Of a DNA stretch of 64,000 bases, positions 1 to 64,000 are shown piece after piece. How positions within the stretch are numbered: the first letter of the stretch is position 1; every line of letters starts with the position of its first letter. The stretch covers positions 62,001-126,000 of the forward strand of contig CP087210.1 in the NCBI GenBank assembly GCA_020912385.1, read 5' to 3'. Position numbers and translations under genes: made by a program. The DNA comes from Neofusicoccum parvum. Taxonomy: Eukaryota; Ascomycota; Dothideomycetes; Botryosphaeriales; Botryosphaeriaceae. The notes beneath the pieces were generated by a model that ran no database searches, was not told the origin of the DNA, and saw only the letters and a list, made by a program, of their open reading frames with translations.

Positions 1-1705
1 CTTCGGCCCAGTATCCATTTTTAGCACTGAACGTCGAGCACAGCCCATTTAGGCCATCTGCTGTCTATAGAATACGCGGTCGTATCTCAATATAGAGTTG
101 CAACGTTCTCAAGAAGGTAGTTGAAACTGAAGATGTTGTCGGCACCTGAAATCGGGATAGAAATCCCCTCCGATGGACCCCCGAGGGCGTGCACAAATGA
201 CAGTAGCGAGCGCAGTTAAGTTAGTAAGAAAGCCAGATTCGTTACTGACTCGTCTGCTATGAGAAATAGCAGTGTTTGTCCAGCAGTGTATTCCTTGCCA
301 GAACTGGTAATTGTCCGTGTCGTTTTCTTCCGTATTGCGGGGAAAGAGCGGGACGGGCGGCGGGATCAACACATTACCGTGCCGGACCGACCCTGTAAGC
401 CTCAACGACGCGTCACCTGCTGCCCCCAAGTTCGTTTAATGGTTGATCAACCACTCTCATTGGTCAGTCGATACGAGGGATGGTAGATTGTGGTCAAAAG
501 GGGCTGTATGGCGAATTCACCGGTGGTGCCATACTGCAAGCAGACAGCTCACTTCTCCTTTCACTCTCCGTCCTCATCAGCAGTCTTTGGACAATGTTCT
601 CTTCATCTTGAATTGTATGAAAGATAGTGCTACTCAGAAAAGGAAGCTACTCCCTCCCAAGGCGACATATGAGAGCCCTGCCCTTGAGTCTTGACGGGTA
701 TGTGCAGAACTCTCAGTGTGTCGCTGCTACAGCTCCCGTTCCTCCACCTCCTGCAGCTGGGACCGCGCTACCACCTTCTTCTGATGCAGTTGCTACTGCT
801 TCCTCTTGTCCAGCTGCTTAGGTTAGGGTTACTCGCTAGCGAAATGGTTATTCAAGCTTTACAACGACAAGGTACGAGGCGACTTTAATTATCTAATATT
901 CAATGCACTAGTACGATCTATTGATTTTCTGGTGGCTGTCTCTATTCATATTAGAGTTCTTCAGATCGTATCGGTGATGTCCGGTAGTCCCAGATGGAGA
1001 TGACCAGAACCGGCCCGCCGGGAGACGGCGAAATAACGGCCCTCATTGGTTGTATCCGCCAACCTACTCAAGACAATCGCGTCGGACCATTTGCGTAGAT
1101 CTTGCGCATCATGATGTATCTAATAGATGCATACCGCTACGTCAGGACCAGGTTGGTTTGGAACCACTACCCCCAAGCCTATCTCGTTCAGCAACGCTCA
1201 GCTTTATGTGTGCAATGAAGCGCATGCTCGCAGCGCATTGTCAATTATGGTACTCTAGATTAACATGAGGATCAACAGGTAGGTCAATGTGAGCAATCAC
1301 ATCTTCTGTTCAACTCACGAGTCTTATCGGCTGGGCGATCTCAGTCGGCTAGATTTCCTCTCCTGGCCATGCCGTTTCTTTTCGCAACTCACAGAGCCGG
1401 CAAAGACTAAGCTAAGTCACCCCATGTTCCACTTATCCGGGGAAACAAGCCTTATCTCCAGATATATTCGTAATCAGATGTCGTTGACTCTTGCTCAGTG
1501 CTCATTCTGAAGGGCGCGTGAAGGATGTCTTACTTAGAACAATTTAGCGCACAGTCGCCCCCGCATAGGCGCTTAATAATGTTTGAATTCCTAAGCAGCA
1601 ACTTGTGCGATATTCGACCGACAATCAAGATAAATTAATGATTGAAAAAGAAGCCCTCTCACTTCTTCCATCCAAGCAAGGACGTGATCTCGTTGGCTAC
1701 GCAAA
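1..1705. other. Stretch without a supportable gene
   Basis: About 1.7 kb with only short overlapping open frames of no recognisable family. A Pro/Ala-rich stretch near 730-820 is low complexity. I see no tRNA, transposase or tandem array. The right end is presumably the promoter of the reductase gene that starts at 1706. Confidence 0.5.
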
Positions 1706-2796
1706 ATGGTCAATGTTGCTGTGGCCGGTGGGCTAGGAAATGTCGGCAAGACCATCGTTGAAGTCTTGCATAACGACAAGAGACACAATGTAGTCGCCTT
1801 TTCCCGAAAGGTATGCAGATATGTCCCTTTCGTCGAATGCATCACTGAATTTCTGCATCAGGTCCCCGAGATATCGGAGTACACCGTCTTGGCTGTTGAC
1901 TACGGAAACGTGGAATCTTTGACTGAGACACTGATGGCCCATCGAATCCATACAGTTATCTCTGCCTTGACTATCATGGATGATTCTGCAGGTCAAGCAC
2001 AGATCAATCTCATCAGGGCTGCATCCCAGTCATCCACAACGGTGCGTTTCGTGGCCAGTGAGTACGGGCTCGATGCGCCGCAGAAGTCAGTAGATTTCCT
2101 TCCGCATGCTGTCAGCTTCACCGCTAATTGTATACAGCGTTGTTGAACTCATGCCACATCACAAATGGAGGGCCGACGCCATTGAAGAGTTGCGAGGGAC
2201 CAGTCTTGAGTTTACGCGCATCTACAATGGCCTCTTCCTCGACTACTTCGCCACTCCTGAGATCAAGACGTACCAAACTCCGCTCACTTTCGCCTTGGAC
2301 ATACAGAATAAGTTTGCAGCCGTCCCAGGTACAGGAAATGACCTCGTTGTATTCAACTACACTTTCGACATCGCACAATACATTTCGGCAATGCTTACTC
2401 TTCCCAAGTGGGCGGAGAAGACCAACATCGTCAGTGACAGAATGACATTCAATGAATTTATCTCGCTCGCTGAAGAAGCACGCGGTAAGACTCACGCCTC
2501 TGCCTTTCCGCCAGAGTAAGACACGTACTCACTCAGAAAGAGCAGGCCAGAAGTTTGAGGTTCACTACGACGATATTGACAAACTGAAGAGGTTTGAGAT
2601 AACGCGGTTACCGTCTCATGTCACAGAACATGAATTGTTCCCAATTCAGATGGATTACGTGTGGGCTGTCTTTGGACGATGGGTTGCGGAAGGAAATTTT
2701 GATCTCCCTCTGGAAGGTTCATTGAACCAAAAGTTTCCCGAGATCAAGCCTTTGACTATCAGGGCCATGCTCGACCAGTTTTGGAAGGGTAAATGA
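1706..2796 (+). CDS. NmrA-like / isoflavone-reductase-family NAD(P)-binding protein
   Basis: The spliced product is about 311 aa. The N-terminus has a Rossmann glycine motif (GGLGNVG, residues 8-14) followed by the strand ending VVAFSRK. Later segments typical of NmrA/isoflavone-reductase proteins are VDYGNVESL, VRFVASEYG and FTRIYNGLFLDYF. Three introns are inferred at 1811-1861, 2086-2137 and 2485-2536 (51-52 nt); each restores one frame. The first is a multiple of three and would also read through. ATG at 1706 follows GCAAA. Such proteins bind NAD(P) and act either as reductases of small aromatic substrates or as redox-sensing regulators; the sequence does not decide which. No neighbour is clearly linked. 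Confidence 0.8.
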
Positions 2797-3006
2797 ATCT
2801 ATTTCTACAGGATTCTATCTTACAGACAGGCTGGGGCTTTTTGGCGCTATTCGTAGGCACTCGATACATGTGAAATTCTGAAGATATTGATCCTCTCGTA
2901 AGGGCCGTGGAAGTAAGCTTGGCCATCCACCGTAACGTTAGACTCCTGACCATGAAATGATCCTTTCAGCATCGACTTCCATGCCAATATCAGCCTAGGA
3001 GATCCT

Positions 3007-4840
3007 CTACACCAGGATATCTCTCCAAGTCTTGTTCGAGAACAGAGGCACATCGACCTCACAGACCGTTCCTGGCTCCGGCAATGTACCATCCACCAGA
3101 TAATTCTGTGTAGCCTGCACTGTGCACAAAGAAATTTGCGCTGGCGAAGAATGCTGCAAGAAGATTACACCTCGTTAGCATCCCTTCGACATGACCACGA
3201 AAAAGGTTTGGAAGAAAGGCAAAGCGAGGGAACACTTACCCCGAAGCCATGGTGCTCCAACACTACGCTCCCCTCAAGGCCTTCGCTCACATTCCTGGCC
3301 GATACCAGTGGCGTCACCGGATCATACGTGTTGCCAATCAGCAGCACCGGATGTCTCGTCTTCGCCCCAAAGTCCCCTCTGTATCGCTCCTTCGCCTCCG
3401 TGCTCCACTGTCCACAGAGTGCGACAAGGTAAGCCGATGTGTCGCCTGCAAGCCTGCTCTTTTGGTTTATCGCCTCCATCGTAGGAAGCACCTTCTCGTC
3501 GAACCCGTTCTCGGCCGGCGCGGCCGACGCGAAGACGTCCCTATCTTTGTCGCTGCACTCAATGCCGTGTCTTCCGTCCGTCACAGAGGCTGCTTGGACA
3601 GTACTGCTGTCGAGTGATGCGAACACGGTAAAGTTGTTGGTCAGCAAGCCGTCAAGCAGAGCTGCAAGCTGCGGAAAGCCAGAAGGGTCGTAGAGAGAGA
3701 GAAGAGTGAAACTGCGGACGAAGGTGTAATCGATGATTATGCCTTGGTATGGGATTGGACGGTATTTGAGATTGTCCATGAGAGAGTATACAGCTTTCTC
3801 GAGGCTTGCAGCCGTGTGGTTCGAGCGCGCGAGCGCGCAGTGCTCGGGGCCTGCAGTGACGCACGCCGAGAGGAAGCCGGCGAAGGTTTTGTCTGTGTCG
3901 GTGAACATTTCCACTTCGCTGCGGGGCACGTAATCAGTTCGAGCTGGATCAGGAGAGAGGGTAGGGGAGACGTTACTATCCGCGGTAGTACTCGTGCAGG
4001 TTGACAACGCCGTCCAGAATCACTCTGTCCATCCTGTCGGGGAACATGGAAGCAACTGTTGCGCCCAACACGGATCCGTAGGAGTATCCTGGTATGCTTT
4101 ATCAGCCTGATGAGACGCATCAATAGGATCGGGCCTGTTCAAGCTCACCTATGTATCTCAACAGGCCGTCTTCACCCAGCGCGTCGACGATGCGCATCAT
4201 GTCCCTCGCTACAAAGGCCGTCCCGATGACTTCTCCGATCTCCTTGTTGTTTTCCTGGCAGCTGTCTGCCAGGACCTCGGTGAGAGCCCAGAGCCTTCCA
4301 GGCATGGTGTCAGAAGAATTTCCGGCAGCTACCTGACTCACGATATTGGCAGCCAGCCTTTCGGTGTCGTTCTTATAGCAAGAATATGGCAGGGTATTTC
4401 CAGTTCCTCTGCGATGGCGCCTATGATCAGTATATCTGCACGACGATAGAAACCGCATGCCCTTCGTACCTTGGATCGAATGTGACGAGATCGTGGTGGC
4501 CGCCGGTTATTGCTTGCAGCTTTGCGGCGCCAGCAGCGAGGGTCTCTCGCCCAGTATTTCCTGGTCCGCCAAAATTGATCAGAACACTTCCTTTTGAAGG
4601 TTTCTCTAAAGCAGGCACTTTGAGAAGCTCGAGAGTAAGTGTTTTGGTCGAGTTTGAGGATGAATAGTCCAGTGGCACAGAGACGTTCCCGCATTCAATT
4701 GGGAGGGAGCCGTTCAAGGTGCAAGGGCCCCATTGAATACCCTCGCTTCGAGCCTGAGGATACGGGTGAGACTGGGTCAGAGCGTAGACGGCGCCGAACT
4801 GGAGCCAGAGGGTCCGAAGGAAGGTGAGTTTGGTGGGCAT
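3007..4840 (-). CDS. Secreted alpha/beta hydrolase with TAP-like C-terminal domain (S33 peptidase type)
   Basis: Five exons are inferred: 4840-4470, 4408-4149, 4088-3977, 3918-3240 and 3153-3007, giving about 522 aa. A hydrophobic N-terminus suggests secretion. The oxyanion region reads INFGGPGNTG. The nucleophile elbow GYSYGSVLG is built across the second intron, with Ser as the central residue. Asp lies in LLIGNTYDPVTPL, and the catalytic His in GFGH is completed only by splicing the last intron. The order (hydrolase fold, lid, then TAP-like C-terminal domain ending VPLFSNKTWRDILV) is that of fungal tripeptidyl-aminopeptidase-like hydrolases. Likely role: extracellular peptidase or esterase. 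Several N-glycosylation sequons fit secretion. Confidence 0.85.
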
Positions 4841-5706
4841 GTTTATGGAGAGGGCTTTATCTTCTGAGGATGAGTGTGATAGAGGAATATCAGGTCCATG
4901 TTGACCATTTTATATGTTTACACAATAGCCACCACGCCCATGCGCAGTAGTCAGATTGCGCCACAATGAGATCAGGGGAGAGACAGCCATTCTCTACCGC
5001 GGACATGCATATGCCGAAGGCGGAAAGATGCGAGGATCCAGGAGTATAAACGGAACGGCGCTAGGAGCTGAGGTCATAATTGTCACTGCCAAGCAGGCTG
5101 CGGGTGCTAATTGACAAGAGAAACACAGCCGCGCCGAAGGATCAACAACTACAGCACAGCCATTGCAAGACAGCTAATACGCGTATTTACATCTCGCATC
5201 CCTGCACAACCAAGAATCGATTCGGCTCGGCACGCAGCAGCCGAGATTCTTAGCTCTTACATTCAGATACGCGTATCCATGGATCTGCATCTGATGTCAG
5301 CGCAGAAAAACCGGGGCCTTACTGAGGGCCGAAGGAAAACGCTATTTCCCTTAATAGATCATGTATTCTAACACTATTCCATTTTTGACTCCGTCTCATA
5401 GTTTTTCATCGAGTACAAATAATATTACGGGGTCCTGGTTGGGTATCTCCAGCCACTCCATACAGGCCGACCATGCTCTACCGCTCACTGAACGCGTGCG
5501 ACAAGCCGCCGTGATGTGCGGATGTAATTTTGAATTGTACACTGAATTCCATTTCCAATAACCGGTGCCCCAACGGAGAGTTACGAAAGCCTGGCTACTG
5601 TTAAAACTCACGCCTCTTTCATAACCAGTTCGTCAACACAACAGTCGTTAGACGAGCTGAAATATCGATCCGGTTGCCGCTTCGACTCGCGTCCGCCAAC
5701 TCTTAA
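4841..5706. other. Intergenic stretch
   Basis: About 870 bp between the start of the TAP-like hydrolase gene (reading leftwards) and the 3' end of the next leftward gene. It should contain the hydrolase promoter. I see no other gene, RNA or repeat. Confidence 0.5.
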
Positions 5707-6657
5707 TCAACTACCTGCAGCCGCCGACTGCTCAACGTCCTTATACCAGAGCTTCAGCGCCGACGCCACAGTAACAAGCTCCCACGCGTCGCCAAACACG
5801 CCCGTCAGCCCGCTTCCCAAGAACGCAAACCTGAACCCCTTCGTCATGCTCCAAGACGCATTATGCGCCACTACCGCCACGATCTCCCGCCCGTCACTCG
5901 CAACCCCGTGGCCCCCTGAAGGCCCAGCGACCGCCATCCCAGAAACACCACCACCATCACCAAGCCGCACCAACTTCCAGCCATACGACGACCCCTCTGC
6001 GACCTCCTTCACGTCCTCGCCGTGACTACTCCGCCACTCGAACGTCTCGCGCCCGCCCGCTCCCCATCCTGCGTCTTTCTCCCCATCACCACCACCACCT
6101 CCTACTTCGACCTCGAACCGGAAAACCGCGCTCAGCATCCCCTTCTTCACGCGTTCCACCCTCACCACCGTGTCCAGCCCACCCGCCGCCCGTGCCGGCA
6201 CGGTAACGACGAAGTCCCTGTCCCTGCACCACCCGCTGCTCTCGGCGCTCGCGAGGACGGGGTGCTGGTCCGCCGTCGGCCCCGCGTGCAGCGCGAGCGT
6301 CTGCTTCGAGCTGAAGAGCGAGTCGTGCACCTTGACGGCGTGGGTCTTGTGGGAGCCCGAGGTGCCGAGGTGGAAGGTGGAGAGGGATTTCCAGCTGCAG
6401 TAGCCATTGAAGGTTGGGGGGAGGAGCCGGGCGGGTGCTGTGGGGCCTGGGGAGAAGGCAGCAGGAGGTGCGGGGTAAAAGGCGGCTCCCTGGTTCGGCG
6501 TGGGTCCGGTGTACGACGCGATGGCGTCTTGAGGTGGTGCTGGTCCGCTGGGTTGAGGGTACGCGGTGGCTGTGTATGGCGGTGGTGGGGGTGTGAAGGG
6601 CTGTTCAGCGGCTTGGTACGTTGTCGTTTGGGGTGGTTGTTGTTTCAGGTGGCCCAT
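5707..6657 (-). CDS. Proline-rich protein, possibly tubby/LURP-one-like
   Basis: An intronless frame of about 316 aa from the first ATG at 6657; the longer open frame begins with a non-ATG codon. Residues 1 to about 80 are Pro/Gln/Thr-rich and disordered (PPPPPYTATAYPQPSGP). The remainder has alternating beta-like segments and glycine-rich loops, such as TFHLGTSGSHKTHAV, FVVTVPARAAG and FRFEVEVGG. It ends with a hydrophobic stretch (FLGSGLTGVFGDAWELVTVASAL). This layout resembles fungal proteins with a tubby C-terminal-like/LURP-one fold, but the match rests on layout, not on a diagnostic motif. Function unknown. Confidence 0.55.
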   Translation of the reverse strand: MGHLKQQPPQTTTYQAAEQPFTPPPPPYTATAYPQPSGPAPPQDAIASYTGPTPNQGAAFYPAPPAAFSPGPTAPARLLPPTFNGYCSWKSLSTFHLGTSGSHKTHAVKVHDSLFSSKQTLALHAGPTADQHPVLASAESSGWCRDRDFVVTVPARAAGGLDTVVRVERVKKGMLSAVFRFEVEVGGGGGDGEKDAGWGAGGRETFEWRSSHGEDVKEVAEGSSYGWKLVRLGDGGGVSGMAVAGPSGGHGVASDGREIVAVVAHNASWSMTKGFRFAFLGSGLTGVFGDAWELVTVASALKLWYKDVEQSAAAGS

Positions 6658-7100
6658 GTTGTCGTTCTGATGTGGACTCAAATGCGTGGAGTTGTGGGTG
6701 AACGTCCGTCAGGAGTTTTTGAATTATTGGTGTCTCCGTCGTAGATAAATAGAAACGGGAAGTGAAACAAGAGTCCAGGTATGTCTGGGGGTTGTAAAAT
6801 AAATGTAGCGTCGTTTCGAGCACCGAACAAGCTGAGAACGTGGAAGCTGTATAATCTCGCGGCGGAGGTATGGCTTCGAGCTCAGCCGCAGTCACCACAG
6901 CACAGCCTCCACCTAGTGCACCGCGAGGTACTAGAAGGACGATGATGTCATGGCTGACATGTTGGGGGCGAAAAGCTATACGCGTATCCAGGTTCGACTG
7001 TGTCAGCCTCCACCTTACCTGTTCGGCTTAGTATTGCGTTAGCGCAGCTGGTCCGGGGGCTGAAATGCGCGTATTGCACCGCTCGTGGTTTGATCTGCTG

Positions 7101-8715
7101 TTACACGGAAGCAGCTCTGCGGCTCGTGCGTGGTCCAGCGCGTTGTGTTTCCTGCCTCAGCACGGCATAGTCCCGTTCTCGAGCGAGGTGTTCATCCTTG
7201 AGCTCTGCCACTCGGCCCATCGTCTCTGCTCTATCGGCGATGGAAATAGCAGCGTCATCTTTGATCTGCCTGGCCTCCATCTCAAGCTCCGCCACTGTCT
7301 CTCTTCTGACCTCCTCCAGGTCCTTCACACACTCGTCGCGTGTCGTCTTGATCTCCACGAGCGCGTCCTCGACGGTCTCGTTAAGGCGTAGTTCATTTGA
7401 ATCTTGAACATCGGCCAGCTGGTCCCCAAGCTGCTCGTCCACCTCGGGTCCGATCTTCTCTTGCACAATTACGGGTAGCTTGGCATCCACCAGCGCCTCC
7501 AATCGAGAGTCCACGCGGTCAGCCAGGAGTAGCTCGAGTTTCTCATCGAACAGTTCCCGTGAAGATGCTGCTCGTAGCAAGGCCTCCGGCAGAACCTCAC
7601 GTAGCGCATCCGGAAGAACGTCTCGAATGATCTGCCGAACGGATTGGCGAAAATGCTCTGTTGCATCCAATGAGGACGGCGCAACCTCTACGAGAGACTG
7701 CGGGAGGCTCTGGAGTCTTGGACTTTTTTCGCGTCCGTACTCAGGCGGCGAAAGCTGTGACTCAGAGACATGGGTGCGCTGAGCGGGAGATGATGGAGTG
7801 GAAGTAGTATTGGTCCATTGCTGAGAGAGGGTTGCTTCCGAATCAGACACATGTGTCCGCTCATCGTCCGACGTCGCTATCCACGGGCCCTGGCCACCTA
7901 TTGCCGCGGAAGATGGTGTTGAAGAATCGCACCGTTTGTCCTTCTTCAATGGGGGAATACCCGGGGCAGGGGAGGATCCTGAGTGGTAGGGTGAGCAGCA
8001 GGAAACGTAGGCACTGAGGGCGAGACCTACCAGCTCGGGGTCGCTTGCAGGATGTGTGCAGAGAGCGGTCCCGCTCAGTGTCGGCTGCAACATATGGCGG
8101 TGGTGTTTCCGGGACATGGAACACGCGCCAGTCGGTCTCCTGAACGCCCTTCCCGCCACCAAGACGTCTAACGTCTAGCGGAAAAGAGCTGAGTTTTCCG
8201 GCTTGTGCAAGTCCGATAAGTTCCTCAAGACGCTGCACCCGGGTTTCTTGGATTTGTTCATTTGGGAAGTAGAACAAGAATGATTCCGACTGGCAAAGAG
8301 AGTAGAACGGGAGGAATTGACTTCGGAAATGCTCTTTCGGAGAAAGCGGGAGCTGCGTAGCAGGAGCAATGACGCGGCCAGTGCACTTGAGCGAGACGGA
8401 AAACACAAGCACATCTGCGTCGGCAGTGATGGCAGCATCGGCGACGAGCTGGTTCTTTATCTCGTGTGGCAGCGCGTTGCCAGCGGAAACGTCACACTGG
8501 GCAATGTCTTCTGGCCGGATTGACAGGGTGAGCGACTGAGGGTTATCGAAGCCCTGAAGCTCGGCCAGGAGCCTGACACTGATCAAGGCCCGCTTGCGCT
8601 GATCAGACTTGAAGAAGAGCGCAAAGGACCCCCAGGACTGGTCGGACGCTTGGACGAGCACCGAGTGGTCGCGGAACAGCCATTGGGCGGGCGACGAGCG
8701 ATTTCGAGTAGGCAT
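7101..8715 (-). CDS. Hypothetical protein with C-terminal coiled coil
   Basis: Two exons (8715-8031 and 7978-7101) are joined by a 52-nt intron whose phase matches exactly (g|GA), giving about 520 aa. I do not recognise the N-terminal half, which has beta-rich segments (SWGSFALFFKSD, ADVLVFSVSLKCTG). A Ser/Thr/Pro-rich linker follows. From about residue 400 a long charged helix (EVRRETVAELEMEARQI) is strongly predicted by eye as a coiled coil. Thus it looks like a globular domain, disordered linker and coiled coil, as in many fungal-specific proteins. No catalytic motif is seen. Confidence 0.6.
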
Positions 8716-9571
8716 GGCACCAAGTCATACATGCAGTGGTCTGAGCAAACGATGGCATTAGCCTGTCTACATACAACGCAGAAAGCGACACCCCCGACAG
8801 CGCGGGAACCCTCCCGCCCGGGCTTTGTACACCATGAGCAGCCCTGACTCGGCCGTGGCACCCGGAGCACCACCCAAAGGCCGCAGTCATTCTCCACCCA
8901 ACGAATATCTCCTCTGCGGGGATGGGAAGACTTGTCCGAGGAAGCACGACGCGGCGACGTACAGGAGGCGACAAAGCCTGAACGTCGACCCGGCAGCACG
9001 TCGCCGCCAGCGAGCGCGGAATCTCCTGCGGAGCCCTTCGCAGGACTGTCGGCCGGCGACGGGCGTTGCCCCAGAGTCGGCACGCGAAACTGGTATTGTG
9101 CAGGCACAGAAATGGCAGACCCAGGGCCAGTGCGGACAGGCTGGAGAGAGCTCGGCGGACGCGAACGCGACGGCGGCAGTGTTGCGGGTGACGCAGGAGG
9201 CGGGGGACGCAGGCGGCGCGGAAACCAGCCAAGAACGCTGCCTCGGCGGTGAGGGCGCGAAAGAACGGCGAGACGAGATGACGCGAGCGATGCGAGGACG
9301 ACGGGGGCGATGGAGGGTGGCGGGCGATGGGTGTGGGTGGAGAGGACGAGACGGTCGCGAGCGTCGCGAGGGCGAAACAGCGCACGGTCGCAGGCGGCTG
9401 AGTCATCCGGCTGCCTTGGCGCCTCAGGCACACACGCTCCGAACACACGAGCGGCACACACTCCCCCGCCACTTTGCTTTGTAGATCCTGCTCCCACATG
9501 TGTGCGCTCCTCGGATGCTCATTCAAGTACTCTATGGTATCTGCTACGGCTTCATCAATCCTCCATTCGCG
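8716..9571. other. GC-rich intergenic/promoter stretch
   Basis: Both strands carry long overlapping open frames (about 220-300 codons) rich in Arg, Pro, Ser and Ala with no family resemblance. This is expected of GC-rich DNA with few stop codons, so I treat it as the promoter of the hypothetical gene reading left from 8715. Confidence 0.5.
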
Positions 9572-11601
9572 CTAATATCCGTCGTAGATTTCATATCCCA
9601 CCGGCACCCATTCATTCGGAATTGTAACGTGCGTTTCGTAGTACGGGTCGTACTGCAACTGCGTGCTCGTGTTCGCCGGCCTTTGCGGCCACACGCCCGC
9701 CATGGCATCCCAGAAAGTGACATTCTTGAATACTGCGCCGCCGCCTGAAGAAACAAGCGAGACGCCAAGAGAGTCTGCACGCGAAGGATAAATGCGCGAT
9801 GTCATGGAGAGCCGGTCGTTGATGAAGATCTCAAGTAGCGAGCCGTCGACGAAGATGTTGAAAGTGATGGGCTCAGGAGCGGCCGACGGCGACGTGGCGG
9901 AGCGAAAGAGATAAGGCTCAAAGTAGCCGTTGAAGCTTGAACGGGTGAAGTTCGTGATGAGGGACGAGCTGATGCGGTTGAGGACGAGCGTGTAGTTGGA
10001 TGGCGTGTAATAAATGGTTGTGTACTCTTCGCTATTGGGCGAGGCCCGGACCTTGAAGCCCACTTGGCCGTCTGCGGGCCATTCATCGAGTGTGGCCTGC
10101 AGGTGGAACTTATAACTCTCGAGACCGTCAAGCTTCTTCTCACCCTTGACAACAATGTCACCAACAGAGGCGTTGCTGTTGCCCTGGATGCCAGCAACAA
10201 CTTCGGGAAGAGGGCGCTGGGCCAGGGTAGTGACGCAGTAGGTCTTGCCGCCTTCCTCAACCTCCCAGATCTCAGCACTCCTCTCTGGAGGGCCACTGGT
10301 CGGGGCAACAACACCCCTCGTCTTTCGGATGTAGAGCTCGCGTGGGAGCAGAAGAGAGCCTTGGTATCCGTTTTGAGTAACGCCGTAAGAGTTGAAGTCT
10401 TCGTCAGACCATCCCCAAGCAACACGCCTCTGGTTCTTCGCGTCCCAGAAAGTATTCACGGCGTAGTTGTTTCCCCAGTCCGTGGGGCCAGATGCCGCGA
10501 TCGTGTACTCAGCGGACCCGTTATCCCTGCGGGAGACATTTCCCAGAGCAAAGAGTGACCAATGTGTCAGATTGTGCCCAAAGGATTCAAATCCTTCAGC
10601 GCCAAACGTGTAAGCCCAGTGGATGGTCTGGTTGTCTCCTCCGAACTCTGCCTTCTCAACCAAAGGGTAGAGCGTAGCCATCTCAAAGTTCCCGCCAAAG
10701 TTGCCTGTGCGGTTACGGTCATCGCCCCAGGTGAAGTTGAGCGGCACTTCAAACAACGAGCCTTGGAACTGCCAGTCGGTGATGTTGTCCTTTGGCGCTT
10801 TCCAGAGCGGAGCTCGGGGCCCAATTCCGCGGATGCCGCTGCCGATTGTGATGTAGAACGTCCCCTCATCATCGCCCAGAATCCTGGCCAGTTCCGGAAT
10901 CTGAGAAAAGTTGGGGTCGCGCAAGCCGGTCACGTTCCAGCCTCCCGGTGCGCCGTTGAGAATCGGATTGCCCTCCCACTTCTGCCACGTGCGTCCGCCA
11001 TCGCTTGATGTTGCAGCATTCTGCGTCTCAGCGCCAGGCTTGTACGGCTTTTGCCAGAAGTCCGGTTGGGATCTTGCGCCGGTGTAGAAGATTGTCAGGT
11101 TCCCGTCCTGCTCGCCCAACAGGTTGACAGCATTGGCGCCGCCGGAGAAGTCTCCAAGCCAGTCGTAGTCAAATGCAGGCTCCGGCTCGATTGCGACAAA
11201 GCTGCGGTCCTTCCAACCGTTGACATCAGTCCACGTGATAAGATCTTTCGACGTAGCATGGCCCCAGGTTGTATTGCCAAAGTTGACGTGCTGCGGGAAT
11301 GCCTGGTAGAAGATATGGTATTCGTCGCGGTACTGATCATACATGGGACCGCAGGGGTCTTTCATTGACGGCTTTCACATCAGCGGGAGCTTCATAGCGT
11401 GATAGAAGAGTCTTCACCATTCATGTGTCCAGCAGGAGCAGCGACGTGATAGGAGGGTCGCCATCTGGTAAAGAGGGAGTTGTTGGCCAGACTCGCCAAG
11501 TCCAACCCTGGAGGGATATTTTGGTCGTCGGGAATGACGGTCGTGTGCAAGCCTGAAGCCAGCGCCAGGGTGCTGCTGATCAGCACGATTGGAGCAAGCA
11601 T
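9572..11601 (-). CDS. Secreted glycoside hydrolase family 32 (beta-fructofuranosidase/invertase type)
   Basis: Two exons (11601-11418, 11358-9572; 59-nt intron) give about 656 aa. The N-terminus is a signal peptide (LAPIVLISSTLALASG). Splicing creates the GH32 nucleophile motif HMNDPCGP, with the catalytic Asp codon split by the intron. The RDP motif appears as GLRDPNFSQ (transition-state stabiliser). The acid/base Glu is probably in NFEMATLYPL. The C-terminal beta-sandwich is represented by FNIFVDGSLLEIFINDR. There are many N-glycosylation sequons. It hydrolyses beta-fructosides such as sucrose, inulin or levan outside the cell; the exact substrate cannot be read from sequence. Confidence 0.93.
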
Positions 11602-11663
11602 CTCACTTCCTTGGATGCCCTTTGCGGATCCCGTACAGATCTCGGCGACCCCTCCATCGGTGC

Positions 11664-11669
11664 TTTATA
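11664..11669 (-). promoter_or_regulatory. TATA box of the GH32 gene
   Basis: TATAAA on the minus strand lies about 63 bp upstream of the GH32 ATG at 11601. Confidence 0.5.
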
Positions 11670-12609
11670 CCACGGATGGAGCAGGGCACAGGAGAAAGAC
11701 TGCCAAATTTTCAGATTGAAATGAGGGAAGATCGTCAGGTTGGGCAGGAGCTCCGGTGTCGCTCGAAGCACAATGGCGAGCTCGTCAACACGTCCCTAGG
11801 CATCAAGGGGCTTAGTGCCCATCCAAATTATATTCGCATCCACACCACTGAATAGTGGGTGGGGTTCGGTGTTGTGCTTTCGCCGCCGGACTGATTTTAT
11901 GTCGGAGAAACTGTCGGCCAAGCGAGTTGTCATGTTTTGCTCACACGCAGAACATCTGTTTATCGCTTGTTGGGAGAAAGAGCTTTCTCTCAACAGGGCA
12001 GGGTAGAGGGTGTCGGCCGTCGACAAAGGGGACCTGGTTGCCTGTTGCGGGAAGCATGGAGAAGGCTTTGCAACTATAGCGGCTCGGCTAGCAGGGATTT
12101 AAAGCCCGCGGATCAGGATTGGAGCACGTAACCCACACTACGAGCCGCGTTGCGTCACCAGATCTTAGCACAGATCGGCAGGAGATGGAGGAGTAAATTC
12201 GGAGAAATTACATACGTGCCTCCGAGGAGTCCGAAAGTCCGGGCAAAATGGGGAAAACATGGCAGTGAGCACTGGAGGCGTCCTTTCACTCTAGCGTTAG
12301 TCTCAATTTAGCAATAACATTACCCTAAGAGGTTGTTCAAGAAACATTACGACACGTGCATACCTTCATCGGTAGCTTATGATTTCACATTGGTCTGGCG
12401 TTTCTGTCACTGCATATTTACGTCCGCGAGATCACTTCGAAAGCCAGTTTGCGAAGTGTAGTGTCTTGTTATAGTACCTTATTACTGACCATAAGGCCAA
12501 AGTCGACTCTGAGTGATGAAATCTTCTTTTTGGTGGTATAAGATGGAAACCATGTCTGAAAAATCTTTCGCGTTGCTGTCATGAGTAACTCGAGGCATAC
12601 CATCAAAAT
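11670..12609. other. Intergenic stretch
   Basis: It lies between the GH32 promoter and the 3' end of the P450 gene. Short frames only; no RNA, repeat or domain recognised. Confidence 0.5.
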
Positions 12610-14520
12610 TTACCTCGCATCGACCGAAGAGCTCACCTTCCTCTTTGCAACACGAACCTGGAGCCCTTGTGGCTTGAAAAATCCGTAGTTCCATAGCTTC
12701 CATTCCATCTCAGGTTGCTGTAAGTCGAAGTGAAAGGTCCGTAGAAGTTGAGGGATCAGCTTGTACACCTCAAATAGAGAAACCTGCCAAGAAGCTTGTC
12801 AACAGATTTTCACAATATAATCGGATTATTTAGACCTACGTTCTTTCCAATGCACGTTCTTGGGCCGATACCGAACTAATCAGATACAATCAGTAAGCAT
12901 GAAATTTGATGATTAAAAGAGGCATACCGTCTGGAAATGGGATTCCATGTCTTTGTGACCAGCTCTAAACCACCGATCAGGGTTGAAAACATCTGCATCT
13001 TCACCGTAGATACGCTTATCCCGGTGGATGACGTATGGATTTGTCCCCACGGTGGTACCTTCTGGAATGAACTCTCCTGCAATCTCTCGTCCTCCTTTAG
13101 GGACTTCTCGAGGAAGACGAGCAGATGCTGCTGGATGAATCCGCATACCCTCTCTGCAGACAGCATGGAGAAAGGGTAATTTGATGGCATCACCATATTG
13201 AATGAACTTCCCTTGGAGCAGCCCTTTGCTTGTGGCTTCATCGAGCTCCTCCACAACCCTTTTGTAGAATTGTGGGTTTTTAAGAAGATGATACATAATT
13301 GCGCATAGCGTTATGCCTGTAGTGTCGCTTCCCGCAAATCTGACGAAGTGAGTACATGCCCACGAAGAGTGAGGAATTTGAAGCTTACATGGGGATGAAA
13401 ACCTCAACCTGAATATCCACCAGCTGCAGGTCAATCTCCTTGCCCCTCTCAAGGTAAATTTGGAGTAGTTTAGTTAGAAAATCTTCTCGGACTAGCTTTC
13501 CTTCCTTTACTGCCTCGTATCGCTCTTTGACGTACTGTTCGCAGTCTTTTCCCATCTGATCGACGCCTCTCTTAGCGCCCCTCATTTGAGACGATAATGA
13601 TGCGAAGAGCAAAGCGAATGGTCGCAGGTATAAAGGGAGATGACCGGATGCTTGTAATGCAGGGACTGCTGTGTCTAATGTTCCCATGAAGCCATTGAAG
13701 TCACCTCTATTTTCCAGATAACCGAGCTTTCTGCTAAGGAACAGTTCTCCAACTGCATCGTATGCAAACCTAAAAGTGAAGTTAATCTTCATTCTAAAGG
13801 CTCCATATATAAGACGAATGTACATTTGAAGCCACTTCATCAGATCAAGCGTCTTCCCGGACTCTACAAACTCATCTATTCGGGAGAAGAAGAGCTCGAT
13901 GACTACTTCGATGTATTTCTCGGATTTGGAGATGAAGGTGGTTGAGTAAAGATGGTTTACAATTTTTTTCCTCTGTGCGTGATGCTTTGGGTCCATCATT
14001 GTCAAATGATCTGGGATTCTTGCTGCAACGAAGGAATCAGCTTTAAGCATCAACAACGTGAAAAGAAAGTCCAAGTATACCGAATTGAGGCCTCTGTAGT
14101 CTGAAGAAATCTGTCTAACTTCACCGTCAGCGGTGAGTGATATCGAAGGATTGTTGATGCCGCCGCTCACCTTCCGAAAAACGTCACGGATACCGTAAAT
14201 AATTCTGAGGGCAGCTGGGTCAGAGATGGCAAGTTCGTTCGGCCCGAATCGAACTATTGGCCCTTTTGATACGTCATTCAGCAAAGCCTAAGAAAGAAGT
14301 GCTGGATTGACTCACCGCATTTCTTGTGCCATTCGTGCTCGACCGTCTCCAAACGGCGCCCAATCAGAACTTGATATACCAACCATAGACTGGTGAAAGA
14401 TGCAAAGAAAGGCCCAGGGTATTTCGACAAGGGATGAAATACGCGGTAGTATATCACCTGAGATGTAAGGTAAAGTATGACCCCTGAGATCAGGATCTCT
14501 GTCGATAAATGGAACGTCAT
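12610..14520 (-). CDS. Cytochrome P450 monooxygenase (1)
   Basis: Seven exons are inferred, with introns at 14263-14315, 14041-14124, 13770-13823, 13340-13388, 12876-12927 and 12784-12839, giving about 520 aa. The N-terminus is a membrane anchor (ILISGVILYLTSQVIYY) followed by the proline hinge HPLSKYPGPF. The I-helix motif is AGSDTT and the K-helix ExxR is in CREGMR. The haem loop FGIGPRTCIGKN sits alone on a 36-nt exon (12875-12840), whose Cys is the fifth haem ligand. It is an ER-anchored monooxygenase needing a P450 reductase. Substrate unknown. The second and third introns are multiples of three and rest on the alignment with the usual P450 pattern. Confidence 0.9.
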
Positions 14521-16218
14521 TGAGCAGATCTGAGGTCAAAGATCAAAGAAAGCCGGACTATTTGCTCATCAATATTTGGATGCAGAGCAACGCCTCTATT
14601 TAAGCTCAAGGGCTCAAGCGGGGTCGGAATGCGTCCTTACAATGTTCCCGACCCGGATCACCGATGCGTGTGGGGCGCAAGCTACTTCGGTGGCACCCCA
14701 CATCCACGATTCCTCGGAGGAAACCCACATCATCTAAAGACTGCACACTTTTCTATCCGAACCACACACAAGATCGCCGCCAAGCTCATTTTACGTAGTC
14801 GCCTTGTTAAGGGTGATCCGGCTAGGCTGCTCAGAACTGCTCGCTCCCGCAGGAAAGGATTTTGCCCGCCACATACTCCGCACCATGTCTCTTCCATGAC
14901 GAGTTCAGAGACACCATAACAATTGTGATCTCGGTTTTGCTTTTGTGTAAAGTGGCTCCCGTGAGCATGACCAGCCCGGTTTTCAGTGTGACCCTCTCTT
15001 CAGAAGTGTTTCAAGAAGTTACGATGGAAGGAAGCGTGCATATGTAAAACTATGAAAATCAGCGCATTAATTCCATGTCATGAGCTCTTCATGTCAGATT
15101 AAGAATGAAGACGGCCAATGGTATACACGAATTATAGGTCATGCGATAAAACTCTGCCCTTGCAGCGTGCATAAGTCACATGGCCGTCCATGATCAGAAA
15201 ATAAGATAGGACGGGCAGGGAAAGCTCTACTCCGATATACTCCGTTGTTGCTTCAGCTTGTATCCTCATTGTACCGCCTGTGTGATTTGAATCAAGCAAG
15301 CTATCTGTCGAGTAGGTGCACTCTGGGTTTTGGCGCACATTCTCACCAGCATTTCCTTGCGCTCTACGGGTTGATTGCTGCAGCCGACGGAAGCATCAAA
15401 CTGGGACCAGCCTGTGAGGCGGACAGGATGCCGAGTGGGTCAATGTGGCCTTAGATGCTTTGAACGTGCATTGATCATACACGAAGCTCATCTTCATGCA
15501 GCCGTGGCTATGAACTTACCCTATGTACATTATATCCTAGAGTATAGCGACACCTCGTTATGTATGTACATGTCCTTGCGTTACCGAAGATCAAAGCAAC
15601 GTCTACAATGAATCAACGTCCGGCCATCTCCGTCGACTAAAATACGGAGGCTTCAGGAGGTTTCGCGAGTCTCGGAGCGCTGTTTAGTAATCTGTCGGCC
15701 TCTTTAACATGTGCTCATACAAACATGGTCGTCACCGCCGAAAGTTGCCCAGTCGCGGCATTTGCGGGAGCGGAATCAGACGGCCCCGTTGGCAGGCCTG
15801 AAGATGGCTCGTCAACAAGCGGGTCAGTCGCTCACGGCCCTGAAAGAGCTCATTGCTTTCACTTGCAAGCTCTGAACTCGCTTGTCTGAAGTATATACAC
15901 TGAACACGTTGATGGTTGCAAGGTTGGGCGGATGCGATACGAGAACCCGTAATAAGGCCGATCACAAATACCAGAAGCGGAGAAGCCCGCAGCACACCAC
16001 CAAACCTGTTTACAAACATGGCCAGCTTTGTATATATCCAGCACGTCGCACAGCATCAAGTCGGTGTGCGATGGCGTGGGCGCGGGACAGTGCCGGCCAG
16101 CATGATGTCATCGCGCTGCGGTGTTCGTATTATTAGCAGGCTGTGGAGCCAATCCCCTTGCGCAAAGCGCGATTCATGCGTGATCTTGCCCCTTTTAAGG
16201 CATGCCGCCTGGACAAAC
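14521..16218. other. Intergenic stretch
   Basis: About 1.7 kb between divergently read genes. Only short frames without family resemblance; no tRNA or repeat seen. It must hold the promoters of the P450 gene to the left and the small secreted protein to the right. Confidence 0.5.
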
Positions 16219-16224
16219 TATAAA
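16219..16224 (+). promoter_or_regulatory. TATA box of the small secreted protein gene
   Basis: TATAAA lies 63 bp upstream of the ATG at 16287. Confidence 0.5.
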
Positions 16225-16286
16225 GCAAGCTCATTTTCCACACGATTTCGCGCAGTCAGACTGCAAAGCACCTCCACTCGTTCACA

Positions 16287-16801
16287 ATGCTTTTCCAGAA
16301 CACCATCCTCGCCGGCGTCGTGTCGCTCGCCTCTCTGGCCTCGGCTGGCATCGTCTCCTTCACCATCCCGAAGACGATTGTCCCCGGAGCCAAGTTCACG
16401 GCCACCCTTACCGAGAACAACGCCACCAAGTCCAACGACATCTCCATTGCTTTTGGTATTGCGTCGGGACCTTACGTCGAGCCCTTTGGCCTCGGCACCG
16501 ATCTTCTGGGCAAGTCCATCTTGACCAACACCGGTGAGTTCCGCCAAATGCTGCGCCCAAATCCATGGCTAACGCGTCTGAAGACATCACCCCCTCTCCT
16601 GAGACTGTCGATGTGGAGCTCACCCTGCCTGAGTACTACGGGAAGGGCGAAGCTGTCGTCGTTGCATCCATCAACTCGGTCCTCGGCGCAAGGCTCACTC
16701 CCATTGTTTTCCTTTACAACGCGACTGTCACCGTTGGCGACGAGGCCAGCACCGAGACCGTCAAGAGCGGCGAGGTGCTTACTATTCAGCACCAGTACTA
16801 G
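16287..16801 (+). CDS. Small secreted protein, NIS1-effector-like
   Basis: Two exons (16287-16533, 16584-16801; 50-nt intron, phase matched) give 154 aa. Residues 1-20 are a clear signal peptide ending LASLASAG. The mature part has the layout of the NIS1 (necrosis-inducing secreted protein 1) family of plant-associated fungi: a start of the type SFTIPKTIVPGAKF, then DISIAFG, a short GTDLLG block, a central PEYYGKGEAVV block, and a C-terminal NATVTVGDE block. Known family members suppress plant immune signalling; whether this one does is inference. No cysteine-rich pattern is present. The match rests on remembered family layout, so it needs a profile search. Confidence 0.6.
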
Positions 16802-17841
16802 GCTCCAAATAACGAGTCTCTGACTATTTAATGCATTAATGGATGAAAATAACCACCATGTCCTGTGCCTTTCAAGTGCGGGTTTCTGCTATTTCTGGCG
16901 TGATTCGTGAGACTGCAGCCGGATCAAAGCTCGTTAGTGACCGACTGTCGGATTGACATTTGTATGGCGAGAAGAACAGCAGCAAGAGTGGAGGTAGGGG
17001 AAACAAACGGACCGGGCCGGCAACACCACTAAAAACGAAACGCAAGCCACCAGGATCTTCGTAGAGGAGCAAAGAGGCTTGGAGGAATAATATCGTGCTT
17101 CATCCGTACGGTCGCATAGCGATACCAAGCATGGATGGAAAAATGGTACCAAGAGTGGCCCCAGAAGGTTTATATACATTTGCTACTGCAGCCAAACAGG
17201 AATGAAGCTGTGCCACGAAAGGAAAGTTGAGAGAAGAGATCAGAACAACCTCCGACCACTTTCCTTCAATATAGATCGGATTGTCGCGGCATCGACAGCG
17301 GGGTAGGACATTGCACTAAAAGATGTCGGGGCAAAAGATCTATTAGGAGGATGTGCTGGCGTTCGCCGAATATAAGCATTGGTGACGTGCGCCAAGTTAG
17401 GGTGGGGATATGGACGCGGAATATCCGGGATCTGGAGCCACAGGCAGATGGCGTGACAGGGTGTTGACAGAAAAGCAAATCTGTTTCACGATCGATTTAT
17501 TTTATTTGCTCGGCCTCAACCTTCCATCAGCCGCACCAGGGAAAGCTCAATTGTGGAGATAGACATTCGATGCGCTCCCCCATTGGCAGCATCCTGCAGC
17601 AGCTCGGCACAGGAACCCCGCACTATAGATGTCAATGTCACATCACCACTGTATCTCGTATCCGACACGGCCTACAATACAACCTGAGCACATGGCCCGT
17701 GCAGAGGAGAGCTACCCAGAAACGAATAAAACCCCTTTTCCCGCGTCACGCAACATGGAATCGGGGTGCAACTTTCGGCTTTGATTTTCAACAGCAGGAC
17801 ACTCTGCACGAACTTCACCCACGTGGTTGGTATCGCACATA
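16802..17841. other. Intergenic stretch
   Basis: About 1 kb between two rightward genes for secreted proteins. Short frames only; nothing recognised. Confidence 0.45.
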
Positions 17842-19074
17842 ATGGTTCATTTCGCCGGCGTGCCACTGGCGCTTGCGGCTCTCGTATCATGCGTTGCCAC
17901 CTCAGTCGTTGGACAATCTTGGACTGGGTATTCAAAGCATCCTCGATATCTCCAACCTTGCGATTGATAGTATTATAGGCCCTGCGGCACTGAGCCCAAT
18001 GCTGCTGCCAAGAGAGCCTCGGTCCATTCCAACGAAGCGACTTTGCTCCACTCCAGACAAGCAGCAACGCAGAACTCAACAAACTCGTCTGTGGTTTTGG
18101 ATGTAGGTGAAACTTATGGAAAAGACTCGTGAGAAAAATGGGGAAAAAAGCTTATGAACAACTCGGGAAGCTTTACTACCACGTCATCCTTGCGGAAGGA
18201 AACAAGACTACGGATTTTATCACCGCAGAGCTTTTGAAGCAGCAGACGAATGTTTTGAATGCCGGATTCGTGGCAATGGGATACCACTTCAATTTGGTGG
18301 AGACAACCCGGAATGTGAATGCTAGCTGGTACGTTCGAAGCCAATTCTCACGCGGGTGGGAAGCGTAATAAGACTCACACGGTGCAGGTTCTACAACGCC
18401 ACACAACTCTCTAAATTTGAAACTGATATGAAAACCACACTCCGCAGAGGCGACAAGAAAGCACTCAATGTTTACATAGTCGGGTAGGTCCTGCCTCACT
18501 CATGTGCCTCCCGCTCACTAATCAGCTTCGCAGACTGTGGGACAGCAGCATCAGTGCTTGGTCGACACTGCCGCTTGAACTGAGTTTCAACATCCCGAAT
18601 GATGGCATTGTGCTTCACAACTCTGTCCTTCTGGGTGGGGATAGTAAGGTCTGGACTCTTGGAAAGACCTTGATTCACGAGGCCGGACACGTAAGAATCC
18701 CCCTTGCTGCTTCCCGCTGTGCAAACCACCTTTGCTGATGGTCGGGAATCGCAGTGGGTTGGTCTGAGTCACACCTTTTCTGGCGGATGCGAGAACAACT
18801 TTGATTACGTAGACGACACTCCTCTGGAGGCTGTCCCGGCGGCATCGTGGGACGCGCTCGGCGGATGCCCCGAGGGCCGCGATTCTTGCCCCGACGACCC
18901 TGGCCTTGATCCGATCCGTGAGCTCCAAAATCATTCAAAGTGTCTTTCCGAAGCTAATGGTATACAGACAATTACATGGACTATACGAGTGATGAATGTA
19001 GGACAGAGTTTACGCCCGGCCAAGTGGCGTATGCCCACGACGAGATGGAAACACACAGGGATGTTTTCGTTTGA
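17842..19074 (+). CDS. Secreted M43-family zinc metalloprotease (MEP1-like)
   Basis: Seven exons are inferred, with introns at 17928-17978, 18103-18170, 18329-18387, 18484-18533, 18691-18754 and 18918-18967, giving about 296 aa. ATG 17842 opens a signal peptide (VPLALAALVSCVATSVVG). The next exon begins CGTEPN, usual for this family. The zinc site HEAGHWVGLSH (HExxHxxGxxH) is formed across the fifth intron. The C-terminus has LDPIHNYMDY, the Met-turn region of metzincins. Extracellular proteolysis is the expected role; relatives in animal pathogens degrade surface antigens. An alternative acceptor at 18525 exists for the fourth intron, but it would run into a stop. Confidence 0.85.
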
Positions 19075-19213
19075 TATTCACATACGGCATGATTGGTGAC
19101 GGTTCACGAACACGTCATGATATGATCAAGATCCTCATTCCCTAAGACTAAGCCAATTGGACAACATGCATGCAGACATGCAATAGGAATCCCGCCCTGG
19201 GCAAGGAAAAGGC

Positions 19214-20589
19214 CTATTCTCCGAGTTTTTTACATTCGATCACAGCATGCTCTCCCGACCTCTTAGTCCTCCATATTTTCACAACTTTTAGGCCAGCAGA
19301 CTTCAACAACTGGTCCCAGTCTTTCTCTGTCCGCTCCATGGCACCCATATTCATCATGGCCAGATCTGCTACAGCTGTCTTGAATGGCGGTGGATTTGAC
19401 ACGATCGTCTCATAAATCAGGACGCGGGATTCCGAAGCCATGGCGTCTCTAACGTGGCCCAGGATTGTTCGACAGTTTTTGTCAGAACAATCATGAAGGA
19501 CCTTCCTGAGAAAGTACACCAACGCGCCTACAGTATAATTAGCAAGGGCGTGTCAAGTGTAAATGGACCTGTGCTAATAACACCTTTCACTGGCTGCTCT
19601 GTGAAGAAATCATGTGACATCTTCTTCATCCCTTTCAGTCCCGGGGGGTCCTGTCTCTCAACCTTTTCTATTACCGGAGGTCTGTCCTGGAGCACCATTC
19701 GGTCCGGTGCGATCTCGGGACATTCCTCACGTATATCCTGAAGTGCTTCGCCGTAACTACCACCGACATCGACCACGATGGCAGCATCAGGTGGCACCAT
19801 ATCCATGTTCTCCACGATCCTATAGATACTAGTGCGTCAATTTGACATTCACTGCGCGGGAAACTCGTGCCTCACCAGCGAAACGGGAATATTCCAACAT
19901 TTGGACAGATCTTCGAGAGAACAGTCATTGAGGTGATGAAGTCCTGGAGGGATTCCCCATCAATGATGTCCCAAAAAGACTTGTCATCCTTGCCGTGGGC
20001 GAATGAGACAGGGTTGTCATGGGTGGTGTTGACGGGTTCCTTGCGGCCGTATCTGGCGAAGTATTTCGGCCAACGACTCGCAACGAACCCTCGATTGTCG
20101 TAACTGGTAGCAGCGTTAGTAGATACTTGCCTCAAAGTAGACCAATCAAGGCCTCGGCGCTTACCAGAACTTGAACCACAGTGCATAGCTCTCCCTTTCG
20201 GCAAATATGGGAGACAGTTTCGTGTGTGCCACACGATCTTCGCCCACCTGTCTGAGAAGCCCTCTTGAAACAAGCATCCAGACCATCCGCTTGAGCAGGC
20301 GCTCTTCAGTATCGACCTTGGCCGATAGCGCCGCGTACGAAATGCTTTCCGGCTCTCGAGGAATTTTGTCGAAGACGTCCCAGTCCATGAGCAGGCGGAG
20401 AGCAGCCATCTCCATCATGTTTGCAAGGTAGTCATCTATTTTCTCGAGAGGGTTTGAAACTTCCGCTGCTATCTGGTTTGCAAGGGCGAGTATCTGCTTT
20501 CGCTGGGAATCAGACGGACTGGACTGTTTACCGTAGCCATCGACTGCATCAGACAGTCTTCCGGTCAAGGTAGCGAGGCTAGAGGCCAT
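19214..20589 (-). CDS. SAM-dependent O-methyltransferase
   Basis: Four exons are inferred (20589-20165, 20103-19876, 19819-19584, 19527-19214), giving about 400 aa, the usual length. I chose ATG 20589 (context CAAAATGG). The frame is open further upstream, with another ATG at 20670. The N-terminal helical dimerisation/winged-helix part includes ALRLLMDWDVFDKIP. The SAM-binding glycine loop is VVDVGGSYGEAL (motif I). The catalytic His region is LRKVLHDCSD, and the C-terminus has KSAGLKVVKIWRT. It methylates hydroxyl groups of small, usually aromatic, metabolites. Its neighbours are P450, FAD monooxygenase and regulator genes, which suggests a secondary-metabolite role. Confidence 0.9.
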
Positions 20590-21122
20590 TTTGAGATGAT
20601 AATCGATGATTCCGGCTATCTCAGATGATGATGGGGGGAAGGGTATGATGATAGAAGACAGCCCTCGCATTTCGGATTCCGGGCGGGGAAGTGGCAGACT
20701 CGCAAGATTATTGAGTTTCGGCTTCCCCTCAGCGCTGGGATAACCTTTCACAGCAGTGCCGGCATTGTACCACAGGCTTATCTATTCCTAGAATTTATGA
20801 TAAGCGTAGTCGAGAGTATGGTAACTGCATTGGGTAGCACTAAGATTCCGCAGAATAGCATGTAGCCTGCATCCAATCTTCGAGTGTCGTTAGGCTGCCT
20901 CGCCTGCTCAAATGATGGCTTACCGCACATACAGAGGTTCAGAACCCACTGTTCGCCGTTCACAATTTGCGCGTTGTGCACTCGGTCGTGTAATTGACCG
21001 CGGAGCGGATACGCCGCTGCGGGGACGCCGCTGCGGAGGTGCCCGCCAGCCAAATGTGGCGGATGCGGCCGGCAAAGTTGACCAAATAAAAAGCATACCT
21101 CAAAACTTTACTACAGCTGCCC
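20590..21122. promoter_or_regulatory. Shared divergent promoter region
   Basis: About 530 bp between the divergently read O-methyltransferase and P450 genes. A GC-rich patch with repeated CGCTGCGGxGACGCCGCTGCGG-like units lies near 21000-21045 and could be a regulator-binding site. The divergent arrangement would allow co-regulation. Confidence 0.4.
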
Positions 21123-22887
21123 ATGAGATTTTTTAGCTTGAAAAACTACATGATTGCTGACCACTTCTCTTTGGCGTGCCTCGTGGCCGCAGCGTTTACA
21201 GCGTTTTACCTTCTCAAGGTTGTTTATCGACTTTATTTTCATCCATTGTCAAACTTCCAGGGCCCACGTGCCGCCGCAGTCAGCCGCCAATGGCAGGTAA
21301 AGCTAGTTGGAGCAGGCTTTCCTGAAATTGAGTATGAAAAGCTGCACAAAGACTTTGGTAAATGCCATGATCACCGCTTCCCGAAGTCTCATAATTGACA
21401 TGAGATCGGTAGGCACCAAGGCTTTGCGCATCGGGCCAAATCAACTTCATATCTCGGATCCAAGCCTATACAAGGTCATCTACAGCCAAGTCAATCCATT
21501 CCCCAAAGAGCAATACTTCTACGACTCGTTCGGAACTCCGCACACTCTTTTCGCCGAGACGGAAACGCAATTGCATAAAGAGAGACGCAAGCTGCTCAAC
21601 CCGCTCTTCTCCAAATCAGGAGTAACAAAGCTAGAGCCTCTCATCGTGGAAAAGGTGGAGCAGGTTGTATCAAAGATAAAACGCGTTGCAAAAGCCGGCC
21701 CAATCAATGTAGGGAACGCCTTCAGGTGAAGCCATCCATTCCAACGAGGGACCTTTGCACAGTGCTGAATTTTGTTTCTTGATAGATGCATGACTGTCGA
21801 CATCATTACTGAATTTGCGTTCGGAAAGTGTGCTAATCTAATAGACGAGCAACCAACTTCATTCGACTCCGAACTCCTCATGGCGCTCGATCTCGCTACC
21901 GAAACTCCTTACAAGGTGTATTACAGCGCCATGCTGAGGCTCGCCGCAAAGTGGATCCCTCTTCCCATTGCCGCCAGGTTTGATCCGGCTCTGAAGCAGA
22001 TGTCGAATCTCGTGCAGCTAGCAGCGAGCTCGCATGATGAATACACTCGTCGGACGACCAATTCCAGCCATCCTGTTATTTTTGACCATCTCCGGTCAGT
22101 GCCTGATGAGCTGCAGAAGTCCGAGTCTGTTGATATTCTTGTTGCTGGCTCTGACACATCTGCGTTCACCCTCACTACTGCGCTGCACCACATCCTGAGC
22201 ATTCCAGAAGTAGAGAAGAAACTGGTGGAGTCCTTGGATGAAACATTCGGTCAATCTCAAGCCTTGCCATCGCTTCTCCAACTCGAACAAATCAAATACT
22301 TGGTACGTGAAACCATCATTGTCTTATGAGAAGGAAGCTAATGCTTGAGGCGACTGCAGCGTGCCTGCGTCAATGAAGCGCTCCGCATTGCGATGCCTGT
22401 GCCAAGTGTTCTTCCTCGCATTGTACCACACCGGCCGCAGCCTTTTGTTGTGGATGGCAAAGTGGTGCCTCCCGGCGTAAGTACCTGTCCTATTCTGCTT
22501 CCACGCTCTCGTGCTAATGAGAACAGACTCTCGTTGGAATGTCTGCGTATACGATGCACTACGATCCCGAGATCTGGGGATCTGATGCCAAGTCGTTCAA
22601 CCCTGCCCGCTGGCTCGGTCCTGACGCAAAGCACCTTGAAACCCATATCTGCACCTTCAGTAAAGGCTCTCGCCAGTGTATTGGCATCAAGTAAGTGGCG
22701 CCCAATGCATGGCAAGTAACGGTAGCTAATCGGATCAAGTGTTGCGTATGCGGAGATCACCATCGCCCTCGCCCATTTGTTCCGCAAGTTCAAGATGGAG
22801 CTGAAGTCGAAACATTTGTTTGCAGAAGATCGGTTCACACAACAGTTATTGGCACCTGGAGTGCTGGTGGACTTCCAGCCGCGGTAG
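21123..22887 (+). CDS. Cytochrome P450 monooxygenase (2)
   Basis: Six exons are inferred, with introns at 21358-21412, 21726-21785, 22303-22359, 22477-22526 and 22691-22739, giving about 497 aa. The N-terminal anchor is LACLVAAAFTAFYLL, followed by RLYFHPLSNFQGP. The I-helix is AGSDTS, ExxR lies in NEALR, the PERF-type region reads FNPARW, and the haem loop is FSKGSRQCIGIN. The beginning RIGPNQLHISDP is typical of fungal secondary-metabolism P450s. Its stop lies about 60 bp from the convergent regulator gene. Likely tailors the same product as the adjacent O-methyltransferase (inference). Confidence 0.92.
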
Positions 22888-22948
22888 AATTTTTAGAATT
22901 GTACGGACGGAAAGGCAAGCAGGGCCCTGAAAGAATCCAGAACTGCAT

Positions 22949-25701
22949 TTACATGCCAGGCTCGAGTGGCTTCTCGCCTTTGATCATTTGTGAAACGCAC
23001 TTCGCCAGCGCCTCGTGGAATGTAGTCCAGGAGGTCTGCAAGAGAAGAATCCTGCGAAGCTCCTTCAGTAGCCGAACAGCACTATCCTGACCAGTCAACC
23101 GGCCAACACCCGTGATATGAACAGCATAGTGGCTCTTCCCCTGGATCCAAGATCTTGCTGTTGTTTCATCCACATCATAATCGATGCGAAGAATAGGTTT
23201 ACGATCACCCCCGGAGCTATCATTGTCGGGAGAGAGCTTCTGATACACCCAGAAGCACAGTATGGAGATGAGCAGGAACAGAGGATCAAAGGACACCTTG
23301 TACGTCTGACCACGAACGTCACCGAATAGAGCTCCAGCGTGTAGAAGGCACTCCCGAGCACTTTCGCGATTGCTGTGCATCCACGCGGATAGCGCATCCG
23401 TTGCCGCATCGACCTCTGCAGCCGTGGCTTTCCAGCCGGAGAACGCGTAGAGATGCCTAAGCCCGATGTGCTTGAGTATGAAGATGAGGTGGAAGAACCG
23501 CTTCCCACTGGCTTGGTGTGGATTCTCCGGGGCGTGGAAAGGCGCATCGAGTCCGAACAAGCTGAGATCTAAATCTGAATCCCTGAGAAGCTGGGTCCGA
23601 TATGACTGTCCGGTGTTGGAGGACGAAGCTGGGAAGATCCAACAACGGCCCGTTTCTAGGATCCTTTGCTCCTCAACGTCGAACGTCATCATAGCTATAG
23701 CACGAGAGAAATTTCCTAGGCCGTTCAAGGTCTCGCGTGTGGGACGAGGGCCTAGGAAGAGTGTGCTGAGAGAGCGATGGTCTGAGTTCTCCGAGTCAGC
23801 AGCTGCGAATTTGGATTAAATGATCCACGCTCATGATCGTACCTTGAGAGTCCTTAAGATATAGAGAGTGCCAGGTTTGTGCGTCAGGAGCTTCCCATAG
23901 TTCTTCTTTTGATGGCAAGGCAACTTTGAGTTCCGATAACGATAAAAGTGGATGATCTTCAAAGAAGATCTTGTTGCAGCATTCGAGCACTGCAGACAAG
24001 GAAACATGTTAGTGACCATGGGAAGCAATAGAGAAAATTCTACTCACCCCATACGCTGTGCAAAGCTCTTCTTTCTGTCTCTGCATCAACCCAAGAGTGC
24101 CAGAGCCCCTCGACATCGGCTGCCGTGGTAGCTGTGAAGCACCATTGGCTGCCCTCATTCCTGGCCCTTCTGGAGTAGCGGAACAATGTAGCCAAGGTGC
24201 TTCTTTCGAACTGTAGCTTGAGTATCTCACTAGTAGACCCGCTACACATCAAACACGCGTGGTAAAGTAAAACGCATTGTATGAGCTCCAGGTTGTTGTT
24301 GGCCGGGTTGTGTGGTAACTGATTCAATGTCAACAAGACGACCTCCAAGGTCAAGATTAAACCAACCTGCTCTTTTATTGAACTCCCAAGGGCCTGCATC
24401 AAAGCGCTGCGGTACGTATGGCGGTGGCGGCTACGGGAATAGTTGCATCCAATAGCAGCAATCGCGACGAGCAGCAGCTCTGTCGCACTGTCTGGATCGA
24501 ATGTGGAACAATGAACGAAAGGCATTTGACGCGAGAAAAACTCGAAAAAAAGTTGTAGAAAGGCATTCATGGCCAACAATGACGGGAAGTAAGCTTTGGA
24601 AATATCTCGGCCGAATTTCAATTGCCCTCGGAGGAAACTTAGGACCCGTTGAAAGCTGTTTGTTGACATCTGGCAGGGGTGGCCGAAATCCTCAGCCGCG
24701 AGGGTATCCATATCATCATCGTCTTCGTTTCCATCTTTGCAGTGGGGGAGGCTTGGGGCATTGCCGCTCTCTTGACGTTGCGTTGCCACTGTCGCAGGCT
24801 CTAAGACTTTTGAGATGCAGAATTAGCTTCACTGGTTCAATATTATGAGTGAATTCATTACCAGATATGAGGCTGTCATGTGCGAAGCTTAGGTTCGATT
24901 GCAAGGTGTTGCAGCCTTCCAAACCCACAGACGTGGGTGGTTGTGGACTAGAGGTCCAGAAAAACGGGAAATTCAGACTGCCCAGATATTGCGAGTCGAA
25001 GAGGTCTGGCTGCGGCGCGTTCATAAGGTCCAGCATGTCTGCATCAGGAATCGTGAAGTTCGAAACCTCATCCGGGGTGCTGGTTCCCTCTGCATGATTG
25101 CTATCTAATGCAAAGTCATGCGCAGATACCGGGGGCGAGGCAGAAGCGTCCGGCGTGTGCAGCGCTGCAGGGCTTTGCTCAGCCTCGGTCAACTCTGCAG
25201 GCAATCCAAGATCCCGTCTATTCGGCTGAGGACCTGGTGGGGCTTCCTCAGAGATCTCACGCTAGTTACACGGCGCATTTAGTACGGAGATGCGCCCGCG
25301 AAAGGGGAGCTGGCACGCACGTCGGGCTTGCAAACCAGTGACTTCGTGCGGCATCGTGTGCATGGCGTACCGCCACCACACCGCTTCTTGACTCGAGCGC
25401 ACTGGAGGCAAGCTCTCGCACGATGTGGTGTTGCCGATGACCAGGAGGCATAGGACTGCAATGCCTCCGGGCCGTGCGTGGAGACGTGGCGCTTGAGCGT
25501 ATCTCTGGTGTCCAGGGGTCAATTGTGGGGGAGGCCGCTGCGGAAAGAGACAACACACCTTCTTGGAAACGACCTCCCGCAAGTGGAGCATTTGAAAGGT
25601 TTCGATTCGGAATGGCGCAATACGTGCCGACTAAGGTGCTCCTGGCGCGAAAATATTGCCATGCAGTGATTACACCGAAGCGATGTTGCCAGGTCTGCCA
25701 T
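22949..25701 (-). CDS. Dual C2H2 plus Zn2Cys6 transcription factor
   Basis: Six exons are inferred (25701-25559, 25504-25286, 25217-24862, 24806-24048, 23989-23843, 23781-22949), giving about 818 aa. The N-terminus holds two C2H2 fingers: CNHC...HLSRHVLRH, and CSTC...LKRHVSTH, the second completed across the first intron. A Zn2Cys6 cluster follows directly (CLQCARVKKRCGGGTPCTRC). The rest resembles the fungal-specific regulator middle domain (YFPSLLAMNAFLQLFFEFF). This combination marks a fungal-specific regulator class. The last intron could be 40 nt or 61 nt; I chose 61. ATG 25701 is close to the first finger; ATG 25794 is also in frame. Pathway regulator of the neighbouring P450/OMT genes is inference. 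Confidence 0.85.
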
Positions 25702-26313
25702 CCGGGTGGGTGGTGACAGCGTGAACTCATTCAGCCCCCAGAATGAAAGACTCCGGGAGACCTCCCAAGCAGCGGAAGAGGCGTTTCCCCGCATGTCGGT
25801 CCGCTGTCCGCGCCGATGTGTTGTCGCCGAACAGTCCGAATTTCCCGCAGAGATTGCGGTGGGGCCGCCCGCCCTCCTCGCCGACGGCCGCCCGAATGTG
25901 GCCACCCGACGCCTACCAAATCATCCTGCTTTGGAAAGAGAAGCCAGAGGTATGGCTACGGCTATCAAAGATACACCGAAATCACATGGAACGCGTCTGA
26001 AGAAAATTGAAAAGTTAACATCAGACTGATGAAAGATTCGAGTTGCAAGCTGACCGCCGGTGTTTGCCGAATGGGCTTTGTCCGCAAAGTTCAAGTTCTG
26101 TTCCCCACGTTCGATCGAAGTTGCTTAAGCAGCAGCTATTGTGTCTTAGAAAAGCCGATACACTATGCCATGTTGTAAATCCATCACTTTTACTTCTGGA
26201 TTCTGACCCTCAATCTTGTCCTTTGCAGCAGTCGTATCCACCCGTCTGGGTTTCATGGGGCTATTATTGGTGTCGGTCAGCACAGGCTCTTTCTATCCAA
26301 AGAGAATATGTTC
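25702..26313. other. Intergenic stretch
   Basis: About 600 bp holding the regulator promoter and the 3' flank of the next leftward gene. No gene recognised. Confidence 0.45.
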
Positions 26314-27405
26314 TTACAATTCATCATGCAAACACCAGATCACCCTCTCAGGATTGTCCAGCCACTTGATCTCCTCCTCAAGAAACTCGGCCGCACTTCC
26401 ATCAAACGGCCTCCCGTCCTTGTTACCAATACCAGCAGCACCAAGAATAGCAACGTCTGGTTTTGGCTTGATGCTTCTCATGATGCCCTCATACCCTCCG
26501 AGATGGCCATTCCACAGCAAGACATTCAGCCCTCCCGAACCAGTCGATAGCGTAGCGCCAACATCTGTGCATCCAGGCTCGGGGAGCAAGAAGTTGTACA
26601 TCAGCTGCCCACCATCATTGCTACTGAAGCATCCACGATGCCTCTTCTCATCCTCGAGCCACGAGACAAAACTCTGCAGACCCTCGTCTCTATGCTCGGG
26701 GAGAACATGCTTCCCGATCTTCAGAAGCCCATACTCCATTCCACGATTAATCTCGACGGTGCTGCCCCAATCCCTCTGCTCGGCGCTAACCTCGTACTTG
26801 ATACCCGTGTCGAACATCTCAGGCAGTCCGTCGTGCGACCAAGGCATCAAGCAATGCAGGGCCGGCCACACATGCACAGCCGCGACTGCCAATGAAGGAT
26901 GAGGCCGTGGAGGTGCCCCGGGAGGAGAGGCAGGGTGCAACACGCACCTACCCGCACGAGCGGCTTCCAGTACAGATCGTGAGAAGAGTGCAATGCGTTC
27001 ACCACCGGAGACTGCCTGCAGTTGAGCAGCAGGAACGCCAGCGCGCTCCAGGCAGGCTATCGCGGTGTTGCTGGCAATGACGGTGGCGCCTGTCTGTAGG
27101 GCCAGTTTGTCCGCACCGGGAAGGCTAGAAAATCTGGCTTAGCGCGTTGTGAAAGGGTGTCTTTTTCACCTCGAACGTACTGATCGAAGTGAGCATGAGA
27201 GATGAAGATGTAGTCGGCCTCAGTGATATCTTCAAGCCGGATGTATTGGGGAAGCACTGACGGCCGCTCGAGCCAGGAGTCCAAGAAGATTGTCAGACCA
27301 GCCGTGCGGAGCCGGAAATTTGGGCCACCTGGGACTGTGAGTCAGGATACCGCGGCCTGGGTTATGCAGAACCCTACCAAACCATTCCAGAGTCGTGCTT
27401 TCCAT
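26314..27405 (-). CDS. Metallo-beta-lactamase-fold hydrolase (UlaG-like)
   Basis: Three exons are inferred (27405-27378, 27328-27181, 27124-26314), giving about 328 aa. The first exon codes MESTTLEWFG. Splicing of the second intron creates the metal-binding motif SHAHFDHLPG (HxHxDH); the second His is split by the intron. LDSWLERP, TEADYIFISHAH and a glycine-rich GGYEGIM segment fit the beta-lactamase superfamily group that includes UlaG-like lactonases. A di-metal hydrolase acting on a small molecule such as a lactone or ester is expected. It lies between a regulator and a FAD monooxygenase, so it may open or cleave a ring in the cluster product (inference). Confidence 0.8.
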
Positions 27406-27695
27406 AGCAGTGATTCACAAGATAGGCACGTAAATGTGATGGTAATGTAATAGAAGTGGATGTGCGTGGTTATTTGAGAGGTATCCGTTTCCCCGCATCC
27501 TTAGCGTTCGGGGTGCTCCACAATACATTTTCCCCAGGGCGATCTTGTGGGGGCGGCCGCTCCGCCGGTTGAAGGGACGAGTTCTACTTATTTAGGAATC
27601 AGATACGCGTCGGAACGGACGACCACTGCTTGCGCTGAGACAAAATATTGTTTGAATTTACCGACTGCCTTCTAGTGTCTTCTTCCAACACCATC

Positions 27696-29326
27696 ATGGC
27701 TGGAACGCAAGATCATCCCTTCAAAGTCATCATCATCGGCTCTGGCCTTTCAGGCAGCCTCCTGGCCAACGGCTTAATTCACTCATCAGTGCCGGTCACT
27801 GTATATGAGCGCATGGAGGAAGACAGCAGTCGTGAAGGCTATCAAATCCGGCTTGGTGCGCCAGCTCTGGTTGGTATGCGAGCATGCCTTTCGGAGGCGC
27901 ACATCATGTCATTGGTGCAGAAGTTTGGCCGAGCTGGTGGGAAGAAGGCAGCGGCTCCCTTGATACGCCACAAGGATTTCAAGTGCTTGCTTGACCTTGG
28001 GAAGTCTTCATCGTACAGTAAGTCTGCACCTATCAACAGGAGGATTTTGAGGGATTCCCTTGCGGAACCTCTCTTTAAAGCCGGCTGCCTGCACTACGCC
28101 AAAAAGTTCGTCAAGTACGAGGTCGTGGAGATGGATGAAGGTGAGCGCGTGCGAGTGTGGTTCCACGACAACACCTCGGATGAGTGCGATATTCTCGTTG
28201 CTGCGGACGGTAGCAACTCCAGGGTGAGAGCGCCTCAGCCCATCATCACCATCCTACTCACTCACTGCGTCAAGATCAACAAGCAGATGGGCCTGAACAA
28301 TATTTCAGAGATCAGAAGCCATGTCAGCATGCTCGCGAAGGCCGAACTCCCAACGGAACGCTTCCTGCAAATGCGTCCGGAGCTATTCAAAGGGCCCGTG
28401 ATATCCTTCGTGGATAACAAGACCTTTTTTTTCGCCGGTGCTGTATCCCAGTGCGTCTATGTGCTTTTATGCGGCTGACAATGAGGCAGCGTACTTGCCC
28501 GACCCTGACAAGGGAACGTCGGATGTTGCAAGCTTTGACGAAAAGCTTTCTTCCTGTGCATTGGGGGTTTCCTTTCCTACACATATGATCCCTGAGAACT
28601 TGGACAAATTGAGCATGAATGAGAAGTGGGATTTGATTACAGAATTAATGTCTGACTGGTCGTCTGAATTGTATAAAGCCCTCACTGCGGGTTTGTTTGG
28701 ACACTAACGATGGCAGTCACGAAATCATCAACACCGTTCGAGGTGCTCCTTTGTATGCGTACTACGGGCGTGTTAGCACTCGACCAGCCCGCACTTGGAG
28801 GAAGGAGGCACAAAACTCAAATGGAAAGGGCCACACACGTGTTTGGCTCATAGGCGACGCGATGCATGCAATGCTTCCCAACAGGTTGGCTCCACTGACG
28901 GGTTGTCCCGCAAGCTGCTAACAACTGCAGGGGAATGGGTGGGAACCAGGCAATGCGTGACACAGCCACCGCATTGCCGCTTCTGGTCAATCTGGCCGAC
29001 AAATCCAGATCTCAGGGTCTTTCTGAGCCGGACATAGAAAAGGCGTGCCAGGAATACGAAGACGAGATGATTCCACGAGCATTTGATTGGGTCAAAAAAA
29101 GCGGAGGGCAACGAGCCGTGGTGGGTTCTACTTTGCCACTCCTATGGCGAAGTTGAGCTTGCTAATGATTAAACAGCCCTTTGACACCAGCAATCTTTCA
29201 GGCAAGCTGCTCATGGCGGCCGTATCGTACTTCATGATCCTGGCGCAGTTCTGGGATGTGGTCAAACCATGGCTGGGAATTGCGCGCAAGGAGAATCTGG
29301 ACGAAGCTCCCGAGCTGAAGGAATAA
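27696..29326 (+). CDS. FAD-dependent monooxygenase (1)
   Basis: Six exons are inferred, with introns at 28224-28274, 28438-28489, 28671-28716, 28885-28930 and 29121-29176, giving about 459 aa. The FAD dinucleotide fold is IIIGSGLSGSLLANG (GxGxxG), the second motif is VAADGSNSR, and the third is LIGDAMHAMLPNRGMGGN, whose Arg is restored by splicing. The 46-nt introns carry exact CTAAC branch sites near the acceptor. The C-terminus has a hydrophobic segment (LLMAAVSYFMILAQFWDVV), so it may be membrane-attached like some fungal hydroxylases of meroterpenoid or polyketide pathways. Likely hydroxylates or epoxidises a small molecule with NAD(P)H. ATG 27696 has context CATCATGG. Confidence 0.92.
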
Positions 29327-29552
29327 CATGAAGTGGAAGTCGATCGAAGGATTGATGTTAAGCGTAGAGAGGGTTTTCATAGGCGGATGTGCAGGGATGG
29401 ATCTCGTCGGGTAGCTGTGGTGTGTGGACGGTCTGCGCGTTTAAAAGCCATGTCGTCTGATGTACTGTATCCTTTTGTCGATCAGAGCACGCCTACTCTG
29501 TGAGAAATAAAATTACATAGTGCCTCAAAACTGCCTAGCTGAATGTTCAGTT

Positions 29553-31358
29553 TTAAGCAAAAGACGGCATCACCTCGCTCGAACTAATCACAAACGCCAA
29601 CTTCTCGAAATAATCAACCTTGAGATCTTGCGCAGCGTGAAGGTCGTCTTGCGTCCATATTGCGTGCAGAAAGGTCCGGATGCAATCGAGGCCGCGACTG
29701 GCATGGGCCTTCTCAGTCTCCGAGATGAGTTCCATGATCAGAAGCCTTTCGCTGTCAGTCCGCGCCTCGCAACCCAGGATAAGCAACGGGAACGATCGCT
29801 CGCAGACACGCATCAGACTAAGAATCTCAAACCCTCTATCCACCAGAGTGGAGATCTCTGATGGCTGCATCAAACTGTCGCCGGTCGCGCGGTTTAGATA
29901 TGTCAGTGTCGAGAGCCGGTATATCTCAGCCTTGGCAGCAGCGGCTCTTTGAGATTGGGGAAGCGATGAATCCAACGAGTTCGGAATTGCGGCGCTCTCC
30001 GCTTCCTTTTTCAACTGCATGACATGGTTCTTGTACTCGTCGGTCTGGGCTCTGGGGTCTCGAGAGGGTAGGACCACTGCGGCCACCTCAGAAAGCAAAC
30101 GGAGAGGTTCGAAAACCTGTTTGTTCAGTAAAGGTCTTTGCGGGTGAATCATACCAGCGTTGGCGTCCAGCCGCAGCCTCGCATTCGGTAAGTAATCTGG
30201 CAACTGAGCAAGAGCGTCGTTCTTGGGTACCATATTGTCGGGTTGCACCCAGTGGCGCATGCCAAATCGGGCGAGCACCTCATGGTAGTACACCCACTCC
30301 AACAAGGCCGAGGCGCCTGTGACTCGACAAACCCTTTCGACGGAAACGCTGTCGATGACTTTCCTGGCACCGGAAAGATACCAGGGCCATTGGTTCGATG
30401 AATTCGAGTGTTGAAGGGTCTGCATGTCAGGTTAGCATTCTTCCTGAAGCGTGGTGGATTCCGGCCGAGAGGGTGGAATCAAACTTGCTAATAGAAAGCA
30501 GACAGGCAACACGGACCTCGAAGAGGAAAAGAATCATCCCGGCCGCGACATGTTGGACCGCACTCTCCGCGTCTATCCCATCAGCGGCGGAGGCAGCAAG
30601 GGCACGGAGAGCGGACAGCTTCAATTCCTCCGCGCGAAATCCAAAGCCGTACCGATGCAAGGCAGAGAGGGCAAGCAAGGCCCGCTGTACGGCAAGCCCG
30701 GCTCCAGAGTCCCCCGAGACGGCGATGCGGAGCAGGATCTCGCTCAGGGGCTGCTCGCTGAACGTTCTGAGCGAGATGCTGTTCTGAACTGATGGATGCA
30801 CGGGTTAGTAAGTCGACAGTCAGAAAATACAGTTTTCTCCGCTCAGCCTGTCGTACAATACTGAAAAAGGTCTTTTTCTTCTGCAGCCATCCCTGACAAC
30901 GACCAGGATAACGAGTGCGGGAGGGTCGGAGCGACAATTCGCTGCCATGACATGGTCAGGTAGCGATGCACTTTCATGTCCCACGAGGTCGCGTGGACCA
31001 TGTGAATTTGCTTTGACTGGCGAGCATGATGGCTGTAGTCGCCTGGACACGACACGGCCTGGCCGACGACAAGGCGCTTGCGGTCGTTGTCTCGGGGCCA
31101 GGACAAGCGGAGCCCGTAGCCTTTACAGGTCCGATTGGATCGTATGCAATTGGAGCACCGTGGAAGCCGGCGGTCACAACTAATCTTGCGGTCTGCATAA
31201 ATTTGTTCCGATCAACTCGGGTCGCTGCGGGAGAATGCACAAAGGCATGGGAGGGATGAGAAAGGCATCGCGCCGTGCATACCTATGCACGTCCCACAGC
31301 GTTTCTTCAGTGCCACGGCCGCACTGGGCACATCCTTCAGCTCTTCCATCTCCTTCAT
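29553..31358 (-). CDS. Zn2Cys6 transcription factor with fungal_trans_2-type domain
   Basis: Four exons are inferred: 31358-31283, 31192-30857, 30788-30517 and 30419-29553, giving about 516 aa. The Zn2Cys6 cluster is divided by the first intron (31193-31282): exon 1 ends CGTCI and exon 2 continues RKISCDRRLPRCSNC, giving exact spacing CX2CX6CX6CX2CX6C. The linker resembles this class (PTLPHSLSWSLS), followed by EEKDLFQYF and an all-helical effector domain (VQRALLALSALHRYG). The intron at 30789-30856 has a TACTAAC branch site. Probably a pathway regulator for the neighbouring oxidative genes; the target is unknown. Confidence 0.85.
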
Positions 31359-32118
31359 TTGGACGAATGCAGGCGCGGGACGGGGAAAATGTAAGGCCGC
31401 ACTGGTTTTAGGCGCGCAGAAAGTTGCTCGAATTGCCCAGGCTACAAGAATTGGCGTATGAGTTGATGAGATGAAGTGTGGAGTTCTCAAGTGAGACCGG
31501 GAATATCGGGAATGCTTACCAAGCACTCGCACCTTTGGTCCGGCGACGCGATTCTCGCGGGATTCCAAACGCTAGGCCGAATTCGGCTCCTTACATAAGA
31601 TCCATAGGCAACTTTTTGCGAGCGAAGCTGACTGGCTAGAGTGCTAACTTTAACAGCCACCGAGGACTCGGCCCATTGAATCCTGCGTTAGCTTAGAAGG
31701 GCCAGGGGATGGATGTATACATCCGGGATAGTGCCGGGTTGGAACCACCACCACCACCAATGAACAGCGAGGCCTCCATCTTGGCTTACTGCGCGTCATT
31801 TGCGACGGCATCTTTTTGCGCTGCTCCGAGCGACATCCACCAGGCGGCCAGCAAGGCGAGTAATAGACTCTGAGCAAGTTTCTGCGAAGATTTCCAGCTA
31901 TTTCTAGGAAATTACCAATCAATCTCATGTGAACATGTTCGGCCAAGCAGCAAAGGCGGCGAGAAGGACGCGAATCGAAGCATCTATATAAGACCTCCCT
32001 GCAGTGACCTCTGTTTGAGTATTCCATTCAACACAAACGCATCATTGCTCTACACGAGCGTCTTGCAACGCGCAGAAGCCTTCGATCCACCATATCAACA
32101 TCCTTGCGGGAAGCCAAC
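31359..32118. promoter_or_regulatory. Divergent promoter region
   Basis: About 760 bp separate the Zn2Cys6 regulator and the divergently read dehydrogenase. A TATATAAG box lies at 31985-31992, about 127 bp before the dehydrogenase ATG. No gene recognised. Confidence 0.5.
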
Positions 32119-33182
32119 ATGCCTTCTTACCTTGTGACCGGTGCAAACCGCGGCATTGGCGTACGTCAAAATCCTGCCCCAGCGCCCTACCCCAGAGCGA
32201 GATGGAAAATCTGACATGACCTATTGGGTCTCGGACAGTGGGCGTTCCTGCGCCGGTTATCTGAGGATACCAACAATACCGTCATAGGCAGCGTCCGTAA
32301 CAAGTCGGCTGCTGAGAAGAAAATCACCGATGAGCTTGGGAGCAGACCCAACGTTCACCTTGTCGAGATGGAAATGGCGAACTACGACAGCATCAAGGTA
32401 AGCAAGACCAGTATTCACGCCAGCACAGAAGGCTAAGGCGAGGTACCTAGAAATCTGTCGATGAGATCTCGAAGATCTCCGGTGGCAAACTCGACTATAT
32501 TATCGCCAACGCCGCAGTGATCTCAGACTGGTCGGCCTATGATCCCATTGGTAAACTGTCAGTATTACCTGCAGTCGGCTGGAACACATGCGGCGAACCG
32601 ACGTGAACTAACGAGTCATACCTCATAGCGGTGAGACCCCGAAGGAGCTTGAGGATGACCTTCTCCAAAGCTTCCAGGTCAATGTTGTCGGCAACATCCA
32701 CCTCTTCAACCTCTGCATGCCTCTCCTCCTCAATGGAGACATCAAGAAAGCCATCACCATCAGCTCCGGTATGGCTGACCTGGATCTCGTCAACCAATAC
32801 CGCATCGATCTCGCCGCTCCTTACTCAATTAGTAAAGCCGCGGTGAATATGGCGGTCAGCAAGTTCCACGCGCAGTACGCTGAAGACGGAGTCCTGTTCA
32901 TGGGTATTAGTCCCGGGATCGTCGACACGGGCCACCTCGATAACTGTGAGTCTGCACTTTTGTTGTGCGATCATGGACTGACGTAGTTGTACAGTGAATG
33001 AGCACCAGCAGGAGAACTGGATGAAGTTGGGTGCCAAGTTCAACGAATATGCGCCCGGCGCCAAGCCAGCAGCCCCTGAGGACTCGGTCAACGATGTCTT
33101 GAAGGTCATCTACAACGCTAGTCTCGAAAACGGCAGCGGAGGCTCGTACGTGTCTCATTTCGGAACCAAGAGATGGCTGTGA
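32119..33182 (+). CDS. Short-chain dehydrogenase/reductase
   Basis: Five exons are inferred, with introns at 32161-32238, 32398-32450, 32558-32628 and 32946-32994, giving about 270 aa. It has the SDR cofactor motif TGANRGIG, IIANAAV for the NNAG region, the catalytic Ser in ITISSGMADL, and YSISK as the YxxxK motif. SPGIVDTGHL follows, typical of classical SDRs. It resembles fungal ketoreductases of the norsolorinic-acid-reductase type, but substrate assignment is inference. The first exon is only 42 nt (14 codons) and encodes just the glycine motif. The neighbouring regulators and monooxygenase support a metabolite-tailoring role. Confidence 0.9.
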
Positions 33183-33370
33183 GCCATTGGGGCACGATGG
33201 TTTCCTGAGGCAGAAGACAAACTTGACGCAGTTCCCCCTCTCTTATAAAGCGCTCCTCAAGTAGAAGTTTTATTGTAGAATAGAAGGACGGCCAATACAA
33301 CTCCCACGAAGCGAATGGATCAAACGTGAGATTAAGTCAAAAATCTTGAAAGAGCATTGTCGCCGGCCTT

Positions 33371-34957
33371 TCATTTGGTGGCCTTCCCAACGTCGACATT
33401 CTCAAGCATCACGGCGCCCTGCTTGCCATCAACATCAATCTCACCGATGTGAGCAGTAGCCAGGGTGTCTCCGAACAGCTCTCCAATCTCCTCGAGGGTC
33501 TTCCCCTTCGTCTCCGGCAGGAAGAAGACGTAGACGACAACGCCAAGCAGATTGGCAGCAATGAACACAGTGTAGTACCTCCAAGAGATGTTCTCCATCG
33601 CAGCCGGCGTGATCTGAGAAACAACAATGGCAGCCACCCCGTTGCAGAACGTAGCAAATGCCAAACCAGTGGAGCGGATAAACAGCGGCAGCAGCTCGGA
33701 CGAAACAACCCAGGTGGTCGAATTGAAGAAGATGGCATAGGCGGCCGAGTACATGAAGATAAAGGCGATGGTGGCACGCGACGCTGCTTCGTTGGACCCG
33801 TCGGCGAACTCGGCGCTGAGGGCCATGCAGATGGAGAGCACGACCGCGAGGACAAGGCAGCCGACCCACAACGTGGTTGTTCTCCGCCAGCGGTCTGTCA
33901 GTCAAGTCAGTATACCTTCGCGTCAAACCGGACCAGAAGAACGCACCCGCAACAACAGTCAAGCTGATCAGCTGCCCAAACAAACCCATGAACCCGTAGA
34001 TCCCGCTGATGAGCAGCGCCCTCCTCCCCGTAAAGCCCACCGAGGCGTAGAAGATGCTCTGGAAGTTCTGTATGACGCCAACGCCCGCGAACTGCGTCAG
34101 CGTCAACACGAAGCAGCTCAGCGCAACGCGCCGGACGTACTGCCTGCTGAACAACCTCACGAGGCCACCAACCCAAGTCTGCGCGCCGAGCGACCTCTCC
34201 AGCGCGATCTGCTCCCTGATCTGTATCATCTCGCGGTCAACAAACGCAGGCCCCTCGTTCCCGTGGATGCGCGCCAGCACCTCGCGCGCCTCCTCGGCGC
34301 GATCCCTACCGACCAACCAGCGCGGCGAGAACGGGATCAGCGCGCTGCCGACCAGCAGGAACGCCGCGCACGGGAACTGCATGGCGAGCGGGACGCGCCA
34401 CTGGGCGTCGCCGCGGGCGAACACGCCGGCGTAGCCGATCCAGTTGGCGGCGCAGAACCCCACCGCGATGCCCATGCCCTGGAAGCCGACGACGACGCCG
34501 CGCCGCGCCGGCTTGGACACCTCGGCGATGTAGATGGGCACCACCGGCAAGATCATGCCGGACGACCACCCGGTCAGCAGGCGGCCGCTGATGAAGGTGC
34601 CGACGTTGGCGGCCGCGACCTGCAGCGTGATGCCCACCAGGGCGATGGCGCAGGCCAGCGTCATCGCGTACTTGCGGGACAGCCGGTCGGCCGCCCAGCC
34701 CGCGGCGAAGGTGCCGGCCGCTTGCCCGGCGTTGTAGACGGACACGATGGCGCCGGTGAGGGTGGTGTTTTCGCCCGTCGGCGGGAACATGTACTTGTTG
34801 AAGCTCTCGTGGCCGAGCGTGGTTGCGATGATACCTGCTGCGATCAGAGCCTGCTTGATGCGTGGGAACTGTCTGATGACTGACCGGTGTCGATGCCGTA
34901 CATGGCGCCCCCGACTGCGGCGATGACTGGTGGCATGTACTGTGCCCACCTGCCCAT
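33371..34957 (-). CDS. MFS sugar transporter
   Basis: Three exons (34957-34885, 34834-33947, 33894-33371; 50- and 52-nt introns) give about 494 aa with roughly twelve hydrophobic segments. Splicing yields YGIDTGIIATTL. The loop motif DRLSRKYA, the signature PIYIAEVSKPARRG, SPRWLVGRDR and the C-terminal PETKGKTLEEIGELFG are classical sugar-porter motifs. It is a plasma-membrane hexose or related sugar transporter. It is divergent from the GH78 alpha-L-rhamnosidase 1.3 kb away, which suggests uptake of the released sugar (inference). Confidence 0.93.
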
Positions 34958-36249
34958 CTTGGCGAATTGTACAGTGACGATTGGTAGGAGACTTTAGAAG
35001 AGAAAACTGGATTGAGATAGAATGCAATCTGAAGATGGTCCGGAGGTGTTGGTAGCTTCTTTATGTAGCGCCAGAGAGGCTGCGTGCTGTCCTTCCCGGA
35101 AGTTCTCAGCCCAGAGGTAATCGAAACCGCCATTATGGTGTGCGGCCACCACACCTAACCAAATACATGACGCCCAGTGCACCGGCGCCTCAGCGCTCCA
35201 ACAATGCGGGGACCCCGCACTGGGATAAGACTGGCTCTCGGGTCAATGATCCATCAAGCCAAGACTCCTCCACATGGATCTGGGGACTGAGATGCAATCG
35301 GAAAATGGACGGAAATAACAAGGCGAAGTGTAAAACACGCGGACGATACCAGTCAGGAACCAGAGATTAGGTCGGGCATGAGCACCAGACGCTGCAAGCC
35401 ACCGTAGAGACGATGCACTGTAGCTCATTCTTGACTCGAGGCATGCCCTCGGGATTCCTTGAGCCGATGGGGTCTTGGGCATCCTTGGCTCCAACGGGCT
35501 GGGTTGCCATCACGAGGCTGGGCGATGGTCGTGCAACATCCTGTAGTCGTTCAATCGGGGATGCTGATATGGAACCCGATTTGACGAAATATAGAACAAC
35601 GCCAATGACTGCAAGCCTACAGGTAAGCCCGCAGTCAGTTGCGCAGGATTTTGTTTGTCGTCGGAATAGGCAGTGTTCTTGGATTAAAGTTGTGGAGAGA
35701 TGGATGGGTAGCCACGTGGGGTGAAATGCGGGGAGGCCACAAGCAAGGGACGATACGAATGGAAGGGAAGGTCCAACGCAGATAAATAGACATTGGCGCA
35801 AAGGTGGTTCAGCTACGTGCCGAGAACATATGGAAACCGGTGGCTCAGCCTGCCTTATTTGGGCACAAGCAAGCTCCTCCTGGCGCGGTATCCAATCCTC
35901 CGAAGCTACATTACACTCAAAGCATCGCCCCTCGGGCCCCGCGGCCGGCCCGACCGACGGGCACGCAAGGCACGGCAACCAGACTACATGCCACCGTTGC
36001 CCGGCGGCGGCCGTGCCTTTCCACCCGGCAGTTGCTGAAATGGCTAGGAGATCTGGCTGAGCCTCAAGGCTAATGTGCTCGCTGGAAAGTGTCCCGAATG
36101 CCGAGAACCCCACCAACTCCATTTGGCTGCGCGTCATCCACCATCACGCAACTGACCCAGACAACGCGCCTGCATCGTTTGCATCTTAAATGCCCCTCCC
36201 CAGGACAAACTGAGCACCCTGAACCCCTCCTTCGCCCATTCATCTCCTC
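34958..36249. promoter_or_regulatory. Divergent promoter region between transporter and rhamnosidase
   Basis: 1.3 kb between divergently read sugar transporter and GH78 genes. A 256-codon minus-strand frame (35367-36137) has no family resemblance and is treated as chance. The arrangement suggests shared carbon-source control; I could not point to a specific operator. Confidence 0.45.
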
Positions 36250-38943
36250 ATGGCTCAATTGACCGACCTCCGCTTCGAGCACCATCCGGACGGCTTCGGC
36301 ATCGGCACACCTGCCCCGCGCTTGTCGTGGCGCTTCTCGCATGGCCAGTCCCCCGCGCAGGATTGGAGCCAGAAGACATACGAGGTTGAGATTCGCAGAG
36401 GATCGGAACCCAAGCCAGAGTCGTTCCACGTCGACTCCGGAAACTCTGTCCTGAACCCATGGCCAAGCCAGCCGCTGGCATCCCGCGCAAGGGCATCGGT
36501 GCGAGTGAGGGCCTTTGGGTCGGATGGCGGCCCCACCGTGTGGTCCTCCTGGCAAGATGTGGAAGCCGGCCTGCTGCAGCGCTCGGACTGGGCTGCCAAC
36601 TTCATCACCTCGCCAGAAGATCCGCCCAAGGACAAGCCGCACCGGCCGACCCTCTTTCGGCAAACCTTCAATGCCAAGTCTCTCGCAAACGCTCGCGCCA
36701 GGCTCTACATCACCAGCCTTGGAGTCTACGAAGCTCACATCAACGGTCGCCGGGTCGGTGATCTGCAGATGACGCCGGGGTGGACGAGCTACCGCCACCG
36801 GCTGCAGTACCAGGTCTACGACGTCACCAGCCTTCTTCAAGAGGGCGAGAATGCAATTGGAGTTGAAGTGGCTGAAGGCTGGTACGCCGGAAGGCTCAGG
36901 TGGGGCGAGGGTGTCCGCAATTTCTACGGTGACCGGCTGGGTGTGCTCGCTCAGCTGGAGATCCAACTGGACGACGGATCGCGACAGCAGGTCATCTCTG
37001 ACGATGGCTGGAGAACACACCAGTCATCACTGGTGACGAGCGAGCTTTACGACGGGGAGGTCTATCATGCACACGAAGAGCCTGGAGACTGGACAAGCCC
37101 CGCTTTCTCAGCCGGAAGCAGATGGCAGCCTGCGCGCCTCCTCGATTTCCCCAAGATTGATCTCATCTTGCCCGACGTTCCTCCGGTGCGTGTGACGGAG
37201 ACACTTGAGCCTCGTGAGATTTTCAAGAGCAAGAGCGGCAAGACACTTGTTGATTTTGGCCAAAATTTGGTCGGCAAGATCTTCATCCGCTCCCTCCAGA
37301 AGCCCGACGGCCACACGCTGAAGATCAGACACGCTGAAGTGCTGGAGAATGGCGAGCTGGGTACCCGGCCGCTGCGAAATGCCAGGGCCGAAGACACTGT
37401 CGTGTTCTCCAAGCAGCCGCTCAAAGACTGGAGCCCGCGCTTCACCTTCCACGGCTTTCGCTACGTCCAGATCGAGGGCTGGTCTCTGGACGACGAAGCC
37501 CCGCCAGCCAAGGGTAACATCAGCGCCCTTGTCATGCACTCCGACATGCAGCGGACCGGCCACTTCCACTGCTCTAACGACCTCGTCAACAAGCTCCACC
37601 AGAACGTCGTGTGGAGCATGCGCGGCAACTTCCTCTCCATCCCCACCGACTGCCCCCAGCGCGACGAGCGCCTGGGCTGGACCGGCGACATCCAAGTCTT
37701 CTCGCCCACCGCCTCCTACCTCTACAGCAGCGGCGGCCTCCTCGCCAACTGGCTGCAGGACGTGGCCGCCGAGCAAGCCGACGCGGGGGGCATCGTGCCG
37801 CTGGTGGTGCCCGACGTCCTCAGCGGCACAACCTGGCCCAGCGTCCCGCAAGCCGTGTGGGACGACGCGGCCATCCTGGTGCCCTGGACGCTGTACCGGT
37901 GGACCGGCGACGCGGCCGTCCTGCGGCGGCAGCTGCCCAGCATGCGCGCGCACCTCGACGCCGCCGTCCGCCGCGGCCCCGACGGCCTGTGGGACGCCGC
38001 CCTGTGGCAGCTGGGCGACTGGCTCGACCCGGCCGCCCCGCCGCGCGAGCCCGGCCTCGCCCGCACCGACGGCACCCTCGTCGCCGACGCCTACCTCGTA
38101 CGCGTCACGGACACGGTGGCCCAGGTCTGCGCAGCCGTCGGCGAGCACGCGCTCGCTGCTCGCTACCGCGCCGACCACGCCCGCCTGCGCGCCGTCTTCG
38201 CCGCGAAGTACGTCGCGCCGTCTGGGCTGCTGGTCGGTGACACGCAGACCGCGCTGGCGCTCGCGCTGTGCTTCTCGCTGCACGACGGCGGCGACGAGCA
38301 GGTCCGCGCCGCGGCTGACCGCCTGGCGCGGCTGGTTCGCTACTCGAAGTTCCGCGTGTCGACTGGGTTCGCAGGCACGCCGCTCGTGCTGGCGGCGCTG
38401 TCCGGCGCGGGTCACGTTCAGTTGGCGTACCGTATGCTGCTGGAGGAGAAGTGTCCGAGCTGGCTGTATCCGGTGACCATGGGGGCGACGACGGTGTGGG
38501 AGCGGTGGGATAGCATGCTCGCTGATGGGAGTATCAATCCGGGGGAGATGACCAGTTTTAATCACTACGCGCTGGGGTCGGTGGCGGATTGGTTGCATAC
38601 GACTGTTGGGGGGTTGAGTCCGTTGGAGCCGGGGTGGAAGACGTTTAGGGTGGGGCCGGTGCCAGGGGGAACGGTGACGACGGCGGAGGTGAGGTTTGAG
38701 AGTCCATATGGGACAGTTGAGAGTGAGTGGGTGGTGGAGGGCGAGAGCGAAGTGCCGAAGATGTTCAAGTTGAAGGTGAATGTGCCTCCAAACACCTCGG
38801 CTCTCATTGTTCTACCAGGACAAAAGGACGAAGACGGAGTGTGGGTTGGCTCTGGTTCGCACCAGAAGGAGTCTGCTTATGAACCTCCTGGACAGTGGCC
38901 ACCGAAGGCTATGTACACCCAATTCAAAGAGGGACTTGAGTAG
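36250..38943 (+). CDS. Glycoside hydrolase family 78, alpha-L-rhamnosidase
   Basis: A single 897-aa exon. The N-terminal part begins LTDLRFEHHPDGFGIGTPAP and RLSWRF, as in bacterial-type rhamnosidases; a beta-sandwich follows (ARLYITSLGVYEAHINGRRV). The catalytic (alpha/alpha)6 domain has DCPQRDERLGWTGD near residues 467-480, which includes the acidic residues expected for catalysis. Further on are NWLQDVAAEQ and EKCPSWLYPVTMGATTVWERWDS. No signal peptide is visible, so it is probably intracellular. It removes alpha-L-rhamnose from glycosides such as flavonoid rhamnosides or pectin fragments. Codon use is GC-rich and no introns are seen, which would fit an ancient bacterial origin of the family. 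Confidence 0.93.
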   Translation: MAQLTDLRFEHHPDGFGIGTPAPRLSWRFSHGQSPAQDWSQKTYEVEIRRGSEPKPESFHVDSGNSVLNPWPSQPLASRARASVRVRAFGSDGGPTVWSSWQDVEAGLLQRSDWAANFITSPEDPPKDKPHRPTLFRQTFNAKSLANARARLYITSLGVYEAHINGRRVGDLQMTPGWTSYRHRLQYQVYDVTSLLQEGENAIGVEVAEGWYAGRLRWGEGVRNFYGDRLGVLAQLEIQLDDGSRQQVISDDGWRTHQSSLVTSELYDGEVYHAHEEPGDWTSPAFSAGSRWQPARLLDFPKIDLILPDVPPVRVTETLEPREIFKSKSGKTLVDFGQNLVGKIFIRSLQKPDGHTLKIRHAEVLENGELGTRPLRNARAEDTVVFSKQPLKDWSPRFTFHGFRYVQIEGWSLDDEAPPAKGNISALVMHSDMQRTGHFHCSNDLVNKLHQNVVWSMRGNFLSIPTDCPQRDERLGWTGDIQVFSPTASYLYSSGGLLANWLQDVAAEQADAGGIVPLVVPDVLSGTTWPSVPQAVWDDAAILVPWTLYRWTGDAAVLRRQLPSMRAHLDAAVRRGPDGLWDAALWQLGDWLDPAAPPREPGLARTDGTLVADAYLVRVTDTVAQVCAAVGEHALAARYRADHARLRAVFAAKYVAPSGLLVGDTQTALALALCFSLHDGGDEQVRAAADRLARLVRYSKFRVSTGFAGTPLVLAALSGAGHVQLAYRMLLEEKCPSWLYPVTMGATTVWERWDSMLADGSINPGEMTSFNHYALGSVADWLHTTVGGLSPLEPGWKTFRVGPVPGGTVTTAEVRFESPYGTVESEWVVEGESEVPKMFKLKVNVPPNTSALIVLPGQKDEDGVWVGSGSHQKESAYEPPGQWPPKAMYTQFKEGLE

Positions 38944-39052
38944 GTTGTTTACGGTCTTGTGCTTAGTAGTTGTGTCTATATACACTCTATCAGCAAAACA
39001 ATCTTCCAATCAATCAGGCTCAGTGGTCTAGAGGTATGATTCACGCTTCGGG

Positions 39053-39102
39053 TAAATGCCTCCCGCATCTCTCAGAGGTGCTTGAAGCTGATATGCTTGA
39101 AC
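39053..39102 (+). other. Anticodon-loop tRNA intron
   Basis: 50 nt inserted between positions 37 and 38, the canonical nuclear tRNA intron site. The flanking anticodon stem pairs fully once it is removed. Confidence 0.8.
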
Positions 39103-39122
39103 TGTGTGAGGTCCCGGGTTCA

Positions 39123-39177
39123 GTAAGTTTCCATGTTCGAGCCATAATGAAATCAGTTGACTAACAATTGGTAACAG
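39123..39177 (+). other. Spliceosomal-intron-like insert in the tRNA T-loop
   Basis: A 55-nt segment starting GTAAGT and ending CAG, with GACTAAC 15 nt before the end, inserted after T-loop position 57. It interrupts the natural B box, but itself carries TGTTCGAGCC (39134-39143), close to the B-box consensus. Confidence 0.7.
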
Positions 39178-39201
39178 ATCCCCGGCTGAGCCCCAAATCA
39201 C

Positions 39202-39210
39202 TTTTTTTTT
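39202..39210 (+). terminator. RNA polymerase III terminator
   Basis: A run of nine T residues, 9 bp after the end of the tRNA-Pro gene. Confidence 0.8.
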
Positions 39211-39303
39211 GTCTTGAATTCCTTTGTAAGTATATTCATCTCTTAATTTCGAGAAAGCTCTCGAGGCTCGTATGCTCAGCGATGACGAGTTGGATCTGTT
39301 GTG

Positions 39304-40708
39304 TCAAACCTTCTCCCTGTCAAATCTCTGCTTTTCCATTTTCCCAACCAGATCCTCGAATAGAACCTCCATGTCCTGCCTGACTTGTTCCTCATCCACT
39401 CCCAGCACTTTCCTGCCTTCTACCACGATCCTTCCATCCACAATCACCGTATCCACCGCCGTCCCATTGCACCCAAACACCAGATGACTCTCCAGCATCT
39501 TCCTCCTCTCCTCCTTCGGACTCTTCAACAACGGCGTAAACATCATATCCTTTTTCAAATCCAACATGATCAAATCCGCTTTCCTCCCCACCTCGACACT
39601 TCCCGCATTGATGCCCAGCGCCTTCGCGCCATTCCGCGTCGCCATCCTCAACATGTCCCCCGCCTGCCCGGCCTCCGCATCCTCATGCACCGCCCTCTGC
39701 GCATATGCCCCGAACTTCATCGTCTCAAACAGATCCGTCGAGTTATGGCACTCGCACGCATCCACACCCACCCCCACATTCACCCCGGCAGCCACCAACT
39801 CCCTCAACCGCGCCACGCCATTCCCCAGCTTCGCGTTCGACCCGGGATTGTACGAGACGTGGGTGCCGGTGCGCGCCAGCAGGGCGATGTCGTCGTCGGA
39901 CAGGTGGACGCAGTGGGCGGCGACGGTGCGCGGGCCCAGCAGGCCGGCGTCGAGGGCGACGCGCACGGGGCTGCGGCCGGCGAAGCGGGCGGCGGCGTCG
40001 GCGACCTCGGTGCGCGACTCGCACAGGTGCATGTGCACGCCGGTGCGCAGGTCGCGCGCGGCGGCCGCGACGGCGGCGAGCAGCGGCTCGTCGGCCAGCG
40101 GGAGCCACTCGAGGCCCAGCCAGACGGCGACGCGGCCGGAGGCGGTGCCGTGCAGGGCGGCGTGCGAGGCGGTGTTGTCGGCGAGGGTGTCGAGGCGGTG
40201 CGAGGGGAGGGCGACGTCGTTGGAGAGGACGGCGCGGATGCCGGTTTGGGTGGCGGCGGCGGCGAGGGAGGGGAGGAAGCGGTACATGTCGTTGACGGTG
40301 GTGGTGCCGGACTTGAGGGCGGTGATGTAGGAGTGGAGCGCGGCGGTGCGGGCGGTGGCGGGCGTGAGGGCGCGGATCGAGGGGTACCAGACTGTGTCGA
40401 GGTATTCCCAGAGGGGGAGGGTGTCGTTGTAGCCCTTTGGATGTTAGAGTGTCTCTGCGGTCTTCAACGCAGTGCGCAGGGTTTACCTTGGCGACGCTGG
40501 TGTGGAAGTGAAGATCCACAAGCCCGGGCATGACCAACTTGTCTGTCCCGTCGATTTCAGTGGTGGGGATATCGCCATCTAAGTCCTTCTCCCCTTCAAA
40601 GACGTCTGTGATTAGATCATTCTCGATGACAACAGTTCCTGGAAAGAGGAAGGTATCCTTGTCATCCAAGGTCAGGACAGATGCGTTCCGGATGACGATC
40701 CGCGACAT
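39304..40708 (-). CDS. Amidohydrolase / deaminase (TRZ/ATZ type)
   Basis: Two exons (40708-40487, 40434-39304; 52-nt intron, phase 0) give 450 aa. The metal-binding HxH is in GLVDLHFHTS; a second His is in HMHLCES, then AAHCVHLSDDD, and the catalytic Asp is in GVGVDACECHNSTDLF. The N-terminal beta segment (VLTLDDKDTFLFPG) and the C-terminal AGSVEVGRKADLIMLDL form the small composite beta-sandwich of this superfamily. Known relatives deaminate or dechlorinate aminated purines, pterins or triazines. The exact substrate is not readable from the sequence. It is read towards the tRNA gene, ending about 110 bp from it. Confidence 0.9.
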
Positions 40709-41551
40709 GTTGACAGCGTAAGCTTTGTAAGGTGTTGTTCTGTAACTGAAGAATAGTACGGAATCTCATGAAATATACGAGCGGGGTGCGTGCAGCTATT
40801 TAATCACAGAGTTTTCTGTACCAAAAAGATTGGACGTGCTCGTAAATTACTTATTTGGGATAAGGAAACACAAGAGTGGGGAAGGATAACGTGGCTATCG
40901 GATCACCCCGCTCTCCAACTCCGTGCAGCAGGGTTGCATGCATGCGTGGCTGCAATAACACTGTTCTGGGCGAATCTTACGCAGAGTTGCCCTAGTAAAG
41001 AACCGTCAGCTGGGGGCTGTTCAGAGCACTGATAGGTGGTCTCTCCGGGTCGTTGCGGCGTGCGGAGGTTCTGATTGGCTGCAGTCCCTAACGACTGTCC
41101 GGCTCAAAGGAACGTTTCTAGCATAGAAATTCAGCCTCGTTCATTCTATCCGGTCTCTGCAGCTAAGAGTCGATCTTCCATCTTGCTCATCTATGGCTTC
41201 TTGGTCCTCAATGGACGGGTAGACGTTCCCGGATCTTAGCCAAGCAAATTCTCGCCATCCCCCAAAAGCTACTTGAATATTTTACCTGGACCAGCTACTT
41301 GGACGGTTCCAACTCGTGGGCTTCAGCGTATATATTAAGCTACTACTTCATAAATGGCGAAAATCAGCAAAACTGCCTCGTGTCGGTGTATCGCACGCGT
41401 GCAGGCGCGAGGCGCAAGCTCGCTTGCATCTGGTGGGGCATGATACCGTCCATTGGTGGTTGCCACCAAGGCTGAGCCAACTTGCTGTCACACAGCATAC
41501 TCTAGCGCTTACTTGCTTCATGGATGCTGAGTTCACCGGGCCTTTAAAGCC
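40709..41551. other. Divergent promoter region
   Basis: About 840 bp between the deaminase and the HET gene, which diverge. No gene or RNA recognised. Confidence 0.45.
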
Positions 41552-41689
41552 ATGGTCTGGCCTCGTCGCAATGCTGAACAGTTTTCCCACACTCTTTGCC
41601 GGTCAAGCCATCCACCACTCAGCGCGCTTCCAATCAAATCTCCACACCCACATATCTCTTCAACGTTGAACTCCCGAAGCAAGATCAAT

Positions 41690-43555
41690 ATGCTACGCTG
41701 CTCCCATTGTGGACAACATGGACACCCAAAAATGCACTGTCAGCCTCTACGACAAGGCTGTACCAGGTGCCGACGCACCATCCAGACGTGGTATCAATAC
41801 GCACCTTTCGACGACAGCAATAATATTCGCCTTCTGGTACTTCTTCCCGGTAAACCCGAGGATCCCATCCGGTGCGAACTCGAGCTTATGCCTCTGGACG
41901 ATGTTCGACCTTATGAAGCGGTATCCTACGTATGGGGACGTGCAACAGACCGGGTCGTGATCCTTTGCCACGGAAAGAAGCTGCAAATTACCCGAAATCT
42001 CTTTGAGGCGTTGAAGAGATTCCGCCGAAGGAGAAAAACGAGGATTCTCTGGGCAGATGCAGTGTGCATCAACCAAAGCGACCTTGGCGAGCGGGGGCAT
42101 CAAGTGCAGTCGATGGGCAAAGTTTTTGAACAGGCAGAGAGGGTGCTTGTGTGGCTCGGACTGGGCCAAAATCTTGACCCTGGCTCTCTTTTCCATTTCA
42201 TTCGTGAATTGGCTAAAGATGTACCGCGCTTCTTTGATGCAGAGGAGGTTGACCGGTTCATCGATTCACTACCCCCGGACCACGAATCATGGACTCGCTT
42301 CAGAACCTTCCTCCAGAACCCTTGGTTCCGCCGGATGTGGATCATTCAAGAGATTGGACTCGCGCGTGAAGCTTTGCTTTATATTGGAGACGAAACTGTG
42401 CCATGGGCCAACCTAGGGACCTTGTGCGAATGCTTTTTCCAAACCAGAAAGGGAGAAGTATTTTATAAAATAAACGAACTCCATGATATGGTTTGGGCCT
42501 GGGCATTAGTGGTTTACAATTTCTTGAGATATCGGGATGACAAAATATACGAAACATCTATCTGTGGTATACTTGACAATTTCCGGATGCAAGAATGTAG
42601 CGACGACAGAGACAGGGTCTATGCTCTTCTTGGTCACCCAGTTTTTCGAGACTCGCTCGCAAACAATGAGTCTGAGTTCTACCTTCCGGTTGACTACACG
42701 ATATCTTCAAATGATCTGTACACGTCAGTTGCCACAAAAGATATTCGAATGTCTCGAGAAAGACCTTACCACATCCTTTCGTGGGTGTTGCATGACGATC
42801 ATACACTCCATGACTACGACAACATCACCTCGTGGGCTCCACAATGGAACGTAAGAGGATCACCAAAAATTTTTGGATATTCTGAAAAGACGTTGTTCAA
42901 TGCCCATGGACAGACTTTGGCCGAATTTTCCTTTACAGATAAAATCTTGAGAGCGCATGGCTTCCAATTTGACACGATCACGTGGATATCAGATATTTTC
43001 GAACCTTGGTGCCTACCACACGACCCTTGAGAAGCACTCGATACTCTAAACCCGCACCCCCTCGCCCAGACCTGGAAATACCTCAGCAAGATGGGTATAG
43101 ATCGTTCTAGAGGCGTGCAGGCTATGTGCATGACGCTCATCGGTGGCTACATCAGGCCTTATCTCGGATCAATACAGAAGAAGGACGTGAGGCTGGTCGT
43201 TGCAGACGTTCAAGCGTACTTTGAGGGGATGGGAACACCAATGTCTGGAGTGGAAGATTATGCATGGTCTGGAAGACCGTATCAATTTTCGCGGGACCAG
43301 TACTGTGTAAATCGTCGATTTTTCATGACCTCACGAGGTTGGATAGGAATAGGTCCCAGAGTCATTTCGGTAGGCCACGAAGTTTCAATATTCTTTGGAG
43401 GTGAGACTCCCTTCGTGCTTATGGAGATGCCGTCTGCGAGCGAAAGCATCTACAGGCTATGCGGAGAGTGTTACATTCACGGGATCATGCAGGGAGAGGC
43501 TGTAGAGATATGGAAGAGCGGCCAGTTGGAGGAGAAGACGTTCAACTTGATCTGA
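41690..43555 (+). CDS. HET-domain (heterokaryon incompatibility-type) protein with an in-frame TGA
   Basis: From ATG 41690 (an in-frame ATG at 41552 would add 46 residues). The N-terminus has a CCHC zinc-knuckle-like pattern (CSHCGQHGHPKMHC). The HET domain follows: IRLLVLLPG, YEAVSYVWG, ILWADAVCINQSD, VLVWLG and NPWFRRMWIIQEI. The frame meets TGA at 43028-43030, then continues without further stops to 43555, with the usual C-terminal HET features (MTLIGGY, YIHGIMQGEAVEIW). So this is either a gene with a nonsense codon or one with an intron at 43009-43086 (phase-compatible, but with a weak donor GTGCCT). HET proteins trigger cell death in non-self recognition in other fungi; specificity is unknown here. 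Confidence 0.8.
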
Positions 43556-43607
43556 AGCTAAAGCGTAGAGACCCTTTGAACTATTTCCATTCCTGTCACT
43601 GCGCCAC

Positions 43608-45339
43608 TCACACTCCATCATGTCCATTGGCATTCCCGTTCTGCTCCATCAACCTCACCTGCCACGGAAGCGGCTTCTCCGCCGCCTTGGCCGGTCCGAC
43701 ACTGCCACCCTCCTTCCTCCGCTCCTGCCAATCCCTGATATCCCGCGCGTCAACAAAGTTCCCATGCAGCCCGAGCTTCAGCTTAAACGGCAGGTGAATC
43801 ACCGCCAACGGGCCGGCCGCCACATTCTGCGCATCCAAAATCACAATGTCGTTCCTCAACACATCCAGATGGTTCTGCAGCGCGATGACATACCCGTCGC
43901 CCTCCTTCTCGCTCCCCCGCCGCGGGATGAACGTCGGCTCCTGGAACGTGGCGGTCGGGCCCGCCCAGAACGTGTCGCGCACGCGCTCGTCCCACGTGAA
44001 GTGGCCCAGGACGTTGAACAAGCCGCCAGCCGGCGGCCCGCACCTCTCGGCGTCGTAGAACCTGCTGCCGTCGACCTGGGCCTGCCAGAAGTGGTTGTAC
44101 GGGCGGGTGACCCAGCGGTCGTCGATGCGCGAGAACTCGCCGTTGATGGCGAACGTGTCGGCGGGGGCCACGCGCGAGCCGGACGCGGCGCGCGGGTCGA
44201 AGATCCAGCGCACGGTCGGGCTGGACAGCTTGTTGCGCTTCTCGAGGCCGGAGGGGGCCGCGTTGTCGGGCGGGAAGAAGAAGAAGACGTTGCCGTCGGC
44301 GACGGTGAGGTCGAAGACGATGTGGCCGTCGGCGTTCTCGTAGCAGCCGGCGACGTGGCCGTGGAAGGCTGGGTGGGGGGTCAGGGGCTGGAAGGCTGTG
44401 TGGGAGTGTGGGTTAGGACTCACCGTTGTCGGCGCGCAGCCACACGATGTCCTCGGGCTTGCCGCCCCGGCGCGGCACGATGCCGTACAGCTGGTCCTCG
44501 GCCGGGTCCCAGGCCCAGTGGTTGCCGCCGCGCCGCAGCCGGTCGAGCGAGCACTTCAGCGGGGTCATGGGCAGCACGACGTAGTTCTCGCTGAGGCCGC
44601 AGTCGTGGATCATGCCGCAGAAGGGCGCCTTGTACCAGCACTCCTCGGTCTTGCGGCCGTCGCGGTCGATGGTGTACACGACGATGTCGCACGAGCCGTC
44701 GTTGCCGTCGCCGCCGGCCTCGTAGCCGAAGCACACCATCTCGCCCGTGGCCGGGTCGAACTTGGGGTGGGCGGTGAAGGTGGGCGCCAGCACCTGGCCG
44801 TCGAAGTCGTAGCGGCCGATGGTCTCGAGCGAGACCGGGTCCATGGCGAACGGCGGGCCGTCCTCCTTGGTGGCCAGCAGCACGCCGCGCCAGAAGGTGA
44901 TGTTGGTGTTGGACGCGGTGCGGATCACGCCCTTGACCGCCTCGTTGTCGGTGAACTGGTTGCGGTACCGCCCGAACAGGCTCTTGCGCGCCGCCCGCTC
45001 GTGCTGGAAGCGGTCGGTCCGCACGAAGCGGTGCTTGAAGTGCGCCTGGCCGTCGTGGATCTGGATCGCCGTCACCGCGCCGTCGCCGTTGAAGTGGATG
45101 TCGTCCTCGAACAGCGGCGGGAACTGGTGGTCGGGCTGGATGCGGTAGAAGGTGCCGTCGATGTCCTTGGGGATCTCGCCGTCGAACTCCAGCGAGAAGA
45201 TGTCGCCCTCGAAGCGCGACGGCTTGTTGAAGCCCTTGAAGGCCACCGTCTCGGGGAACTTCACCTCCTCGCCGACCTTCTTGCCCTCCACATAGTTGCG
45301 CTTCTCGACCTCCCCGGCGATGTCGTGGATGTGCGCCAT
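43608..45339 (-). CDS. Carotenoid-cleavage / stilbene oxygenase (RPE65 family)
   Basis: Two exons (45339-44424, 44368-43608) give about 558 aa. The 55-nt intron joins [16 protein letters not shown]. The four Fe(II)-ligand histidines are probably those in [26 protein letters not shown] and LGLHGNF; the spacing fits a seven-bladed propeller. N-terminal [17 protein letters not shown] and [18 protein letters not shown] match fungal lignostilbene/resveratrol dioxygenases more than retinal-forming ones. Activity: O2-dependent cleavage of a central double bond in a stilbene or carotenoid. Splicing at 44396 would give a 28-nt intron, so the later acceptor is preferred. Confidence 0.9.
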
Positions 45340-45655
45340 GCTGCGAGGCGGATTCGCAAATCAGATCACGCCGATTCTGTTTACGCGGCCGTCCTGCACA
45401 TCGAGCGGATATATCTGGGGACGACGCATGGCTCGGGTGGATGATCCCGAATGCGGGGATGCTTAGGGAGCATAGAAACGAGGATTACCCCAACCCAACG
45501 GCTGATCCTCTCGGCAACGTCCTGCAGGGGTGGTCGGGGGAGGCATGTGATGGTGTTTCTCTCGTGCAAACGTCCTCGGGAATTCCGGTCGTTGGTGTCG
45601 CCACGCTTGGGAGCGAGCCGACTCCACTGCCGGGCATCACAGCACCCTGAGCAAG
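45340..45655. other. Intergenic stretch
   Basis: 316 bp between two leftward-read genes. It presumably contains the oxygenase promoter. Nothing else seen. Confidence 0.4.
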
Positions 45656-46051
45656 TCACAACCGACTTTTGACGGTGCGTTTGGTGGTCTGCTCATCAAG
45701 CTGGCTGGCCTTTCTTTCGACCCATTTGATCTGGGCCAAGCAGGAGCGAGCAAGCTTCACCAATCCCTCTACCTCTACGCCGTCGTAGTTATTGTACGGT
45801 CGTGGCATGCGCCTGGTGGATTTAGGCGTCACCTTGAGACCAGCAGCCTTCGCCTTGCGGCGCAACACTCCCCTGGCGATAGCAAATTGTCGGAACCGTT
45901 CGTTGATTGTTCGCACCAGTTCCTCTCGGGACAGAGACTCGAGCGTCGGGCGGTGTGCTGGTGGCTGCCCGCCGTCAGGGGATGCGGGCTGGATGGCCGA
46001 CTCTCCGCTGGAGGGCTTGGTGCGCAGTGGTAGAGGGTGCTCGGTTGACAT
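45656..46051 (-). CDS. Small hypothetical protein
   Basis: An intronless 131-aa frame from ATG 46051. The first 40 residues are Pro/Ser-rich; the remainder is helical and basic (ELVRTINERFRQFAIARGVL, RRMPRPYNNYDG). I do not recognise a family. The run of alternating hydrophobic and charged residues makes a real small protein plausible. Alternatively it is a chance frame. Confidence 0.4.
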   Translation of the reverse strand: MSTEHPLPLRTKPSSGESAIQPASPDGGQPPAHRPTLESLSREELVRTINERFRQFAIARGVLRRKAKAAGLKVTPKSTRRMPRPYNNYDGVEVEGLVKLARSCLAQIKWVERKASQLDEQTTKRTVKSRL

Positions 46052-47724
46052 GATGGCGGATGGGATCGGTGGTGGGATGGCGGATGGAAGGCTCCGTCAC
46101 CGTTGGGGATTTCTCCGCCGCTGCAGCCTGCCAGGCAGGATTCCCCGCACCGTGAAAGTGGTGGCCGCTACGATCTCCATTCCTGCTGCGCACTTCCATC
46201 CAGATCCTGCGGTTGAATGTTTTGCAGATACCCCGCCTCGCTACTCCCGGCGATAAAGATAGCACGCGCATGGGCAGGCTGTCTATGTGCGACATCTGAG
46301 CCAAAGTCCAGCGCATCAGAGCGGGCGGGGATGCCGGGATTCGAGGCTGCGGCCCTTGTTTATGCACGAGAAAATGACTTCATGCCTCGATCTGCAAACC
46401 CTCGACCGTTTGACTTGACCGTTGGACGCTTGGCTGGCGTTCCCTGTGCCGCTTCCGCGACCAGTGTTTCGTTTGCCGGCCGCCCCTGGGAGCCTGTCGA
46501 CCGCGAGCTGGCACAGCTGCTCGCACACAGCCCGGCAGCAGCGACACCAGCACAGCCCTCGAACCTCGAACCTCCTGCAGACTCTCGCGCTGCAGGCTCC
46601 GATCCGCAGTGCCTGGCGCAGGGGCAGGCCGACCCGTGCCCCGGCTGATCGCCACCGGGCTGCCTGGCGATCCTCGCGTGGCAGCGGGCTCGCCTGGGCT
46701 GGTTCGTGGCTGCTGCCGGCCTGACGCCCCGCGCAACCTGCCGCTCCCATCAGGCCATGATCAGCCAAGGCGTCGTCGCCTGGGCTTTCTTGCTGTTCCT
46801 GGAGCGCGCACGATACGAGCAGCAGTGTTATTTCACCGAGATCCACCCTCCAGACGGGGCCCGCCGTGATCTCCGGCTGCTGATCTGCGGAGAAACACCT
46901 GGCGGCGAGCCTTGCGACTCCACACGCGCTGGGATGGCTGAAGTGTCTGTCGTTGATGGCCGGGGCCGCGGTGCCTGTGGTCGACTAAGCAGAGCAGTCC
47001 CGAACGCCCGAAGAGTCTCGAAGCGTGCCTCCCTCGACCGTTCCTGGACCGAGCAGCAGGGCTGCATTAGCGAGCCCCGGCGCTGCGGTCGAGCGGCCAC
47101 GGCGGCGTTGAAGACGCCAACCTCCGGCCGGCTGGCTGACGACGAGGCCTCCGTGGCATGACTGGTGCCAAATGAGGCCCAGCCACGATGGCGAACATCC
47201 GCATCTGCACGCAGAGACGGCGCTCGCGGGAGCGGGCAGCGCGGCTACCGCGAGATCGGCCTCTCTATAGCGCCGAGCTGCCAGTCCGCCTTGGGGCTCC
47301 GGTCCGCCTCTGCGCCTGGCCAGCTCCCTTCTCCCTGCGGGTGGCGCGCTAGCATCCTTCGCCGCGCCGCTGCGGCTTCGGGCGCTGTGTTTTCGACGCC
47401 CATCTGCGGTTCGCGAGCGCGGCCGGCCAATGGGAGCGGGGCGTTAATTCGAGGGCCACGCTTCCGGCGTCGCAAAGTGCCGCATCGCACCATCCCCCGT
47501 CGTGCGGCCGGCATGGTCCCTAGTCGAGGCCTTGGGCAGAGCGCGGGGAAAGCCATGTTCCACGATTGAGCTTATCTGACTGCTGCGGCGCGACTGTCCT
47601 TAAGCATCATGCCCTCCTTGCAGGCATCACCGTGCTCCCTCTATTTCCTCTACCCCAAGGCCGAGCGCCTCCCCCACCACCACCCTCCTGTCCTCCAGTG
47701 TCTGTTGTTTGCACACGCCGCAGG
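46052..47724. other. GC-rich stretch without a supportable gene
   Basis: About 1.7 kb with many overlapping frames in all registers, rich in Arg, Ala, Pro and Ser, with no domain. It must contain the promoter of the 7TM gene to the right. No tRNA or tandem repeat seen. Confidence 0.45.
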
Positions 47725-49165
47725 ATGGGCGGCGGCCTGCATCCCCCGCAATCGCTCCTCGTCGAGTGGGCCACGGACCGGGAGAAGTATCCGTACGGCG
47801 AGCGGCGAGGACCCACGATGATCATCCTCCTGGCGGTTCTGCTTGCCATGACGCTGACCGTCGTGGGGGCAAGACTGTGGGCGCGCTGCAAGATCCGACG
47901 CAACGCCGGGCTGGACGACTGGCTGATCGTCGCGGCACTGGTACGTTGCAGCGGGAGCACACACTTGGGGCAGTCCCACTGACAGACACCAGCCCGTTCT
48001 TCTCTGCTATGACGCCTGCCACGTTCTGGGTGCGTGAACCACCGCCTCGTCCGACCTCGCCGCTAACCGACCACGCAGGCTTCTTCCTCTACGGCATCGA
48101 CCGCCACGCGTGGGAAGTCACGGTGCCGATGGCGGTCAACGTCCGCATCGTCACGTGGGGCATCTCGTGCAGCTACATGATCATCACGTCGCTGGTCAAG
48201 ATCTCGATCCTGTGCTTCTACCGGCGGCTGAGCGAGGGCAGCGTGACGCGGTCGTGGATCTGGATCGTGCGCGGGTTCATGGGCTTCGTGATCGCGTACG
48301 CCTTCGTCTTCACGCTGATGCTCTTCGTCGACTGCCGGCCGTTCGACGCCTTCTGGAACAAGCTCAACCCGCAGTGGGCGCTGGCCCACAACTACACCTG
48401 CTTCAACGAGGGCGCCGACTTCATCGCCTCCGCCGTGGTCAGCGTGATCCAGGACGCCGCCGTGTGCATCCTGCCGCTGCTGGTCGTGCGCCGGCTGCAG
48501 ATGCCGCGGAAGCAGAAGCTCGCGCTGGCGGGGCTGTTCGGCGTTGGATTTTTGTAAGCCCCTGAGCACCACCTATAGAACACCCCCGGCTAACCCCCTC
48601 GCGCAGCCTCTGCTTCTGCGGCATCATGCGGGTCGCGTACATGTACATCATCTACTACAAGACGTACGACACCACGTGGGAAGCCTTCCCGGTGTGGTCG
48701 TGGACGCTGGTCGAGACGCACTTCGCCATCATGTGCGCGTCGGCGCCGGCGCTCAAGCTCTTCTTCCGCCGCATGCTCGCGCCCACGTCCATCGACAGCT
48801 ACACCAACCGCCAGCGCGCCGAGTACAACAACTTCGGGTCCGGCAGCGGCGGCGGCAAGAACGGCACCGGCCGCAGCAAGCCGGACGACGCCGAGATCTA
48901 CATGGAGGACATGATCGCCTACCGCGCCGCCCGCGCCGCCGCCGACCAGGCCGAGAAGGACTCGCCCATCTTCGCCGTGTTCCCGGAGCGCAGGGGGACC
49001 AAGGACGGCGCCAACATCACGGTGACGCAGGAAGTCGACGTGATCTTCTCGCAGCGGCGGAGCGACAACGGCGACGCCCTGAGCGGGGCCGAGACGGCGA
49101 GCAAGGGGCCCAGCAGGGCGAGTAATGAGAGCTTGCTGGAGGACCCGTTTGCGGGGGGGAGGTGA
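47725..49165 (+). CDS. Integral membrane protein, fungal rhodopsin-domain (PTH11-like) 7TM
   Basis: Four exons are inferred (47725-47940, 47993-48029, 48079-48553, 48607-49165), giving about 428 aa. The second is only 37 nt; the intron after it has a GCTAAC branch site. The first helix is MIILLAVLLAMTLTVVGARL, then RNAGLDDWLIVAAL, YSMI-type helices with VKISILCFYRRLS, VFTLMLFVDCRPFDAFW (conserved CRPF-like), PLLVVRRLQMPRKQKLALAG and WEAFPVWSWTLVETHFAIMC. A cytoplasmic tail of about 130 residues, Gly/Ser-rich then acidic, follows. This is the layout of PTH11-like receptors without a CFEM domain. It probably senses a surface or nutrient signal (inference). Confidence 0.85.
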
Positions 49166-49560
49166 CACGACTGAATGTCTGGAGTTTTCTGCTTTCCTGT
49201 CCCAAAAGATATCTACATTATGTCTAATTTCCATACCCACATTCCAGCCAAGGGTGATCGGCTGTCCGGCCGCAAGCCGAGAAGCGCAAAACACACTACA
49301 GACGACCCCTCCATCCTGGCGCGGCGCGTAAGCATGAAGTGTCTCACGCCCAGTTGTCGGAAACCCACCGGCGGGCGGGACCTAGGGCGTGTAAAGTATA
49401 ATCCGGCGCCACGACTCCTCGCACCGCCTCCAACACCGCAGACGTGACTAACTTTACATGCTACACACACGTCCGCTGAAGATCAGCACATGCTCAAAGA
49501 CGTCAACCTCCTCGCAGCCATCCCGTCCCGCGCGCCCCGCACGCAGCCCTCCCTCCCTCT
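49166..49560. other. Convergent intergenic stretch
   Basis: 395 bp between the 3' ends of two convergent genes; presumably both terminator regions. Nothing else recognised. Confidence 0.4.
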
Positions 49561-52073
49561 TCACGTGAAATCAATCTCCAAGAACAGCAGGCTGTTGTAC
49601 GAGTCCCCAAACGCGCCGGCGCCCGCAGCTCCCTCGCCCAGCACGTCCCCAAAAAACGCGCCCAGCGTATCCTCCACCTCCATCCCGTCCGCCACCGACG
49701 CAGCCGCACCCGCACCCCCACCCACCCACGCTGCCGCCGCCGCAACACCCCCGCCACCAACCACCGCCTCCTCCTCCGCGCCCGCATTCAGCACCGCGCA
49801 CTCCCGCAGCTGCACCGTCAACTCCGGCAGCGCCTGCGCCGTCCACCCCACCGCCTCCATCCCGCGCATGATGGCCAGACACTCGGCGATGGCGTCGCGC
49901 GCGGCGGCGGCGCCGTCGTCCCCGTCCCCGTCCTTGCCCTCCCGCCCCCCCAGCACGAGCACCAGCCGGAAGATCTGCACCAGCTCCAGCAGGCACGAGC
50001 AGTCGAAATTCACCAAGCTGCTCAGACACCGCGTGGCCGCCATCGCGCGCGCGACGCCCAGCGCCTCGCCCGCCGCATCGACGCACGCGTCGGCCAGGTC
50101 CGCGAAGTCGCGCGGCGGCGTTTCCGTCGCGGCGCGGCGGCGCAGGGCCGAGTGCAGGACGAAGGGGCGGGTGACGAGCACGACGTTGGACCAGTAAGTC
50201 AGGTGGAGGACGCCGACGGCGCGGCGGTGCGAGGGCGCGGCGTGGGCGAGCTGGCGCAGGTGCGGCGGGAGGGCGGCGAGCCAGGCGCGGAGGGAGGAGA
50301 GGAGCGCGCGGATGGTGGCGAGGGAGACGGTGGGAGGGTGGCGGCGCGTGGGCGGTGGGTGCGCGTGCAGGCTGGAGCGGATGCGTCGCGAGAGCGTGCA
50401 GAGGCTGGAGGCGGCGGCGAGGAAGCCCATGGGCGTGTTGGGGCCGGGGCCGAGGATCTGAGGGGGGGCGGGTTAGTGGGGGGAGTGGTGGGGGAGCGGG
50501 GGGCGGACTTGTTCGGAGGGCATTTGGACCTGGATGTCGTGCATTTCTTCGACCACGGCGCACGGGTTGCCGTAGCGGTGCGCGATCTCGTAGTCGAGCA
50601 GGTAGAGCGTCCACCAGATGCGGCGGTTCTGCTCCCGCTCGAGACGGCCGCGGGAGGGCGGTGCTTTCTCCACGTGCAGGCCGAGCGAGTAGGCGGTGCG
50701 CACGGCCGTGCCGATGTACAGGTAGGCCGCGTTGGTGTAGCACTCGACCTGGTGGGCTAGCGCCTGCGGGGGTGGTTAGCGGTGGTCCGCAGGGGACAGG
50801 TAGTGGGACAGTGAGGGGACAATGGTAGGACAATTAATGGACAGTGAGGGGACAGTGAGGGGATAGTGAGTGGGATAGTGAATGAATGGGACAGTGAATG
50901 GGACAACAAGTGAAACAGAGCGCACCAGCAGACACAGCGCCCTAACACTGTCGACGTCAGCCTCGTCGTGGACCTGGGGCACCAGCGTCTTCGCCATGAC
51001 CAGATACTCGGCCGTCGTCTTCTGGCCGGGCACCTCGACGCCGGCACTGCCGATGGCGAAGATGGAGTACAAACAGCACAGCCACGAGGCGCTGGCGATG
51101 ACGCCGCCGGTCATGTAGGTCTCGTGCACGCGCTCGTGGAACTGCTCGGTCGAGAACAGCCAGTACAGGCAGTGCAGGTCGTCGAAGTAGCGCTGGCTGC
51201 AGGCCGAGGCGAGCTCGAGCGGCGGCAGGAAGACGGGGTCCTGGGCGTCGCGGCCGACGGAGCTCTCGGGCGTCTGCGGCGGCAGGCTGGTGGTGGCGAG
51301 CGGCTGGATGATGTCGCGGTCGGGCTTCTGCTCGACGTGGTCGGCCTTGATCATGCGGATGGCCGCGTTGAAGCCGATGGACGAGTCCATGCCGACGTGA
51401 CCTGTGGCGGCACCGTCAGCTCCGCCGCGTCGGGGGCGCTGGGGGGCACCTGCGGTAGTTGCCCCGCGAGTCGATCATCAGGCAGCCCAGCTGCTCCTGC
51501 AGCGCCTGGATCTCCTGGATCGTCGGGCTCTCGCGGCCGGCGGCGGGCGCCTCGTCGTCGGCCGGCGTGGCGGGCGTCTCGCAGCCATCGGGCAGCTCGT
51601 GGGCGGCGGCGCCCTCCAGGCCCTCCAGCCGCGCGCACAGCGCCTTCAGCGACGGCAGGTTGAACTGCAGGTCGGGCAGGTAGTGGCGCAGGATGTCGGT
51701 CATGCAGCGGTACTCCTCCTCGGACACGTGGTAGTAGGGCCGCTTCTTGCGGCGGTTGAGGTCCGTCTTGCACGGCGCGTTGATGGACGCGCAGTACTGG
51801 CATGGGCCGGGCACTGCCGGGTTCGGTCAGCACTGCGCTGGCGAGCGAGCCGCATCGGGGGCCGGGGGGGCAGACCTGGTTCCACGCACTGGCACCGCGG
51901 CGGAGAGTGAGCGGCGGCCCGTCAGTGTCGAGCAGCGGCGCGGGGGCGCGTACCTTGGTCTTGCGGTTCTTGCAGCGGTCGCAGCTCACCGCGGTGCGCT
52001 TCTTCCGCACGTTCTGCCCCGTGCTCTTCGCGGCCGGCGGGGCGCTGGCGGACGGGCCCGGCGCAGGCGGCAT
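49561..52073 (-). CDS. Zn2Cys6 transcription factor with a 13-nt microexon
   Basis: Six exons are inferred: 52073-51954, 51888-51876, 51813-51450, 51401-50926, 50763-50509 and 50457-49561, about 700 aa. Exon 1 gives SCDRCKNRKTK, the 13-nt exon adds the third Cys (CVEP), and exon 3 gives PGPCQYCASINAPC, completing the Zn2Cys6 cluster. The middle homology region has NAAYLYIGTAVRTAYSLGLH and RRIWWTLYLLDYE. The C-terminus is Ala/Gly-rich. The junction of exons 3 and 4 is one base out of phase with canonical GT-AG ends, although NYR and HVGMDSS clearly belong together, so that boundary is unsettled. Probably regulates the SnoaL/decarboxylase neighbours (inference). Confidence 0.75.
50800..50916. 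repeat. Degenerate tandem repeat inside a regulator intron
   Basis: The 162-nt intron 50764-50925 consists largely of imperfect repeats of a unit like GGGACAGTGAG on the plus strand (GGGACAGTGAG, GGGACAATGG, GGACAGTGAG, GGATAGTGAG and so on). This explains its unusual length compared with the 50-65 nt introns nearby. Confidence 0.75.
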
Positions 52074-52823
52074 GGCGAGGTAGGCTGGATGGTTCCGAGG
52101 GGGGGGGATGCTGAGGAGGAAGCGCACGGCGAGTCGAAGAAACGGAGTGGACAATGCGGGGAAGCTCGCGCAGGGGTCGCCCGTTGAGCCGCAGCCGCCC
52201 AGGCCTCCCTCGAGCCCAAAAGTAAAAAGCCTATCCGCCGGCGCTGCACCTGGATGCAATGCCCGTAGCAAGTGTGCGCCGCGGCGGAGGCCAATGGCGG
52301 GCGGCCCGGCGCGAGGTGCGCGGCATGATCGACCGCCCTGTCCCCGTTCTCTGCCGCCGGCAACACCAACACCAGCGCCAGCAGGCGGTGGCAGTGTCGC
52401 GCCGGATGCTTGCCCGAGAGCCGCGGGTGCCTGCGCGAACCTCCCGCAAGAGCCGCCATCGGCCGGGCCGGCACTGATCTGGCAGCGCAGCCGCAGGCTC
52501 TGCTCGTGTCTGCCATGCCGAGTCAACACGTCAGATGTGGGTCGGCAGGCGATCTGCAGGGACGCGGGAAGGCGTTGCGGGGGTGGGGCAGCAGCTCTCC
52601 ATGCGGGCCCCTCGTCGGCACCATCCACCCGACCGCCCTCGCAGCCCACCAGCCGGCCGCCGAGGCGGGGAATCCGAGCTGCTCTTGTGCGTGAGCGGGG
52701 AATGCGGTCCCTTCGCACGTCATCCGCCCGGGCGGCGAGGTCGACGGCCGGCATAAATGATGCCTCGCCGCCGTGCTCACTGGCGCCTGAGCCGTCCGAC
52801 CTGCCTCCCTGAACCACCGCACT
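52074..52823. promoter_or_regulatory. Divergent promoter region
   Basis: 750 bp between the Zn2Cys6 regulator and the divergent SnoaL-like gene. GC-rich; overlapping frames on both strands have no family resemblance. Confidence 0.45.
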
Positions 52824-53665
52824 CATGGCCGAGTCCCAGGTCGCCCAGCTGCAAGCGCAGGTCGAGGCGCTGACCCAGCGGCTCAACAAGGTGCAAGGTA
52901 CGGCACGCCGCAGCAGAACGAGAAGGACACCGAGCTGACCGCGGCGCAGACGAGGCCGAGGTCCGCAAGCTGCACCACAAGTACGGCTACTACCTGGACA
53001 AGTGCCTGTACAAGCAGGTCGTCGACCTGTTCGCCGACCACCCCGACACCATCGTCGAGTTCCTGGGCGGCCGCTACCGCCGCAAGGAGGGCGTGCGGCG
53101 CCTGTACGTGGGCCGCTTCCAGAACGGCTTTGTCAACGGCCGCAACGGCCCGGTGCACGGCTTCCTGCTGGACCACGCCATGATGCAGGACATCATCGAC
53201 GTCGACCCCTCGGGCGAGCGCGCCTTCGGCCGGTGGCGCGCGCTGATGAGCGCCGGCGTGCACACCTCGGTCGCCGACACCCACCCGCGCGGCTTCGACG
53301 CCCAGGGCCGCCCGCGCCAGTGGTGGGAGGGCGGCGTGTACGAGAACGAGTACATCAAGGAGGGCGGCGTGTGGAAGATCTTCAAGTACCGCTACTTCGC
53401 CTTCTGGCACGGCGACCACGCCGCCGGCTGGGCCCTGACCCAGCCCAACTACGTGCCCTTCGCCACCACCACCTTCCCCGCCGACCAGTACGGCCCCGAC
53501 GAGCTGGTGCAGCAGAAGCTGCTGTGGCCCGACACCCGCTGCATCCCCTTCCACTACCCCCACCCCGTGACCGGCGAGCACGTCGACGAGGACGACCTGC
53601 GCGCCCCGAAGTTCGGAGAGGACGTGAGCACCGCAGAGCCGGCGTTGTCGTTGAAAGACCACTAG
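52824..53665 (+). CDS. SnoaL-like (NTF2-fold) protein
   Basis: Two exons (52824-52897, 52950-53665) give about 262 aa. Exon 1 is a short helical lead (QVAQLQAQVEALTQRLNKVQ). After the 52-nt intron comes HHKYGYYLDKCLYKQVVDLF, the opening helix of SnoaL-like polyketide-cyclase/dehydratase-fold proteins, then YVGRFQNGF, GVHTSVADTHPRGF and WKIFKYRYFAFWHGD. The fold is a cone-shaped pocket for a small hydrophobic ligand. Neighbouring on the right is an amidohydrolase-type decarboxylase gene read the same way, so the two may act on one aromatic substrate (inference). Confidence 0.8.
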
Positions 53666-53952
53666 CATTTGCCATCTAGATTTTTTGTAGTGACGGCCGG
53701 GCGGAGTTGGCAGTTCAGAGGATCCAAGAGCGAGAGAACCGGGACATAAATTGCAAGCAGCACAGCCATTTCCAGCGCCTCAGCAGTGCAATAAACCGCC
53801 GTGACGTGTTTGTGCCGCAGCCAGACACCCGCACACGCCCCCATCGAGCGTGTCGGGTGCATCGAACCGACGTGAACCCCGCCTGCACGCAGCCCATATA
53901 GCCAGCCTGACGCCCCCGATCCTGCCCCTCGTGAGACCCCACAGCACCCACC

Positions 53953-55192
53953 ATGCGCGGCACCATCGCCGTCGAGGAGGCCATCATCCCGCCCTTCCAG
54001 CACTACACCCTCGCGCAATGGCAGCCCATCCTAGCCCCGGGCGCCGACGTCGACGCCGGCGTGCAGGCGCACGGCGCCCGCCTGTCGGACATCCACGACA
54101 AGCGCCTGCAGACCATGGACGCCGAGGGCGTCGAGTACATGCTGCTGAGCCTGACGAGCCCGGGCGCGCAAGGCGAGCACGTCCGGACCGTGGCCGAGAA
54201 GGCCGCGAGCGAGGCGAACGACTGGCTCGCCGGAGAAGGTATGTAACGCGGCGACCGGGGTCCGCGCCCAACCCCAGACGCTGACCTTTCCGCAGTGAAG
54301 AAGAACCCCCGCCGGTTCGGCGCGCTGGCGGCCGTGTCGATGCATGACCCGGCCCAGGCGGCTGGGGAGCTGCGGCGCTGCGTCAGGGAGCTGGGCATGT
54401 TCGGTGGGCTGGTCAACGACTGGCAGTCGGTGGGCGCTGACGGGACTGGGAGGAGGTACTTCGATACCGAGGACTACGACGTCTTCTGGGAGACCGTGCA
54501 GGAGCTGGGTGTCCCGATCTACTTCCACCCGAGGTACCCGCCGCTTGAGGAACTCAAGACCGGCCAGGGCGTCAGTGGTGCGTACAAAGGAAGAAGCCAG
54601 ATGCTGGGTGCTGGATGCAGCTTCCATCTGGATCTGAGCTGGCATATTTATGCGGTCTGCTCAAGTGGTATGCTGCGCCGTCTCCTTTGGGATCCCTGGG
54701 CTGATGTCATGCAGGTGTGTTTGATCGGTTCCCAAAAGTCCAGATTGTCGCCGGTCATCTCGGAGAGAAGTGAGCTCTGAACTGCCTTGTAAAACATGGC
54801 TTTGGCTGATAAACAACCTGCAGCATCCCATTTAATCTGTGGCGCGCCGATCACTGGTTGAACAAGCCGCAGAAGAAGAAAACGCGTCCTTCTAAGCATG
54901 ATTACACCTACTACTTCAAGAACAACGTCCACATCACCACCTCGGGTAATTTCAACACTGCCGGGTTGAAATTCTGCATCAACGAAATAGGTCTGGAAAG
55001 ATGTCTCTACGCTATTGGTGAGTTTGTTCTTTAAAACTGAAGATCTGATGTTGACGAAACCCAGACACGCCTTATGATGTAATCGAGGAAGCACAGGAAT
55101 GGTGGAGGAACATTGATCTTCCACAGGTAGAGAAGGAGGCCGTTGCAAGGAGCAATGCCATACGGCTGTTCAACTTGCCATTGGAGAAGTAA
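53953..55192 (+). CDS. Amidohydrolase-2 family decarboxylase (2,3-dihydroxybenzoate decarboxylase-like)
   Basis: Five exons are inferred, with introns at 54239-54295, 54668-54714, 54770-54823 and 55018-55064, giving about 344 aa. The N-terminal metal-ligand strand is GTIAVEEA. Later come YFHPRYPP, GAYKGRSQMLGAG, the motif VAGHLGENIPFNLWRADHW (metal and substrate His) and TTSGNF. The C-terminal exon begins DTPYDVIEEAQEWW. This is the pattern of fungal 2,3-dihydroxybenzoate/gamma-resorcylate-type non-oxidative decarboxylases and ACMSD relatives, with a Zn or Mn centre. It probably removes CO2 from a hydroxybenzoic acid. Confidence 0.88.
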
Positions 55193-57450
55193 TGATGAAT
55201 AAGGAGTTGCAAATACAATATTCGTTCGACATTCAGGACCCTCGCAATATGGATAACTGAGAAGCAGGTGCAACCCATGATAATCCAACGGAACCATCGA
55301 GCCTACATTTTAGAATGAGTGGCTGAGTCTAAGCTATACCGTCAACTTTTTTGAATGAACCCCCTCACATACGTTTTGTGTACGATCCCTATTAGAGCCA
55401 GATTCCTTGCAAAATATGAGCAACCTATGGTGGTTTGATCGAGTCAGTACAACAGTGCAGTGCTGAAGACATTCGCGAAAAAAAACAATTCATGCCTTCT
55501 ATAAGCGGTTGAGTCCTCAGACGTGTCAGTCAGGAATTTAGCTATTTTCTTTTGTCGGCGCATAGTAACCACACCACGGAGTAGAGATAACAGTAAGGAT
55601 GTCTAGGCCTTCTCCGCTTCAATGCGAACTTATGTTAATATTTCTGAATTGAATTTGATGAGTAGTTATTCCTATGAGCGGCTCGGAGGATCCCTACTCG
55701 TGGTTCTGCATAAGAAAAACATCGAACGTTTAGTACAACTCAAATCCACACATACAAGGCATTCGTTCATGAGCCAACCCTTCTACGTGCCTCGATTTAC
55801 GTTCCATCAGTACATTTGGTAGGGTCGAGCTGGCACATCAGCAAGCATGCTAGAGAATCAACAACATATTTAGGGACTTTTGTCCAGAGCATAACGATAT
55901 CTTCTTAGACCTGTGCTTCCAGACTTCTTCGGTACCAAACAGTTTCACTATCGTTTCCTGCTTCGTCCAAGTCATTCACCAAACCCACCTATTACGCACA
56001 ACTGACATCTCAATGCCGGCGATTCCGGGACGCTCGACTTGAGAAAGGTAGGAGAAGCCGACGGAGGGTTGTCATTTGGATCCTACATGGGTGTGGTATC
56101 TACAGACTCCTCAAACCGCATGATGTACTACTTCCCGGATACGATGGGTGTGCTTGGAGTATCTCGATTCCGTATTGGCCCGCCGTCAGAGGTGCCGAAG
56201 GGAGCAGACCTCATCACACTGGCGGAAGTCAACCATGACAGCAACGACTGGACACCGGATATCCTCATGGCGGTGGACACCAAGGGAAACACCTTTTCCA
56301 CGGTGGCGTGCAGCGTGGACGGTTCTACGAATAAAGTCTTCCTGGTTTCGGATCTGGTTCAAGGGCCGCAGATGCTACAGTAGGTGGATTTAAGGTAGTC
56401 CATCACTGGAGGAGTTACCTCCAACTGTGCTGTAGTGACGTTCTTGGTGGATACTTCTAATGCCTAGGCTAGTCTTACCAAGAGCTGATCATGACAGAGA
56501 TTCATCTGTAGGCAACTCCCCATCCCTGGAGAGAATAAACTTCTAGCTTGACCAAATAGGAAGCGCCAAGTTTGCAATAAGGCATCTTTGGGTGGACTCA
56601 CGGTGCGGTCTCTTTCGGAATGTTTTCTTTGGGTAGTATTTTCAAAAATGGAAACAAAAAAGAAAACAGTAGACAAGTCCCATGTATTGTTTTCTGGCAG
56701 CCAGATAGTGAATAGATACCGTGCTCAAAGCTCTACAAAGAGTAATTCATTGTCTCGAAATTCAACTCAAAGCAATCTGATAAAGCTGGGCTCTTAGGCC
56801 GTCACCGCTATTGCGGTTGATTGGCTCTGTTTAAGATGAGTCAGCTTGTTCTACAGCCTAGTTCAGAGCGTCTTGCGAAGCTGCTTTCTCTGGGTTGGTT
56901 CAGGGTGCCGGAGCTCTGGTTGGTTGAGTGTGGGTTTACCCCGCCGTGTCAGGAACACCGCAGCAGCATCAAGTCATCTTTGGGGGCTCCAGCTTCAGAA
57001 TCAGGTGTTCTGAGAATCAACTGGGCAGACTAGATTACTTATACAAGTAATACGCAGAGTTGGCCCACAGCCCTCCCGGAGGTGTGCATACATTACCAGA
57101 GGCCACGAGGGGCAAGAGCCGCTTATCCCTACACTTTGCGCTCATAGCCCCATAGTTCCACGAAGTCAATAAACTGAATCTAAAAGCTGTGGACCCAATG
57201 CACACTCTCTCTGCAAGCGAGCTGCAGAGATCTCTTTCACTTTAACCACAAAAGCATTTTCAAGGCAGGACGCCGGGATCTCTTCCTTCGAAGCGCGGGG
57301 TCTTCGCTCAAATTGGATGATCCGCCGAGTCTGACAAGGTACTGCATTAGCGTAGTGGGGGCACAGTGCCAACGCAAGTGTTATAACCTGTCGTTCCCCT
57401 TGCATTCATGACCTCAGAGAGAGGCAAAACACCAAGCGACACAGCACAAC
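55193..57450. other. Gene-poor stretch with one unassigned fragment
   Basis: About 2.3 kb, richer in A/T than its neighbours. Apart from the unassigned frame at 56039-56383 I see only short frames. No terminal repeats, transposase motifs or RNA genes are visible, but a decayed element cannot be excluded. Confidence 0.45.
56039..56383 (+). pseudogene. Unassigned protein fragment
   Basis: A 114-codon open frame without a good start (the first codon is TTG; the first in-frame ATG lies within it, near 56087). The text looks protein-like rather than random: MMYYFPDTMGVLGVSRFRIG, GADLITLAEVNHDSNDW and NKVFLVSDLVQG, suggesting the C-terminus of a beta-rich protein. No upstream exon could be joined. 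It may be a remnant, or the last exon of a gene I failed to reconstruct. Confidence 0.4.
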
Positions 57451-59160
57451 ATGGAGAGCAACAAGGATCAACTTAGCATCATGGTGATTGGCGGGGGTAT
57501 CTTCCATCGGAATTCCAGGGTTTTGGGTATCTGCTAAGCCTTTCACAGGGTCTGCCGGCAGGCTCATGGCTCAGGCTTGCAAAATGGTTTTTCTCCACAC
57601 GCGGTTCACGTGATCCAGGGCAAGAATATCTGACCAGGTTCGCACACTCTCTAGCACGGCATCCATTGCACTGTATTCGAGAAAGAGGATAGCTTTGAGA
57701 CTCGCACTCGAGACTGGAACATCGGGATATACTGGGCGCAGGTACTTCACGGTCCACGATCCACAAGCGCCAATCAAGACTTCTCACGCGGTGAATGTGA
57801 AGGGACAACTCGAGAACTGCCTGCCACCAGCCCTCCATCCGAAAATCATGGCCACGCAAGTTGACAATTACCCGCCTGCGGAAGATTACGGCTTTCCCAT
57901 GTTCGACGGATCTACGGGAGAGCTGATGTACAAGGTGCCAGCACCAAACTCCCTCCGCATAAGGCGCAAAGCTTTTGTGAGGATGCTTGGAGAGGGGATC
58001 GACATCCAGGTCTGCCTTAAATCTACCTTCCACCTTCCACCTTTCCTTCAAATTGATTTCTGGCTAACCGGTGCCCATAGTACGGAAAACGCCTCGTCAG
58101 CTTCGACACCACATCCGGGCCGGACGTCACGGCCACCTTCGCCGACGGCAGCATTGCCAAAGCCGATATCCTCATTGGCGCCGACGGCGCGCACTCGACC
58201 GTCCGCACGCAGCTACTCAGTCCAGAAAAGGCCGCGGCGACCCTTATGCCGCTCCTGATGTGCATGACAATCTGCAAGCTGCCAGTCGAGCTGATCAAGG
58301 AGTTCCAAAAACACCACCACAGAATCTGCGCCCTCTTTCATCCTGACGGCAGTTTCTTCCTTGTTGGCGGTAAGACACATGCTCAGAGCCACACTACACT
58401 TCCTCTCCATGACATATTCCCATACCCTTTGCCCTGAAAATGGACAAGGAGAGAATTACCTGACAAAAGAAAAAAACGAAACAACACGCTGACATCTCCT
58501 CCCCTCCCCTTCCCCACACAGTCCACGACGCCTACGACAAGCCCGACCCCGCCGACTGGGACTTCACCGTCGGGCACTTCTGGCCAGCCGAGCCGCCGAC
58601 CAACCCGCTCGCGGGCCGCGACGGCGGCGAGATCATCCGCGAGATGAAGCGGCGCATGAGCGTCCCGGGCAAGTGGGCCGAGCCGTGGCCCAGCATCGCG
58701 CGGAGCATCGACGAGCGCCAGCCCGCGTACGCCAGCTTCATCAGCTACTGGGTGACGCAGCGCTGGGACGATCACGAGGCGAGGGGCAAGGTCACGCTGA
58801 TGGGGGATGCTGCGCATCCGATGCCGCCGCGTAAGTGTTCGCTCGTGCCGCGTGAGGGGGCGGAGGGGAGAGGCTGGAAGGCGTGGTTGATGGCTGACAC
58901 ACTTGTCGCTCGTAGACCGTGGCTCTGGCCTGGGTAACGCCATTCAGGATGTCAGCAAGCTTTTGGAGGAGATCAACAACATGAAAGCGAACGACTCGGA
59001 GTCCTTGCAGGAAGTGGTCAAGAGGTATGAGGAAGAGATGTGGCCACGTGGTGCTGAGACGGTGAGGGTTACGGTCGAGACGGCGAAGCAGACCCAGAAT
59101 TGGGATGCTTTCAAAAAGAGTTCGTTTTTTACGAAGGACTTGGATGAGCGGGTTGCTTGA
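57451..59160 (+). CDS. FAD-dependent monooxygenase (2)
   Basis: Seven exons are inferred, with introns at 57497-57548, 57587-57654, 57742-57802, 58010-58080, 58370-58521 and 58831-58915, giving about 406 aa. The FAD motif IGGGSAG is assembled across intron 1 and a 38-nt exon. Next come HCTVFEKED with RTRDWNIGIYWAQ, the second motif LIGADGAHSTV, and MGDAAHPMPPHRGSGLGNA, whose His is split by the last intron. The long fifth intron (152 nt) is exceptional. The family hydroxylates or oxidises small molecules with NAD(P)H. It lies next to an MFS exporter and two isocyanide synthase genes, so it may tailor an isocyanide product (inference). Confidence 0.88.
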
Positions 59161-59457
59161 AAGAGCTCATACTCATATCTCGGCATCCTAATCAAGTCGT
59201 CGATACCAGCCAATCATCCCACATCATCTCGATCAATGCGGCATCGGGGCTCTGAGAAGGAGAGTATTTTGAAAACTGTATTCTCTCTTTTTCTCTCTTT
59301 TGATGGGGAAAGATCATTTTTTGGACAAGACGTGATGTGCGAAAGGGGAATTCTGTTGTTTGTCATCTTGAGATATTAGTATTTTCATTGCCTCGTGTCC
59401 GCGTTGGATCTCGTTAGTGAACAGAATGAGAGACCTTCGGATTCTCAGTCTCTTGCG

Positions 59458-60853
59458 TTATTTTTCTCGTAACTTATACGCTGCTACGGCAAGAACTGAA
59501 GCGCCTACCAGCATTGCCACACCCCCAAAAACCTGCGCGTAAAGATAATTCCCGCCATTCAATGCTACCAGCCGAGCAGAGATGGGCGGTCCGGTCAGAC
59601 AAGAGATGCTGACAACCGAAAAAACCATGCCAACGCGGCTCCCCGCTTTTCTCATGTCGTTGAGCGCGAACAGTCCGGCCGATGCCGGAAACTGGCTCTG
59701 CACGGCGTTGGCGAAGAAGCCGTAGAAGGCTGCCCACACAAACAAGCTGACCCTGCTGCTGACCCCGATCCAGCAGAGGAGGAGAATTCCGGACATTGCA
59801 ACAACGGCGATGAAGACTTTGAGCGGGCCGAAGTGACGGTCGGCGAGGACAGCAGGAGCAACGCGGCCTACCACACCTATACCGTTCATCACGAGGAGAA
59901 GGACCAGGGAATCCCGCTGGGAGTAGTCAAAGTAGTGCCGTGCGTAGAGATTGATCTACTTCCTGTCAGACGAAGACCGTTGCAAGTCGGGCAAGCACTT
60001 ACAAAGAAATACGCAAAATAAAGACCCCAAAGTTCAATGAAACATCCAACGGTGAACAGAGTATACGGGAGTTCCTTGAAGGCAGCAAGCTCAAACAGAG
60101 GCCCTGCTTTCCGGGGCGCAACCCGAGTCCGCGTAACGAGCACGATGAAAATGCTATTGACGAGCACCACCAACGCCATGATCCTGACCGTCCATCCGAA
60201 CCCGATTGATGGCAGGCATGCATACGCGATTGCTGGGAATACCATCCCACCAGTAGCCGCGCCACATGCTGCCAGCGAAACAGCCATGACCCTTCGACGG
60301 CGGAAGTACGTAGACAGCAGGGAGATGACTGGGGAGAAGAGGATGCCGTGGCCAATGCCGCTGCATAGGCCCTGCGCCAAGAAGATCTGCCAGAACCGGT
60401 CGGCAAGCGACACCATAGCAGCGCCAAAGACTTGCAGGAAGCAGCCGAGGACGACGGCGAATCTGAAGTGCCCTGCGTCGAGGGCGCGGCCGGAGAAGGC
60501 GCCGAGCAGAAATACCAGGAACATCTGGACCGACCCTACCCAGGAGGCTTGCACGGATGACAGGCCAAGCTCGTCAACATAGTAGCGCTGGAAGAAGCCG
60601 AAGCTGTAAGCGTTTTTAGCGCATGGTTCTCTCGTTGATTGGAGTGGCCGGCGTACGAGGAGATGTATCCCCAGCAGTTGAAGACTACCAGGTGACCTGC
60701 AGCCACCTGAGTCCATGCTATGACTCCTCCGTCAGGGACGTCATTGTCATGTACCGTTTGCTCTGTTGGCGGTTCGTCGTCTGATGATAACCCGGTTGCC
60801 GATGTCTTTTCAGCCTCTGCAGCATCACCCCGGGCACGTGTTGCTTGGCTCAT
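59458..60853 (-). CDS. MFS transporter, monocarboxylate-transporter-like
   Basis: Three exons (60853-60657, 60603-60003, 59955-59458; introns of 53 and 47 nt) give about 431 aa. The N-terminal cytosolic tail is acidic and Ser/Thr-rich, followed by DGGVIAWTQVAAGHLVVFNCWG, the classical DGGxGW motif of fungal MCT-like carriers. Splicing joins YISS to FGFFQRYYVDELGLSS. Further helices include SPVISLLSTYFRRRRVMAV and GRVAPAVLADRHFGP. About twelve hydrophobic segments are present. It sits between the FAD monooxygenase and the isocyanide synthase genes, so export of the product or uptake of a precursor is plausible. ATG 60853 was chosen because the longer frame starts with a non-ATG codon. Confidence 0.9.
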
Positions 60854-61570
60854 TTCGATTGCGCAACAACATGTACTAGCGACGTAGATTTCGAACAGGA
60901 TATTTAAACATGGGAGGCTTGGCTGCGCGCTGATGGTCAAGGCAATACATGTAGTTTTTTGCCTGGTCGACTTTTGCGCTCAGAAGTTTGACCGCCGTGG
61001 TTGTGATGGAATATGCGCTCTGGATAACATCATCGCTATCGCAGGGTGCTCAATGGCCAGGTTGCAGTATATGGGCCGGAGATCTGAAGATCTCGTATCC
61101 GAACGACTGGGGTTGACTGTGTAGGGTATTTCCACCCGGAGTTGAAACTCCCGAGAACGGACCTATGTCTACAAAGAACACGTTGCCATTTTTTTTGCCG
61201 GCTAGTCATCGAGGTAACGGCAATGCATTCGCACTACCCTTGGTCGACATCACCAGGAAATTCAACACCGTATGAAGGCGGTCTGTAACTCGGGGAAATT
61301 CTCCGAACAATAGCGGAAGCTCCGGCGGCTTCGGTTCTCTTATAGGTAGGTCTCCGGATCGTGCCGCCCATTGGCGCTTACGGATACGGTTCTGTGCAGA
61401 AGAATACGGTGATTGGTGTGCCTGGCCTGTGGTACCAAGTTTTCATCACACAGGGATTTGGCTGTGAAGAAGTCTGGGCAGGAATAACGCCATGAACTGT
61501 GGCTGTTTCATGGCACGGGAGAGAGTATAAGAGAAGGGTTTTTTTCGAGTAGCTTCGTGGAGCACAATCA
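60854..61570. promoter_or_regulatory. Divergent promoter region
   Basis: About 720 bp between the MFS gene and the first isocyanide synthase gene, which diverge. No gene recognised. Confidence 0.45.
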
Positions 61571-62862
61571 ATGAAGATGGCCAAATTTACACCAAGAACT
61601 CGATCTGACAGCGGCTACGATCTTTCTCCATCAGCTACTACCCTGCGCATCCTGGAGGTCATCGAAAGCTATGGCAAGCACGAGAAAAGCCACAGCAACG
61701 CTGACCAGACTGGTTGGCTTGGAAGGACTACATTCGGCCCCATTGTCGAGAAACACGTGAGATCTGGCACCATGATTCCAATGGTGCTGCCGTCTTTTCC
61801 GTGGAAAAGTATTAACCGAGTTGACAAAGTACTTGGCACGGATCCCGACCTCGGGGAGGAGCTAGCACTGGCCCGGATCAACGATCTCTGTCAGTCCGTG
61901 CAGCAGGTGTACACACCGGGAGCAATGGTAGTCATCGCAACTGATGGCCTTTGTTACAATGGTCAGTCTGAGATGGCATAGTCCTCTCGGCCTTGCTAAT
62001 TTCTCACACAGATATCTTGGGAATCCCTGACGAGGACGCCTGGGACTACGGCTCTGCAATCCGATCCCTCGCGGCCAAACGAGGTTACTCTTGTATCAAG
62101 TTCATGCGCATCATGAATTTACTCGGCCTCTACACAGATTCCGAGATTTCCAAGCACGACTACCTGAATCTCTGCAGTAGCGCACGTAAACAGCTTGCAT
62201 TGCGCTACGGAGATCCAAGCTTCGATGCGGACATATTCCTGAAGACAGATGAGGACTACATGCGGACTTATCTGGGCTACTCCAAGTTCCTCACAAAAGA
62301 TCTGGCCTACAGCTCCGTGATGGCCTCGCTACCCAGCCGAAAGATGTATAAGGCAAAGGTCAAAGCCATTGGGAAGGAAATGATTGCAGGAGGCGTGGTA
62401 AGCCCACAAGTTCTCCGCTTCCTTGAATGTACTGACGATACGTTGCAGGCATACGCGAAGCTCATCCGCGAAGTCTATCCAGAGCATGTTCGGCTCTCAA
62501 TACATCCTTCCTCAGGCGCAACCAAGCTATCCATTCCGCTCATCCCACAGCCAAGCGGGTTCTCCATGTCTCCCTGGAACTGCGCCATAGCCGTCTCTAC
62601 AAAAGGAACGTTCAGGACCTCGCACGTTTCAGACTTGAGAGACTCGCATGATCTTGTCCGGAAGGATGGGCGGGATTACTGCTTCCGAGAGAAATCTCCA
62701 CTCTACAGATGGGATGCAGCGGTAGAAATGGAGCACTACTACGGTGGAGTATTAGTGATCAGAGACAAATACGACGGGAAGGTAGAGCTTGATCAGGCGG
62801 ATCGCAAGCGCTTAGTTGCACTGGCAATACTGCAAGGGAGGGTGGAGTTGCAAGGTTTTTGA
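61571..62862 (+). CDS. Isocyanide synthase (DIT1/PvcA family), copy 1
   Basis: Three exons are inferred (61571-61961, 62012-62397, 62449-62862; the second intron of 51 nt would also read through), giving about 396 aa. Family landmarks are VLPSFPWKSIN, KVLGTDPDLGEELALARIN, VYTPGAMVVIATDGLCYN joined to DILGIPD, and [18 protein letters not shown]. This is the DIT1_PvcA family, which converts an amino acid (often Tyr or Trp, with ribulose-5-phosphate in characterised enzymes) to an isocyanide. No fused dioxygenase or P450 domain is present; the protein ends soon after the C-terminal HYYGGVLVIRD block. A second copy follows 180 bp downstream in the same orientation. Confidence 0.88.
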
Positions 62863-63045
62863 ATCAGCATCGCTTGTGTACTCCAGTATAGTCATAGTCA
62901 TGATTGGCAAGTGTGGGATAGCAATCACGTCATTGCCTCAGCCGCCCTTGGCAGGAACATAGAAGCGTAGACAATTATGCTTATCTCTACATGCTGCAAC
63001 TATCCTGTAGGGTCCAGTGCATTATACCGTCAAATACTGCCCACC

Positions 63046-64000
63046 ATGCAGTATGAAGAGCCGTCTCGCGATATTCCCACTGAGGTCGTTTCAATCCTCA
63101 AGCGCTTCTCTCAGCATGCGAATATCCTTCCTTCACAAGAGCCAGAGGCCTTTGGCCTTGCCACGAGGGAGAAAATCAATTCTTCCACTGCCAAACAAGA
63201 ACCAATCTCACTAGTCCTTCCAGCATTCCCTTGGAAGAACAGAAACCTCGACAAGGTCATTGGACGTCATCCGGATCTTGGCGAAGAGCTCGGCCTGGCC
63301 AGGCTGAATCATATCTGCGAAGAAATACATAAAGTCTACATGCACGGTGCCCGGCTGCACCTCATATCAGACGGCCCTGTATACAACGGTAAGCATATGA
63401 CAACCCAATCGTGAAAAATCCATGTTAACGTGCGGGCTACTCAGACCTCGTCGGGATTCCCGATGATGAATACTACGAGTATGGCCTAGAACTCCGTGCT
63501 CTTGCTGCCCGCAAAGGCTTTCGACACATCAAATTCCTCCGTCTACCAGAACTCCTGCAAGATTTCAGCAGCGAGTTTTCTAAAGAGGCGTACTTGGCTT
63601 CTGTCCCAATGCTGCGGGCGAAGCTGGAAGAGTTCTCGGACCAAGATTTCGACGTGGACGAAGAGATTCGCAGTAATAAAGACACGAACCTCACGTACGC
63701 AGGCTACATCAAACTGGCCAAAGAAGACCTCCCGTGGGGCACCTTTCCCGACAGAGCTTCGCCTCCGAATGCGGACGCTGTAGCCAAAGGGATGATCAGG
63801 CGGCTGGTTGTAAGTTACGACGTTCCGTGCATCGTGCGTCCCTCCCACTGAACGCCACGCACCAGGCCTACGAGAACTTGATCAGCAGCAAATTCAGCTC
63901 GTCAATCCGCCTCTCCATCCACCCTTCTTCGGGGAAAACGAAGATCTCCGTCCCTCTGCTTCCGCAGGGCGGAGATGAGTCCAGAGGCACACCGTGGCAT
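63046..64000 (+). CDS. Isocyanide synthase (DIT1/PvcA family), copy 2, cut by the window end
   Basis: Exons 63046-63388, 63445-63809 and 63866 onward; the window ends inside the gene at about residue 280. ATG 63046 (CACCATGC) is preferred; another in-frame ATG lies at 62977. The landmarks repeat those of copy 1: [46 protein letters not shown] joined to DLVGIPD, and [18 protein letters not shown]. The two proteins differ in many positions, so this is an old duplication, not a recent tandem copy. Intron positions after VYN/CYN and before AYxxLI are the same in both genes. Confidence 0.87.

Follow-up and report, generated by a model that had tools for sequence, protein, structure and literature searches.

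The U6 gene of fission yeast was reportedly found, by Tani and Ohshima in 1989 and by Frendewey et al. in 1990, to be interrupted by an mRNA-type intron with an internal B box. An mRNA-type intron with a B box is likewise described for the U6 snRNA of Schizosaccharomyces in the relevant passages of a later account (PMC10484740). As far as these passages go, fission yeast U6 is the closest precedent for the genes considered here, being a Pol III gene split by a spliceosomal intron that bears a B box. Its product, however, is a component of the spliceosome and its intron is thought to have been caught by reverse splicing near catalytic nucleotides, whereas the hosts found here are tRNAs of several isotype families, many of which also contain an anticodon-loop intron. 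In lichen fungi, short spliceosomal introns (one of 57 bp) occur in non-mRNA and are spliced by the host, but these lie in Pol I rRNA, and the passages that describe them mention no promoter element (PMC8527467). The U3 snoRNA of fungi, termed a polymerase III gene, is a stable non-coding RNA with normal spliceosomal introns; it is not a tRNA, and its description mentions no B box (PMC5832005). The tRNA genes of nucleomorphs have T- and D-arm introns beside the anticodon-loop ones, but those of Guillardia measure 3-24 nt, and the spliceosome goes unmentioned in the main text of the paper on them (PMC4090602). Among the matches listed in a full-text literature search, whose scope excluded preprints and most subscription journals, none described a spliceosomal intron in a tRNA gene, though one may have been published elsewhere.

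The window, that is, the whole stretch of 64,000 nt that was analysed, corresponds to positions 62001-126000 of contig C5 in a genome (G000) of 44 Mb and 18 contigs. Direct reading of its sequence located a tRNA-Pro(CGG) gene on the plus strand at 39017-39193. The 5' exon (39017-39052, tRNA positions 1-37), placed by sequence and by ARAGORN, includes TGGTCTAGAGG at 39024-39034, which, matched to the consensus by eye, we take to be an intact A box. A canonical anticodon-loop intron of 50 nt, with boundaries given by ARAGORN and of the tRNA-endonuclease type by its position, occupies 39053-39102, and the middle exon (positions 38-57, placed likewise by sequence and ARAGORN) extends over 39103-39122. 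A second insert of 55 nt follows between positions 57 and 58 (39123-39177), with the form GTAAGT...GACTAAC...CAG; its branch-point motif GACTAAC lies at 39159-39165, with the candidate branch A at 39164. This insert disrupts the native B box (GTTCAGTAA), and GTTCGAGCC at 39135-39143 within it is a perfect match to GWTCRANNC, the B-box consensus. The 3' exon (39178-39193, positions 58-73) ends in the discriminator C73, and a T9 terminator is situated at 39202-39210. Directly upstream of the tRNA gene, at 36250-38943, an uninterrupted alpha-L-rhamnosidase gene was observed. Across 89% of its length its product shares 99% identity with a protein of Neofusicoccum parvum, compared with 72% for one of Macrophomina, so the host belongs to the Botryosphaeriaceae and is very probably N. 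parvum.

Much of this had been proposed by an initial annotation made from the letters alone. That a tRNA-Pro(CGG) gene here holds both an anticodon-loop intron and, after position 57, a 55-nt insert was confirmed by reading the sequence and by ARAGORN, which, like Rfam, did not detect the gene with the insert in place but called tRNA-Pro(CGG) once the 55 nt were taken out. The fungal mRNA-intron signals GTAAGT, GACTAAC and CAG, the broken native B box and the T9 terminator were all found where they had been described, and the element that had been called close to a B box proved to be a perfect one. After removal of the insert, the acceptor (7/7) and the T stem (5/5) consist of Watson-Crick pairs, and the anticodon stem, judged by eye, is paired at all positions, with one G-T wobble. 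The spliceosome-type reading of the insert was supported at the sequence level and was much strengthened by the paralogs described below.

The observation in the window is real and not a one-off. At least 18 tRNA genes with nine anticodons form the class to which this gene belongs, and they hold 20 such inserts, including 13 at 57/58 (hereafter T57 inserts), 6 in the D arm, and 1 after position 60. The isotypes concerned were Pro(AGG, CGG, TGG), Ala(AGC, CGC), Arg(CCT), Val(CAC), His(GTG), and Leu(CAG). A search with DNA found two more Pro(CGG) genes on contig C16 with the same two-intron layout as the window gene. A pattern of the D-arm exon (at most 2 mismatches), which demanded no splice signal, hit 13 places, 12 of them tRNA genes, and 11 of the 12 carried GT...CTAAY...AG inserts. 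These stood after position 57 in three Pro(CGG), four Pro(AGG), one Pro(TGG), and one Ala(CGC) gene and in the D arm in two Val(CAC) genes, one of which also had the insert that follows position 60. A second Ala(CGC) gene found in this way was without an insert. The T-loop-insert pattern gave 20 rows at 17 distinct sites, 13 of them in tRNA genes and 4 not tRNA, and it added two Ala(AGC) and two Arg(CCT) genes to those with T57 inserts. Since it was not enriched genome-wide (20 rows vs. 29 for the reversed control), its weight rests on the 13 of 17 sites that fell in tRNA genes. The D-arm-insert pattern matched 10 places (27 in the control), namely the two Val genes, one Ala(AGC) gene (L078), the His(GTG) gene, two places that were not tRNA, and four left unread. 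A further pattern had 15 matches (17 in the control), comprising 11 known tRNA genes and four others with GTG that were left unread, and the splice-signal pattern had 43 rows (35 in the control), with 13 known tRNA genes among them. When contigs of other origin were scanned, prokaryotic ones gave no match and viral ones, in three scans, gave 1, 5 and 0 stretches; all six were read around the match, and none was tRNA-like.

The majority of tRNA genes manage without such inserts, because 48 of the 49 genes above the Rfam cut-off of RF00005, a set that was obtained without any splice signal and is a minimum, since 63 of 860 candidates were scored, were free of them. The exception was Leu(CAG) (L065, G000:C5:2705772-2705936), whose D arm contains a 55-nt GTAAGT...CTAAC...TAG insert; ARAGORN misreads it as it stands as Gly with an 82-nt intron and reads Leu(CAG) after the insert is removed. 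The RF00005 search overlooked the His(GTG) gene, and no Asp, Glu, Asn, Phe, or Tyr gene was among the tRNA genes turned up by these searches. Two genes, Ala(AGC) L078 (G000:C4:464.5 kb) and Val(CAC) L015 (G000:C14:589.8 kb), have three introns each, in the D arm, the anticodon loop, and the T arm. The position of the D-arm insert is shared between the two Val(CAC) genes, L015 and L016, and the T-arm insert after position 60 exists in L015 only, possibly through a recent gain or loss. Uninterrupted copies exist for Ala(CGC) (L057) and for Ala(AGC) (L058, labelled Leu by ARAGORN and read as Ala(AGC) by eye). Of the 18 interrupted genes submitted unmodified to ARAGORN, 15 were undetected and 3 mis-called, and none of the 13 genes with T57 inserts was detected. 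Removal of the inserts yielded a tRNA cloverleaf in 18 of 18 cases, 16 of them with the anticodon read by eye; the anticodon was wrong for one Ala(AGC) gene (AlaAGC_1) and one Val(CAC) gene (ValCAC_1), and the His gene was fitted without an anticodon intron.

The signals at the ends of the inserts were those of spliceosomal introns. The 5' sites lie near GTRAGY: all 13 T57 inserts start with GTARG, which had not been required for the nine found through the D-arm exon pattern, and the other seven start with GTAAGT (five), GTGAGT, and GTTAGT. The Pro(TGG) gene ProTGG_1 has a weaker 5' site, GTAGGC. CTAAC is present in all 13 T57 inserts, although four of them came from a search that demanded it (the nine from the D-arm exon pattern did not), and the candidate branch A is 9-14 nt from the 3' end. 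The seven remaining inserts have CTAAC or CTAAT, the latter in four of the six D-arm inserts. All 20 inserts end in YAG, and they measure 52-59 nt (53-58 nt for T57). In an alignment of the nine inserts from the D-arm exon pattern, GTTC, GTA-G, TTC-A--C, CTAACA, and AG-A were invariant. Introns on the coding side were comparable. Of 25 non-tRNA sites with splice signals that were frame-tested, one (L115) gave no acceptor, and in 16 of the 24 left the reading frame stayed open to either side once the intron was taken out; these were 46-67 nt long with 8-15 nt (24 in one) from branch to end, an agreement in length and branch distance that, as these introns were picked with the same signals, indicates compatibility only and gives no independent consensus. 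Shuffled T57 inserts showed GTRNG...CTRAY...AG in 8 of 200,000 trials. Chance as the source of the signals was ruled out by these shuffles and by the discovery of inserts from exons alone. From the signals resembling those of coding introns, the lack of a BHB helix, and the lack of a preceding U in the T57 inserts, we infer that the spliceosome is the enzyme that would remove them. In the genome itself, no U6 intron was found, as each of the three U6 matches spans the whole model without a break. One intronless U6 gene (L137 1460-1600; G000:C16:1152130-1152229, minus strand) has, immediately beyond its T run, GTTCGATCC, presumably a downstream B box as in budding yeast U6.

Exons and inserts have changed at very different rates. 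Four Pro(AGG) genes show no difference in the 72 nt that precede the insert and share 16-17 of the 17 nt that follow it (the last of these is beyond C73), but their inserts match at only 27-51 of 53-56 columns; the drift, which goes down to 27 of 56 matches, falls outside the splice sites, the branch point, and the B box. The acceptor and T-stem pairs of the 13 genes with T57 inserts were standard in 156 of 156 cases (G-T included), despite stem differences between families. Between the window gene and the Pro(CGG) copies on C16, compensated changes were seen at pairs 27-43 and 28-42. A run of at least four T follows all 13 genes.

We found that the B box has been relocated into the T57 inserts. 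The native B box is broken in all 13 of these genes, and a perfect GWTCRANNC begins at insert position 12 or 13 in 10 of them; the other three have, by eye, a B box with one mismatch at position 13 or 14. Perfect B boxes were absent from the seven inserts elsewhere (0/7 vs. 10/13; Fisher p 0.003) and occurred in 578 of 50,000 shuffled inserts. Five of these seven inserts are the sole extra insert of their gene or lie in a gene with a whole native B box (nearly whole in Val L015); in Ala(AGC) L078 the B box is found within the T57 insert. Such a pattern is the one expected if binding of TFIIIC were under selection. A box, B box, and T run were found together, with the A box checked, by eye, in the window gene alone. 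The 3' flanks of both interrupted Ala(AGC) genes (L078 and L088) contain, about 8 nt past the tRNA, GGTTCAATTCCGG, which resembles a further B box and lies outside the gene.

The Pro genes were investigated with three exon-based patterns. The D arm (at most 2 mismatches) retrieved eight, each with a T57 insert. The contiguous variable loop and T arm (at most 1 mismatch) retrieved eight places, of which one was a Pro gene, Pro(TGG) L132, split after position 10 by GTGAGT...GACTAAT...CAG; the other seven were a Cys gene (L053), Val L016, four places that were not tRNA, and one left unread (C11:437093), whose T loop would read GCTCG. The exact anticodon arm retrieved 16 places, consisting of the same nine Pro genes and seven places judged not to be tRNA from the surrounding 161-171 nt, both with ARAGORN and by eye. 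Whatever its anticodon, each of these nine Pro genes carries an insert, and no intact tRNA-Pro gene was found by the D-arm, T-arm, or anticodon-arm patterns. Nor did ARAGORN call any Pro among the 49 genes above the RF00005 cut-off, for which 63 of 860 candidates were scored. The initial annotation had thought that a second, intact tRNA-Pro(CGG) gene would speak against it; one was sought and none was found, and all three CGG genes found have the insert. BLAST with a joined tRNA-Pro was insensitive and carries little weight: it missed the window gene and showed no more than the C16 pair, with breaks at positions 37 and 56. Because every one of the nine Pro genes found has an insert, proline decoding seems, from these gene sequences, to depend on insert removal. 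If a strongly diverged intact Pro gene is present, it would have to serve every CCN codon decoded in the cytosol. About 110 nt downstream of a Pro(TGG) gene (L013), a fragment, TTCTCGCTTTAGGTTT, resembles a decayed copy of the Pro anticodon arm.

That the 55-nt insert is a U2-type spliceosomal intron in a working Pol III tRNA-Pro(CGG) gene, and part of a genome-wide class, appears to us very probable, and other origins were weighed against it. The D- and T-arm introns known from nucleomorph tRNA genes (PMC4090602) allow the idea that the inserts are extra tRNA-endonuclease introns at non-canonical sites, as in nucleomorphs or archaea, with GT and AG by coincidence. Yet a BHB motif (two 3-nt bulges and a 4-bp central helix), looked for in the T57 inserts in two registers, reached four pairs in none of the 13 (at best three of four), in agreement with the earlier claim that the insert is no tRNA-endonuclease site. 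Moreover, GTA-G, CTAACA, and AG stayed invariant among the nine aligned inserts while most other positions drifted, and 52-59 nt compares with the 3-24 nt given for Guillardia, so that we consider this origin very unlikely. A group I intron is preceded by a U that ends the 5' exon, but all 13 T57 inserts follow a purine (A57 or G57) and have GT...CTAAC...AG. Degenerate small group I introns are therefore scarcely credible here, even if putative ones of 56-81 nt, similar in size, are reported from Phialophora rRNA (PMC3160393).

Decay of the genes was the alternative left by the initial annotation, in the form of tRNA pseudogenes hit by insertions. The invisibility of the window gene to ARAGORN and Rfam and the insert-free copies of some isotypes would fit it, but an interruption is present in all nine Pro genes found and no intact one turned up beside them, and the identical exons of the four Pro(AGG) copies, the 156 of 156 stem pairs, the compensated stem changes, the terminators, and the relocated B boxes all disfavour it, which leaves it highly improbable. 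It could also be argued that the spliceosome normally acts on Pol II transcripts, and that the tRNA regions are spliced only inside longer transcripts of this kind, their B boxes being remnants. This is very improbable as well, because T57 inserts, unlike the others, carry a rebuilt B box at almost the same distance from their start, a T run follows 13 of 13, and the A box, by eye, is retained in the window gene.

If the insert is a spliceosomal intron of a Pol III gene, the following order of events is suggested. TFIIIC would occupy the intact A box together with the intron-borne B box, and Pol III would transcribe the window gene through to T9. The spliceosome would excise the T-loop intron by way of GTAAGT, GACTAAC, and CAG, restoring the T loop GUUCAAUCC, and tRNA endonuclease and ligase would excise the anticodon-loop intron. 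RNase P and RNase Z recognise the folded tRNA elbow, so the T arm is probably restored ahead of end processing. The T57 inserts of Pro, Ala, and Arg genes share the same position, a near-identical length, and a near-identical B-box offset, and such sequence features suggest either that a single ancestral T-loop intron has spread or that these genes have a target site in common; the simplest route of spread would be for the intron to enter the conserved T loop by reverse splicing. Going further, pre-tRNA-Pro may be an obligate spliceosome substrate, which would make translation spliceosome-dependent twice, and the T-loop introns may be B-box carriers that moved from one isoacceptor family to another by reverse splicing, with the universally conserved T loop (GTTCR/AUYC) as the target; such a route has been proposed for the U6 intron. 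We advance this larger hypothesis tentatively, with somewhat less than even confidence.

Essential tRNA genes can escape gene finders, as ARAGORN misses all 13 genes with T57 inserts and Rfam misses the window gene. These genes would also offer a natural system in which to ask by what means the spliceosome reaches Pol III transcripts, what lets introns invade conserved sites in RNA, and in what way one of them can take over a promoter element. If this is confirmed, the range of spliceosome substrates would extend from mRNA, U6, U3, and rRNA to nuclear tRNAs, and a single precursor would require two unrelated splicing systems, giving the spliceosome a new role.
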